DNA from: Hysterangium stoloniferum
Lineage: Eukaryota; Basidiomycota; Agaricomycetes; Hysterangiales; Hysterangiaceae
Reading direction: 5' to 3'
Length of the DNA: 64,000 bases
Assembly: GCA_015178975.1 (NCBI GenBank)
Contig: WHVD01000154.1
Span: 124,001-188,000 of the forward strand
Positions 1-64,000 of the stretch are shown piece after piece; the first letter of the stretch is position 1; the number at the start of each line of letters is the position of its first letter. Under the pieces are notes generated by a model. That model had not been told where the DNA came from. It saw nothing but the letters and a program-made list of their open reading frames with translations, and did not search any database. A program made the position numbers and the translations under genes.

Positions 1-479
1 CTGCTTTCCTAATATCGAAGTGCGAATGGTCTCAGGCTTGAGGCCTGTAAGGCATTATGAATTGGTATCTTGCCCACCAGATAAGATATGTTTACATAAC
101 AGCAATAGCTGAGGCTTGATTTGAGCAGACATAGTTAGGTGCTGCTTTGATCAGATAAAATACAAACTTGCCTGGAATTGCCAATATGTCCCGAACAAGG
201 CAAGAGGGGTTTGGAAATTGCGAGCGACGCCTTGCTCACCATTGAATAGGACCACAACTTCTCGAAGTCCTCCAGAGGGTAGCTCGGTGTTGCTGCAACC
301 GAGGTGTGAGAATACTTTTTAAAAAAAACTTTAATATATCGGTGGTTAGATGTAAAAATTATTGATATTAGTGTTGTGGTATCCTGTATAGATGGTGTAC
401 AGCAATTTTAACACCATATTTATGCCAACCGGTGCCTGTGGTGCCAACGGTACAGTGGTCATAGCTGGGATTCTGCACA
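1..479. other. No gene recognised
   Basis: I see no coding region, RNA gene or repeat that I can name here. The sequence is mixed in composition and still contains CpG, unlike the stretch that follows it. Confidence 0.4.
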
Positions 480-1533
480 TTCCAGCTTTCAATGGCATTC
501 TATTATTCCTTGCATCACTTTACCACATCATTTGCCATCTCAGAGCATTTATCCTGTGAATCCATCTTCCCTTCAATACTAGTGACATATCCAATGCCTT
601 CCCAATGCATGCAACCCCACATCATCACACTACCACCATCAAACTTCAATGTTCCCTCCACCTCACAGGAGGGAGAGGCTACAGTGGGCAGAGAGACATC
701 AGGAGTACACTCTGGAGGTCTGGAAGAGTGTTGTATTCTCTGATGAGACCAAAATCAATTGTCTTGGGTCAGATGGAAGGAAGTGGGTGTAGAAAAAGGT
801 GGGGGAGGGGTTGACCGATAGGCAGGTGGAGGGATCATTGAGGTTTGGTGGTGGTAGTGTGATGATGTGTGGTTGCATGCATTGGGAAGGCATTGGATAT
901 GCCATTAGGATTGAAGAGAAGATGGATCCACAGCTTTACTGCTCCATCTTGGAGGATGAACTTCAGCAATCCCTTGAGTTTTACAAAGAAACTCCATCTG
1001 ATACCATCTTCCAGCAGGATAATGGGCCAAAGCATACCAGAAAACTGCTCAAAAGTGGTTTGATGACCATGGCTATATTGTTATGCAATGACCAGCACAG
1101 TCTCCAGATCTAAACCCTTGAAAAGGAGGCTAACTGACTACAACACACTACCTAGTGGAGTGGAGGAGCTTTGGAAGCACTGTCAAGTGGAATGGGAGAA
1201 GATACCAAAAGAGGTGTGTCAGAACTTGGTAAAAAGTATGCCTAGAAGAGTTGAAGCTGTAATTAAGGCCAAGGGAGGGTATACCAAGTACTAGTTTAGT
1301 ATATAGGGTTTATAAAATACAGGCAACAAAACCATTCGGATGTACAAGCTTCATTAGTCCTATTATTACATTGCCATAAATGGACATATGACATCATGGT
1401 TATGTAATCAACATTTTGTGATATTAGAGCATTTATCATAATTTATTCAGAATTTCTAGAATTTATTTTGGGCTAATGCTAAAGGGTCTTTCCAAAACAA
1501 AGAAACATCCGAATGGTTTTGTTGCCTACTGTA
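480..1533 (+). mobile_element. Decayed Tc1/mariner DNA transposon (Tc1-A)
   Basis: This is the remnant of a Tc1-type element. The right terminus is recognisable: positions 1506-1533 read inward from a TA dinucleotide as CAGTAGGCAACAAAACC. An inverted copy of the same motif (ggcaacaaaaccattcgg) lies inside at 1322. No matching left terminus is visible. Positions 492-690 hold a piece of the same transposase in reverse orientation, so the left half has been rearranged into an inverted duplication (584-660 against 838-905). CpG is almost absent, which fits long residence as a methylated repeat. Confidence 0.8.
700..1294 (+). pseudogene. Tc1 transposase fragment, DDE family, inactive
   Basis: In life this enzyme cuts and pastes its element at TA sites. 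The recognisable blocks, in order, are the first catalytic segment (FSDETKIN, about 733-756), the GGGSVMMCGCMHWEG block (about 847-890), the second catalytic segment (FQQDNGPKHT, about 1009-1038), a partial third segment (AQSPDLNP, about 1092-1115) and the C-terminal KSMPRRVEAV...GGYTKY ending with a TAG at 1292-1294. The third acidic residue and the IEHLW motif are missing just after AQSPDLNP, and there is an in-frame stop near 805 plus at least one frame change. The N-terminal helix-turn-helix half is not visible, so the copy cannot be active. Confidence 0.8.
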
Positions 1534-4315
1534 CATCATACAAAAAGAAAAGAATAAGAAGTCTTCCTGAATAACATTCAAAAAACATTAAAAAAAGCAA
1601 AAACATAATCAAAACAATCCTACCCAGCCTTGGGATGACATGACCAATGCATATAGTTAATTTTTTCACCCTATTTGCAATCATTTTAAGTAGGTTCATG
1701 CATAGGATGTTATCAGAAGCTACCACTTGTGCAGATGGTACCTCTTCCCCAATCATAACCAGGAGTGATGATGTCCCTTGTACCCATTGGAGGGTGATAT
1801 CAAAGCCAAGAAATATAGCATGATCCTTGTTTGAGAGCAGCTCTTGACCAATCAGATAACAGAGGACATTTAGTTGTACATATTTGTCATAGGAATATAC
1901 TGGACAAAATACTGTGACACTTACATATCATCAGCACCTTAGCTATGTATCTTGCTCTACCCACCTCCCACTCAGTCTTCCAAACATAACCCTTTGAAAT
2001 CACATGGTCGCATTGGAGGGACAAAAGGCACTAAACCACAATGTGTTATTAGAGTGGATATTAACAGATTCAGACAACAAGAACATTTCTTTTGTTACCA
2101 ACACACCAGATATGTCATTGATGGCACCAGAGCCTCAGCTGTCTTCCTGACACTGCTAACCCACAGTGCATCACCCATGGATCTTTACACACTCAAATAA
2201 CAAGGACATTGTGGACTTTTTATTTATTCAAGGACCAGATAACCATACATGAATGAAATCATTTTCAGGCAAGATGAAATATACCCTTAGTGAAGTAGTG
2301 CATGCTGAAATTATGTCAGTTTAATGGGACTTCAACAACTATTCCACTGATCTCCAAGGTTGTCAAGTTTTAAAAATTGTTAATATCTAAGCAAAATGAG
2401 GAAGGAGGAATCTAAGTCAGGGGGCTGATGATACAAAATGAGCTAATTGAGGGGCTGACAATAGAGATTGTACTAGTCAAGAGGTCCAACTCTATAAATG
2501 TAGTGGAGATTGGCTTCAACTGATGTGTTGCACCTTCACATGAACTGTTGGGATGCTTTGGTATTTCAAACAGAGTGGATAGTATGACAAAAATGAAGAT
2601 TAACACTTAGCTTAATCAACCAGTGGGCTGAAAGACTAAGAGTCGTAAGGTAAGAGTTCAAGGCTTGCTGAAAAACATCTACAAGAGTATTGAGAAGGGA
2701 GGAAGGAGACTGAGAACTAGTAGAGGGTAATATAAGTTGATTTTTGAACTGAAGAATTGTAGCATACATGAAGGAAATTTTATACTACAATGAGACAGAT
2801 GACCAGAGGGCCAATCAAGGAAGTGAAGGGTGAAATGGATTATAGGAAATTAATGACTATGCAGGGAGACTAAATGTAAAGTACTAAACAAAGGTCTGAG
2901 GTGGCAAGTGAGATCTATACAGGGAGACAGTGACAGGGGAGTGAATGGGATGGAGAGGGAATGGAAGGCTAAGAGGGTCAAAACTATGTATAATGAAAAC
3001 AAGTGTCAGGGGCACCACAGGTGGTGATACTGTGGGTGGGGGTTCTGACAGTGAGATGATGAAGGGTATTGAGTCCAAAACAGATTGTGGGGGTCCAAAA
3101 TGATGGGGATCCTAACAAACATCCAAGTCTATTATCTTCCACATCTTTTGTACATTGATCTTCAAAGCCTGAGTGCCCTGAACAACCAGTGTGATTCCCA
3201 ATGAAAGTCATATATTTGCTTCATTGTAAACACCTTGCTGGGAGTGCAGTGGAGTGATTTGAAATGTATCTGGGGGTAAAATTTAGCACAAGGGCTAGAA
3301 TAAGTACAATGCAAATTTACTACACTGATACCTTGGGTGCAGTAAGGAGTTATATGTATGGATAATAGCAAGCTAAAATAACCATGAATTAGTGGGACCC
3401 CCCAGACACTGCCACAGAACAGCACCTGCATAAAACACATTTTATGCCTCCTGATGTTTGTGGAGCAACTTCTGATGCCATTTTGTGTGTATACAATGGT
3501 AGATCAATGAAAACAATACTGTGACAGGGTAATGATCATACCTCAAATGGACCATACTGTGATGGATTATCCACACAGGCCTAATAGCACCATCCCATGA
3601 GCTTAGTGACATTTATAGAGTTTGTAAAAGTGTGATAAATAAACAATATAATTGTTTCCAAGCTCCTTGCTGTGATTAGGGTCTGAATTAATGTGTGTAA
3701 AATGACAAGTACAGTGCATGTAGTCAAACTACACCAGCAGCACATGTGCTTACATCCACAGGTGGGCCATATAAAACTCATTGTCCATTGCAAGTAGACC
3801 ATTATAGGGTGCAGAAATGGTGAGATTGTGCAATGCTGGCACTGTTTCCCATGGGTCAGATGGCATATGTAATGGGTATACCCTTGCTATATATGCACAA
3901 ACCCTGGCTTTAATTCCCAGTCTGACCATTCATTTTCTCCACATTTAACAGGTTATACTGTATGCTACAGGGGATAGTTCCTGTGTGTAGAGTGAACAGC
4001 TATATTTATGTATGGTACAGTGGACAAGTCTGGATGAAAGAGCCAGAGAGGGCCTACATTTGCATACAGGAAGGTAAGGATGTGTTTCAGCACTGGACAG
4101 AACAAGACGTGACACAGGGCATTACCTATTTGAAGTGGGGGCCAGCAGTAAAGATGTACAAAATCCTCAACGGAGAAGGATATCATATTTGCCAAGAACA
4201 GCCTCAATAATGGCGCTGTTGTTAAGGGGGATATGTGGCTTTCAACCTTTCTGTAGCCACATTTGTAAACCAATGTTGTTCATTTTCATCAACTCAGCAC
4301 TGGACAAGTGCTATC
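1534..4315. other. CpG-depleted relic DNA, no intact gene
   Basis: Nearly 2.8 kb with almost no CpG dinucleotides and many short ORFs in all frames, none with a family I recognise. The open stretch at 3962-4210 (+) is the longest plausible coding relic (it contains WYSGQVWMKEPERAY), but I cannot assign it. The sharp return of CpG at about 4316 marks a composition boundary. The likeliest reading is an old repeat that decayed by C-to-T change at methylated CpG. Confidence 0.5.
1619..1930. repeat. Dispersed repeat, copy 1 (CpG-depleted)
   Basis: This ~310 bp stretch is a diverged direct copy of 13922-14245. Shared landmarks include ttttttcaccctatttgc, gtacccattgga, ctcttgaccgatc/ctcttgaccaatc and aggaatatactggacaaaa. 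Many differences are CG in the second copy against TG or CA in this one. I cannot assign it to a TE family. Confidence 0.75.
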
Positions 4316-4530
4316 AGTCGATATCTGGAGCGCGCATTGTGCGTTATGCCAACTAAGTCCATACATCACGGGAAATATTGGCCCCCCTCGTTTTGCAGGA
4401 GAGTCTGGGGAACATATGTCCGGCAGCTCTTCCGAAGTGGTCACATCGCTTGTGAACGTCCAGCCGACATGCCGAGTGCTACCAATCGACTGAACCCCTC
4501 TGATTGTACACTGTCGGGTGCCCCAGGAAT

Positions 4531-4992
4531 CTAGTTTCCAATCCACATGGCCTTCATCCTTCCAAGAAGTGCGGGATCCGTCTCATACGCAGCAGGGTAA
4601 AAGTTGCCTTGGTAGGAGATGGTGGAAACCGCCATCGGTGCTTGCTGATTCATACCATCGTCATCCATCTGCAGGTCATCGTTGCCCAGCAAGGAGTCCG
4701 AGTCGGAGTTGGAGTCGCTGGAGCTTGAATTAGTGTCAGAAGATGAATAGTCCTCGGGGGACCATACAGCGGGGCGGAGGTGGTAGTTGATATCGGGATC
4801 GTCAGATTCATCCTCCGTGGCGGCCCTCCAGGTCTCCCGACGGAGAGCTTCCAATGGCGCGGGAGATGGTGCGATCTTCAGAGAGCCAGGTGATGGTAGA
4901 CAGACGATAAGCGAAGGAGGGACCCGTTGCATCAAGGGACGAATGACGATAATCAATAGACAGTCATAGATTAGTCTTGATGAAACACACCA
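4531..4992 (-). pseudogene. Partial paralogue of the 5.4-6.1 kb gene (copy A)
   Basis: Read on the minus strand, this segment encodes LEALRRETWRAATEDESDDP followed by DINYHLRP and then an acidic, serine-rich stretch (SSSDSNSDSDS). It matches copy B (ETWRATTEDEYDDG...DINYLRP). The block at 4942-4992, with the motif tatgactgtctattgattat on the minus strand, repeats the 3' end of the intact gene (5366-5415). The upstream reading frame shifts between the block aligned with YRLSTITW of copy B and the ETWRAA block, so I treat it as a broken copy. The function is unknown; no known domain was recognised. Confidence 0.5.
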
Positions 4993-4994
4993 CC

Positions 4995-5365
4995 CCTCTT
5001 TCGCTTATCGTCTGTCTACCATCACCTGGCCCTCTGAAGACCGCGTTCGCTTCTACCACGGACCATCTCCCGCACCATTGGGAGCTCTCCGTCATGAAAC
5101 CTGGAGGGCCACCACGGAGGATGAGTATGACGATGGTCCATATCCTGATATTAACTACCTCCGCCCCAATAAGGACGATACCTCCCCTAGGAAAACCCCA
5201 TCGCGGGCTGGACGAAACAGCACACCAGTCCGTCAGAGGTTCGCCCCTTACCAAAAGCGAACTTCTCGCTCTGAATCGTTCTCCGCTACTCTTCCCGAGG
5301 ACCCATCCACTTCCGCCCCTATCTACAATTCATCGTCTCGCCCACCCGTTGCGCAAAGGGACTAA
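4995..5365 (+). pseudogene. Inverted partial paralogue (copy B)
   Basis: On the plus strand this reads AYRLSTITWPSEDRVRFYHG, then a block with ETWRATTEDEYDDG, then KTPSRAGRNST, KFAPYQKR-like and SRSESFSATLPEDPSTSAPIYNSSSRPP, the last part being nearly identical to exon 4 of the intact minus-strand gene. It ends without the C-terminal KVVCFIKTNL segment. Positions 5194-5350 are an inverted repeat of 5495-5660, and 4995-5030 of 4885-4925, so the three copies form a head-to-head/tail-to-tail palindromic cluster. It has no visible start exon. The role is unknown. Confidence 0.5.
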
Positions 5366-5385
5366 TGACGATAATCAATGGACAG

Positions 5386-6148
5386 TCATAGATTAGTCTT
5401 AATAAAACACACCACTTTAGCACACGCTTTGGCATCGCTTCCCCACCTAGAATCGACCATCTTGCGACGGGAACATTTGGCGTCCTTACCTTGACGGGGT
5501 GGGTGAGACGATGAATTGTAGGTGGGGGCGGAAGTGGATGGGTCCTCGGGAAGAGGAGAGGAGAGTGATTCAGAGCGAGAAGCTCGTTTTTGGTAAGGGG
5601 CGAACTTCTGACGGACTGATGTGCTATTTCGTCCAGCGCGGGATGGGGTTTTCTTAGGGTGGGCGTCGTCCGTGTCGGGGTTAGTATCGCTAATCCTGGG
5701 ATGGGTGTAGGATTGTTAGCATAGCGACGTGGGCGGTGATAAGAATGGGAAACAGACAGGTTCAGTGTTTTCAACTTAGTGATGCACTGCGACAGAGAAC
5801 AAAGAGGTGAGATAAATGAGTGTACTGCAATGCCGACTAGCACTTACTGCATCGATGCAAGACCGAGAAGAAGCGGTTCTGTATATAGCAAGTAGCGTAA
5901 GTGATATATATATGGTTAAGGACTTATGAACCTTACAAATCGATGTTCTCGAACTCGGTGACAAACTGAAGGAGAGCATGAAGGAAAGTATATGAGATGA
6001 AATTTGGACGACCTACACTCTCAATCAGAGCCTGATCGATGTTGGGGTATTTGATACTGACGTCCTTCACTGCACGCGTCCTGCGGGACAGGCGTAACCC
6101 CCCCTCGGGTAAAGAGGTAAGGTGCTGCGAAGGATGGTGAGCAAACAT
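5386..6148 (-). CDS. Four-exon gene of unknown function, 193 aa
   Basis: I recognise no family. My model uses exons 5937-6148, 5848-5878, 5758-5786 and 5386-5695, separated by introns of 58, 61 and 62 bp with donors GTAAGG, GTAAGT and GTCTGT; the last intron has a CTAAC branch site and CCCAG acceptor. Joined, the frame is open for 193 codons from the ATG at 6148 to the TGA at 5386. The N-terminal ~70 residues look globular (FISYTFLHALLQFVTEFENI). The middle is polar and low-complexity (KTPSRAGRNST, PLPEDPSTSAPTYNSSS). The C-terminus is basic with two cysteines (KCSRRKMVDSRWGSDAKACA). Support comes from consistent phases, a TATA box about 90 bp upstream, and the same reading frame kept in the inverted copy B. 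The third donor is the weakest point of the model. Confidence 0.6.
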
Positions 6149-6231
6149 CTTGAGTGCTTGGGTGTGAGGTTGGTGAAATTGATGGTGGGTGGTGTAAAGA
6201 CAAAAAGCGCAGTTCCGTAGACGCCTAACAG

Positions 6232-6243
6232 CCTTTTATACCC
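6232..6243 (-). promoter_or_regulatory. TATA box of the 5.4-6.1 kb gene
   Basis: On the minus strand this reads GGGTATAAAAGG, a near-perfect TATA box 84-95 bp upstream of the ATG at 6148. That spacing allows a transcription start near 6205 and a short 5' leader. Confidence 0.6.
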
Positions 6244-6589
6244 CCAAGGGTCGGAGCCGCCACAATTCCTATTGATGACTATTATTGGCAGCTGATAAGG
6301 CAAAAGAAAGCTTCGGCAAAGGCACCGAAAACTCAGGAGAATAATCATCATATTTGATATTTTTGGAAATTGTTAGGAAATACAAAACAAAACAAAACAA
6401 AAGGCTGAAAGACTGCTTTCCAACTTCATGTGACGTCCATCAACCAGTCCTAGTGTCACAATATCACCCAGTAAAAAGAAAATGGCAGGTAGAGCATCAG
6501 CGCAATAAGCAGAGGCGATCCCGTGACACAGCGGCGGTAGGTCGGAACATAGTCCGCCAAAATGAGAAATCATGCGCAAGAGCTGCATA

Positions 6590-6966
6590 CACTGGAGGCA
6601 CCCCAAGATTTTTGGAGTTAGAAAACCTTTTGAAAATGCTAATATTTGGCCAAATTTTCTAAGAATTCTTTTGAAATGATAAATTGTTTGAAATTTTTAA
6701 ATTTTAATAGGATTTTTCAAAGTGGAAAATCATATCTGAAAACTTTAAATTTTTGTCTTAGGAAATCTAAGGAAACATCAATTAGTCAGAGTTTCTTGAT
6801 ACAAATATTTAAAGTTTTCAGATATGATTTTCCACTTTGGAAAATCCTATTAAAACTAAAAAATTTCAAACAATTTATCATTTCAAAGAATTCTTTGAAA
6901 ATTTGGCCAAATATTAGGATTTTCAGAAGGTTTTCAGACTCCAAAAACCTTGGGGTGCCTCCAGTG
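6590..6966. mobile_element. Fold-back MITE, 377 bp
   Basis: The element is one long inverted repeat: the left arm (6590-6750) pairs with the right arm (6804-6966) around a ~50 bp centre. The ends read CACTGGAGGCACCCCAAG and its complement, and ATA flanks it on both sides (6587-6589, 6967-6969). It is very AT-rich with no transposase, so it must have been moved in trans. The TA-containing target is compatible with a Tc1/mariner origin, but that is inference. Confidence 0.85.
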
Positions 6967-6969
6967 ATA

Positions 6970-8746
6970 GGTATTGAGTATGACATACGAACATAATAAG
7001 GAAGTTCCAAAAGTTATAAATAAAGTTGGATGTGCCTTGAAAAGAAAAGTATGGTCACGGGATGATTCCCCAGAGGTATCGAAATGGAAGAAGGACCCGA
7101 ACAAAAAACATTTTGAGGAGACGAGAGAATAATTGATTGTGCACAGGTTGTCAATCGCCAGTGGTCACGGCGACACATCGCTGCTGCATTGATTTCAAAG
7201 TACACTGCTAACTTGCACTTGCTACCTATCGAATGAGAAATTGCCTCTGTAGTATATTGATGGCTAGTGGGTTCTATTTAATAGGCCAGTACTCATGGAG
7301 ATTGCCGTCTTCATTACGGTGTTGTATGCCCGGACGTTTGACACTAGGATGACGCGCATTGTGGGCTGAAACTTGATGTCACAGTCAAGGCTAAGAATTG
7401 TATAAACAGTGCAACTCCTGGTATACAGCCTAGATTTTGAGATCCCAGTTTCCGCAACCGGGATAAGAGTAGCGGCGTAATTCATTGTTCAGAGAATTCA
7501 AATGCCCTCCCAGGCTGACTAAGCCCCACCACATTCGGAAGGCGTTGCAACGCCATGTTTCTCGCAAAGGTTTGATTTCCCTCATGTATCTGCTACTTCC
7601 CCTATATCTACACCTGGGAATTTCTCATTAATTGTCATATCTATGCTTTTATTTGAAGTGAACCGGAAGTCGCTCGCCACTGTAGTTTCATTTGCACTTT
7701 GACATCAACTTTTGCTTCAATTGTTATTTCTGGTGGAATGGTATTTCCCAGTAAACAGGACTTTGTCTAGCTGTTAAATTTATATCATCCTCTTCACATA
7801 CATATACTTATTCCGGGAAGCAAGAAAACTTCTTTTCACCTGACGCTCAATGAGATATATCATGCCAGTCCTCGAGTCGCTCTTGTGCCATCGTATTGTT
7901 TTTCGTCCGCTGGTCATCCCCTCTGTCTAAAGCGGACTTACAGTATTTCACCGCCAGACAACTCTTTCATCTGTTGTCCCTATTGTTTTAATGTCACGGA
8001 AAACTTTAGACAGCACCCGAAAGTGAGCCGTTCCTTTGCACGCGGAATGTCCATACTGCTACAGGTCTTCCCACTGAGTGGCATGCCTTCAGGATGTGTG
8101 CTGTAGGACAATTCCATGGTCATCTGGGACTTTTACGACACCTCAGAAAAGTGGAAAAGCTAGTACGTACCCTCTAGGAGCCTTTATACTACTCAGGCAT
8201 CACGGACATTAGGTGAGAGTGCATCACGAACAGACGACATATCGATCCCATGGTTTGACGTTATGCGAGGGTACGCTTGATATGTATATCGTGACCAGTC
8301 TGTTCAGGTCCGAGTCGTCTGCGCGGCAAAGTTCTAAGTAATTTTCAATTTTATCCCTTTTAAATTTATGCTTATATTTAAATATGCATTAATGCTGAAA
8401 AAAATGTATTTCATCTAAATGCGCGACTATCCAGTGGTAAAAATTCGGGTTTAACTTCAAAAAGCGGGATAACATCATGATTTCAGCTTGTGCAGCTAGG
8501 AGCTACTATGAGAATTTAATAGATGGGACTTCTGAGCTGAGTCAGACAGACTAGAAGATCGGGTCCGACTTCAGCCTTGGGGGAGCGGTTCGTGCCAGTG
8601 AGTATGGATGTCGAATGAAGCATGTAAGGATAAGATAATACATAGAGCGAGTCCTTACATCACGGACTGGTGATTCGTCGTCGGAGCGAGCCTCAGCGCA
8701 AGATGTCTGTCTATCTAAGTGTTGGGAAAATTTGTTGAAATATATA
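6970..8746. other. No gene recognised
   Basis: About 1.8 kb of sequence of ordinary composition. Short ORFs occur on both strands, but none has a motif, splice pattern or promoter I would defend. It is probably intergenic. Confidence 0.4.
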
Positions 8747-8751
8747 GTCCC

Positions 8752-9039
8752 TAAGAAGAGCTCAGTCTCGTATAAGTATAACGGACTAATATAATGTGTA
8801 CCTAAGAAGAGCTATTGTATACAGTAAGCGCATATACTAAGAGAGAAAGGATCGTTCTGTGCTCACCTCAGTCTCGTATAAGTATAACGGACTGAGGTTA
8901 AGCTATGTAGGTTATCCCTTTATATATTCTACATAAAAAAAAGGACCATGTGCTCATATGTGAGACGTGTGGATGAGTGGAGCCTGATCGTGACGACCGA
9001 TCATGTTGTTACCACACCGGTATCACCGTTATTCAGACA
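8752..9039 (-). mobile_element. Solo Copia-type LTR with intron and spliced leader copy
   Basis: The 288-bp unit reads on the minus strand from TGTCTGAATAACGG to CTCTTCTTA and is bracketed by perfect 5-bp duplications GTCCC (8747-8751, 9040-9044). It therefore inserted as an LTR element and later recombined to a solo LTR. A TATA box (TATATAAA, about 8919-8926) lies ~32 nt before the initiator-like CCTCAGT. Exon 1 is 8867-8893 and the intron is 8812-8866 (GTGAGC...CTTACTG...AATAG). Exon 2 is 8803-8811 and the spacer 8788-8802 begins GGT. The 27-nt exon-1 copy joined directly to exon 2 is 8752-8787. Both exon copies are identical. Assignment to Copia is by analogy with the Copia-2 LTR. Confidence 0.85.
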
Positions 9040-9044
9040 GTCCC

Positions 9045-10683
9045 CAAATATGTTGACCCTGCCACATATATGCGGTGCCTTTTGTCTTCAGCAAAATTTG
9101 GCATACATAATGCTGGACTAACGTGAGTATGCTGGGACGACTGTTGCATTTTTCATGATGAACCCCAAACCATTAGTCCAACGCACAGGAGGCGAATGTG
9201 ACACGATATGTTCCAGTGTTTGTCGACGATCTATTTGTTATCGCCAAGGGTAAAGGCAAACAGAACTGCTGGATATTAATACGAGCTATATAGTCGTAAA
9301 ATTAAATGCAAGTTGGTGGTGTCTTCAAGTTATTATTTAGAAATGTGTGGCTGCATCACAGTCACAAAGTCTGTCGTCTAAGCACTCTAGGAACTCAATC
9401 CAGGTGGTGAATGCATTATCGAATGGCAATGAGAAAAAGCGGGCAGTTCGTGATGCAGTAGGTAGTGATTGCCATGGCCTCCGTGTGCGTGATCTTTGTA
9501 AGACAGAGAGTGAGATTGGGATGTGTGTATTATGTCTTGTCCTATAGGTCGATTTGCCCAACGTCAACTCTACCCGTGGGCTATCTTACTGTCAATCCAC
9601 GTCAGCCCCAAGACGCTGAATGCACCGCCCCGTATCCTCCTGAATACTGTCTTACATTCGCTGAGGGTGAAAGCTACACCGCTAAACAAAGACCTATTCT
9701 CTTTACTTCTATGTCCGGTTTCACACTTCCGTCCGGTACCCACAACCCTGACTTCTTCAGGATATGCAGGATACACCCCCGCTGCTTGTGGGTGAGCATA
9801 GTGGGCTCCTAACCTCATCCCTCGTAAACATCTCCAATTTTGTTCCTCCCAACCCTTGGCGTCTAGCCATTCCCGACGCGTCCATTCCTCACGCCAGCTC
9901 CCTCTACGCACGGACCTAATCCCTCCCCAACCACCAACCACCATTATTTTTCGTTTCTTGTGGCCGTTTGTTGTTTATGTTTTGTGCCGAGAAAGCTCTA
10001 CTCTATATGACGATGGCGCGCGGCTTCGGAAAAGCGTGTTGAGGCGCGAGGAGCCTACGAGAGCGGGTACTATGCATATATGCATCTTTGAGGTCTGAGA
10101 TGTTGTGTGGAATGGGGGTATCCAACGAGATTGGTTTGGCATGGGAATTATTTGATTGTGAGCTCAGCCCAACCCTTCTATTCTTTCTTTTTTCCCCTTC
10201 TACGAGACCGGAACTATTATACATGAAAAACTTTCGTGGTTTCAGATACGCAAAATAATGAACTTTCAGGCAGAATTGAGTAGGCAGGTATCTCTCAAAT
10301 AACGTACAAGCTCTAGTGTCGGACCACTTTTACCCCACCCGAAAGGAGCCGTGAAGGAGGCCGAAAAAAGCCAATGATCAAGATATGAGTTTTATGTAAC
10401 TTGCATAACATAATGCGTCGACCGTCGAATGATCGAAGTCAAAGATAATTTCACGACAAATAAGAACAAAACATGGAAAATAAAGAACTTCCTCATTGGT
10501 GACTAAGAAGTGGCTGTTTGTCACATCGATTCCGGGCGCTTCTAAAGGTGTATCAAGTTCGGGGCGGCAATCCCCATCTGTGAACACAGCCACTCGCACG
10601 CACACGAGCGATTCTCAATGAGTTGACAAACTTTCACCTTCAAAATCCTTCACTTATCCCTCGCCTCAATAATGGTTACCTGA
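9045..10683. other. No gene recognised
   Basis: Several ORFs of 60-125 codons overlap on both strands at 9340-10220. None shows a recognisable motif or consistent intron structure, so I leave them uncalled. Confidence 0.35.
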
Positions 10684-12125
10684 AGGCAGACCCTGATCGT
10701 TCTCGACCACCCAGGGCATTCAGCCCTCAGTGCCAAAGCGAGGTAAGACAGTGATCTCGAAAATTCTAAGTATTTATCCACAGCTACAGTCCTGGCGCTA
10801 GTGAGGTCACCCAAGGAACCCCTTCAGACATTGGATACAGGCCTCTTATCACCCCCGACGTACCCCCTCAATTTGTAAGATCCTCCCGCATCGCATGTGC
10901 ACATATTGAACTGTGCCTTCAATTCCCTTCCAATATTTGACAGCGTTACATTGCAGTTCGTCACCGGACAAAACCCAGCTCGCCTCGCCTGTCAACGACA
11001 AGTCGCCCACGCTTCTTTCTCGCCGATGATTCTGATAGTGACAAGAGTCCGGCCCAACGTTCATTCAGACGCCGGGAGGTAAGTGCTTATATGGATCATA
11101 TACATGAAACGTCAGGCAATGTTTTCTAGATTATCCTCGCACTACCTGTAACCAACACTTCTCGTTTGATTGGGAATTGCGCCAAGTTACCATGGGCTTC
11201 CCTCGTTGAGAAAATTTCTCGCTATCAGGATCCACTCATGACGTGAGTTCCAAACACTATGATCATGTACATTACGTATTAAACGTAAATGATGTTAGGT
11301 ATAAGCTCACTGACTTTGATCCTGATGTTGAAATCGCAGACTGGAATGACATCTGCACCAAGTTGGAAACAATGAAAGCAATGTGTAAAGCATCTCATTC
11401 TGACGCTAATCTCACATATGACGGGGAGACCAAAACGTGAGCACAGTGGTTGTATTAATCCAATAGCCTCAATAGTCTGACTTCCTTTTTTGATGCAGTG
11501 CTGGAACTCCTCGTCACATAAAAAATTCTATTCATAAAGATCGCATGGAGGCAAGTACCACTTCCATGCAACCAACTTTAGTAGTGCCGAGGCGCTGGGT
11601 GCACTCTCCGGGACAGATACCTCTTTTGTTGGAGAAACACCCTCACCTCCCCTTGCACTAACCTGCCCTCAATCCATACTGTTGGAAACATTTGGCGATT
11701 TCAAAACGCGGAATTTAAAATGCATCACGCTCATCCAGGAGGACCTGAAATGTCAACAATGTTCATTTGGACGTGCAAACTTGCAAATCCATACCATCCA
11801 TCACTGGTTGGTTGAGCATTTATTCAGACCTCTAAGAGACGGCAGGATAGACTTGTCTTTTGGGCAGTTAGGCCATATTTATGAGTCACTATTATGGTGT
11901 CCGGAAAAAAATTGTCACCAGCAAGGTGGGTTTTTTTGGAAAGAAAATTTCCAGGACCATATGAGGAAACACAACGATGGACTGCCACCCGGTCGGTTAT
12001 TGGTGGACATTGAAAAGCGAGAGACTGATGTACTACATTTGGTGCGCTCGCTTTCAGAGGAGGACAAACGGTCGTACATATGCTGGGAAGACCAGTTTAT
12101 TATTCTTATGTTCACGTTATTATAG
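10684..12125 (+). CDS. Probable multi-exon host gene of unknown function
   Basis: No single long ORF exists, but a chain of short exons joins in phase across GT-AG introns of 41-69 bp: (start unresolved)-10742, 10784-10874, 10944-11078, 11130-11242, 11299-11436, then 11499 onward. The product runs LIVLDHPGHSALSAKAS..., SEVTQGTPSDIGYRPLIT..., FFLADDSDSDKSPAQRSF..., LPWASLVEKISRYQDPLM..., FDPDVEIADWNDICTKLETM. The last part (11650-12125) is open for ~150 codons and contains two Cys/His clusters: LKCQQCSF...HTIHHWLVEH, and LLWCPEKNCHQQ...HMRKH, which resembles a C2H2 finger. I could not join 11499-11580 to 11600-12125 in frame without an unusual intron, so the gene may be broken there. The start codon lies upstream of 10700 and is unresolved. 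Confidence 0.5.
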
Positions 12126-13921
12126 CTTGTTGATTATCCATGAATACATATTGGTTTTGGCATCATCGTTAATCTGCAGGACACAAAGTATCGTTCTAAC
12201 GGAGATCACCATTTATTGACGTGGCAAACTTCACCTTCTGAAAACCAAAACCCCGTGCTTGCTGCGAAGAGATTCGATCTCACTTCCTTCCCTAGCGTAG
12301 AACCAACTATTATTCGCACAAATATCTAAAAGGGATTTTGGATTTTGGAAGTGGGGCCGCCTAATTAATTAGCGTCTACACGGATGATCCATATCAGATT
12401 GTTTTCAAGCATTGCATTTAATGATCGTCCCCGATGAAACATCGTTATTGTTCCGCGTCCTACTCAACGCCGGACGCTTACTAGGTGATTGGCAGTCAGT
12501 CGTTCCAAGGTGATCTGGATGGGGTAGTACCAGTAGCCTACTTGGACGTTATTCACCTTATTTAAGAAGGGTCAACTGATCTACGTCATACCCCCTGACT
12601 ATTGTGCTATTCTCATCTGCCAGCAGCCTGTCCTAGCTCCTGTTCACGTGCATCACATCAATGGGAATTACCGTGGATCAAAGGAGGGCTCTCGCAATTT
12701 TCTTCATTACTCCCAACGTAGAGGCGTATGCCAACTAGTTTCATACCCAAATAACTCGCCGTTCTATGGTGGGGGAGACGAAGTGAATAAAGCTACAAAC
12801 GATTCAAGATAGAAAAATATTCTTTCAATCTGATCGGAGCGCGAAGGCCATGGAATTAAGTAATTTTATAGATGACCATGTTCGTTGCTCGTGGCTAATA
12901 CCCTGTTAAATGTTCCGAATATTGCCGGGACTCCGATGTGTTCCGGGTTCCAGCGTTAGCAGATTGGCGGGAGTATTAACAATTCTCTGCGAATATGACT
13001 CCTGTTAGAATATATTTTAGCTATGCATGTGTGCACAGGTTGTTCCACCCGTAATCAACCCTCTTTACCCTTTGACTTTCCCCATTTGGCTAGTAGATAC
13101 TGAGTGGGTACTTTCCATGTATGTACGCCTTTCTATGAAACAGAGGTACATTGGAAAGTGTATTCCTTTTCCTTGGTATCCTTCTCAGCTTCGAGATTTG
13201 GTTTTAACAGCTCCTACAGTCGCGCACGAAATTAGGACGACGACGATCAGGAGGTTGGAATCTTATTGAACAGCATTCACAGCGGAATACATCTGATATC
13301 ACTGTCTCGATGCTGGTCTCGAGTTGAGCTGGACTTTCAAGTTCAGTAAATCCCCAATACGTGACACCTATAACGTTCAACAGGATTCGGAGATGAAATC
13401 GTGGAAAAACAAAAAAGGGAAGCTGACCATCGCTCAGGCCGGGATACTATCGAGTCATGATTTCTCTACTCTGTTGTCAATCAAGGTGATTATCGCTAGG
13501 AGTGTCCCCAGGAAGGTAGGAGATTGCGTCTGAGGTGAAAAGAGTTCCGTTATCCTAAATTGAGCCATGGAATATCGGAACTCGGGTTACCACCTTCTTT
13601 TCTCGACTTCGTTTAGTGTGAAAGACGGTCATGCTGAAAACGGGAAAAAGTTCACATCAAACGTTTTGTGGCAAGAAAAGGCACAGAATACGTACTTGTC
13701 AATGAAACGCTTTATAATACTGGTCGCCGTGAATATAATAATACATGTAATGTTGGATTGTGGCAGCTGGAAGAGCCTTCAAACACGAGAGTCCGGTTCC
13801 TTCGGGGGTCGGGAAGAGGTGAGTGATTTTTGGATGCATCACCACCTGGGAAGGTAGAGTGAATTGGGCTGGCGGAAGTGACTGCATAATTGATTGTGAG
13901 GACACAGGGAGGTGGATTGGT
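12126..13921. other. No gene recognised
   Basis: About 1.8 kb without a supportable gene. An 80-codon open stretch at 13027-13269 and others nearby lack motifs or splice support. Confidence 0.35.
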
Positions 13922-14245
13922 TATACCGAGCCCTGGGACGATCTGACCAACGCATATAGTTCATTTTTTCACCCTATTTGCGATCATTTAAGTAGGTTCG
14001 CATATCGGATGTTATCGGAGGCTATCACCCTGCGCGGATGGTAACTCTTCCCCGATCCCCACCAGGAGCGACGATGCTCGTTGTACCCATTGGACGGCGA
14101 GATCAAAGTCGACAAATACAAAATGGTCCATGTTTGAGACCAACTCTTGACCGATCGGACAGCAGAACCCATTTAGTTTTGTCTGTCATAGGAATATACT
14201 GGACAAAATACTGCAACACTTATGTTACTGGCAGCATCAGGGCCT
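13922..14245. repeat. Dispersed repeat, copy 2 (CpG-retaining)
   Basis: This is the direct partner of 1619-1930. It keeps CpG where copy 1 has TG or CA (for example gaccaacgcatatag against gaccaatgcatatag), so it is closer to the ancestral sequence. The repeat ends before 14290 and is followed at once by a Copia-type LTR fragment. Confidence 0.75.
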
Positions 14246-14317
14246 TAGCTGCGCTGCCCTACCTGACGAAATGTAATGGATGTTAAGTAGAAGACAAGAT
14301 TTCGAAAGGGTAGAGTC

Positions 14318-14510
14318 TGTTTGAGAAGCTCAGTGAGTGAGTGAGTAAACTTCACTATATATTATAGTACCTGTTTGAGAAGCTACAAGATGTTTAATAA
14401 GTAATAGAAAGATAATAAATGATTGTGCATATACCTCAGTGAGTGAGTGAGTAAACTTCACTGAGGTATATGGCGAAATACTGCGACTTTTATCTACTTT
14501 CTAATTATTT
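14318..14510 (-). mobile_element. Copia-type LTR fragment with intron and spliced leader copy
   Basis: Minus-strand order: a TATA-like GATAAAAG (about 14486-14493), CCTCAGT, exon 1 (14435-14462), intron 14383-14434 (GTATAT...TTGTAG, 52 bp), exon 2 (14372-14382, CTTCTCAAACA), spacer 14357-14371 beginning GGT, then an exact exon 1-exon 2 copy (14318-14356). Exon 1 contains a GAGT microrepeat. The LTR 3' end at 14318 is inferred from the exon-2 end. I could not find the 5' end or a target duplication, and the Helitron coding frame runs up to this sequence, so the LTR or the Helitron is truncated here. Confidence 0.7.
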
Positions 14511-17421
14511 TAGGAGAGTTATTAGGGGAGTAGAAAAGGGGAAATTTAGATACTCGAAGTTTAATATTGTAGCCAAGAGGATGTACTATGTATGACTCCA
14601 CCAAAGCTAAGTGTAATTCCCACACTGTAAGGCGGTGTTCTTCAAACACTGTATTTGGGGTCAACATGGAAAGGGTTTTTGAGGTCACTGTATTTGCAGT
14701 TCTCTTTGACTCCTTCTCTAATAATATTTTAACCCTATTCCAACTTCTTCCCCTTGAAAGTCCCACATACAATTGCCCATGTCCAAACACAGCTGTTCTC
14801 AAATCTAATCCTACTAATTTCAAAGATTGTCCCTGTGACTTGTTAATCGTCATTGCAAATGCCAGTTGTACTGGAAACTGAACCCGATGAAGTTTAAAAG
14901 GGAGTTCATCATCATTTATAATGATTTTAATCCTTGAAATAAATGCCTCTTCCCCGGCACATGGTCCAGTTAAGATCTGCACCAAAAGCAAATGATTTTC
15001 CATTTTCAGTAGTCGCAATTTTGTACCATTGAAAAGTCCCATCTGTGGATCTATATTCCGTAGTAGCATTAAAGGTACTCCTGGCTTCATCTCAAGTCGA
15101 CTTGGTGAAATTCCACCAAAGTTGAGACTATTTAAATATTCCACAGGATAGACTTCTGCCTCCATGTCACCCTCTGCAGTGTCAGCACTGTGGTAGACAC
15201 GACTCACTCCAGGGAACCTATTCAGAAGTTCTGAATTAATTTCTTCCACATCTGAATTCCTAGGACACAGAATAGCATGGTCTAAGAAGTCTCCATCTTG
15301 CCAATCTCTTTGGTCTCCATCCACATGGATGTCTGGATATATCTCAGCAATTAGATCAGACATTTCTGGACCACAGATCATATGAGGAGGGATATCCATT
15401 GTATGATCCAAAGGCAAATCCTTTCCATGGCCTACATCTAAGAGCCACTGAGCAAACTGATCACTGTGTGGATCATGCTGATCAACCTGCATATTCTTTT
15501 TCAAGAAAAGTACCTTGACATGGTTCCAGAGTTGAGATTTTTGAATACATTCCCCAATAATCTGTTCTTTAGAGGCATGTTGTACAACAGGCAAAGTCTG
15601 CTGGAAGTCACCTCCCCAGGCAACAGGAATGCCTCCAAAGGGGAGAGCATCTTTGTCTAATACATCCCTTAGAGTTCTGTCAACTGCCTCATATATGAAA
15701 TGTGACTGCATTGGAACTTCATCCCACATGATGAGGCTTACTTGCTTCATGAGCTCTGCCTTTTCTGAGCCCTTTTTGATGTGACATGAGGAGTCCTTCT
15801 CACAGAGAACAGGAATTGAAAACATGCTATGAGAGGTGCAACCACCTTTGAGAATCATTGATGCAATTCCAGATGAGGCGACACAAAGGACAATGTAGCC
15901 TTTGGCACAACATGCATGTGCAAGAGTATTCCATACAAAGGACTTGCCAGTGCCACCTGGACCATTGACAAAGAACATTTTGCCCTCCTGCTGCTCATCA
16001 ACTGCCTTGATTATAGTGTCAAAAGCAACTTGTTGTTCAGGATTGAACTTTTCAAGATTGGCCTGGGCACTGGCATGTTCATGATCAAGATTATAATTCT
16101 TCTGCTCCCTAATGAGACGATTGCCAATGAACTGATCCCAATTCTCAGTGATTTGTGGCATGGTTGGATAGAGTGAAAGAGACTGTCCAGAATAGTGGAG
16201 GATTTTATCAATCTGATAGAGACCAAAGTCATAAATTGTGTGAGGTGCTGCATTGTCAATGTTATATGTAACCCTCAGGATCCAGTCCAAATCATCACAG
16301 ATAAATTCTTTGAACTCATTCCAGAGTTCTTGGGATTGTGCAGGGGAGGACATGGTCAAAATGATGACAAACAACCTGCCAAGTTGACGGCCAGGCTGTA
16401 TGTGACTGGCTTCTCTAAGGCACATGTTCCACTGGTGGTCATCTTCAAGCAAACCACGTGCAACACAGGCTTGTTGAAATGTGGGATAGGTCTCACCCTG
16501 AAAAGTCCTTAGATTTCCAAATGAGGTAGCACCTTGGATGACAGCGAGCAATGTACAGAGGTGGAATCTTTCACCACTGGCAGCATTGACAAAATGGATG
16601 TGTCCTATGGAAAAACCACTTTGACATGGCTTCCATGAGTTAGTCCTAGCTACAAATGTAAAATACTTGGGAAAATCCATATACAATGTGTCCCTGGCAT
16701 GGTGACCATTGTAGCCAATGAGATCCTTGGAATTAGCTTCAAAATAAGCCATTAGAGTTGTGCCAGCATGCTCTGCCCTTTGTAAAGCCTCAGCAGGACC
16801 TTGATCAGCATCGAAAATGACAGTGTTTTCCCCAGGAAGATGGACACACAGTGCCATTACTGCAGGAACCTGGGTGTAGAGTTCATTGTGCATTAATTGC
16901 CAGACAAACTCATGTGCACTAACATATTGTGCCTCAAGATACTGTTTAATCTCATCTGGTGTCTTTCCAACCTCCATAGTTGTGCGATCAGGGCCTTTGT
17001 AACAGTGTTTATGCATATACTTCATTGATCTATTGGTAAAGACCAACTCAACATTGATATGGCACTCAAAGGTGAGAAGCAGAATAGGAGAGTAAGGAAC
17101 AACATATCTGTTATCATATATAAACTTGGGAGTTTCATAAACCCTCCCATTGTTGGGACGAAGGTAGAATGGATAGCCTTCCTGATTGACAATGGTGGCT
17201 TCACACCAATCCTTTGGGAAGAATTTACCACATGTACCATTGTCCATACAGGCAGCATTTGGATGATGAAGACCACATGGGTGATGGGTCATGAGTTGAC
17301 CTACTAAATTAAATAGTCTGGGATGTGTTTTAGGATCTGGAAAACAGGCAGAAATAATTGAATTGACATCTGCAGGTGTCCTTGGCTTATCCTGCTCCTC
17401 AAACCATATAAGACAGTGCAT
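14494..17421 (-). pseudogene. Helitron Pif1-like helicase (975 codons open)
   Basis: This is the C-terminal helicase half of the Helitron protein, which unwinds DNA during rolling-circle transposition. Visible motifs in order are the end of the HUH site (MHCLIWFEEQ) at the N-terminus, Walker A NGPGGTGKS near residue 490, Walker B LIMWDEVPM, GGDFQQTLPVV, the SF1 motif LAFAMTINKSQGQS, and YVGLSRGRSW near the C-terminus. The frame is open for 975 codons, but it starts inside the nuclease motif because of a frame change at about 17447, so the two halves are separated. The last ~30 residues beyond ELHLALVE look non-native and run into LTR-like sequence. Confidence 0.85.
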
Positions 17422-17446
17422 GTGTGGAAGACCCCGCTTTTGGAAT

Positions 17447-17959
17447 TCAATGATGTGCTACCGTTTTACCAAAGATATGGCCCTCTGTAATCATTTTCAG
17501 CATTTTAGCCTTTTTGATAGCAAAGACATGTGAGACCAAATCAGGGCGATCAGCAGGGGTCTGGCCAGGAAGCAATTCATGGGTGACCTCCTCCCAATTG
17601 GGATTAGCAGTCATGGTGATGAAGCAGCTGGCATTGCCATACTTGCGTGCGATTGCAAAAGAATTTTGCAGAATTTGCCTCATATCCCTTGAACCGCCAG
17701 TAAATGAAGAAGGGAGTATGACCCTCTGACCAATACTATTGGGATTGATATCATCATTTGAAAAAGCATCAACAACCTGGTTGTAGAGTTCTGCACATAT
17801 CCTTGGTTGATTTTCACTCAGAAACTTCAATCTGCTCTGTTCTGTGACTGCCCAGGCATCAACGATATACTGCTGGAATATCTTTTGTGCATAAAAAATG
17901 GTTTTGGCTTCATTTGCTCTAAGAAATAGGCGATAGGCATAATATTCACGTTGGGTCAC
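17447..17959 (-). pseudogene. Helitron Rep nuclease segment
   Basis: This is the core of the Helitron_like_N / Rep domain: TQREYYAYRLF, FQQYIVDAWAVTEQSRLKFL, LPSSFTGGSRDMRQI, FITMTANPNWEE and DRPDLVSHVF follow the usual spacing. It ends at TVAHH and a stop. The next residues (IEFQKRGLPHMHC, the HUH motif) lie in the helicase frame, so a one- or two-base indel at about 17447 separates the domain from its catalytic histidines. Family assignment is secure; function is lost. Confidence 0.8.
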
Positions 17960-19765
17960 CTTACGACTTTTGTCTTCCTCTTCAGCCTGTTCATGCTGCT
18001 ATGCAGCCTGGGGCTGCCACTTGTTATTTGCATAGGGAATGTCCCATGACCAACCATGCTCACCCCTGGGAAAGAGCATGACATAATGAAGGGGTGTACA
18101 AATGGCCTGTCCTTCATGAAATCGATGGAAGGCCCTCCCCCTTCTCTGAACAATAATATCCCTTGGGTCACCCTGACCTGTATCACCATCTCCAGGCACA
18201 ATGACTGCAAGTTCATCACCAGTTGGAAGGTTGTACCATCGGGGATCAGTAAAAGCCTTGTAGCTCAGTCTAACATGTAACCTTGGAGTCTCTGCTTGTG
18301 TTCTCAATCACTCATGTGCCTGGCAATAGAGTGCTATAAAAGGATTATATTGCTCCGTCGTGTCCTGCAAGTCAGAAAAGGTTTGATTGTTTAGATTTTG
18401 ATTTTCCCTGTGATTCTGCCTTATCTGCAATGCATTCCCCAGTGCATCCTCACGTGCCAGTGCAGGATCATGGATGTAAAGCTGAGCATAACTGGGTGAT
18501 ACATCTTCCCTGTATGGGATTAAGGAACCATGCTCATGATACAATCCACCATGTATTTTAAAGACATATGGGCCCTGACCACCTTGCAAGACAGACTCAT
18601 CCAATTGACACCAAGTGATATAAATGCAAATTCATTATTATATGTATGAATATTTTTGCGAAATTCCTTGGCATTGTCTGTATTATCCTCAAGAAGAGAC
18701 TTTAAGGTATGAGGGACTGGTTCAAGTATTGGAAGGATGATCTTTCCTTGCTTGCAACACTTGCCAAACTTTCATGTTGTCTGAGAGCTAGCTGACAGAT
18801 GCTCATCCATCCAGTGTAAAGCTCCACAGTGTGAACACTATATGTTCATATGTCCTACATCATGTCTTGGAAACCTGGCCTCCACAACAGGCTGCTGTCC
18901 AATGGGTAATTGTGCAACAGGAAGTGGAAGTGGAGGGATGGCTGCAGGATCTGGAATGGCTGGGGGTGGGGCATTGACTGCAGGTGGGGCAATAGCTGGG
19001 GGTGGGGCAAGTGGGAAAATGACTGGAGGTGGAGGAATAGCTGGGGGTGGGGCCAACTGTGGCTGTTGCTATGCATTTGCTGCTGGATGAGCAGGTGGAT
19101 GGTGATGCTGTGGTAGTGCCAACTGAAAAATGGGTGCTTGTCCCTGAAGTGGTGGAACTGCATTAATAGGTGGATGACCATGGTGCAGTGGTACAGATGG
19201 ATGACCAAGCTGTGAATGTGGTGCTGACTGTAAAATTGGTGGCTGCAGTTGAGCAGGTTGCTGTAATGGTGGATGATTCTGAATCTGAGCAGCTGCATTT
19301 GCCTGTGCACGATGCCATTCAGCAGGTTGTCGTAATGGTGGCAAAGTAGCTATTGCAGCAGAACCAACTGTAGGCTGGATAGATTGATCTGCAGGTGCTA
19401 ATTGGGCATTTGGGGCCTGTGGTTGAACAGGTACATTTGCTGCTTGACGACCCTGCCCAAGAGGTTGTAATGGTGGCAAATTTGCATACTGATCCCATAA
19501 TGCTGCCATGGCACTACTCCCCACTTGGGGTGCAGGAGGAATCACACCTTGCTGAGGCAACTGTGGTGGTTGTGGAGCAGCCACAAATGGATCATCAGAT
19601 GGACCTGCAACAACAGAGGCATGTGGGAATGGTTGAGGAGGGGGTGGTACATCTTAATGAGCCACAGCTGAATGTCAATGGTGATCAGATGGTGATGTCA
19701 TCTGCAATTGTGCCCTACATCTGTTCCGCTCCTCCTCCCGATCACACTCAGGGGTTCAATCCATA
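17960..19765 (-). pseudogene. Helitron N-terminal regions, fragmented
   Basis: From upstream to downstream: a Pro/Gln/Ala-rich leader (18838-19765); a Cys/His cluster (CGALHWMDEHL); GPYVFKIHGGLYHEHGSL and YAQLYIHDPA (18308-18604); then FTDPRWYNLPTGDELAVIVPG and YVMLFPRGEHGWSWDIPY (17999-18307), all typical of the region before the Helitron Rep. The pieces are separated by stops. Two are TGA in places consistent with an ancestral CGA (near 19755 and 19675), and another is a TAG in the CAG/CAA-rich leader (near 19072). This fits C-to-T decay. Confidence 0.75.
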
Positions 19766-19769
19766 ATAG

Positions 19770-21117
19770 TAGAAGAATACACTCAAGGAAAAAATGCAAG
19801 TGTGATATATCACAAAGAGCACTATATGGCTTATCTGGAACCCAGCTGAGTTCCCACCAATTAAAATACCACACTGGGAGTCAATGAAAATACAAACCAA
19901 AAATCAAGCCAAGGTTGGAACACAAAGCAGCAGCAGCAGCAGACACGGAAAACCTGTAAAAGAGAGGGACAGAGTTGGAATGAATTCAGTTAAAATAAGT
20001 CAAAAAAGCAAAACATAAACCATAAATAATTTTCACAGTGTCAGAGAAGATATCAATACTAACCTAGAAGTGTTTTATACCTTGCAGGGGGAAAGGAAAT
20101 GGCAATAAATCCAAAAAGCCACACAATGGAGGCCAATGACAACTGGATGAATTATTTCTAAGGAATAAATGGTGAAATTAATTACAGGGACAGGACTTAC
20201 CTTCAATACTCTACTTATGCTCACAGGGATACTCACCAAAGCAGTAGAGAGTGCTAGGAAAAAAGAAATCAGACAAATGGATCTAAAATAGCCCAAAAAT
20301 GCAATGAATAAAGCATAAATAATGTAAAACAGTATGAGGAAACACAAAACACACCTGTAATTTATAGAGTAGCCTTCAGACTAAGTATATGAAGATTATG
20401 AATGAGAATAACTGCTGGGAAAGGTGACTTTGACTGAAAATAAATTATTTAATCATTAAAAACAGCAAAACATAAGTAATAATAAGTACAGGCTCACCAC
20501 ACCTTTGATATTGACTGCAGAGTCTAAGAAAGCTTCAGAGAAGATGAACCTCCAATATAAAGGGTACAGGGCCAGTGGATGGCTAGTGGATGGCCAGATT
20601 GTAACTGTAGAATAATATATTTAATTATTAAAAAAGCAAACTTAAATACAATTAAATAGAGGCCTTAACATGCCTTGGTATGGACCCAACTACCTTTATA
20701 AATACTCCAGAGAGTAGCCACTTACAATGTAAAGAGCATGGAGTGGGGAGAGAGAGGGGGGAAGGGAGAAAGCATTGCAGCCTCAAGGCCCTAGTCTTCT
20801 GGCGGCTATGGCTGAAAATGCTCGCGCAGTTTTCTCACGCATCACAGAGTGTCACAAAATATTCCCGTGCTTGCACAAAAGCTCCTGCAGTGTCGAAAAA
20901 GCTCCTGCGAGTGCCCTAGATTGATTCCACGCTGACTAAGGAGGTGACTAAGCTGATGGTACCTTTTACCGGGAGTTTGGGGGCTCCACCCCCTCACAGT
21001 GCCTGAAAACACCCACAGACCCACCATGCTACTTTAACTTATTGGATACAATCTCTAGAACTATCAACAGGAGTGCTTCATTACTAACTTTCGTGCACTC
21101 AGGTTCACCTGGTGTCA
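19770..21117. other. Repeat-rich noncoding DNA upstream of Copia-1
   Basis: AT-rich modules recur at about 150-170 bp spacing (aaaaagcaaaacataa-type cores at ~20000, 20300, 20460 and 20620), suggesting a degraded tandem repeat. A CpG-richer island lies at about 20800-20960. A CAG microsatellite of five units sits at ~19930. No gene is supported. Confidence 0.4.
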
Positions 21118-21130
21118 GGTTATGGGCCCC
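21118..21130 (+). promoter_or_regulatory. Primer-binding site of Copia-1
   Basis: GGTTATGGGCCCC is complementary to the anticodon arm of initiator tRNA-Met (GGGGCCCATAACC). This is the half-tRNA priming described for Drosophila copia, as opposed to priming from the tRNA 3' CCA end. The same 13-mer begins the internal region of Copia-2. Confidence 0.7.
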
Positions 21131-21169
21131 AATAGCAGATCTTACCATCAGTCTTCTGACAGCTCTCAT

Positions 21170-21960
21170 GCTTTCAAGTATCAGAAGCTCAATGGCCAAA
21201 ATTACCCAGTCTGGGCCAAGCACATGCAGGCCACCTTGCTGTCAAGATATTTGTAGTTAATTGTCAGTGGCCTAGAAGCATGCCCTGCAAAACCAGCAGA
21301 TCCTAAACCAGACCAAATGATGTCTGCTGAATGGAAAGCTGAAAAGAAGGACTATATGGATTGGTTGTTAAGGGATGAAGTAGCTCAGGGTTTGATGAAG
21401 GGGGCAGTGGAAAGTACACAATGGCCACACATTGAATGAGCCAAGATGTCACAGGAAATGTGGGATTTGTGGAAGGACATGTATGTGACCAACCAACAAC
21501 AGATTTACATTTACTATCACTTTGAAGAACTTTACACTCGAAAGTATGCAGACACAACCTCAATGCCAGATCACATAGCAACCATGCTTGACTTGGGGCA
21601 CAAGATTTTAGCAACTGGTGAGCTCCTTCCAGACATTCACATTGCACATACACTCATTCTTTCCCTTCCAACTACACAATCTTGGGATGTAATCAAGATC
21701 CAGCTCTTCAGCATGGAGACCTCAAAACTCACCTCTCAAACTGTCAGCACTACATTTATCGCCAAAGCTAATTGTTGTTCCAAGGAGAAGTCAAGTGAAA
21801 TGGCCCTTCTTGCTAAGAAGTCGAATAGCCAAGGGAAACCTGGAGGTGGCAAAAATGGTGGCAAAAGTCACAAACCAAAGCCAGATGATGAATGCCACTA
21901 CTGCCAGGAAAAAGGACATTTGGATTAGCAAGTGTCCTAAGCGTGAGGAAGATGAGAAGA
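21170..21960 (+). pseudogene. Copia-1 gag remnant
   Basis: It starts with the gag motif LNGQNYPVWAKHMQATLL and continues through YHFEELYTRKY and LILSLPTTQSWDVIK to a basic linker and the first half of a CCHC knuckle (CHYCQEKGH). The knuckle is split by a frame change at about 21920; the rest (SKCPKREEDEKKKK) is in another frame. At least two in-frame stops precede this (about 21257 and 21438). Gag would coat the RNA in virus-like particles; this copy cannot make it. Confidence 0.75.
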
Positions 21961-23660
21961 AGAAGAAGAATGGTGGAGGTACTGCTAACCTCACTGTCTC
22001 AAATCTTCATGAGTTGGGTCCTTGCCAGGTAGGGCAGGTTTACATGGTTGGAGCTACTTCCAGCGGGTTGGCAGAATTAATTCTAGATTGTGGTGCAACA
22101 TCACACATGTTCTGCAACAGGAAGTATTTCAAGACGTACAAACCTTCCACTACTGGTGAAACAATTGCAGTGGGAGATGCCTGTTCCATTCCCATTGCAG
22201 GCAGTGGCAGTGTCTCATTCAGGAGCATATTGCCAGGCAGATATAGAATAGTCACCCTTCCTGAGGTATACCACATTCTGAAGCTTGCTGTGAATTTAGT
22301 CAGCCTCGGCAAGCTGCACCATGCTGGAGCATCGGTCTTAAGCACTGTGGATGGACTGTTAATTAATCTTGGAGTTGATGCACTTTTCAATGCAAAGCTT
22401 ACTGGAATGTCAGGTACCTTGTATCATATTGAATGCCTCAAAATACAAAGGGATTCCACCTATATTGCTAGGAGTGGGAGTTTATGCCTTTGGCACTGAC
22501 ACATGGGACACCTGAATCCAGAAGCTATACAGGAAATGCATAGAAGAAAGATGGTGGATGGTCTCACTCTATCTTCCACTCTATGTAGATTATGACCATG
22601 TTTGCAAGGGATGCATCCTCAGCAAATCACATTGGCTACCCTTTCCTAAGTCCAGTTCAGCCAAGTATGAGAAAATGGATTTGATCATTGTTGATCTTAC
22701 AGGCCCAATGTCAGCTGTGACTTGGAGCAGAATGACATACACACTCATAGTTGTGGAGGTCAGCTGCCGTTTTCCAGTTGGACAATTATTGTGTTTGAAA
22801 GATGAGGCCACTGGAGCTTTGAAGGATATTGTAGCCATGTTAGAACAACAGTCAGGAAAACACCTCAAATGGATCAGATGTGACAATGGAACAGAATTTG
22901 TGACGGTGGCAGTAGAATTTCTTTGCAAAAGGAATAGGATTATCATGGAAACAACTGTACCATATACCCCTGATGTCATGAACGTACAAACTCAATTTTC
23001 GATAATATTCAATTTAATATTTCTTTGACATTTCTTCGACATTCCTTCAACTTTCCAACTCAATTTCCAACTCGACTTCCAACTTGACTATTCTTTGACA
23101 ATATCTTCGATAATCTCAAATATCTTCGACTTGTCTCAGTTTGATGTCATTGATGATTTCACTTTGATATCATATTATCATAATAGGTAAATGATATATA
23201 GTATATAAGGGCAATGATAGGAATGAAGGAAGTCAGGCAGAAAACCTTACTATACTGTATTATATTATTATTGTATTATATAATCATCGAACTTTTTCCG
23301 AGCCTTTCTTCAACTTAATTATTTGTGAGCCTCTGTGTCCTATCTTTGCCTCACACTATATCAACAGGACGAATTAATACTTCGTCAAATGAGGCATCTT
23401 TATTCGATATTGTTGAATATTCTTTGATTGTTTATTCAACTTTATTGAGTAAAATTCAATTTGTGACACCTGAGCAGAATGGGATTGCTGAACATGCCAT
23501 TGCAGTTTTCTTTCAAATGGTGAGGTGCATGCTCCATTCTGCGAAGATGGACTTGCACTACTGGGGGGAAGCATTCTTGTATGCTATCCACATCCACAGT
23601 CACACAATTACCTCAGCCCTTGATAAAGTTCCAGTTGAGGCTTGGTACAGATGAAAACCT
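21960..23660 (+). pseudogene. Copia-1 protease and integrase remnant
   Basis: The protease motif LDCGATSHMFCNRKYF (about 22084) is followed by the pre-integrase block (LCLWH...MGHLNPEAIQ with a stop between; CKGCILSKSHWLPF) and the integrase core (VDLTGPMS, IRCDNGTEF), then PYTP at 22960-22970. The core resumes only at 23466 with PEQNGIAEHAI after a ~490-bp insertion. Stops occur near 22498 and 23653. This was an integrase in life and is inactive now. Confidence 0.8.
22974..23465. mobile_element. ~490 bp insertion inside Copia-1 integrase
   Basis: It splits the conserved PYTPEQNG motif. The flanks suggest an imperfect 8-bp target duplication (ACCCCTGA at 22966-22973, ACACCTGA at 23466-23473), a size typical of hAT elements. 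The insert is AT-rich, keeps several TTCGA motifs (unlike the CpG-poor host element) and has no coding capacity. Terminal inverted repeats are weak at best. Confidence 0.5.
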
Positions 23661-23663
23661 GAT

Positions 23664-24540
23664 GTGTCCCACCTCCAAATATTTGGATTGGTCACATATG
23701 CCAATATTCCAAAAAGGTTGTGTAAGGGAAAGTTAGAAGTTACTTCAATCAAATGCCACCTACTAGGTTGGTGGACTGATGATATGAAAGGTTACCATCT
23801 TGAGGATGCAGAGACAGGAAAGTTGATCACTGCTCGTGACATACAGTTTGCAGAGGATGACAGTCTGAATGATCTTGCTATCATTGAAATGCGAGGTATT
23901 GCACTGACAAATGCTGATCTCAATAGTTTAGAACCAGGTGGTGGTACGGATGCTTCCCCAAAGATTCCCACTACCCCCAGTCTAAACCCATTGAGGATCA
24001 GATTCAAGACAATAGCCAAGATGCTGTTCCTCCACAGTATACAGTGGAGAATACTACCCCAGTTGCAGAAATGGCACTGCCTACTTTGCCCCACTCATCT
24101 AAGTGGTCAAATCTTCCATCACAAACACAACCTACATGCAAAGTTAATGCACCAGCCCCACCAGGAATTGCTGCAACTGAAGAAGAGATTGATGCAGCAA
24201 TTACGCTTGGAAGTGAGCATCGTGCCTTTATCTCCTTTCCCAGTGAGCCATGAAATTACCATGAGGCCATGATGTCACCCTACAAGAAGCAGTGGGAGAA
24301 AGCCATAGCAACCGAATATGAGAAGTTGAAGTCAACTGGAACCTTCAAATGGGTCAGTCAACTGCCTCCAGGTCGAAAAGCTGTTGGTAGTTGCATCGTA
24401 TTTCATGAAAAGAGGGATGGGAATGGTGAATTTGTCAAGGCAAAGGCTTGTATTGTTGCAAAAGGCTTCTCGCAGGTGCCAGGAAATGATTTCACTGAAA
24501 CCTTCTCATCAGTGGCAAAATTTACTACCTTGGAGGGTGT
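23664..24540 (+). pseudogene. Copia-1 integrase C-terminus and RT start
   Basis: It reads LQIFGLVTYANIPKRL and LLGWWTDDMKGYHLED, typical of the Copia integrase tail. A frame-shifted linker follows, then the RT_2 opening (KKQWEKAIATEYEKLKSTGT, VAKGFSQVPGNDF, FSSVAKFTTLEGV). It stops at ~24536, where AT-rich sequence replaces the RT core. Confidence 0.75.
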
Positions 24541-25200
24541 TTATAATTACTATAATCTCAAATATTTACTAATAAAAGTCTTATTTTTACAAAACTCCAT
24601 CTTTAAATAGTGATATCTATTCTGAAACAATTATATCATCAAAAAACAACCATCAGAAATAGTTCTCCATATTACATCTTATACAACCCATAGTTATTTA
24701 ACAAATTCCATTGTATATAATTTCCTTCCTTTTACAGATGCCTACTAATACTTTTATTAGTACTTTGTTTTTTAAAAGTTGTAATGAAGTTATTTCCATG
24801 TAAAATATGTAAAATATTATTGGAAATTTTTCATACCACAGCTGTCTTTATTAAGTAAAACCCCCTATATATTCTGGGTATGTTGAATCAAGTAGAAATC
24901 TGCTTAGATTGACAGATCTATTCCGAAGTAATACATATGTATTTAGAGGTGCCAATGATATACATATGCATGGAATGGACTATTTAAAGGTATCTATTTT
25001 TTAAAAGTATTAGTGTTTCAAACTACTAATTTTTTTTATTGTCTACTTGTGTCCAGAAAGATTCATTAGTTTGTAATGTATGAGAGAGTTTAAAACTTTT
25101 TGAAAGTTTTAAAAACCAAATTATGTTTGAATCACATCCCAGATGTTTAAATGACCTTTAGAGTATATTAGAATTTGGTATACTTAATAGTTTTCAGATA
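24536..25200. other. AT-rich insertion/replacement in Copia-1
   Basis: About 660 bp of AT-rich, noncoding DNA sits between the RT start and the RNase H tail, so RT palm, thumb and most of RNase H are gone. I found no clear terminal repeats. A deletion followed by insertion, or a recombination junction, is likely. Confidence 0.45.
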
Positions 25201-25205
25201 TCCTC

Positions 25206-25364
25206 CATACATGAACATGTTGAAGCTGGCGAAATTGAAATGTCATATGTTCCACCAACAGATCAAGTCGCAGATGCACTCACCAAGGGGTTGGTAAAAG
25301 TCAAGCTAGACAAGTTGATCATTGGAATGGGTTTGAAGAAGATTGTGAGTGTTGTAAACGCACA
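25206..25364 (+). pseudogene. Copia-1 RNase H tail
   Basis: The segment reads HEHVEAGEIEMSYVPPTDQV and ADALTKGLVKVK, the standard C-terminal end of Copia polyproteins, and stops shortly before the LTR. Confidence 0.8.
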
Positions 25365-25375
25365 GTGAGTGAGTG

Positions 25376-25671
25376 TGTTGGAATACAGCATGACACGTCT
25401 GTGTCACATGGGTGTTTTGGTCCACTATGGTCCACAACTTCCACATACATTTGTGTATGTGATGTCAAAAGCATTATATATGCTGTAAATCTGAGTTAGA
25501 AAGTTTTTTCCTCAGTTCTTGTTTACAACTACGAGACTGAAGTTAGTAGATCTTTATCAAATAATGCACAATAACTGGGTACTGATACTTCTATTAGTAC
25601 TATTGTTATAGGTTAGCCATTATAGAATTCAGTTCTTGTTTACAACTACGAGACTGAGTATTATTGTTATA
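25376..25671 (+). mobile_element. Copia-1 3' LTR with intron and spliced leader copy
   Basis: The 296-bp LTR runs from TGTTGGAATACAGC to TATTGTTATA. It contains a TATA stretch (~25474), CCTCAGT, exon 1 (25514-25541), intron 25542-25597 (GTTAGT...ACTGATAC...ATTAG), exon 2 (25598-25610), spacer 25611-25630 starting GGTTA, and a spliced exon1-exon2 copy (25631-25671) with two mismatches to the upstream exons. Transcription would run left to right. GGTTA matches the first five bases of the element's own primer-binding site. Confidence 0.8.
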
Positions 25672-26334
25672 GCTTCGTATTGCAACAACTACCCCACTAA
25701 ACAACAGTATGTTATTGGAGTGGATATTCACAAAATGGCCACTAAACAAAAGTTGAAGGAGAAGGAGGAGACTCAGGTGTAGGTAAGGGATGTGGAAAGG
25801 GGAAGGGGAAGGCATCAGCAGGGCCATCAAGTGTTAATTTATTATACAAATTACTAACAGTGTAGCTCAAATTAAGAAAAACATGCTCACACCAATGTCA
25901 TGTGACTTTTCCAAATGATGCACTTGGCTAATTAGGAATTGTAGTACAACACTGCAAAGTCATGAAGCACCAACTACCAGAGCTTGCATGCACTATATAT
26001 ATAATCTGCAAAGTGGGAGAAAATTAAATCAAAACACTAGTCTATATGAGGTAGCATGAAAGGCTGTTGTCTAATGCAGCCTTACATTGGCATTGGTCCA
26101 GATGTTGATAGGACCAAACTGTATTCCTCGAGAACGGCAAGTACAATACAAGATGATGACGGTAAGTAAAAACGATGATCTAAAAATGATACTATGTGCG
26201 TCTGTGATAATGGTCGTAAGCCACCAGCGTATAGCATGTGGTACTGTGGCCTCATTATGTATATACAACGGGAGGGTTATAGTTGTCCAATTATGTGTGA
26301 GTATGAAGATGCGCTGAACTAAAACAATTCCTGT
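25672..26334. other. No gene recognised
   Basis: Noncoding sequence following the Copia-1 LTR, with no supported ORF or repeat. Confidence 0.4.
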
Positions 26335-27223
26335 CTGCAGGTATGCCAGACGTACCTGCCTGGCTCGCCGTCCTCAGTCCGCCTTTCCAAAGTGCCCCAT
26401 TCCTTAACACCCACCGACCTTGAATCGCTTGCATTCCGTACAAACGGCTACGTCGGCGCAGGCTTGGGTGCCGTCGTCCGCGACGCACGCACCATCACAA
26501 TAAAGAGTCATCTCTTCCTTCAACCCTCATCTGAATCTGAATCAGAGGCCAACGCACTAACACTTCGATCTCCTCACCGCCCCCCCCTCCATTCGTCCAA
26601 GCGCAGTCGGCGAAGTCTTTCTCGAGACGCCACAAGCACTTTGGAGTCATATTAGTAGTCAGGTGGTTGTCAAGCAGAAGTTAAAGGAATGTGCGGAACG
26701 GCCGTCATTGCATCGTGGGGCGTTTGAGAGGTTGATTGTGAAGTCGCCTAGAGACGTGTTGTTGTACGGTCCCCCCGGTGCTTGAAGGCGTTGGTCAAAG
26801 AGTGGGGAGTTAACTTCATTGCTGTTAAAGGGCCAGAAGTGAGTTATATGCTCTTGAATTCTTCATACATAATCCCAATTCTCCTAATGTATTCATGTCC
26901 AGCTCTTAAACAGGTTCGTCGAAGAGTTTGAACGTGCTGTGCGCGAAATATTCCGTAAAACACCAGCTTCATCCCCGTCTATTGTCTTATTGGTAAGTAA
27001 AACCTCCCATCTTGACATCTTCCATTTTTCGTATCGAAGTCGACCTACCATTTTGTAACAGGATGAAATAGACGCACTCGCCAGGGCTCAGATGGCACTG
27101 GGAGCCACGGAAGCATCCCAACTAGTCTTCTAAACGAAATGGATGGTATGCGAGGGTTGCCAGGCATTACTGTCGTTACTGAAACAAATCGACCCAGATG
27201 TCCTTCTTGGATCTTATTGTGAT
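26335..27223 (+). pseudogene. AAA-ATPase pseudogene (Afg2/Cdc48-like)
   Basis: This resembles the second ATPase module of an Afg2/SPATA5-type AAA protein, which acts in ribosome biogenesis. Visible parts are DLESLAFRTNGYVGAGLGAVVRDA, a module opening (VVKQKLKECAERPSLH...AFERLIVKSPRDVLLYGPPGA), EWGVNFIAVKGPE, LLNRFVEEFERAVREIFRKT, DEIDALA, and SLLNEMDGMRGLPGITVVT. Two introns survive (about 26837-26903 and 26993-27060, both GT-AG), so this is a DNA-level copy and not a retrocopy. The Walker A lysine region after GPPGA is deleted with a frame change (~26784), and another frame change follows DEIDALA (~27090). It ends abruptly after TNRP. Confidence 0.75.
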
Positions 27224-28074
27224 TATTCACAGATGATCATAATCATTGAAAATTAAAACATTTATTCTAGAACTAGGCACTAATGTGACCAAGTCGTTTA
27301 AACCGTATTCTGTACGACGGACCGCCGCACAGGAGCCGTCATGAAGATAGTCCTCGTAGTCGGGCGACTAAAATGGCTGTAGATCCCATGTTAGATTGCG
27401 AGGACTTGCGGATCTGATGCATCCTCGCCCGTAGGGCTGCTTAGCTAGTTGTGTTTCGCTCGTATATTCTGGCCCTTGCTGCTGTGTCGCAGACTGACGG
27501 ATGCTCTGCCGCGGAAATTGCAGCATTGGGTCAGGACGCGGTGTTATTTACGATGGATCGCGATATGGATTCACCATTTGTCAGTTTTCACTTTTTCAGG
27601 TGTTTTATTTTACATTTCTGAAATGACTTGTATATAGGTGACTCGCAGTGATTCCATCGCTGCTGCTCAGAATGTGCGGCGACAGTTAACACCGGAGATG
27701 ATACGTCATTTTGCGTCGTGGCGTGAGTGTACCGGCCATTGGAGTGCACGGATCGATGTGGAGTATTCGTCATGTCGCTGATCATATCTCCGAAAAGGTA
27801 AATGTAGCGTGGCAGATATTAGATATTACGCTTGATCGATGGCTCCCGTAGATACTCCTTTGAGAATGTCGACGTAACAATAGTGGTTTGTTGATCTATA
27901 TACTTTCCCAGCCGGCTTGCACGTTGAGGGTCCGGTTTTTTTTATATCATGCTTTATTTCAATCAAACCCACTAGCGAATTGTCAGGTTTAGTCTGCTGT
28001 CGAGAAATATTTAAGCGAACCTTTGAGTGGCACCTTGGGTTGTGTAGTGGTTTCATTTGTTAACTATTCGGGGA
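27224..28074. other. No gene recognised
   Basis: CpG-containing sequence up to the Copia-2 target duplication (CTGTA, 28075-28079). No motif or repeat is supported. Confidence 0.4.
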
Positions 28075-28079
28075 CTGTA

Positions 28080-28462
28080 TATTACAAATATAGTATCTCA
28101 GTCGACACGAAGATTGTAAATCGACTGATATAAAAGATCGAACCTATTACAAATATAGTATCTACCACACAATCGTTAGCATGCTAGTGCGTGAAAGAAA
28201 AGAAACATATTTAGTAACGTACCTCAGTCGACACGAAGATTGTAAATCGACTGAGGAACATACATTGGTAGTGCTCGTATTTATGTGGATGCGAACAATG
28301 AATCCCATGGCACAAAAGAGACGGTAGGACAATGGGATTGTAACAATAGGAAACGGACAAAAAGAAATATTTACGGTTCGTGGTCAAAGTGTTATTGTTG
28401 TTTGTGACATCGTGTTTATCCTCGTGTTTATTCAGGGCATGCGTAAGACACAGTTCATAACA
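28080..28462 (-). repeat. Copia-2 3' LTR
   Basis: Minus-strand order: TGTTATGAAC start at 28462, TATA-like ATAAATA, CCTCAGT, exon 1 (28223-28252), intron 28162-28222, exon 2 (28145-28161), spacer 28127-28144 (GGTT...), spliced exon1 (28097-28126) joined to exon2 (28080-28096), which is the LTR end. The polyprotein stop codon lies in its first 8 bases. Confidence 0.9.
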
Positions 28463-31400
28463 CTCCCCCTGGCTGAGCATGCCCTTCAGGATTACATAGG
28501 CGGAGACCGATGCATTGTTTAATATGTGTTGTGCGGGGAAGTGGTTTGGTGAACATATCTGCAAGGTTGTCAATGGATGCGACGTGTTTGACTTGGATGT
28601 CGCCATCACTAACTCGCTCGCGAATGTAGTGGTACCGTATGTCAATATGCTTAACGCGGTTGTTATGTTTAGCATTTTTCGTTAGGGATACTGCGCCTGC
28701 ATTATCATTCCACAAGAGTGCAGGTGGTGGCTGTGGATACCCTACTTCTTCCATTGCTGAATACATCCATAAAATTTGTTTCATTGCCCTGGTAAGCGCC
28801 ATGTATTCGGCCTCTGTAGTTGAAAGGGCAACAGTTGGTTGATACTGAGTTCCCCATGCCGTTGGGCCACCTGCCTGAATGAAAACATGTCCTGAGCATG
28901 AGCGCCGGTTGTCAAGGTCCCCACCATAATCGGCATCTACGTAACCTATTGGTTTGAGGTCTCTGTGTTTTCCACCATATGTTATTTTGTATTCGAGGGT
29001 ACCTTTTATATACCGTAGTACATGCGTGAGGGCATTCCAGTGAGCAGGGCCTGGGTTGGATGCATATTTGCTGAGTGTAGATATACTGTAAGATAAATCT
29101 GGTTGTGTTGCTATCTGAGCATACATAATAGACCCCAGTAGTTCCCGGTAAGGTTTATTGGCCATAAACGAACGATCTTCTTGTGTTTTTGGTCCCATAT
29201 CCTGCGTGAGTACGACACCTGGAGGTAGTGGTGTTCCCCGTGGATTACAATTGGCCATTCCGAATCTGTCAAGAATTCGCTCCAGATATGCCTGTTGTGA
29301 GATGCTAATAGTTCCCATCATTCTATCCCTGTCAATGCGTATTCCCAAGACCAAATTGGCGTCTCCCAAGTCCTTTGTTTTGTAGGTCCATCCTAGTTCC
29401 TCTTTTGCATGCTCAGCCTCCTCTTTGGAGGATGAGACTCCGGTTGTGTCATCTGTGTAGGTGCTTGTTATCGTGATGTTGCCATTTGCATGTCGCGATC
29501 GTACTGCTGGGTCTGCCATAGATCTGTAGTATCCTAATTCACCCATTTCTGTATTCAATGCCTCAGCCCAATTGTATGCACCGTCCATTGTCCCATATAA
29601 AGTTTTGTTAAGACGCCCCACTTTACCCTCAACTTTTGCACCATCTGGGAGCTCGATATATGTGATCGTTTGTGGGTGTGAATTGAGATACGCAGCGACG
29701 TAGTCTATCTGCCATGCTTCCATGTCTCGGGCAGCAGCGATTGCAAGATTCATGCGAAGGGATTCATAGCGGACAACTGATGCATATGTCTCGAAGAAGT
29801 CGATGCCAGGAATTTGAGTGAAGCCTTTTGCCACCAGGCGGGCCTTGCGTGCTACTAGATTTCCATCTGCGTTATACTTGTTAGCAAATGTCCATCGGGT
29901 TTTCATCAAACGAACATCAGCTGGGGGTTCAATAACCTCCCATACGTCACGTTCCTTCATCATATCCAGTTCTTTGGCGATTGGACCGGCCCAGATATCG
30001 GGACGTGTCATTGCTTCAGCATATGAGTTGGGAAGCCAGTAGTTGCTTGGGTCTGGAAGCTCGTCTGTGGTAGTGGCGAAGATTCTAACACTGTTGATAT
30101 TGGCCGACGATCCAGTATTCATCGCCCAATCCTCACCTGCCTCCCTCGCTGCATGCTCCATTTGTTCTGACTCTTTCGACTCAAGTATTGCTCGTGTTGG
30201 CACATGATGGCGCATAGACCGACGAGGTAAGGCAGGTTCTGGGGCCACCAGTGAAGGGACGTTTCCATTGGAGTTAGATGCATTCTCGTCGGGGATGGTA
30301 GTTGTGGCGTTTTCTGCCATCAGTGGTGTGGGAAACTCACTTATATCTTCCTGTGATAACAGTGGTATTGTCTTCTGACTGAGTCCCTCCTCGAAGATAA
30401 CATCCCTTGAGCGGATGATCCGCCGCATTTCAGTGTCATATAGTCGGTAGGCATCTCGTCCAAAATATCCGACTAGAAGGCATTTAATTGAGCGGGGTTC
30501 CAGTTTGCTAAGGCCATTTCCAGCCTCAGTTGGAATCTTGGCATACGCGATGCAACCAAATGGTCGGAGATGGGAGACATTGGGTTTTAGGTCATGCCAT
30601 AGTTCGAATGGTGTTACATGCGTGTTTCTGGCCGATGGGACAAGATTCTTTAGGTAGATAACAGTGGACGCAACCTCACTCCACATAGATGGAGGTAAGT
30701 TTGATTCGTGTAATAAGACACGTACTCGTTCAATGATTGTGCGATGTGCTCGTTCGACTACCCCATTAGACTCTGACGAGTGTGCTGTAGTGGTTTCATG
30801 TACAATTCCCTGCTCTGCAAGGAAATTGTCCCAAATCGCATTGCAAAACTCTCCCCCTCCATCAGTACGTATACAACGGACCTTTTGCCCTGTTTGTCTC
30901 TCCGTTAAAGCAAGATTGCGTTTCATGGCTTCTAGGGTAGTTTCAGCCCGCTTGTCTGCCAGGAAGTATCCCTCCATGTAACCTGAGAATCCATCAACAA
31001 TCGGCATCATGTATAGTTTGCCACCAATTGATTCCACACGTGATGGTCCCCACAAGTCGACGTAAATTCGTTCTCCAATCCCCTTTTCACGTTGGTCATT
31101 GGATAAAAAGGGCCGTCGCGTGTGCTTCCCCATGATGCAGTTTTCGCATGTGCCGGGTCTTGGGTTTGTTGTGGTAATGTTTAATCCATTGACGACTTTA
31201 TCCTTATCCATCTGCTCAATAGTCTGGTAAGCAATATGCCCCAGTCGGCGGTGCCAAGTATCGATATCGGTGGGCTTGATATGTGGTTGCGTTGCATATA
31301 TCGTAACAACATTTTTTGCCTTTAATGCGTTGTTGACTTCACTAACTGGTACATTAGTATTTTGCATGGTGGGTGTTATGCCGGCCGCAGGATACAGGTC

Positions 31401-32702
31401 GATTTCGTACATGGTCCCCACACCCCGCCCATACATAAATGGCTGGTTGTTTTTGTCAAGGAAAGTAACGCTTCCCCCTCCGAAGATGGAAAAACAACCC
31501 GCCTTATCGAGACGGCCTATGGATATTAGATTATGGGACAGGTCTGGGGTATGTAGTGCCTTTTCGAAAGCAATGTCGACTCTTTTTCTGTTGAATATGA
31601 CTCCCTTCCTCACAGTGCCGGTCCCACATATATTGAAGGTGCCTCCTGTTGTAGCAGTTGTACCGCTCTTCCCATTGAATGATTCATATGTAAAGAAATC
31701 ATTGATATTGACGAAGCAGTGGTCGCTGGCAGCTGAGTCTGCATAAGTGATGACGTGGGGTTTGTATGCTATCGTAGGTTGCGACTGTGTCACGAGGGCG
31801 TAAAAACTTCTATCTTGATTGGCATCGGTGACTGAGCTTGTGGGTACAATTGCGATATTGGCCGTAGATGGTTTTGGCATAGACGACTCAGTCACATTGT
31901 CTCCACTAGTGGCGTTGCCCTTTCTTTTCCACCAAGCCGGGTACTGGCCCTCCATTCCCCCTCCTGGCTTGAAGCATCTGTCGATTGTATGCCCAACCTT
32001 TTTGCATACCGGGTTTGAGCAAACCAGTGAACTTCGTGTTTTAGTGGCAAGGGCCTGAGCTGTTTGGGGTGACGTTTTTCTGTGGCGCGCCAATGTTGCG
32101 TCATGCATGGTGAGTCTGGCAATAACATCTGCAGACGTCTTTTGCTCGTATAATGTACTAACGTAAATTGACCATTCACTCGGCATTGAGCCGAGAATAA
32201 TTGTGCGGAATTCAGGGTCATTGATGTTGCTGCCTTGCCCGGTTGCCTTTTCCCAAGCCTCTCGGAGGGCGGCGAAGTGTGCATGTAAATCCGCTCCATC
32301 AATATGTCGTATCGAACGTAATGCATTCTCGGCATTCAAACGACCAATATCAGAGACGGCATCATAGATTGTAGTGAGTGCCTGCCATGCCGCTGCGGCC
32401 GTCTGGGTTGATTTAATCCTGAAACCAAGAGGGTTCTTGATATTTAGTGCTATTATACTCTTCGCATATGCATCACGCTGCGCCCATTCGTCTGGTGTTG
32501 GTGTCATTGATCCCCAGTAGCTTGTCGTAGTTGGAACTGGTGCGGTCGGCGAGGATGATGGTTTCGCGATAGATCCAGTGAGGTATCCATGCACGCTGCG
32601 AGCATTCGCAGCAGAGAGTATCATTTCCTTCCAAGAATACCACCGCGTTCCGTCAAAGCTTTCATCAGCGGAAAGTTGGAAGAGTGCCGGTTGTGTGGTC
32701 AT
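28455..32702 (-). CDS. Copia-2 Gag-Pol polyprotein, 1,415 aa
   Basis: A single intact frame makes all structural and enzymatic proteins of the element. I start at the ATG at 32702 (MTTQPALFQLS), the first ATG after the 5' LTR leader; the frame is open further upstream without an ATG. Visible parts: a gag domain (1-220); a CCHC-like knuckle (CSNPVCKKVGHTIDRC, 228-243); protease YADSAASDH (D322); the integrase HHCC zone (WHRRLGH ... CENC, 483-522) and core with D549, D614 and E650; reverse transcriptase (VARKARLVAKGFTQIPG; active site YTDD); RNase H (VDADYGGDLDNRRSCSG; LSTTEAEYMAL); and the terminal LADMFTKPLP. The last codons (QPGGVL) overlap the polypurine tract and LTR start, which is usual for Copia. 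There is no frameshift between gag and pol. Confidence 0.95.
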   Translation of the reverse strand: MTTQPALFQLSADESFDGTRWYSWKEMILSAANARSVHGYLTGSIAKPSSSPTAPVPTTTSYWGSMTPTPDEWAQRDAYAKSIIALNIKNPLGFRIKSTQTAAAAWQALTTIYDAVSDIGRLNAENALRSIRHIDGADLHAHFAALREAWEKATGQGSNINDPEFRTIILGSMPSEWSIYVSTLYEQKTSADVIARLTMHDATLARHRKTSPQTAQALATKTRSSLVCSNPVCKKVGHTIDRCFKPGGGMEGQYPAWWKRKGNATSGDNVTESSMPKPSTANIAIVPTSSVTDANQDRSFYALVTQSQPTIAYKPHVITYADSAASDHCFVNINDFFTYESFNGKSGTTATTGGTFNICGTGTVRKGVIFNRKRVDIAFEKALHTPDLSHNLISIGRLDKAGCFSIFGGGSVTFLDKNNQPFMYGRGVGTMYEIDLYPAAGITPTMQNTNVPVSEVNNALKAKNVVTIYATQPHIKPTDIDTWHRRLGHIAYQTIEQMDKDKVVNGLNITTTNPRPGTCENCIMGKHTRRPFLSNDQREKGIGERIYVDLWGPSRVESIGGKLYMMPIVDGFSGYMEGYFLADKRAETTLEAMKRNLALTERQTGQKVRCIRTDGGGEFCNAIWDNFLAEQGIVHETTTAHSSESNGVVERAHRTIIERVRVLLHESNLPPSMWSEVASTVIYLKNLVPSARNTHVTPFELWHDLKPNVSHLRPFGCIAYAKIPTEAGNGLSKLEPRSIKCLLVGYFGRDAYRLYDTEMRRIIRSRDVIFEEGLSQKTIPLLSQEDISEFPTPLMAENATTTIPDENASNSNGNVPSLVAPEPALPRRSMRHHVPTRAILESKESEQMEHAAREAGEDWAMNTGSSANINSVRIFATTTDELPDPSNYWLPNSYAEAMTRPDIWAGPIAKELDMMKERDVWEVIEPPADVRLMKTRWTFANKYNADGNLVARKARLVAKGFTQIPGIDFFETYASVVRYESLRMNLAIAAARDMEAWQIDYVAAYLNSHPQTITYIELPDGAKVEGKVGRLNKTLYGTMDGAYNWAEALNTEMGELGYYRSMADPAVRSRHANGNITITSTYTDDTTGVSSSKEEAEHAKEELGWTYKTKDLGDANLVLGIRIDRDRMMGTISISQQAYLERILDRFGMANCNPRGTPLPPGVVLTQDMGPKTQEDRSFMANKPYRELLGSIMYAQIATQPDLSYSISTLSKYASNPGPAHWNALTHVLRYIKGTLEYKITYGGKHRDLKPIGYVDADYGGDLDNRRSCSGHVFIQAGGPTAWGTQYQPTVALSTTEAEYMALTRAMKQILWMYSAMEEVGYPQPPPALLWNDNAGAVSLTKNAKHNNRVKHIDIRYHYIRERVSDGDIQVKHVASIDNLADMFTKPLPRTTHIKQCIGLRLCNPEGHAQPGGVL

Positions 32703-32940
32703 GTTAAATTGTTTAGAAAAAACTTTAGTTCGGTGTCGATTGTTATTTCGGTTTGACGATCGGTGCAACACACTACTTTTCACTAGGTGTGGCGGCAAAT
32801 GTGGTTCGGGTCAGGTTCGATTCGGGTTCGGGTTCGGGGTCAGCTAATTGATTGTAACTGAGTTGGGGTCAGTGTCGGTTCGGGCTTCAGGAGTTCGGTT
32901 CGAATAATCAAAAGTTTGGTTCGGTTCAGCAACGTGGGTC

Positions 32941-32953
32941 GGGGCCCATAACC
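32941..32953 (-). promoter_or_regulatory. Primer-binding site of Copia-2
   Basis: On the minus strand GGTTATGGGCCCC directly abuts the LTR end. It is complementary to the initiator tRNA-Met anticodon arm, implying a half-tRNA primer as known for Drosophila copia. It is identical to the Copia-1 site at 21118-21130. Confidence 0.75.
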
Positions 32954-33336
32954 TATTACAAATATAGTATCTCAGTCGACACGAAGATTGTAAATCGACT
33001 GATATAAAAGATCGAACCTATTACAAATATAGTATCTACCACACAATCGTTAGCATGCTAGTGCGTGAAAGAAAAGAAACATATTTAGTAACGTACCTCA
33101 GTCGACACGAAGATTGTAAATCGACTGAGGAACATACATTGGTAGTGCTCGTATTTATGTGGATGCGAACAATGAATCCCATGGCACAAAAGAGACGGTA
33201 GGACAATGGGATTGTAACAATAGGAAACGGACAAAAAGAAATATTTACGGTTCATGGTCAAAGTGTTATTGTTGTTTGTGACATCGTGTTTATCCTCGTG
33301 TTTATTCAGGGCATGCGTAAGACACAGTTCATAACA
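32954..33336 (-). repeat. Copia-2 5' LTR with predicted promoter, intron and spliced leader copy
   Basis: The transcript should start near 33126, the A of CCTCAGT, ~31 nt after ATAAATA. Exon 1 is 33097-33126. The intron is 33036-33096 (GTACGT...GCTAAC...GGTAG, 61 bp, branch site ~18 nt before the acceptor). Exon 2 is 33019-33035 and the spacer is 33001-33018 (GGTTCGATC...). The intron-less copy is 32971-33000 joined to 32954-32970. Both exon copies are identical. See the findings for the possible meaning. Confidence 0.85.
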
Positions 33337-33341
33337 CTGTA

Positions 33342-33722
33342 TAGCTGTTTCAGCTTTATACTAACCTATATGGCAACTCGGCAAGTACTACCCCAGAGTA
33401 CTAGTAAATTTAAGTGCTGTCATGAGGATGGCAAAGATATCCCATGTCAGGAGCGATTCTGTCCTAGACAGCTGAAGAGCATGGGTAACATTCCCAGATG
33501 TGTTGCAGATAATGTGTTTCATGGTGCCATTCTTTGGCATTGTCCAAAATGTCCTGCTAATTCATGGTGACTTTAGCTCGCTATTATCCATATTACTCCT
33601 TAAGGTAGGCGTCACTTTAGTTCAGCACCTTATGTAATCATATTACTAAGTGCCAAGAGTGGCCAAATTTGCGAATCAAATTTTGAAAAATTTATTATGA
33701 AGTCAAAAAATGAATTGGAGGG
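33342..33722. other. Short open stretch, unassigned
   Basis: On the plus strand 33370-33570 is open and reads a Cys/His-rich peptide (KCCHEDGKDIPC, ERFCPRQLKSMGNI, LWHCPKCPANSW). It is entered from Copia-2 sequence upstream, so its own start is unclear. It might be a transposon-related zinc-binding fragment; I cannot name it. Confidence 0.3.
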
Positions 33723-34055
33723 TCAATATACAGAGAGTTCTTGAATCTCTGGGTAATAATCTCTAGGATTTTCATTATTTTCATCATCTGAGTCCAAATC
33801 ATGAGCAAGATCTGGTAGAGGTTCTTCCTCAAAGTCATCAAGAAAGCCCACCAAGGTGAGAGATCCATCTTCTTCATCCACAATAAATGCTTCCTCATAC
33901 ATCTTTTCATTGCTTTGATCTAGATTGAGAGAAACTGGTTTGCAATTGAAGTCATCATCATCTGGGACATCCTTGATTGTCACTGAGGGCTTTTTTTGTG
34001 CCTTGGATCCAAGGCTTTTGATGTGAGATTGTGCAGCTTTAGACTTCTGAGGCAT
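33723..34055 (-). CDS. Small acidic ORF, 110 aa, next to Gypsy-1
   Basis: The ATG at 34055 lies only 5 bp from the end of the Gypsy-1 LTR. The product has a basic N-terminus (MPQKSKAAQSHIKSLGSKAQ) and a strongly acidic remainder (VPDDDDFN, FLDDFEEEPLPDLAHDL, SDDENNENP). It vaguely recalls the N-terminal segment that precedes some fungal DNA-transposase domains, but no catalytic part follows, so I give no function. It may be the head of a transposase gene cut off by sequence loss at 33723. The LTR lies upstream on the same strand and could drive it. Confidence 0.35.
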   Translation of the reverse strand: MPQKSKAAQSHIKSLGSKAQKKPSVTIKDVPDDDDFNCKPVSLNLDQSNEKMYEEAFIVDEEDGSLTLVGFLDDFEEEPLPDLAHDLDSDDENNENPRDYYPEIQELSVY

Positions 34056-34060
34056 GGTAG

Positions 34061-34783
34061 TGTTAAGAACTAAAAACTGACTAATGTCAGTGGCCGACGG
34101 GGACCGATCGGGAGGACTTGGCTTCAGCTTATGTGCTGCGCCCTCGCAAATATCCGTAGGTTGTCCTTAAATTTCGGACGGGCGAAGACTAAATCCTAAG
34201 AAGAACCTTTCAGCGAGATACCGATCGGAACCGAAGGACAAGTCAAGTGTCGGGCCAAGGGATCGGGGCCGAGAGTGGGCGAGCGCATGCGAAGGCGGAA
34301 GGGGGATTCTTCTAGTATGAGACTGCTACAGACGTATGAGGGTATTCTGAGTCGATATTCCGATTACCTAGTAACTACAATTACAGCGGGTTCATATACA
34401 AGTAACAGGTGTCTGGAAAATACTAATGGGGAGAAGGGCGGAACACGGTATTAACAATAAGCTTGACTAGGAACGGGAAGTTTATGATTAGTTCGGAGGC
34501 CGATGATAACCGAGAGCGGGATTACGATAAAAGGAAATGGTTCAAGGACTACAAATATAGATAGACATATGTGAAACATAAGATTGAACGGATCAACATA
34601 ATAAAGGGGACGTATCAAAGTTTGACCAGACAATACAAGTTATTTTGACGTGGGTGTAAATGGAGTTTGATCTTCGCGAAACATTCGTCAGCTTCGGAGC
34701 CGATGGTTTCCGAGAGGATGACTTGAAACATTGACAAGTGGCGATAACCTCGGGGCCGATAGGGTTGCGACACGGTCGTAACA
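34061..34783 (-). repeat. Gypsy-1 3' LTR (723 bp)
   Basis: Minus-strand ends are TGTTACGACCG and TTCTTAACA. It is a direct copy of 41043-41762 with several transitions, many at CpG. The element's polypurine tract is immediately to its right (34784-34797). Confidence 0.9.
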
Positions 34784-34880
34784 GTATCTCCCCTTTTGGC
34801 CGAAATCCCAAGGAGGCCGAAAATCTAGATCCCATACGTAAAAACTTGTCGGGTACGGCTGGGTGTGTCAAAACATCATG

Positions 34881-34908
34881 TGACTCAGCAAAAGTTTGCA
34901 TATAAAAG
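34881..34908 (+). promoter_or_regulatory. Promoter of the antisense Zn2Cys6 gene
   Basis: A TGACTCA motif (34881-34887), the consensus of Gcn4/AP-1-type bZIP factors, lies 12 bp before a TATAAAA box at 34901. The box is ~55 bp upstream of the ATG at 34955. Both point to the plus-strand gene, opposite to gag-pol. Confidence 0.55.
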
Positions 34909-34954
34909 TTTGAGGGTTCCTGGTGCTTGAAATTTCACTTCCCTTCCTTTAACC

Positions 34955-35932
34955 ATGACCATAGGCTCGGGGTCAAAGCCCTTCCCGGTTAGGTTAACAG
35001 TTGCGCCCATGTCGGTGCTGAGTGGTATGGCGAACACGAAGGAGCGTCGGCGTATACTTGAGCAGAAGAAAAAGGCGTGTGAAGAGGAGGAGCGGAAGGA
35101 GAAGGAGGAGTTGGTGGCCATCGAGGCCGAGGAGAAGAAACAGGCGGCAGAAGAGGCCGTGCGCAAGCACTGGGAAGCAGTGCTTGCAAAGAACAAGCAG
35201 CAGGAGGCCGATCGGGCGCGGGAGGAGGCGGCAAAAAAGAAGCGGGAGGGAAAGGTGAGTCGGCTCTGGTGTCTTTTGCGAACCTTACTGACAATATTTG
35301 TTAGTGCAAGGCTGCAACGCCTTCGGAGTCTGATGACGAAGAGGGAGAGGAGGACGAGGAGGATGCACCGGGGCCGTCGAGCCCCAAGGTGGGTTCGGTT
35401 TCCTAAAATAAGACTTCCTAAATAATTTTTCCTATAGAAACAAAAGCAGGCCCCCAAGGCGGGGCCCGAAAATGACCCCAAGTGCAATCGGTGCACGAAA
35501 TGGGGTCGAACCTGTCATCCCCGGACCAATGGTCAGGGCCACACTTGTCAAGAGTGCGCTGATCAGAAGCTTGGGTGTGTTTTCCCGGGGGCCGATGGCT
35601 CATTCCAGGAGCGACAGGCCAATGCTCTAGAAGAGCAAAACCGCCTCATGCAGACCTACTTCTCGGAGACGAGTCGGTACCGATATGAGACGTTGCGACA
35701 ACAAGGGCTCATAACTGAGCAATTGCGACTCTTGGGCGTCGGGCTGGAGAAACAGACCAGTGTTATCGAGTCTCTCGGTGGTCAACTTGAGCAGTATTTG
35801 GAAGTCTCGAGTTGCGGTGGGCATGAAATTGGGGTTTCGGAGAAGGTCGGTGGTGTGGTATCAGTGGCTGTCGGTGTGGAGGAGGGTTCAGAGGCCAGAG
35901 AGGAGGGAGAAGTTGTAGAGGGAGAAACTTAG
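34955..35932 (+). CDS. Zn2Cys6-type protein encoded antisense inside Gypsy-1, 292 aa
   Basis: Three exons (34955-35254, 35305-35388, 35438-35932) join in phase 0 across introns of 50 and 49 bp (GTGAGT...TTAG and GTGGGT...ATAG). The protein starts with a long charged, probably coiled-coil segment (residues ~25-100: RRRILEQKKKACEEEERKEK and onward). An acidic linker follows (SESDDEEGEEDEEDAP), then a complete binuclear zinc cluster with C144, C147, C154, C165, C168 and C175 (CX2CX6CX10CX2CX6C). Next is another helical segment (ERQANALEEQNRLMQ) and an acidic tail. Zn2Cys6 domains are fungal DNA-binding domains, so a transcription-factor-like role is plausible; that is inference. It lies tail to tail with pol, 95 bp apart, inside the LTRs. 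A second in-frame ATG is at 35009. Confidence 0.75.
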
Positions 35933-36027
35933 ATAGTGAAATATATCGGTTTTTCTTTTAAACAAACAAATCATAGCGTGAAAACATAAGGCATAGTCGG
36001 AAAAAGGTCGGGTACCGCGTGATAGAC

Positions 36028-38530
36028 TTATAAAGAATTGAGAGGACTGGGTTTGTTCGGATAAGCTTGGTGAAACCCTAAAACGATTTCCGAGGCATTA
36101 CCGAGCTCTGTAGCTAGGATCCATGAAGTTTCTTCATCTGTACCTTCATAGCCAGCCCATTTGACCAAATAAAGTAATTTGCATGAGCGTCGGCGATTGT
36201 TGATTTTTGAGTCTAGGATTTCTGATATCTCGAATTTGGGTTCCCCATCAATAATCACGGGTGGAGGTGGTGGTTGTATGTGATCCGGTATACTGTTAGG
36301 AACACAAGGTTCTAACATAGATACATGAAATACCGGGTGCACTGCACGCATGTTGTCGGGGAGCCGAAGTGTCCATGAAAGCGTGCCGGCTTGTGCTATA
36401 ACTTCAAAAGGACCTAAATATTTTTCAGAGAGCTTCTTAGAAGGTCTAGTAGTTCGGAAAAACTCGGCTTTAACGAATACTCGGTCTCCGATCTTGAAAT
36501 CAGGAGGTGGAAGTCGGTTTTTATCCGCAGACCGTTGGTATCGTTCTTGAGCCATTGCGATAGTTTTACGAAGTTCTTGATGTAACTCGTCGAGGTTTGT
36601 AACAAAGTCTTGAGCACGGGCGCGTTCCGGGTGGATTGCGATGTTGGGGTTGTAGCCTTTATTTGCGAAGAAAGGCGAAATGCCAGTAGTGGCATTCGGT
36701 GCATTGTTGTATGCGAATTCGGCCAGCGGTAGTAGTGATTTCCAATTGTCTTGTTGATAGTTGCAATAGACACGGATGTATTGCTCCAAGGTTTGATTCA
36801 TGCGTTCGGTTTGTCCATCGCCTTCCGGGTGATAGCCCAAAGTGAAATGTAGCTTCATGTCTAGTGCTTTTCCGAGTGACCTAAAGAAGTGAGAGACAAA
36901 CTCGGATCCGCGATCGGATGTGACATGCGACGGAACGCCATGCTTGGAAAATACATGGGTAACGAATAATTCAGCTAACTGTACAGATGTTATCGTGTCA
37001 TATGTTGGAATGAAAATACTTTGCTTTGAGAGCCGATCCACAACAACTAGGATTGCTGTGTGACCTTCGGATGCCGGTAGGTGCTCGATAAAATCCATAG
37101 AAATCGAGTTCCAAGGTTTTTCCAGTATCGGTAATTGTTTGAGTAGGCCATATGGTTTGTGTCGCTGTGATTTAGAGCGTAAACACGTAGTACAAGATTT
37201 ACAATAGTGCTTAACAAAATCTCGGATGCCGGGCCATGTATATTCTCTTCTAATGAGTGAGAGGGTCTTATTGAGGCCGAAATGTCCCGAGATTGGGTGG
37301 TCGTGCTTATGTTGTAGGATTCGCAGCCGAAGGGTGTCGGAATCCGGTACATAAATGCGATTGTCAAGTCTAATGAAACCTTGTGAGTCTAATGACCATC
37401 GGGGTTGATCGAGGTCGGACGGGTTATCGAGGTGTGCTTTGGTGACTGGGTCTAATGGAATTGCCGATAGTATGTCTTGATGTAACTTTTCGGTATCCAT
37501 AAGGATAACACTTCGCAAGACTGGATGAATGAGGTAAGTGGCTCGGATAGATGCGGACAGTTGTTCCGATGAAAACATAGGCTTGAAATTATGTGGATTA
37601 ACTGTGGCGTAGTCGCTACTCCCCTCTTTAGGATAGACGTCCCATCGTCTAGTCATAGCGTCGGGTTTTCCACCAAGGCGGCCGGGACGGAAGCGAATTA
37701 CCATGTTGAAAGCGGAGAGGTATTCAGACCATCGAGCTTGTCGACGGGTGAGAGGTTTTGTGGTTGAAAAGTAAACTAAATTTTTGTGGTCTGTAATAAC
37801 ATCTACCGGGTGGGCCGAGCCTTCCAAATAATGTCGCCATGTCTTGAAAGCTTCAAATATTGCAAGTAATTCCTTATCGTGAACGTCATAGTTGAGTTCG
37901 GGCACCGAAAATGTGCGAGACAGAAAAGCTACTGGGTGTACTTCACCATCGGTGTCCAGAATGTACAATATCGCGGCAAGCGCATAGTCCGAAGCATCAG
38001 TTTCCACGATGAGTTGAACGTCGGGTTTCCAGTGCGACAAAATAGGGGCGGATGTAAACGCACTTTTCAATTCCTGGAATGCCGATCGGCATTCTTCGGA
38101 GAAATTCCACGGGGTGTCTTTGCGAGTAAGACGAGTGAGCGGAACGGTAATTTTTGAGTAGTTGTGAATGAAACGATGATAAAAATTGGCGAAGCCTAAA
38201 AAGGACTGAATATCTTTAACCTTTCGGGGTTCTGGCCAATCTTGAATGACTTGAATTTTAGAGTTGTCCATGCGGAGACCGTCAGGTTCCATCATGAAGC
38301 CTAAGTATTCAACCGTGTCAACATCAAAAGAACATTTTTTACCATTCGCAAAAAGACCATGTTTTCGGAGTCTTCGGAGGACTTCACGGACGTGTTCATC
38401 ATGAAGTGTAGGGTCTTCGGAGAAGATGAGGATGTCATCTAGGTACACAATGACAAAGACGTCAAGGAGGTCAGAAAAGACGTTGTTGATAAAACGTTGA
38501 AAGACTGACGGAGCGTTGGTGAGGCCGAAA
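36028..38530 (-). pseudogene. Gypsy-1 RT (C-terminal part), RNase H, integrase, chromodomain
   Basis: From 38448 the frame is open for 806 codons, starting at the RT catalytic YLDDILIFS. It continues through the thumb and RNase H (ETDASDYALAAIL, ITDHKNLVYF), the integrase zinc region (HFGLNKTLSLI...CKSCTTCLRSK), the core (MDFIEHLP, TSDRGSEF, GYHPEGDGQTERMNQ) and a C-terminal chromodomain (YLVKWAGYEGTDEETSW), as in chromoviruses. A one-base insertion (TTTT for TTT before the GLTNAP motif, ~38535) separates this from the front of RT. The rest is well preserved, so decay is recent or partial. Confidence 0.9.
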
Positions 38531-38539
38531 AGGCATCAC

Positions 38540-39853
38540 TAACCATTCAAAGGAACCATAGCGAGTGCGAAAAGCTGTTTTCCATTCGTCACCTTCGGCG
38601 ATCCGAACCAAATGATAGGCGTGTTTGAGATCTATCTTTGTATAAATTCGGGCCTTCCGAGGGGCGTCGAGTAAATCGGAGATTAGTGGTAATGGGTACT
38701 TGTCTTTTCGAGTGAATCGCGTTTAGTCCTCGAAAGTCAACGCAAAGTCGAAGGGAACCATCTTTTTTCCGAACGAATAGGACAGGGGCTCCATAGGGAG
38801 ACTTTGAGGGTCGGATAAAACCTATAGCCAAATGTTCATCCAAGAAATCTCGGATAGCCGATAATTCGGACTGCGAGAGAGGATAAACTGGGCCTAGGGG
38901 CGGATGTGAACCATCTTCAATATCAATTTTCAAATCGTAAGGCCTGTGAGGGGCGAGTCGATCGGCTTTTTGTTTGCTGAAGACATCTGCAAATTCATGG
39001 TATTTTTTAGGAACACCTTCTAAATCTGCGATCGGTTCGGTCACCGGGGATGCGAAGCGACCGGTGACTTCGTCAACTTTAAGATTGACTGTAAATGCTC
39101 GGGAGCCGTCCAACTTGATGGCTCTCATAAAAGCTGCGGCGTTTATTAGAGAGATGGGCGGCGGAGAGCTCGGATTTGCCACGGGGGCCGGAGGTGCTGT
39201 AGAAGCCATATTTGCCGAAACAGGCGGAAACGGACCAGTCGTATCGGGTGCCGACAGGGTTCGGAAATGGATACTGCCCAATACCCAATCAATCAACGGA
39301 TTATAGCGGGTGAGCCAGTTATGTCCTAGAACCACGGAGCAGCTCGAGTCCAACTGTGTTACAAAAAATGTAACTGTCTGAAAGGTTCCACACGGGAACC
39401 GAAGTCGGAGTTCGCAGGCTTGCGAGATTACGGAGTTTGAGGTACCATCAAAAGAGTCGGAGTGGAATCGGATCTATTGCATAAGTTTTCAACTGATTTT
39501 TTTCGGGAAAAACTTGTATCTATAAAACAATGGGTTGAACCTGAATCTATGAGAGCTCGAAAAGTGAAACTCCCGAGAGGTTCCGAAGTAAGATTTATGA
39601 ACAAAGAATTAGGATCATACAAGGCGGATGCGTTAAGATGACAATTTTCCGGTGTGCGAGGAGATTCAACGCAACTCTCCAACCGCACGGAATCCAGAGA
39701 GTTGCTTAATCTTTTTTCGACTCGGCAGCCGGCTTGGCCGGTTGTGAGGTCGTGGCCGTATTGGCCGATCGGGCTTTTGTGGCTTTTGGGCATGCAGCGA
39801 CTCGGTGTCCGGGATCTGCACACAACAAACAAAGGTTGTTGTCCATTCGGCAT
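38540..39853 (-). pseudogene. Gypsy-1 protease and front of reverse transcriptase
   Basis: The protease LIDSGSTHCFIDTSF (~39533-39577) leads into the C-terminal protease part (LGHNWLTRYNPLIDWV) and RT ([47 protein letters not shown]). Three frame changes break it: in an A-run after the protease motif (~39500), after GLNAI (~38725) and near 38535. The frame overlaps gag by ~150 nt (39706-39853) in a different phase, consistent with pol expression by ribosomal frameshifting in the ancestor. Confidence 0.85.
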
Positions 39854-41004
39854 TGCTTTTCCTGTGGTAGGAGCTTGCCATCGGAGCCGAGTTTGCCAGT
39901 TAAGTCGGGTTTGTCTTTGTCTTGAGATTTATTCGACTGTTTGCCCTTGCCTTTTTTGTCGTTAGACCCTTTGTTTTCGGACTTCTTATCGGAAGTCGAG
40001 TTGCCAGTGTTATTGGTGTTTTGATTACCAGACTTGTTGGCATTTTTGTTGTCCGATGATTTTTTGTCCGACGGGTTTTCGCGACTGATTTCCGAACGTC
40101 GTTCCCAGTATCGAGCGTCTGCGTTTTGGGCTTTCAGGCGCATGAGAGGGAGGGTTTTCGGCTTGCCGGTCTCTCCTTTGGAAACTTCGTCTTTGAGGCG
40201 AGACGGAAGGCCGGAGTAAAACTGGTATCGGAGGGCCGAATCGCCCCAGTCGCAACGCGCGGCGAGGTTGTTGAACTGGATGATATAATCGGTGATGCGC
40301 TGAGTGTCTTTCATTTTGAGATTAGAAAGCGCGGTTTCTGCATCGCCGGTTTGGTCGTAGGGGCCGAAGTTGGTTTCGAGTTCCTCGACAAAGGCATCCC
40401 AATCGTGGAGCCAATCGGGGTCTTCAGAGGTGAGGCCAGAAAATGCGGGTTCGAACCAGGCTGCTGCGGAATCCTTAAGGTATGAGAGTGCGAAGTTTAC
40501 CTTTCGGTCATCCGTTGCGAATGCAGCCGGGCGGTCCCGAAAGTTGAATCGACATTGCATAAGAAATGTCGGCAATTTCTTCGGGTTTGAGCCAGTAAAT
40601 GGCTCGGGTTTGTTGACTCGGGTTTGCCCAGGTTCCTTTTCCTTGATATTGCTTTTAAGGAATTCATTAAGGGATCCTAGTGTACCTGAAAACAATTCCC
40701 ATGTTTCTTCAGGGTCGAGAGCCGGTTTCTTCTTTGCAGACTTCTTGGAGCCACTAGCCTGAGGTTGGTCGCCATCCTCGGGTTCGTGTTCCGAAACTGG
40801 TTGATTGTTAATCTCCTCAGTTGCTTCGGGATCGGTTGCTTCAGTTACTTCTTCAGCATCGCCGGTAATCTCCACAAAGCGAGATTCTTCGGAGGTTTCT
40901 GGTAACGGAGTTTTCTGAGTAGCTCGGGCTGTATACAGAAAAGGAGACTTGAGAGTGGAAGATTCTGCTTCGCCGCTAGGCTTGGCATTTTTCCTCGGAG
41001 GCAT
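39706..41004 (-). CDS. Gypsy-1 Gag, 432 aa
   Basis: An intact frame from ATG at 41004. An acidic N-terminus (EITGDAEEVTEATDPEATEE) precedes the retrotransposon Gag core (FLMQCRFNFRDRP, AAWFEPAFSG, WDAFVEELETNFGPYD, RYQFYSGLPSRLKDE). A Lys/Asn/Ser-rich linker follows, then one CCHC knuckle (CLLCADPGHRVAACPK). It packages element RNA into particles. No stop or frame change is seen, unlike pol. Confidence 0.9.
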   Translation of the reverse strand: MPPRKNAKPSGEAESSTLKSPFLYTARATQKTPLPETSEESRFVEITGDAEEVTEATDPEATEEINNQPVSEHEPEDGDQPQASGSKKSAKKKPALDPEETWELFSGTLGSLNEFLKSNIKEKEPGQTRVNKPEPFTGSNPKKLPTFLMQCRFNFRDRPAAFATDDRKVNFALSYLKDSAAAWFEPAFSGLTSEDPDWLHDWDAFVEELETNFGPYDQTGDAETALSNLKMKDTQRITDYIIQFNNLAARCDWGDSALRYQFYSGLPSRLKDEVSKGETGKPKTLPLMRLKAQNADARYWERRSEISRENPSDKKSSDNKNANKSGNQNTNNTGNSTSDKKSENKGSNDKKGKGKQSNKSQDKDKPDLTGKLGSDGKLLPQEKQCRMDNNLCLLCADPGHRVAACPKATKARSANTATTSQPAKPAAESKKD

Positions 41005-41042
41005 GTTTAGACAGAAAATGCGAGTGTGAAATCAGAATATAC

Positions 41043-41762
41043 TGTTAAGAACTAGAAACTGACTAATGTCGGTGGCCGACGGGGACCGATCGGAAGGACT
41101 TGGCTTCAGCTTATATGCTGCGCCCTCACAAATATCCGTAGGTTGTCCTTAAATTTCGGGCGGGTGAAGACTAATCCTAGTGAGTACCTTTCAGCGTGAT
41201 ACCGATCGGAATCGAAGGACAAGTCGAGCGTCGGGCCAAGGGGTCGGGGCTGGGAGTGGGCGAGCGCACGCGAAGGCGGATGGGGGGATTCTTAGTATGA
41301 GACTGATACAGGTGTATGAGGGTATTCTGAGTCGATATTCTGATTGCCTAGTAACTACAATTACAGCGGGTTCATATACAAGTAACAGGTGTCTGGAAAA
41401 TACTAATGGGGAGAAGGGCGGAACACAGTATTAACAATAAGCTTGACTAGGAACGGGAAGTTTATGATTAGTTTGGAGGCCGATGATAACCGAGAGCGGG
41501 ATTACAGTAAAAGGAAATGGTTCGAGGACTACAAATATAGATAGACATATGCGAAACATAAGATTGAACGGATCAACATAATAAAGGGGACGTATCAAAG
41601 TTTGACCAGACAATACGAGTTATTTGATGTGGGCGTAAATGGAGTTTGATCTTCGCGAAACATTCGTCAGCTTCGGGGCCGATGGTTTCCGAGAGGATGA
41701 CTTGAAACGTTGACAAGTGGCGATAACCTCGGGGCCGATAGGGTTGCGACACGGTCGTAACA
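41043..41762 (-). repeat. Gypsy-1 5' LTR (720 bp)
   Basis: Direct copy of 34061-34783. On the minus strand its end TTCTTAACA is followed by the leader to the gag ATG. Its outer side (41763) directly abuts mid-pol sequence of another Gypsy element. Confidence 0.9.
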
Positions 41763-41775
41763 GCCTGGTCCTAAG

Positions 41776-44700
41776 ATGGCTGCATTGGCTGATAATGAGA
41801 AATTTGCCTCAGAGGATCTTCACAAGCTAGTCAACTTGGGACCAGATATACCAACGGAGGTCCTGCCACGTCTCAGGTCAGTTTTGACTGAGAACATTAA
41901 GGCTTTTGGAGTCGACGGATGGTTAGGGCAAGTGGAATGTAGAGTCCCTGTCCCCTTGAAAGAGGGTGCCCAGCCCATATCCATGCCTATGTTCCCTTCG
42001 TCCCCTGCCAATAGGAGAGTTATAGACGAGCAAATGGATACCTGGTTCGAACAGGGTGTCATTGAGCCATCTGAAAGCCCCTGGGGAGCGCCAGCCTTTG
42101 TAGTATATCGCAATGGTAAACCACGGGTGGTCATCGACTATCGGAAACTTAATCATCTCACTGTTCCAGATGAATTCCCTTTACCACGTCAATCGGAGAT
42201 CATGCAAGCACTGTCGGGATCAAATGTTCTTTCTTCTTTCGACGTGCTAGCTGGGTTTACTCAATTAGAAATGTTGGAGGACGATAAGCCCAAAACAGCC
42301 TTTAGATCTCATAGAGGGCTGTGGCAATTTAAAAGGATGCCGTTTGGGCTCAGAAACGGCCCCTCCACATTTCAGCGTGTCATGCAAACAGTCTTAGCAC
42401 CCTACTTGTGGATTTTTTGTCTAGTCTACATCGATGACATAGTCATATTCTCTAAGAACTGGGATGATCATTTGCTCCACCTGAATCAGGTGCTTGGTGC
42501 CATCGCTTCGGCCGGTATCACTCTCTCTCCCAAGAAATGTTTTATCGGATATAATTCGATCTTGTTGTTGGGTCATAAAGTATCCAGGTTGGGTTTTTCA
42601 ACCCACCAAGAAAAGGTTCGCGCTATATTGGAATTGGCCCCACCCACTAAGGTCTCTGAACTACAACGGTTTCTTGGAATGGTCCTTTACTTTTCGGCGT
42701 ATATACCATTCTATTCATGGATGGTGTCCCCTTTATTTTCGCTCCTAAAAAAGGGAACACCCTGGACGTGGACCGCTGAACATGTCCAAGCTTATGAGGA
42801 TGTTAAAACCGCACTAGGATCAGCACCAGTGCTGGGACATCCAGTTAGTGGGATGCCCTATCAATTGTATATGGACGCTTCGGACTTTGCCTTAGGTTGT
42901 TGTCTCCAACAAGTCCAGAAGATGGCTTTAGGAGACTTGATGGACACTAAAATCTATGCCCAAGCCAAGTTAGCCTTTGACCGTGCACAGGATGTGCCAT
43001 CCTTTGTTCATCGGTACAAAACTAAACAGCCCGAGATTGAGTGGTTGGATTCATGGGGACCCACTTTTGAGGCGACCGAAGTTACTGTTGAACGAGTTAT
43101 TGCATACTGGAGTCGCATGCTGAAAAGCACTGAACGTAACTATTCTGCCACTGAACGAGAAGCGTTAGCAGCAAAGGAGGGACTAGTCCACTTCCAACCC
43201 TTTATTGAAGGTGAACACGTTCTACTCATTACGGACCATGCAGCTCTGCAATGGGCTAGATCATACGAGAACACTAATCGTCGACTAGCCGCATGGGGGG
43301 CGATATACGCTGCATTTCCAGGTCTCGAAATTTTACATCGAGCAGGAAGAGTTCACAGTAACGTGGACCCATTGTCCAGACTCCCTCGGGTACCAGCCTT
43401 CGTGAGCCCTATTAGAGATGATTTACAAGCTATCACCTCGACCTCTATGGACAAAAGCACTGAGGAAAAACTATGGAAGGACGAACCTGCTAAGAAGGCG
43501 GTCTTCTCGATCATAAACGATTCCATGGAACCTTTTGGAGTAACTCAGAAGGTTCGACAGTCGGAATGGGATTTTCATAATGCAGTGAGGGACGATCAGG
43601 AGGACGAGTCCGACTTTGCACTGCGTCATCCTCAGCTGCTAATCAGTATTGAGGAGGGATATGTAACGAAATTTCTAGAAGGATACTCGAAGGACCCAGT
43701 CTTCAGAAACCTCTACGCTCTAGATACCCCCTCACCCAATGCGGTTGTTACTCCTTCTCACTACTTTGTAGGAGCAAACAAACTCCTGTACTTTCGTGAC
43801 TCGGACTGGAAAAGTTGAGTTTGCGTGCCCAGAACCATGACTAGTTCTATTTTAAGATTGGTACATGATAATCCTTTTGAGGGAGCGCACACCGGAGGTC
43901 AGCGGTTGTTCAACCTAATGAAAGACCGGTTCTTTTGGCCAAAAATGCTGCAAGATTGCGTGTCGTACGCACGCGTACCTGCGACATCTGCCAAAAGACC
44001 AAAATTGATCGCACTGCTCGTCAAGGAGCTCTCAGACCTGCCGACGTACCTTTTAGGCCTTTCGAAGTAGTATCTATGGACCTGATCACTGGACAACCTG
44101 ACTCGGGAAAGGATATGTATTCAGCAGTTTTCGTCGCCGTTGATAAATTAATGTGTTTCACTATTACAATACCTACTTTCTCGAACCTTACGGCTGAAGG
44201 ATTTGCACGAATGTTTGTTAAACAGGTGGCCAGCCCCTTCGGACTACCCTCTCGAATAATCTGCGATCGGGACAAGAGATGGACCTGCAGGTTCTGGCGG
44301 GAAGTCTGTAAGATTTACGGCACCTATCTTCTGCCCATCATCCCCAAATGGATGGACAGACGGAGAATATGAATGTGACCATAGAACAAATGCTTCGAGC
44401 GTATTGTGCTTCTGCTAAGGAGAGCTGGTCCCAATGGATTGAGGTGGTAGTCCACGCGTACAACTCAACCGTTCACAGTTCAACGAACTACACTCCGGCC
44501 TTCTTATTAATGGGATACCTCCCGAGAGGGATGTCTCGAGTTCTAGGAGGTGACGAACCCCTAGTTCCTAGAGAACTATCAGACAGCCCTATGGCCGACC
44601 AATGGATTCTCGAATTAGAGAATCACCGACAGATGGCTCGGGATTCCATTGCTTGAGCCCAAGAGATTCAAGCACGAGTGTATAACAAGAAGCAAAGACC

Positions 44701-45150
44701 CGTAGAAGATATCTCCGAGGGAGACTTCGTATTGGTAAACCCTCACTCCCTCGAACTGGTGGAAGGCAAGGGAACGGGGAAGAAACTAATACAAAGAAGG
44801 ATTGGACCATTCGAGGTCCTTGAGAAATTGAACTCTCAAGTGTTTAGGCTTAAGATTCCCCCGGAGTATCTGATGCATCCAGCATTAATCGGGATCATCT
44901 GCGGAAATATCAACCTTCTCCTCCCAACCTAGGTCCAAGACCCCAACTTGAGAACCTAAGAGAGTTGAAATCAGATCACGAATAATATGAAGTCGAAGCT
45001 ATTGTTGGACATAGAAAACAGCGAAATCGTCTGCTATTTAGGGTGTGCTGGAAAGATTATGGACCCGAGGAGGATTCGTGGTTAAGCAGCACTAACCTCA
45101 GAAATGCTCCGGCACTTCTGAGGGCATACAAGGTGCTGTTCAAAATTTAA
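41776..45150 (+). pseudogene. G2 pol: RT, RNase H, integrase, chromodomain (broken)
   Basis: Open for 680 codons to a TGA at 43816. Visible: WGAPAFVVYRNGKPRVVIDY, MPFGLRNGPSTFQRVMQ, catalytic VYIDDIVIFS, RNase H (YMDASDFALGCCLQQ; ITDHAALQW), then after the TGA the integrase zinc region (CDICQKTKIDR), core (VSMDLITGQP, CDRDKRW) and DGQTENMNVTIEQML. A chromodomain-like end follows (YEVEAIVGHRKQRNRLLFRV...WKDYGPEEDSW). Breaks: TGA at 43816 (CGA in the sister copy), a frame change ~43968, a frame change ~44370, TGA at 44654, and further breaks near 44900-44985. Confidence 0.85.
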
Positions 45151-45369
45151 CGGGATATATGCGCTCAAGGAATCATCTATTCTATCATTTATTCCATTTC
45201 TTTTGTAACTTCCTTTCAGAAATATCTCAGTCATTCAACGAGCCATCTCATTGGCTTTTATTCTCTTTCATTTTTCTATCCCTCCGGTCGATTGGGACAA
45301 CCACTAATTGGCAGCAGACACATTTACCCAAAACCCAGCCACAATTAATGAATTTTATTTAACGACCAA

Positions 45370-45406
45370 CCGAGCGGAGTTTCAATTCAATATATATATA
45401 AAAAAA
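45370..45406 (+). promoter_or_regulatory. Putative ORF3 promoter
   Basis: A 13-bp block ccgagcggagttt (45370-45382) is followed by a TATATATATAAAA stretch (45391-45406), ~105 bp before the ORF3 ATG. The 13-mer recurs in the opposing copy (52607-52619, minus strand), also just upstream of ORF3. This suggests ORF3 has its own transcript. Confidence 0.45.
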
Positions 45407-45510
45407 GTACACGTAAATTTGCATAAATTTTCTTTATCTTTCATACCACGTCCTTCACCTATCTACAGCCCTTGCCTCTACTTTCAACTTCACCACTTTA
45501 TCATGCTACA

Positions 45511-47622
45511 ATGCTCCCATTCCAACAAAACAAGCAAGTCCTCCCTAAGTTCAAAAAGGTCCCACGGGCCCCGACAGCCAGTACATCCATGACCGGCGGG
45601 GGATTCATCACCCGTATGCCTTGTACAGACAATGTCGAGAGCAATTGGGGTACCCAGGAATCAACCCCCCTGTCGACTTTCTCCTTTGGTGATGAGCCGG
45701 GGGGAAATACTGGTACGGATTGGAGCAAGCCGTTAGGGCCCTCCGTCAGACCGTTATCAGAGGAAGTCGCTGCTACTATGCGGAGGCAGGAAGCGTTTAT
45801 GGAAGAACACAACGCGAGGAGGCTCACCCGCAAAAGAGAAAGGCGTGCTGAGTACAGAAGTCAACAGGAGGCGAGGGGAGCAAGAGAAGGAGTCCCCTCC
45901 AAGCGACAGCGGCGTGAGTACAGAGCGCAATTCGGAAACAGAGCTTCCGCGCCGATCCTTCCCCCCCCGGGAGAGAAATGGGCCGACTTCGCAGAGACCG
46001 ATGATAGTGAGGGTGGGACGCCTTGCATTAGGATGACGGGAACCAAGAGCTGGAAGGAGAAGGAGGGTACCATCTTTTATGACTGGGAACTACTTTGACG
46101 CATTAAGTTGCAACGAATAGTTCTTACTCGAGGGGACGGTCAAACGTTGCCCCAGTGAGAAAAGGGATACCGTAGGGGACCAATTGATTTTTCCTCAGAT
46201 GAGGATGAGGAGGAGGACGAGAGCAGGGATGGTGCGTATAGCATCCGATATCTGGGAGAGGATTGCCATGAAGGGTTCCTTCTCCTGTCGAAAGTTCGCT
46301 TCGTAACCAGCGACCCCAACCAAAGACAAACACGGAGACCGTCATCCAGAGTATGGAGGGATCACCGCCGTAGTCAACAGTCACTGGAACGCGAACCTTC
46401 CACGATTCCGGTCCCACGTCTTTCGCCAACGTCGAGGCCCCTTCCCATCATTCACTCAACACATACTCCCTCAGCCCCGATTCTAATGCCTCATCTACCT
46501 CCCTCCCCAAAAGCCGTACCGGTCCCAACCTCACCTAGGATGTCGAGGCCCCCTCCCATCCTTCATCCGGCGGCACACACTCTCTCAGCCCAACGTGAAC
46601 CTTCCCCGATTCCAGTCCCACGCCTTTCACCAACGTCGAGGCCTCTTCCCATCCTCCTTCCCGCACACACTCCCTCAGCCCCGATTCTGGCACCTCGTCT
46701 CTCTCCCTCCCCGAAAGCTATACCGGTCCCGACCTCACTTCCGCCGTCACCGGGTATCCCTCCCGACTCTCCATATTCATATTGCGTGTCCTTAGGTAGC
46801 CCTATCCAGGATCTTCCACCAGAGCGAATGGATGTCGATTTGGACCCTCCTACACCAGATGTCATCATTCCCATGGCAAGCAGAAAGGCGAAGGAGATGC
46901 AGAAAGCCACCACTCCTCTCCGAGAGCAATCCCCTATTCCCATCCTCGACTGCCCGCTTCCCCCCACTGAGCCCGTATCCACAACTCTCTGGATGCGAGT
47001 AGCTGTCAACTACCCTTCCGAACAGTTTCCTGTCAGAAGGGTGCTATCACAGCTCGTGCCGGTACTTCAGCAACCAGTCCTTCAAGGGAACCTTAAGGGT
47101 TGTCGCGGTGTGGCTCCATTGTCGGAGATAATGGAGGATTTCTATCTCTCATTCGAGGATCTCGCAGAGGGGAAGAACTTTGCGCGAGCAGCACAGGAGA
47201 TTAAACTCTCTATGTTCCGGCACATCATAGTGGAGCTTCACTGTCTGCCCCCAGACTCAGTGAGCGTCCTCTCTATTGCTGGCTTAGTAGATTTACTCGA
47301 GGCCCTCATCCTGACGCCTCCCACAGAGACCACCACGCAGCCACATGTTCATGCCCCGCTACCCGCATCTTCGTCTCCCCTCCCCAATGCTCCTCTTCTC
47401 GCGTGGATTTCCGCTCCGCCGGTTAGTGTCCGCGCAGTCATTCGTTGCAGAGAGAAAGCCTACAGACGATGGGCCGACTCCTTGTACAGGAATTCTAGTG
47501 ATTTGGCTCGGGCGAGAATAGCCAAATCCTTCAGAATAAAAAGGGAACGATGGGGAAACATCATTTTGGACCTTGGGGGATCCTCACAGGAAGCTTGGGG
47601 TGGCGTCCCAGATGCTCTTTGA
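45511..47622 (+). pseudogene. G2 ORF3, unknown protein after pol (two in-frame TGA)
   Basis: Starting at ATG 45511, the frame stays in phase to the stop at 47622 (~703 codons) except for TGA at 46096 and 46156. The N-terminal third is charged (RRQEAFMEEHNARRLTRKRE; KWADFAETDDSEGGTPC). The middle is proline/serine-rich and repetitive (VPRLSPTSRPLPI; PSPKAVPVPTS). The C-terminal ~200 residues look globular and helical (LWMRVAVNYPSEQFPVRRVL; EIKLSMFRHIIVELHCLP; VRAVIRCREKAYRRWADSLY). I see no signal peptide, transmembrane segment or known domain, so it does not look like an envelope gene. A homologue sits at the same place in the opposing copy, so it is a real element gene. Confidence 0.65.
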
Positions 47623-47659
47623 CACCTTGTATAGCACATCCCTTCAAACTGGGGGGCAC

Positions 47660-48302
47660 TGTGAAGGGTATGCATATATGCATAATTGGACTAAGGAATA
47701 ATAGTTGGATTATAGTATTTTATTATTTACTTTTTATTTTCTTCATTTACATTCTTTCTATATTTCGAGCATACCCTTATTTTGTAGTTTGAAGCTTTGT
47801 GTATACGTATGGGCGCTCTCGGCGCCAAACGATAGACACTTTTCACCCAGCAGACACCACCTCGTAAACGACCCAGACGTCGAATAGCGAGAGGTGTCAA
47901 GGGTAAAGTCTCAACTACCTATAAAGGTAGTGTTCTGTCGCATACTAATGTACTTTGAACTCGAACCATGAAGGTTGAGTTCCCCTCTAAGGTCTTTGCG
48001 CTCGTCGACACTATAGTCAACTCGCGCTACTATATCTTTACTTTAGATATTCAGCTTCTCGTTGATTATCTATCTTGCGTCTAGCTACGAGTTGTACCGT
48101 GAAGGTCAACTCTTTCCTTCTCTCATTCTAGCTGTCAAGAGCAACTGTACAGTTGCTCTTGAGATGCATAGTGTGTCTCCTTACTAGTACTGCCAGTCTA
48201 GTAATCTATGGTATTGTACTGTACGGTCAATACCTACTAATAGTAGTTGAATAAACACTATTCTTCGTATATTGAACGGTCAGAATCTAGCGACTCTTCA
48301 CA
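47660..48302 (+). repeat. G2 LTR, 3' LTR of the 41.8-48.3 kb copy
   Basis: It runs from TGTGAAGGGTATGCAT to GACTCTTCACA. It contains a TATAAA inside a small palindrome (47915-47930) and a perfect 26-bp palindrome (48136-48161). Directly preceded by a G-rich purine run, as expected for a 3' LTR. No target duplication is visible at its right edge. Confidence 0.85.
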
Positions 48303-48482
48303 AAACTACAGGCGCTAGAATACATAAGTCTGGCGTGTGTGCACCCACAAGAGTTGATGTACCGCATACATAGGTCGTCGAACTAATTATAGATATAATA
48401 AAAGAGAGAAAATAGAAATAATAAAGGAGATATAGTAAGAGCTCATCCAACTATATTTCCTGAGTGTATTTCGCCATACCTC
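48303..48482. other. Short spacer between two convergent G2 copies
   Basis: 180 bp of AT-rich sequence with no gene. It separates the LTR of the left copy from the truncated ORF3 of the opposing copy. Confidence 0.4.
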
Positions 48483-50837
48483 TCACACAAGGTGTAGGAT
48501 AGCATTGCCCCAGGCAAGACGCTTGGCACGAAAGGAAAGAGCGATGTCCTCCCACTTCGAAGCATCGTTGGCAGATGTTAACCAATCCAGTTTTTGGATC
48601 GACGAGACCCAACGACTGTAGGCCTTCTGGCACATTCGAATTATGGCGCGAACACGATCAGCCGAAGTGTCAGTAATGTGGGCAATGAGAGGGGGTTGAG
48701 GGTGTAGTGATGGCGGGGTAGGAGTGATAAGTGGTGTGGAGCTCATGTCTCCCCCAGGGGGGATTCCTCTCGAGGTGTCCGAATCCGGCAACAGTTGCTC
48801 CAACAAGTCAACGAGGTCCACTGCTGAGTGGGTTGGTGTGTGTTCAGGAAGAACACAAGAAGGGTTGACAAGTAAGGACTGAAACATGGAGAGTTCCACC
48901 CGTTCGATATCCTCCTCTAAACGCTGCTGTTCCTTAGGGTCGTTGACGCATAAGTAAAACGCACTCATGTGGTCCGACAATGTGAGAGACCCACTATACC
49001 CCTGAATATGCCCTTTAAGAAGGGGGTGCCGCAGGGTTGGTCCCAGTCACGTTAATGTGCATCCTACAGTAAAGATGTCGGAGGGGTAATTAATGGACAC
49101 GCACATCCAACTTGACTGGAAGGGACGAGAGGGGCCAGCCGTATCCTGAGAGTGGAAGGGAGAGGGCGGCCACGGCGGGGGGCTGCGAATGGGGTGGGCC
49201 AGGGGGGGGTCAATGAGAAGGGGCTCGTCGGCCTGAATATCGGTTCTTCGTTTCCCTTTTGCTTTTTCGCTTAAGGGGGGAGGCTCCTCGAAGACTTCCA
49301 TTGCTGGGGGCGGTTCCTTGGAGACGTCTGTGGCTGAGAGAGGCGTCTCGAGGACTTCCTCCATAGGCGTTGCGAGAACTTCTGGGATAGGGTGATCAAC
49401 ATCCATTAATGTAACGTTAGGATGCTGAATGGGGCTTCCCAGAGAAACGCAAGGGGAGTAGGGAGAGGCGGGCGGTGGACTCCGTGTTGTAGAGGAAATA
49501 AGGGGAGTGTTCGACACCACAGGGACCAAAGGCGTCGGAGTAGAGTGGGAGGCGACGAGGGGGTCAGGTGACATGTGGAGGGGTGAGATTGGTCGCAGTG
49601 CTGGAGAAGGCTTGGGTGCGGATGAGGACGGTGATATAAGGGAATGTCCTGCGAAGGGGAGGGGTAATGGTATAGGGGGAAGAGAAGGCAGCTCGGCGGA
49701 TGGTACAAGACCTCCCGGTAACTCTGAAAAGGGTGTAAAGCGCTGTAATGTGGGTATGGAAGAGACCGGCAGAGGTGAAGGGAGATGAGTGGAACTGGAT
49801 GGCATCGCAGAGTCTGCTGGACGATACCCCCTCCAAACTCTGACGGAAGTCGGTAGCTTTCGTCGTTGGTTAGGATCACTCGTGAAGAAGTGAATGTTGT
49901 CAGGGAGTAGGAAACCTTCACGGCAGTCAGCACCAAGGTACTTGCTGTCGTAGGTGGGGTAGCGAGATTGGTTGTCCTCCAAGTCAGATGAAAGATCACT
50001 GGGCCCATCCGGTAGGTCCGCTCCTGAGGTCCACATTGTGAAGGGGGTCTGGGAGGTAGTGTGACTCCATCTCCATGTCACAATGCAATGCTTTGTAATT
50101 TGATCCTTCGTATTTTGTCCCAATCGTAGAAGGTGACCCCATCTTTTCCTTTCCTACTTTTTTGTCCCACACTCCGAACACATGGCGTGCCCCCGTCGCT
50201 GCAATCCATTTCAGCAAAATCCATCCATTTATGACCCAAAGGGGGAGCGATGATTGAAGGATTATCATGCCCTTCCATTCTCCTCCATTCCTGCCGTGTC
50301 TGCCTTGAAGGGACATTATCCCTAGCCCCCATCCTCCGCTGTCCTTCCAAGTACTCCTCTCTCCTTTTCTGTTTAAGTGTTTTCAATTCCTCCTGGACCT
50401 GTGCAGAGAAAGTCTCGGACTGCTGTTTCCTTTTGATCTCCTCTTCGGTAGAAGGGAAAATACTACGAGAAGGTGGGGGGGTTTCGCTCCATGTTCCCGA
50501 GGGAGCCCCCCAAGTATTAGAGAACCATGGTGTAGCTTTTGAAACAGAGTCCGTCCACATAGGGTTTGTGGGAGATGAGGTCTCCTCCACGTGCTCGACA
50601 ATTTCTGTTCGAGGTGGTGGGGAAGGAGGAACTGTAGTTTGAGGTCGAGGTATTCTTTTAAAATTGGGAAATCAGGGTCTGGGGAGAGGAGGGTATGGAG
50701 TAAAGACGGTTCCGTTCCCCGAGCTGGTGGACATTCCTGTCATGTTGCCCTGCGCAGTGGAGGGTATTGGCAAAGGCGTTCCAGAATTACTTGTGGAGTG
50801 CTCAACCTGTTCAGTATGAGATGGTGTGGTAGAGGTA

Positions 50838-52444
50838 CAGTGGGTCAAAAAACTGCCCCAATGTTTGTGCATTTTAGAAGGATTGATATTGTGTGAAGGA
50901 ATTACATCAGCAAAAATTCTGACAAATTCACATGATATACTAGAACATGTTGGCTATCTACCAACTTAAGAAATCGTGTGATTCCAATCAAAGGTCATTG
51001 CTCAATAAATCAAACAAAATAATCACTCATTGGGGCAGTTTTTTGACCCTCTATTACTTTACAATCTAATACTTTGTATGACCCCCGTTTGCCTTTAAAA
51101 CTGCTTGTATCCTCTTAGGCATGCTTTCTATTAGCTTCTGAGATGTCTCTGGTGGTATTTCAGTCCACTCCTTTGCCACCCTGTCCCATAATTCATGTAC
51201 TCCTTTGGGTGGTATGTCATATTGTTGGAGTTTGGCCTTGAGGTGTTGCCAGAGGTGTTCAATGGGATTTAGATCAGGGGATTGGGCAGGTCACTTCATG
51301 GGAATGATGTTATTGTCAGAAAACCACTGGTCTGCCTTTTTTGAGGTATGTTTTGGATCATTGTCCTGTTGGAAGTACCACATATCCTCAGCCATCTCCA
51401 AACTTTCAATGCTCTCCTCCACTCCCTCCTCCAAGATCTCACAATACTGCACTGCATCCATGTTCCCCTGCATGTCTATCAGCTTCCCCACCCCATTCCA
51501 GCCCATACACCCCCAAATCATCAAGTTATTCCCCCCTCCATGTTTGACAGTTGGTGTGGTGGTCCTGTCTGATACTGGTTCCCCTTGTTGCTTCCAAACA
51601 TATACCTTCCCATCTGACCCAATCCTATTGATTTTTGTCTCATCAGTCCACAACACCCTCTTCCAGTCCTCTATAGTCCAATTTTCATGGTATTGGGCAA
51701 ACTTTAGATGTTGCTGACAATGAGACCCCTTGAGCATAGGGACTTTCTTCTTTGTTGCTGACCTAAAGCCAGCTTCTTTCAACACATTCCTAACCGTCTG
51801 AGGAGTGACAGAGGTAGATATGATGGAATTTATGAATTGGGTGGCTTGGACAGCATTGTCAAGCTTCCCAGAGCTGATTTGACAGATAATTGACTGTTTA
51901 TCATAAGGGAAAGCTTGGAAGGATGGCCACCAGGATAATTTTGCTTATCCCCCTCTACCTCCTTACTGATCCTGCCAATAATACCCTTCCCCAGGCCAGT
52001 CCTAGCTTGAATTTGACAATGGGAATATCCCTCATTGAGGAGAGAAACAACAGAAGAATGCTTTTCAGCAGAGATGGATTTCATAGTGGTGGTAAGGAGT
52101 CAAGGAGATGAATGAACAAAGTTCAACATGCCAAATTGATACAAATAAGGTCACATGACATGTTGATGATTCACATGACCCACTCCTACCTTATACTGGT
52201 GTGTAACATTGAAAATCAGAGAAAATAATGGAGGGTCAAAAAACTGCCCCAATGAGTGATTATTTTGTTTGATTTATTGAGCAATGACCTTTGATTGGAA
52301 TCACATGATTTCTTAAGTTGGTAGATAGCCAACATGTTCTAGTATATCATGTGAATTTTTCAGAATGTTTGCTGATGTCATTCCTTCACACAATATCAAT
52401 CTTTCTAAAATGCATAAACATTGGGGCAGTTTTTTGACCCACTG
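50838..52444 (-). mobile_element. Tc1/mariner transposon (Tc1-B), 1,607 bp, structurally complete
   Basis: Bounded by TA on each side (50836-50837, 52445-52446). The ~212-bp terminal inverted repeats (50838-51050 and 52233-52444) are nearly identical. Each arm has the motif GGGTCAAAAAACTGCCCCAA at its outer end and, ~190 bp inward, the same motif inverted, so each terminus can itself form a long hairpin. It lies inside G2 ORF3 and is therefore younger than that copy. Confidence 0.95.
51066..52084 (-). pseudogene. Tc1-B transposase with two lesions
   Basis: DDE/D transposase of the Tc1 family. The N-terminal helix-turn-helix (MKSISAEKHSSVVSLLNEGY; CQIQARTGLGKGIIGRISKE) is followed by a frame change at ~51903. 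The catalytic part is intact in the next frame: WTDETKINRIGSDG, GGGNNLMIWGCMGWNGVG, YFQQDNDPKHTSKKAD. A single TGA at ~51288 then stands where the family has a Trp before PAQSPDLNPIEHLWQHL, and the C-terminus is normal. All three acidic residues are present, so the element was inactivated only by one indel and one nonsense change. Confidence 0.9.
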
Positions 52445-52717
52445 TATTAATCGGTTGAGGTCGCAGTATTCTTTTGAAGTTGGGGAACTTAGGTTTGGGT
52501 CGTTGCTCCTGTGACATAGTGTACTGATTTGAGAGGTTGACATGGAGGGAAGAGATAGGGGGAATAAAATTTTCTTTAGCGAATTTACGTATTTTACATT
52601 AATTTCAAACTCCGCTCGGTTATTGAGGTGAAAGGCCGAGGGGGACGAAAGTGGGGGGTAGAGCTCGAAGTAAATAAATGGTGTTGTCGTCGTAAGGAAG
52701 TGAAATGATCATTAGAT

Positions 52718-55700
52718 TCAATAAATAGTCTTGTAAGCTCTAAGAAGAGTGGGAGCGTTACAAAGGTCATTGCCGTTTAACCAGGTGTCCTCCTCCGGTC
52801 CATATCCTTTCCATTGAACCTGGAAAAGGAGTCAATTTCGATGCTTTTTGTGCCCTACTATAGCTTCTACTTCATACTCCTTGTCGTTGCGATTGAGTTC
52901 TCGAGGATTCTCGAGTAGCTCCCTGGATCCGAATTCCTTAGGGGAGAGATGGTACTTTTTAAGATGGTCTCGATTAATCACTGGGTGTAATTGATATTCC
53001 GAGGGAATGCGGAGTCGGAAGACTTGAGGATTGATCTTCTCCAAGACTCCGAACGGCCCTATCCGTCTTTGTATAAGTTTCCTTCCGGGTCCCTTGGCGT
53101 CGACAAGCTCAAGGGAATGGGGATTAATCAAAACATAATCTCCCTCTGAGATATCTTCCACCAATCTCCACCTCTTATTGTAGCTACGAGCTTGGGTTTC
53201 TTGTGCTCACGCAATCGAATCCCACACCACTTGTCGGTGGTTTTCCAATTCTAAGATCCATTGGTCAGCTACAGGGCTATCCAATAATTCTCTGGGAACC
53301 ACAGGGTCATCCCCTCCTAGACAGCTAGACATTCCTCTTGGTAAGTAGCCCGTCAGTAAAAAGGCCGGCGCATAGCTCGTTGAGCTTTGAACCGTCGAAT
53401 TGTAGGTATGAGCCACTACTTGAGTCCATCTAGACCATTCCTCCTTTGAAGAGGTGCAGTACACTCTGAGCATTTGCTCCACGATAGCATTGGCATTCTC
53501 CGTTTGACTGTCAGTCTGAGGATGGTGGGATGAGGATACTGCAAGGGCACTTCCGTATACCTTGTAGACCTCTCTCCAGAACCTACAGGTCCACCTCTTG
53601 TCTCAATCACATATTATCCTTGAAGGTAGGCCGAAAGGAGCGGCTACCTTATTCACAAATATTCGCGCGAATCCTTCTGCAGATAGATCTGAAGTGGTGG
53701 GTTCACAAATTAAGAAACGAGTGAGTTTATCCACGGCGACGAAGATGGCTGAATAAGCACCCTCTGTAGAAGGAGGCAAACCGGTAATCAGGTCCATCGA
53801 GACAACCTCAAACGGCCTTAGGGGTACATCCGCGGGTTGAAGAGCTCCTTGTCGAGCGGAATGATCAATTTTAGTTTTCTGGCATATGTCGCAGCTGCGA
53901 GCGTATGCCACACAGTCATGCAACATCCTCGGCCAGAAGAAACGGTCTTTCATCAGATTAAAGAGCCTGTGGCCACCTGCATGAGCTCCTTCGAAGGGAT
54001 TATCATGTATCAACTTGAGTATGGTTGTCGTCATGCTGCTAGGAACACAGATTCGACTTTTCCAGTCCGAATCTTGAAAGAACAATAGCTTATTCTTGCC
54101 GATGAAATAATGCGAAGGAGTAGTTACCATGTTTGGAGAAATGGGATTGGTGGCAAAATAATTTCTGAAGGCAGGGTCTTTCTGGTATCCATCGCGAAGT
54201 TCCTTAGGGTAATTTTCGTCAATCTCTATAAGCAATTGTGGATTCGAAAGAGTAAAATTCACTTCATCGGTTTCATTGTTTCTAGGGAGGTTGTGCAAGT
54301 CCCATTTCATTTGGGGGATCTCTTCCATGGTTCCGACTGGTTCAACTAACTCGTGATGAGTGAGAAAGACGGCCTTTTCTGCTGGTTTGTTCTCCCATAA
54401 CGTCTCGTTGTCATTCCGGTTATGAGAATCCGCTACGATCGGTAAAAGGTCGTCTCTCACAGGGCTAGCATAGTCTGGTACTCGAGGAAGTCTGGACAAT
54501 GGGTCAACATTGCTATGTATTCGTCCTGCTCTATGTAGGATTTCCAGACCGGGGTATGCAGCGTTGTGAAGGGTATGCATATATAATTGGACAGTGGATT
54601 AATATGCATAGTATAGTACTTTATTATCTAGTTTCTATTTCTTTTCTTTAATTCCCTATATCCTTCGAGCATACCCGTATTTCTTAGTTCGAAGTCTTGT
54701 GTATACCTATGGGTGCTCTCGGTGCCAAAAGACAGACATCTTTTTACCCAGCAGACACCACCTCGTAAACGACCCAGACGTCGAATAGCAAGAGGTGTCA
54801 AGGGTAACATCTCAACTACCTATAAAGGTAGTGTTTTCTCGCATACTAACAGACTTTAGACTCGAACCGTGAAGGTCGAGTCCCACTCTAAGGTCTTTGC
54901 GCTCGTCGACACTATAGTCAACTTGCGCTACCATCTCTTTACTTTCGATATTCAGCCTCTCGTGATTATCTATTTTACGTCTAGCTACGAGTTGTACCGT
55001 AAAGGTCAACTCTTTCATTCTCTCATTCTAGCCGTCAAGAGCAACTGTACAGTTGCTCTTGTGACGTGTAGCATGTCTCCTTGCTAGTACTGTCAGTCTA
55101 GTAATCTACGGTATTGCACTGAACGGTCAATACCCGCTAATAGTAGTTGAATAAATGCTACACTTCGTATATTGAATGGTCAGAATCTATCAACTCTTCA
55201 CAAGTGTATACCACCCCCCATGTGGCCAGTCGATGATTAGTATTCTCGTAAGATCTGGCCCATTGTAACACCACATGGTCAGTGATCAGAACAATATGTT
55301 CTCCTTCGATAAAGGGCTGGAAATGGACTAATCCTTCTTTAGCGGCTAACGCTTCTAGCTCTGTGGCTGAATAGTTACATTCTGCTTTCTTGAGCGTACA
55401 GCTCCAATAGGTGAAAATGTGTTCGACCATGACATTGGTGTCGTCAAAATCTGCGGCCCAGGAATCCGTCCAGGTAAATTCCAGCTCTTTGGTTTTATAA
55501 CAAGTAACAAAGATGGGCACGTCTTGTGATTGATTGAAGGCTGCTCATGCTTGGGCATAAATTTTTGTATCCTTTAGGTCCTTAAGCGTCATTTTCTGTC
55601 TTTGTTGGAGACAACATCCTAGTGCGAAGTCCGAAGCGTCTGTGTATAACTGATAAGGCATACCACTCGCAGGGTGTCCGAGTACTGGAGCTGAGCTCAA

Positions 55701-55970
55701 AGCAACCTTGATGTCCTCAAAAGCTCGGGTGTGTTCAGAATCCCAATTCCAAGGAACCCCTTTCTTCAAGAGGTTGAAAAGTGGAGCAACCATCCAGGAG
55801 TAAAATGGTATGTATGCAGAGAAGTACAGAACCATCCCTAGAAAATGTTGAAGATCTGCTATCTTAGAAGGCGTGGCTAATTCTAATATAGCGGCGACCT
55901 TTTCTTGATGAGTCGAAAAGCTGAGTCTAGACACTTTATGTCCTAGCAGTAGAATCAAATTATACCCCAC
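52718..55970 (-). pseudogene. Opposing G2 pol (RT part, RNase H, integrase, chromodomain end)
   Basis: Enters mid-RT at 55970 (GYNLILLLGHKVSRL), continues with FLGMVLYFSAYIPFYSWM, RNase H (YTDASDFALGCCLQQ; ITDHVVLQWARSYENTN), then breaks at the solo LTR. From 54564 it resumes with YPGLEILHRAGRIHSNVDPL, CDICQKTKIDH, VSMDLITGLPP and RIICD (then TGA where CGA is expected), up to ELENHRQVVWDSIA and TGA at 53207-53209. The chromodomain-like end (YEVEAIVGHKKHRN, stop, LLFQVQWKGYGPEEDTW) ends at 52718. It is the sister of the 41.8-45.2 kb pol. Confidence 0.85.
54565..55202 (+). repeat. Solo G2 LTR inserted in G2 RNase H
   Basis: 638 bp from TGTGAAGGG to CTCTTCACA, flanked by AGCGT (54560-54564) and AGTGT (55203-55207). 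This is a 5-bp duplication in which one copy shows a C-to-T change at CpG. It interrupts the coding sequence between WGVVYT and AAYPGLEILH. Confidence 0.9.
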
Positions 55971-56613
55971 TGTGAAGGGTATGCATATATGCATAATTGG
56001 ACTAAGGAATAATAGTTGGATTATAGTACTTTATTATTTACCTTTTATTTTCTTCATTTACATTCTTTCTATATTTCGAGCATACCCTTATTTTGTAGTT
56101 CGAATCTTTGTGTATACGTATGGGCGCTCTCGGCGCCAAATGACAGACACTTTTCACCCAGCAGACACTACCTCGTAAACGACCCAGACATCGAATAGCG
56201 AGAGGTGTCAAGGGTAAGGTCTCAACTACCTATAAAGGTAGTATTCTCTCGCATACTAAAGTACTTTGAACTCGAACCGCGAAGGTCGAGTTCCCCTCTA
56301 AGGTCTTTGTGCTCGTCGACACTATAGTCGACTCGCGCTACTATATCTTTACTTTAGATATTCAGCTTCTCATTGATTATCTATCTTACGTCTAGCTACG
56401 AGTTGTACCATGAAGGTCAACTCTTTCTTTCTCTCATTCTAGCCGTCAAGAACAACTGTACAGTTGCTCTTGTGATGCATAGCGTGTCTCATTACTAGTA
56501 CTGCCAGTCTAGTAATCGACGGTATTGTACTGTACGGTCAATACCTACTAATAGTAGTTGAATAAACATTATTCTTCATATATAGAACGGTCAGAATCTA
56601 TCGACTCTTCACA
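55971..56613 (+). repeat. Element D 5' LTR
   Basis: 643 bp, TGTGAAGGG to CTCTTCACA, nearly the same as the LTR at 47660-48302. Followed by a one-base spacer and TGGTGATCC, the likely primer-binding site. Confidence 0.9.
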
Positions 56614-56724
56614 GTGGTGATCCGGGCCAGACTGTTCTTTTCCTACAAAGAAAGATCTTATTATTGGACTACTAAAACTCGAACACGCGAATGACTACAG
56701 GCAAGAACCAAACACCTAGGTCTT

Positions 56725-58015
56725 TGTGATGTATCAGCATCATATCATAATATCCTCTTAATTTTCTGTGGATTATTTAATATTCTTTCGAATTTATTGT
56801 ATTTTTATTATATTTTTATTGTGAAATATAGGCTCTATTCCTTTTAACTTCGCATAATAATAGCATATATGAACTCATATTATGCTATTATATCTTAGTT
56901 AATTTATTATAATTTTTAACTAATTATTTATATTTTATTTACTTAGTTATTACCTTTCGGCACCTTGTGCAGCCTAGTTTGCGCATTTTTGGAGTCATGT
57001 GACTTATTACATAAGCCTCCAGTGTCAGGATGTCACAAAGGTCACGAATGTGACTACCCGAGTCACACAAGTCACGAACGTGACTACCCGAGTCATTATT
57101 AGGTTCCGCCGACTCGTCGTTTGCTCCCGTCCCGGGACCGCGGCCTTGAACCTTCATGTTCAAGCAAGAGGTTAGAACCCTTGTCTCAGAGAAGGGAATC
57201 ACATGTTAAACAAAGGGTAAATAATGAGTAGAATATGAGGTCATTATGATCTCACTAATGACCTCATAAACTAAATAGTTAGCTAATCATTGAGTTATCA
57301 AAATGTATATAAGGAGGGCTAAGTTTCCAATAAAATCATCTATCACACACACATTTGCAGCACAGCACCAGCTTATTTAATCATCCTAAGGACAATAATA
57401 GCCTTAGTCTGATACACTCACTGCAAGCACCTACACTTGCAGCATCTTGAATCTTTGTCAGCAACTCTTGGACTTAGCTAATCATCTAAGTTCCCCAGCC
57501 TCACAGCTACCCTTTAGGCTTATTAATTAGATAATAAACCTAATAAGTATATAAGTATCCTTACTGAAATCCCTGCCAATACTAGATTACTCAAGGCCCA
57601 GCCCTAAGTTTATTGAATTAATCAAGTACAAGCACTCAGATAATCCAATACAATTTATTTTCTCTATTAATAAATTATTTAACACCTTGTTAAATAACTA
57701 TTAATAGTTACAAATAAGCATACAAAAATCCGAAGCTCTTATATCAGGTCTCTGCCAAGTTACTGCGCATATATTCAGCTTCCAGCCCCTATTCTCAAGG
57801 AATAGTTCTTGTATTTGCTAAAAGAGTCATACACAGTTCTATTGAACCTTTCAATAATCAAAATAAGCATTGATTTGAGTTGTTTAAGCTTCATAGCGCA
57901 GCTCATTAATCTATCAGTATTTAAATTACTGGACCTTTGCTTTTTTTATTGTTGAAGCTCTGTGACACTATAGCATCTATTGAGCTATCTAAGAGAATCC
58001 CCTGAATACATTACA
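56725..58015 (+). mobile_element. 1,291-bp solo-LTR-like insertion in D leader
   Basis: Flanked by perfect 5-bp duplications GTCTT (56720-56724, 58016-58020). The ends read TGTGATGTAT and ATACATTACA, a 10-bp inverted pair with one mismatch, TG...CA as in LTRs. It contains a promoter-like TGTATATAAGG (~57303) and a direct repeat of ~27 bp around 57037-57094 with gtgactacccgagtca. It has no coding region. Most simply it is a solo LTR of a third family; strand is from the TATA motif. Confidence 0.75.
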
Positions 58016-58040
58016 GTCTTCATCAGCTCCGAGTAGCTCC

Positions 58041-60138
58041 ATGCCTCGTCAAAAATCCGCTAATTTGGAACCACCCCATAACGTCACTTTGAGGAAGTCT
58101 TCGTCGACTCTCCAAGGATCAGCTCCTATGGAGGATCCTTCCAGAGTAGTAGTGGATTCGTCAACGAACATTCCCCCTGACCCACCTGAAGAATGTTCGT
58201 CACTCGGGCAGTCGAACACCCCTGGAGCCAACGTTGAGGCTGGTCGAGCACCCTCGCCTGTTCTCAGGTTTCCTCCGAGACAGGTTATTCTCAAGCAGTT
58301 CCTTGGAGGTCATATGATTTATGCTCAGCCCATCGACTTACAATGGGATATGTACTACACCCATCGAATCCCTGAGGATCTGGTTACCCCCTTTGTAGAG
58401 GAGTACAATACGGATTACCCCATTTTACCAGTGACTGTAGCAGTGTGGTTAGGTCGTTACCAGGCGATCTTATCGGCGCAAGATTTATTCACGCGACCAG
58501 GGAACTTTGAGGACTTGACCCGATCGATTCCTGAATGGTCGAATGAGGTGACTACCGCTACAGAAGGTGGAAGAAGGATTCTCAAGCAGGAGGTGTTTTC
58601 TCTATTCCTTGAAGCACTTCGTATGCATGATGATGCATTGCAGATCCTGCATGTTCTGCTCGGCGGAGACCATGTCGTGCCTAAGGTTGACTACCAGTAC
58701 ATGTATATCCGCATGTTGGAGGAGTCTCTCAATGGAGTCACGCCAAATCTGCCATTTGCGTACTTCACTCTAAGGGGTCAGCTGAAACGAAATCAAAGAA
58801 GACTCGATAAGATGGTTTTAGAGGTACTCCTCCCCTATAACGACTCGATTCAGGTCCCCGATTCGCCTATCTCCACGACCGATTCGTTCGTTCGCAACCT
58901 AAATGGGTCTCCAGATACTCGTTTCCTATCTTCTCTCAACCGTCCTGTGATAATGGAGGACTTTCCGCTGGACTTGAGGACGCAGGTGATAGAACACCTT
59001 CAAGAAAAGAGGATTGAGGTCTGTGCTCCCTTTCATCAACCTCAGCCGCATCAACTCCTGAACATGATGGAGATGGAGAGACAAATTGCGATGGAATCTG
59101 GTCCCACACCTTTTCAGGGAGATCCTCGCTCTCGCGTTGCATTTGAGGGAGTTCCCAACAGCCCTAACGTCGGGAATGAAGTGACCACTGTCAGAAATCG
59201 ATCAGTCGCCAGCAAGGGTCGACCGTCCTTCTCTACAGCATTCACTGAGGGTATAGCTGGCCCAGTTGCTGGTCGAGGATCGCTGAATCCAGACGGTCCC
59301 CGCCATTCTCTCCCAATCACTTCGAATCCCTTCTTGCCATCAGGAGGACCCCCTAGTGATTCATCCAGGAGTTCGAACACTTCAGACCGAGGAGGGAACT
59401 CGGGACGTGGGGAGCGCCACAAGAGAGTGCCTAACACCCCTTTTCGAACTCCGACGCGGTCTCAAGCTAGTGCACTTATTGATGACTTACCTAAGGACAA
59501 GAAGATCACTCTTAACACCAGCGACCTCAAGATCAAATGGTCTGACCTCCCCGAATACGATGGAGCCCAATCCAAGGCCTTGGACTATATCATGGACATC
59601 ATGAGTCTTGCGAAGATATCAGACTCTTTGAGTGTGATGTTAGGAGTCGCTCTGCCAAGACGACTCACGGGAAACGCTAAGGTCTGGTGGAGCACCCTAG
59701 ACCGTGAGCATCGTACTGAATTCAGTCAATCTCATGGGTCATTTCTCTGGGGCATCGTGGAAGGATTGCTTGGAACTCGCTGGCGTGAATCCTTGGCCTT
59801 AGAATGGGAAGCCATGAAATTTCGACAAGTTGGTCATGATCGCGAGACACCCGTCCACTATATCCAACGGAGAGTTAAACTCTATCGCTTTCTGTACGGG
59901 TTCCATCAGGACAGAGGAGATGAGACACACAGACTCATCCTCACGCTGCCTACGGAATGGCTCTACCTTCTTCAAGGACAACCCATCGACAATATCATGA
60001 GTTTGCAGACTTATGCTAATAACCTGCAAGAAGCTCTGATTAACGCTTGGGTCCAAACACACCGGGAACGTTACAGGTTCCAGAAACTGTGCGTAATGTT
60101 AGCAGAGGGTCAGGAAGGGGATTTTAGAGTCACTGACT
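58041..60138 (+). CDS. Element D Gag, truncated by element E (699 codons)
   Basis: The ATG at 58041 opens MPRQKSANLEPPHN. A long N-terminal region (~1-470) contains FPPRQVILKQFLGGHMIYAQ and LLGGDHVVPKVDYQYMYIRM and has no named family. A Ser/Gly/Pro linker follows, then the Gag core (LPEYDGAQSKALDYIMDIMS; KVWWSTLDREHRTEF; GIVEGLLGTRWRESLALEWE; FHQDRGDETHRLILTLP). The frame is intact until residue ~699, where the LTR of element E begins; the CCHC knuckle is therefore missing. It is ~90% similar by eye to the gag of E. Confidence 0.85.
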
Positions 60139-60778
60139 GTAAAGGGTATGCATATATGCATACCTGGACTAAGGAATAATAACTGGATTATAGTACCTTA
60201 TTATTTACCTTTTATTCTCTTTCTTTATATTCTTTCTATATTTCGAGCACACCTTGATTTGTAGTTCGAAGCTTTGTGTATACGTATGGGCGCCCTCGGC
60301 GCCAAACGACAGACAACTTTTTACCCAGCAGACACCACTTCGTAACGACTCAGACGTCGAATAACGAGAGGTGTCAAGGGTAGTATCTCAGCTACCATAA
60401 AGGTAGCATTCTCTAGTCTACTAATAGCCTTTTGAACTCGAACCGCTAAGGTCGAGTTCCGCTTTCAAGATTTTGCGCTCGTCGACACCGAAGTCGACTC
60501 ACACTACTAATACTCTATCCTAGACTCTCAGTCTTTAGCTGAGTATCTTTCTTATTTCTAGCTACTAGTTGTACCGTAAAGGGTCAACTCGTTATCTTAC
60601 TGTTCTAAGCCGTCGCAAGCAACTATACAGTTGCTCTTGAGGTGTGCAGTGCGTTCTTATACTAGTACTAACAGTCTAGTAGTCTATAGTATTGTACTGA
60701 CGGTCAATACTCTCTAATAGTAGTTGAATAAACACTATTCTTCGTATATAGAGCGGTCAGAACCCACCACTCTTTACA
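60139..60778 (+). repeat. Element E 5' LTR
   Basis: 640 bp from TGTAAAGGGTATGCAT to CTCTTTACA, a diverged G2 LTR. It is followed by one base and TGGTGATCCGAGCC, the likely primer-binding site. The left flank is CTGAC; the matching duplication lies beyond the window. Confidence 0.9.
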
Positions 60779-60908
60779 GTGGTGATCCGAGCCGGACCGT
60801 TCTTTTCCTACGAGGAAAAACTTATTATTTGACTACTAAGACCTGGACACGCGAATGACTACGGGCAAGAATCTAACGTCTAGGCCTTCATCAATGCCTG
60901 GTAGCTCC

Positions 60909-63900
60909 ATGCCTCGTCAAAAATCTTTTAACCTAGAACCACCCCGTAACGTCACCCTGAGGAAGTCTTCGTCGACTTTTCAAGGATCAGCTCCTCTGGA
61001 GGATTCCCCCGGAGTAGTAGCTGGATCGTCTACGAACATTCCCCAGCTTCCTCCAGGATCACCTACTCCAGAGGATTCCCCCGGAGTAGTAGTTGGATCG
61101 TCAATGAACATTCCCCCCGATCCACCTGAGGAACGCTCGTTACTCGAGCAGTTGGACACCCCTGGAGTTAACATTGAGTCTAATCGAGCACCCACGCCAG
61201 TTCTCAGATTCCCTCCGAGACAGGTCATCCTTAAGCAGTTCCTCAGAGGTCATATGGTTTACGCCCAGCCCATCGATTACAAATGGGATATGTACTACAC
61301 CGATCGAATCCCTGAGGATCAGGTTACCCCCTTCGCGGAGGAGTACAGTACGGATTACCCTATTCTACCGGAGACTGTAGCAGTCTGGTTAGGGCGTTAT
61401 CAGGCGATTTTATCGGCGCGGGATTTATTCACGCGACCAGGGAACCTTGAGGATTTGACCCAATCGATTCCTGAATGGTCGAACGAGGTGACGATTACTA
61501 TGGAAGGAGGAAGAAGAATTCTTAAGCGGGAAGTGTTTTCTTTGTTCCTTGAAGCACTTCGTACGCATGATGATGTGTTACAGATCCTGCATGTCCTGCT
61601 TGGAGGAGATCATGTTGTGCCTAAGGTTGACTACCAGTACATGTACATCCGTATGTTGGAGGAGTCTCTCAATGGAGTCACGCCGAATCTATCGCTGGCA
61701 TACCTCACTTTAAGAGGTCGGTTGAAGCGAAACCAAAGAAGACTTGATAAGATGGTTTTAGAGGTACTCCTCCCCTATAACGACTCGATCCAGGTCCCTG
61801 ATTCGCCTATCTCCACGACCAATTTGTTTGTTCGCAACTTAAACGGGTCCCCTGATACTCGTTTTCTGCATTCTCTCAATCGTCCTGTAATATTGGAGGA
61901 TTTTCCACTGGATTTGAGGACGCAAGTAATAGAACGCCTTCAGGAGAAGAGGATTGAGGTCTGCGCTCCCTTCCATCAACCCCAGCCGTGTCGACTTCTG
62001 AATGCGACGGAGATCGAGAGACAAATCGCGATGGAACCAGGTCTAACGTCTTTCCAGGGAGATCACCGCTCTCGCGTCGCATTTGAGGGAGTCTCCAACA
62101 GCCCTAACTTCAGGGATGAAGCGACCACTCTCAGAAATCGATCAGTCGCCAACAAGGGTCGACCGTCCTTCTCTACGGCATTTACTGAGGGCATAGCTGG
62201 CCCAGTTGCTGGTCGAGGATCGCTTAATCCAGACGGTCCCCGCCATTCTCTACCGATCGCTTCAAACCCTTTCTTGCCATCAGGAGGACCCCCTAGCGAT
62301 TCATCTGGGAGTTCGAATACTTCAGACCGGGGAGGGAACTCAGGACGTGGGGAACGCCACAATGGAGTGCCTAATACCCCTTTTCGAACTCCGATGCGGT
62401 CTCGAGCTAGCGCGCTTATTGACGACTTACCTAAGGACAAGAAGGTCACTCTTAACACCAACGACCTCAAGATCAAATGGTCTGATCTCCCTGAATACGA
62501 TGGAGCTCAATCCGAAGCCCTGGACTATATCATGGATATCATGAGTCTCGCGGAGATATCAGACTCTATGAGTGCGATCTTAGGAGTTGCTCTGCCAAGA
62601 CGACTCGAGGGGCACGCTAAGGTCTGGTGGAGCACCTTAGACCGTGAGCATCGTACTGAATTCAGTCAATCTCATGGGTCGTTTCTTTGGGGTATCGTCG
62701 AAGGATTGCTCGGAACTCGTTGGCGTGAATCCTTAGCCTTAGAATGGGAAGCTATGAAATTTCGACAGGCTGGTCACGATCGTGAGACACCCGTCCACTA
62801 TATCCAATGGAGAGTTAAACTTTATCGTTTCCTGTACGGGTTCCACCAGGACAGAGGGGATGAGACACGCAGACTCATTCTCACACTGCCTACGGAATGG
62901 CTCTACCTTCTTCAAGGACAACCCATCGATAATATCATGAGTTTACAGACTTATGCTAATAACCTGCAAGAAGCTCTGATTAACGCTTGGGTCCAAACAC
63001 ACCGGGAACGTTACAGGTTCCAGAAACCGCGTGTAATGTTATCGGAGGGTCAAGAATTGGATTTTAGAGTCACCGGCGACTCCTCTTCACCTAACCATAT
63101 TCTCATTAGTGAGACAAACGAGAGAGGCTCGACGAGAAGGACAGTTCCAGACGTCGCTGATCCAAAACAGGGAAAGTGTCACGGAAAAATGTTCTCTGAG
63201 AGGAGTAACAAGAGGAGTTCGATCAAACCCACCAAGGAATGTTGGATATGTGGAAGTCCAGAGCATTTTAAGATAGACTGCCCTCAAGCTGGCAAAATGT
63301 CTCATTATGTCTCTATCAACAAATGCTCCGCACAGGATATGTCGGAGGAAGCTGAGGAGCAAAGGTTATATGAAGCGGTTCATGGACTATCTATACAAGG
63401 ACAAGTAAATAACTCTGATGACGAATTGACTTTTGTTTCCGTTTATTCGCCCCCTGTCGAAGACAAATTAGTGAGGGAGGAAAATCAAACGACTGGTGAA
63501 GCTCTTCTGTCAGAAGCTTACGTATCCATACTCACCGCAGATTTCTTCGAAAAAGGAGACCGGCTGAGTGTTCATCAGCAGGACCTTGAAGGCCTGACCG
63601 AGGACTACTGTCAGACTGGAGATTCTCACGAACAAATCAGTTTGAATTCGCTCTGTTCGCCTGGAGCTGATGTTGACACGTTCCCGTTTGATCCCGGGAA
63701 CCCCCCCGATTTACTACCGTACGAGAATTCGGATTCGGAGGACAGCGACGACGATCCAGTATTGGATTCCCCTTCGAAGCGTGTTCCTTGCCGAAGTGAA
63801 CGCAGGAACGTAATCTTGTCCCTGCGCAAGGAAAGTAAGAGGCCTCGAATCCAATACCCTCGTCCCAGTCGTCTGATGAAGGAGGATACTACAATCCTTT

Positions 63901-64000
63901 ATCGAAAATGGGATCCTCCCAGTGGTTACTCTAGCATAGGAGTTGCAGCGCTCCATGTTTTCGGTCATGTAGGAACTCCCGATTCACCCAAACACGTTAA
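60909..64000 (+). CDS. Element E Gag-Pol (partial), open to window end
   Basis: From ATG 60909 (MPRQKSFNLEPPRN) I find no stop in this frame up to base 64000, so the product exceeds 1,030 residues. It matches the gag of D, with an extra internal duplication near residues 35-60 (EDSPGVVAGSS ... EDSPGVVVGSS). It then continues through the CCHC knuckle (CWICGSPEHFKIDCPQ, ~63240) into an acidic region (DELTFVSVYSPPVEDK; PYENSDSEDSDDDPVLDSP) and a basic stretch (RKESKRPRIQYPRPSRLM). Protease and RT should follow to the right. No gag stop was met, so Gag and Pol may be one frame. It looks intact as far as visible. Confidence 0.85.
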   Translation, partial: MPRQKSFNLEPPRNVTLRKSSSTFQGSAPLEDSPGVVAGSSTNIPQLPPGSPTPEDSPGVVVGSSMNIPPDPPEERSLLEQLDTPGVNIESNRAPTPVLRFPPRQVILKQFLRGHMVYAQPIDYKWDMYYTDRIPEDQVTPFAEEYSTDYPILPETVAVWLGRYQAILSARDLFTRPGNLEDLTQSIPEWSNEVTITMEGGRRILKREVFSLFLEALRTHDDVLQILHVLLGGDHVVPKVDYQYMYIRMLEESLNGVTPNLSLAYLTLRGRLKRNQRRLDKMVLEVLLPYNDSIQVPDSPISTTNLFVRNLNGSPDTRFLHSLNRPVILEDFPLDLRTQVIERLQEKRIEVCAPFHQPQPCRLLNATEIERQIAMEPGLTSFQGDHRSRVAFEGVSNSPNFRDEATTLRNRSVANKGRPSFSTAFTEGIAGPVAGRGSLNPDGPRHSLPIASNPFLPSGGPPSDSSGSSNTSDRGGNSGRGERHNGVPNTPFRTPMRSRASALIDDLPKDKKVTLNTNDLKIKWSDLPEYDGAQSEALDYIMDIMSLAEISDSMSAILGVALPRRLEGHAKVWWSTLDREHRTEFSQSHGSFLWGIVEGLLGTRWRESLALEWEAMKFRQAGHDRETPVHYIQWRVKLYRFLYGFHQDRGDETRRLILTLPTEWLYLLQGQPIDNIMSLQTYANNLQEALINAWVQTHRERYRFQKPRVMLSEGQELDFRVTGDSSSPNHILISETNERGSTRRTVPDVADPKQGKCHGKMFSERSNKRSSIKPTKECWICGSPEHFKIDCPQAGKMSHYVSINKCSAQDMSEEAEEQRLYEAVHGLSIQGQVNNSDDELTFVSVYSPPVEDKLVREENQTTGEALLSEAYVSILTADFFEKGDRLSVHQQDLEGLTEDYCQTGDSHEQISLNSLCSPGADVDTFPFDPGNPPDLLPYENSDSEDSDDDPVLDSPSKRVPCRSERRNVILSLRKESKRPRIQYPRPSRLMKEDTTILYRKWDPPSGYSSIGVAALHVFGHVGTPDSPKHV

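Follow-up and report, generated by a model that had tools for sequence, protein, structure and literature searches.

An intron-containing leader and its joined copy in Copia LTRs of Hysterangium stoloniferum: an R repeat that may be built by splicing

How can an LTR keep an intron in its leader and, at its own end, an intron-less copy of the same leader? This question is raised by a Copia element on the minus strand at 28080-33336 of a 64-kb stretch of the H. stoloniferum genome (contig WHVD01000154.1, positions 124,001 to 188,000), in the following called the window. Its 383-nt LTRs are 99.7% identical to each other, have the ends TGTTAT...TAATA and are flanked on both sides by a 5-bp target-site duplication, TACAG. 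In the 5' LTR, a TATA-like box and CCTC (ending at 33127) are followed by exon 1 (E1), intron 1 (I1), exon 2 (E2), a spacer and a second copy of both exons, E1' and E2', joined directly (Table 1). A preliminary description made from the letters had reported this arrangement, down to the exactness of the copy, and it is correct to the base. The match of E2 extends four letters (GGTT) beyond the LTR end, and therefore both E2 and E2' read AATAG/GTT. The presumed start of E1 was placed by TATA spacing and the left limit of the copy.

The long frame of the element contains six copia-type Pfam domains (RVT_2, SH3_retrovirus, Retrotran_gag_2, rve, Pol_BBD and gag_pre-integrs). Their order, Retrotran_gag_2 (71-236), rve (581-678), RVT_2 (955-1195), places integrase before reverse transcriptase. 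With this order, direct LTRs with a short target-site duplication and a primer-binding site after the 5' LTR, the element belongs to Ty1/copia (Pseudoviridae). The closest Copia protein found, from Hypsizygus marmoreus, shares 56% identity. The primer-binding site GGTTATGGGCC sits at the LTR end in several families; we take it, like GGTTATGGGCCCC, to be of the half initiator-Met tRNA type. Pfam detected no GIY-YIG domain in the Copia frame, which speaks against membership of the Penelope-like elements, for which Arkhipova 2003 is reportedly a reference.

Table 1. Leader features of the Copia element and of three further families (window coordinates; grouped parts are given in reading order)
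Feature	Position	Strand	Remarks
5' LTR	32954..33336	-	383 nt; TACAG flanks
3' LTR of the same Copia element	28080..28462	-	same plan as 5' LTR
TATA-like ATAAATA	33152..33158	-	32 nt upstream of the first A in exon 1
Exon 1 (E1), 30 nt	33097..33126	-	presumed transcription start at AGT
Intron 1 (I1), 61 nt	33036..33096	-	GTACGT...GCTAAC...GGTAG; precisely lost in L016/L018
Exon 2 (E2), 17 nt	33019..33035	-	with G 33018 reads AATAG/GT at its end
Spacer, 18 nt	33001..33018	-	GT straight after AG in 13/13 representatives
Exon 1 copy (E1')	32971..33000	-	sequence match to E1
Exon 2 copy (E2')	32954..32970	-	terminates the LTR
Putative intron 2, 65 nt	32953..33017	-	spacer + E1' + E2'
Primer-binding site GGTTATGGGCCCC	32941..32953	-	directly after 5' LTR
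gag-pol open frame, 1451 aa (stop to stop)	28455..32810	-	integrase precedes reverse transcriptase
Second family, solo LTR, 361 nt	8733..9093	-	exact scan and genomic copies
Second family, E1; I1; E2	8893-8867; 8866-8812; 8811-8802	-	
Second family, spacer; E1'; E2'; U5	8801-8788; 8787-8761; 8760-8751; 8750-8733	-	
Third family, LTR, ~282 nt by limits of genomic copies	14281..14562	-	adjoins Helitron
Third family, E1; I1; E2	14462-14435; 14434-14383; 14382-14371	-	
Third family, spacer; E1'; E2'	14370-14357; 14356-14329; 14328-14317	-	
Fourth family, taken as end of a Copia LTR	25514..25687	+	near match before primer-binding site at C79:823781
Fourth family, E1; I1; E2	25514-25541; 25542-25597; 25598-25611	+	
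Fourth family, spacer; E1'; E2'; U5	25612-25630; 25631-25658; 25659-25672; 25673-25687	+	

The plan recurs in the window. Over the 64 kb, an exact scan for GT-AG intervals whose joined flanks recur within 260 nt has four hits, all on the minus strand: 33097 and 28223 in the two LTRs of the Copia element, 14435 and 8867. The same scan finds no place in 100 dinucleotide-shuffled windows. Gypsy-type frames in the window lie between a repeat pair at 34058/41040; neither this pair nor any other of the remaining repeat families gave a match. Ordinary tandem repeats were rejected as a description, for the units differ exactly by a GT-AG interval and the shuffled windows hold no such place. A further, slightly decayed family at 25.5 kb was missed by the exact scans because of one mismatch in E2 and a mutated exon end (ACTGAA). 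Thus, the 8.8-, 14.4- and 25.5-kb families bear out the earlier observation that three other LTR sequences share the plan with unrelated bases, the last with the E2 mismatch. In the 8.8-kb family, many listed genomic copies are paired about 4.9 kb apart, and the same primer-binding site stands after the one 5' copy that was read (L082). The 14.4- and 25.5-kb cases were recognised as LTRs by comparison with genomic relatives and not by a second LTR in the window. In the 14.4-kb family, a genomic 5' LTR (L085) has the plan, with an exact copy, and the primer-binding site.

The 14.4-kb LTR neighbours a Helitron (14494-17998, minus strand; Helitron_like_N and PIF1 domains; matches at 96-98% identity). 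That it is part of this Helitron was rejected, because 34 of the 40 matches listed (the Helitron ones) stop at 14686, because, past the insert, similarity to other loci sets in at about 14263-14271, and because the LTR is found alone elsewhere with its own primer-binding site. A repeat with 81% identity, its two units 12.3 kb apart (1621-1923 and 13924-14222), also lies near this LTR. At 21117 (plus strand), GGTTATGGGCCCC follows another LTR-like end (CCTGGTGTCA), and by eye the preceding 200 nt contain no E1/E1' plan. Searches of the window with Rfam (gathering scores) and ARAGORN found nothing, and an origin of the leader from a spliced-leader or other small RNA was rejected on these results. 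The Helenus and Ajax LTRs, as far as the accessible part of the source describes them, carry tRNA or 5S sequences, unlike the Copia leader copy (PMC10886601).

Do the exon and its stored copy evolve together? From the genomic sequences examined, 31 distinct features were extracted (65 occurrences, as loci overlap); a recognisable copy was required, so that lost copies are uncountable in this set. From these we picked 13 representatives, some of them near relatives. E1, its conserved ends removed, is on average 98.1% identical to its own copy (minimum 90.5%) and 55.0% identical to the copies of other representatives (maximum 90.5%). None of 100,000 shuffles of the copies reaches the observed mean (best shuffle 84.1%), a figure that is not a strict probability. 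For E2 the values are 97.5% and 56.2%; E2 alone is weak evidence, because its maximum match to another representative is 100%. The preliminary description had named independent drift of the two exon copies as the observation that would speak against it. Such drift is not seen: E1 equals its copy exactly in 12 of the 31 features, and the other 19 contribute 27 differences over 880 sites (25 transitions; 18 in CpG context). No feature shows a length change, though E1 spans 24-30 nt among the representatives. This pattern looks like decay after insertion. Gene conversion could likewise keep the copies alike.

Two elements illustrate the range. At L061, the LTRs are 100% identical over 352 nt, the frame has 1434 codons, and E1 equals E1' in both LTRs. 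L006 and L007, regarded as the LTR pair of a single element, show one and the same E1/E1' difference, and therefore their copies were not identical at integration; either a mutation in the 3' LTR of the parent or imperfect renewal would explain this. A census without the copy requirement found a copy downstream of 29 of 62 distinct palindromic signatures on either strand, and the other 33 are mostly reverse-strand readings of the same sites. Among those without a copy in the right orientation are L013 (cut off), L015, L017, L024, L039 and the second feature of L046/L064. The palindromes of L039 (1504, minus strand) and L064 (3818, minus strand), CTCAGTCGTTT...CGACTGAG/GTGAGT, have a good-looking donor, and a second copy was not found in the available sequence. 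They possibly represent another element type or a host leader that shares the start and donor motif.

The limits of the homology nearly coincide with the presumed start site and splice junctions. In the 13 representatives, the copy begins at, or at most 2 letters from, the AGT, which follows a TATA-like word by 30-39 nt (the words were picked by hand and are doubtful in the L030 group). It ends at, or at most 3 letters from, the AG where exon 2 continues with GT. This end is not set by the end of the LTR, because extra U5, in the families that have it, does not prolong the match. In all 13, the predicted spliced leader corresponds to the genomic segment at the LTR end, with at most 2 mismatches in E1 and at most 1 in E2.

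Consensus sequences for introns and branch sites and the sizes of fungal introns are used here as general background. Intron 1 has GT-AG limits and a YTNAY word 14-29 nt before its end in 13 of 13 representatives, and its sequences are on average 58% alike (maximum 92%). We propose that the spacer and the stored copy together form a second intron, newly recognised here. Exon 2 ends AG/GT, with GT directly after AG, in 13/13 representatives with or without extra U5; in L023, an old copy that has the full plan and is not in this set, ATGT stands in place of AGGT. The AG of the putative intron 2 is present in 10 of the 13; for L021, L030 and L033 the sequence came from the 3' LTR of a short-U5 family, which stops at the A. 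In the window element, the first G of the primer-binding site supplies the G of this AG. In the three short-U5 families read at both ends (L001/L002, L061, L063), AG is split between the A of the LTR end and the G of the primer-binding site, and consequently it exists in the 5' LTR and is absent in the 3' LTRs. The sizes are alike, 50-67 nt for intron 1 and 50-65 nt for the putative intron 2. Donor 2 is weak, with G at +5 in 3 of 13 representatives versus 10 of 13 for donor 1. E1' ends in a conserved CTGAG, placed 15-23 nt upstream of the AG, which might serve as branch site; that is a guess, and the word does not fit the usual CTNAY. Removal of both introns yields E1-E2-primer-binding site, which equals E1'-E2'-primer-binding site and leaves the primer-binding site intact.

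Start site and donor are complementary to each other. Eleven of 13 representatives read ACCTCAGT...ACTGAGGT with a freely varying loop, and in the window element (33095-33130) and the 25.5-kb family the complementarity is CCTCAGT...ACTGAGG or less. A hairpin of this kind would hide the donor if the RNA begins upstream of the A. In the RNA folds, added ACCTC and GTA were used for every family.

The reading that we regard as the probable one is a Ty1/copia lineage whose R repeat is built by splicing, in a strong-stop transfer cycle that uses a doubly spliced leader. Transcription would begin at the AGT of exon 1, inside the functional U3, and the 5' leader would lose two short introns, intron 1 and, as intron 2, the spacer with the stored copy. 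The mature 5' end, exon 1-exon 2-(U5)-primer-binding site, would equal the stored copy at the LTR end letter for letter. Minus-strand strong-stop DNA made on this spliced leader could then pair with the stored copy, which would lie near the 3' end of the RNA given the predicted poly(A) position, and its extension would copy the spacer, exon 2, intron 1, exon 1 and finally U3 from the 3' LTR. For this, intron 1 must usually remain unspliced in the 3' LTR. Each cycle would restore both introns and rewrite the stored copy from exon 1 and exon 2. The functional U3 would run to the spacer and hold the promoter, the start site and both introns, and R would be E1'(-E2').

The preliminary description had proposed that the intron-less copy is regenerated from spliced RNA and that first-strand transfer uses a spliced strong-stop DNA. 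Concerted evolution, homology limits and the genome-wide counts given below lend good support to renewal from spliced RNA, with splicing itself deduced from the sequence. The transfer step is retained in the model, and its one-intron form needs correction: the second intron, which had been overlooked, is required for a stable cycle, because a strong-stop DNA from which only intron 1 has been removed keeps spacer and copy. Landing on the stored copy, it would add a repeat and lengthen the LTR in each cycle.

Further information comes from variant forms. Among the 40 matches listed for the Copia family of the window, 30 genomic loci were surveyed. The full plan is present in 19 of them, one being cut off inside E1'. 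L016 and L018 (2/30), regarded as an LTR pair belonging to one element with 4.8 kb between them, have lost intron 1 precisely and kept spacer and copy, with a further short deletion within E2 in L018. In L027 (1/30), an unspliced E1-I1-E2 occupies the copy position, as expected if any reverse-transcribed leader is placed there. Both cases fit a transfer coupled to splicing and also fit gene conversion. L020 and L026 (2/30) hold a single joined copy, and L015, L024 and L025 (3/30) hold E1-intron-E2 without a copy. Neither form (U3-E1-E2 or U3-E1-I1-E2) was accepted as proof of splicing, because recombination between E1 and E1' or between E2 and E2' gives the same products. The remaining loci of the 30 are deletions (L017, L019) and a fragment (L029); L017 was rejected as a spliced form, its deletion being imprecise. 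The single-copy form is not confined to the window family, because another family has one: L035 (minus strand, 992) reads CCTC-E1-E2-U5, ends with AACA and lies beside a full-plan element. At L011/L012, two LTRs of the window family are 1.75 kb apart and GGTTATGGGCAGCC follows the first; this is probably a short non-autonomous relative with the same plan.

How widespread the plan is was assessed in the 111 Mb (554 contigs) of the genome. The exon-1 signature CCTCAGT-N8-36-ACTGAGGT has 1003+1006 matches on the two strands, against 5+5 for the reversed pattern. About 1000 sites are a fair estimate, because the signature is nearly palindromic and one site can be read on both strands. The copy end before the primer-binding site, ACTGAG-N6-36-GGTTATGGGC, occurs 133+132 = 265 times (control 0+0). 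On contig C1, for which both listings are complete, 6 of 9 such places have an exact signature ending 98-103 nt upstream. In contigs C1-C57, 4 of the 55 primer-linked copies among the matches listed stand directly behind CCTCAGT, that is, in the single-copy form. CCTCAGT...E1 followed by a letter other than G gives counts of 259+239; the control is high (94+84), and mutated donors and reverse readings are among the matches. Hence the non-G count does no more than bound single-copy and intron-lost forms, as a minority. Exact AGGTTATGGGCCCC sites number 416+462 (control 0+0), and 8 of 37 on contig C1 appear in the motif list, an undercount since mutated motifs are missed. One other site of the AGGTTATGGGCCCC type that was read directly (L086) shows no plan by eye. 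Other Copia elements seem to share the primer-binding site without the plan, and therefore the plan is not required for Copia replication in this genome.

The main rival holds that the spliced copy arose once from cDNA of a spliced RNA, that unspliced RNA is now the template, and that gene conversion or template switching homogenises the repeats, with the intron serving expression only. We consider this rather unlikely. Unspliced RNA would transmit the whole LTR faithfully, conversion between E1-I1-E2 and E1'-E2' would also give both the intron loss of L016/L018 and the intron in the copy position of L027, and the inherited E1/E1' difference of L006/L007 agrees with such a history. That difference counts against the splicing model, as do L023 without AGGT, the weak donor 2 with its unusual branch-site candidate, the forms with no copy or a single copy, the Copia elements that seem to lack the plan and the need for intron 1 to escape splicing in the 3' LTR. 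Conversion by itself, however, would not keep the two homology limits close to the start site and to AG/GT in 13/13 representatives, and it leaves unexplained the GT after exon 2 and the AG at the copy end in families with and without extra U5.

It is improbable that E1 and E1' are alternative start sites giving the same 5' end, with the spliced RNA used for translation and the unspliced RNA for replication; two start sites are reported for barley BARE. Both copies do start with the same AGT, an AT-rich word like TATAT or AAATAT closes many of the spacers, and BARE uses distinct RNA pools according to the part of the paper available (PMC3735527). By eye, however, no TATA-like word stands at a constant distance before E1' across the representatives, and the CCTC that precedes E1 ends none of 13 spacers. 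More doubtful still, and in our view very improbable, is a tandem duplication in the LTR of which one unit later gained a 61-nt intron-like insertion. Tandem repeats are common in LTRs, and YTNAY words are not unusual in AT-rich sequence. This leaves unaccounted for the GT-AG limits with such a word in 13/13 introns that average only 58% alike, and the empty shuffled windows.

If the splicing model is generalised, a large lineage of LTR retrotransposons would replicate via doubly spliced RNA and yet inherit its introns; we see this as standing about evenly between right and wrong. The 5' R would be assembled by the spliceosome and the 3' R would be a stored genomic copy, with the start and two introns inside the functional U3. 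In short-U5 families, the second 3' splice site would be completed only at the junction of LTR and primer-binding site (or by a chance flanking G), so that 5' and 3' LTRs would be processed differently by design.

In the open-licence literature, no LTR with a stored spliced leader was found, which is weak evidence of absence. Ty1/copia elements with a half-initiator-tRNA primer, of the Drosophila copia type, share pol order, LTR length, 5-bp target-site duplication and the primer-binding site GGTTATGGGCC; the window lineage differs by introns inside the LTR and a stored spliced copy, for which no description was found. HIV-1 and foamy viruses have an unspliced genomic RNA and are not known to store a spliced copy. 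There, a splice donor near the 5' end separates RNA processing in the 5' LTR from that in the 3' LTR and controls the 5' poly(A) site by binding U1 snRNP, as the consulted part of the source states (PMC12789967). Suppression of the 5' poly(A) site in this manner, or intron-dependent export or expression, are guesses at the role of the LTR introns that would, if the model is true, give a testable reason for their presence. Penelope-like elements likewise retain introns despite RNA-mediated movement. They are, however, a different class with pseudo-LTRs, and the sections at hand ascribe retention to their replication mechanism, perhaps an antisense template, and not to regeneration from a 3' LTR (PMC3846280, PMC11167929). 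Ogre, EVADE and Cer1 are LTR elements with functional introns or spliced RNA, which serve a subgenomic RNA or an export protein; the excerpted text makes no mention of a stored spliced LTR copy (PMC12786077). The same excerpt recalls that intron loss through RNA passage was the classical proof of retrotransposition for TyH3 (PMC12786077). Barley BARE is a Copia element that splices its transcripts, as does the window lineage by our reading. According to the portion of that paper seen, BARE uses its spliced RNA solely for Gag and replicates an unspliced RNA, and the authors write that retrotransposons must exclude spliced RNA from replication (PMC3735527). In the window lineage, by contrast, the spliced RNA is the proposed template. 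A lineage that keeps its introns because spliced RNA is the template would, if true, break the BARE-type rule, and about 1000 genomic sites in many families would allow the repeated write-back of a spliceosomal product into DNA to be studied.
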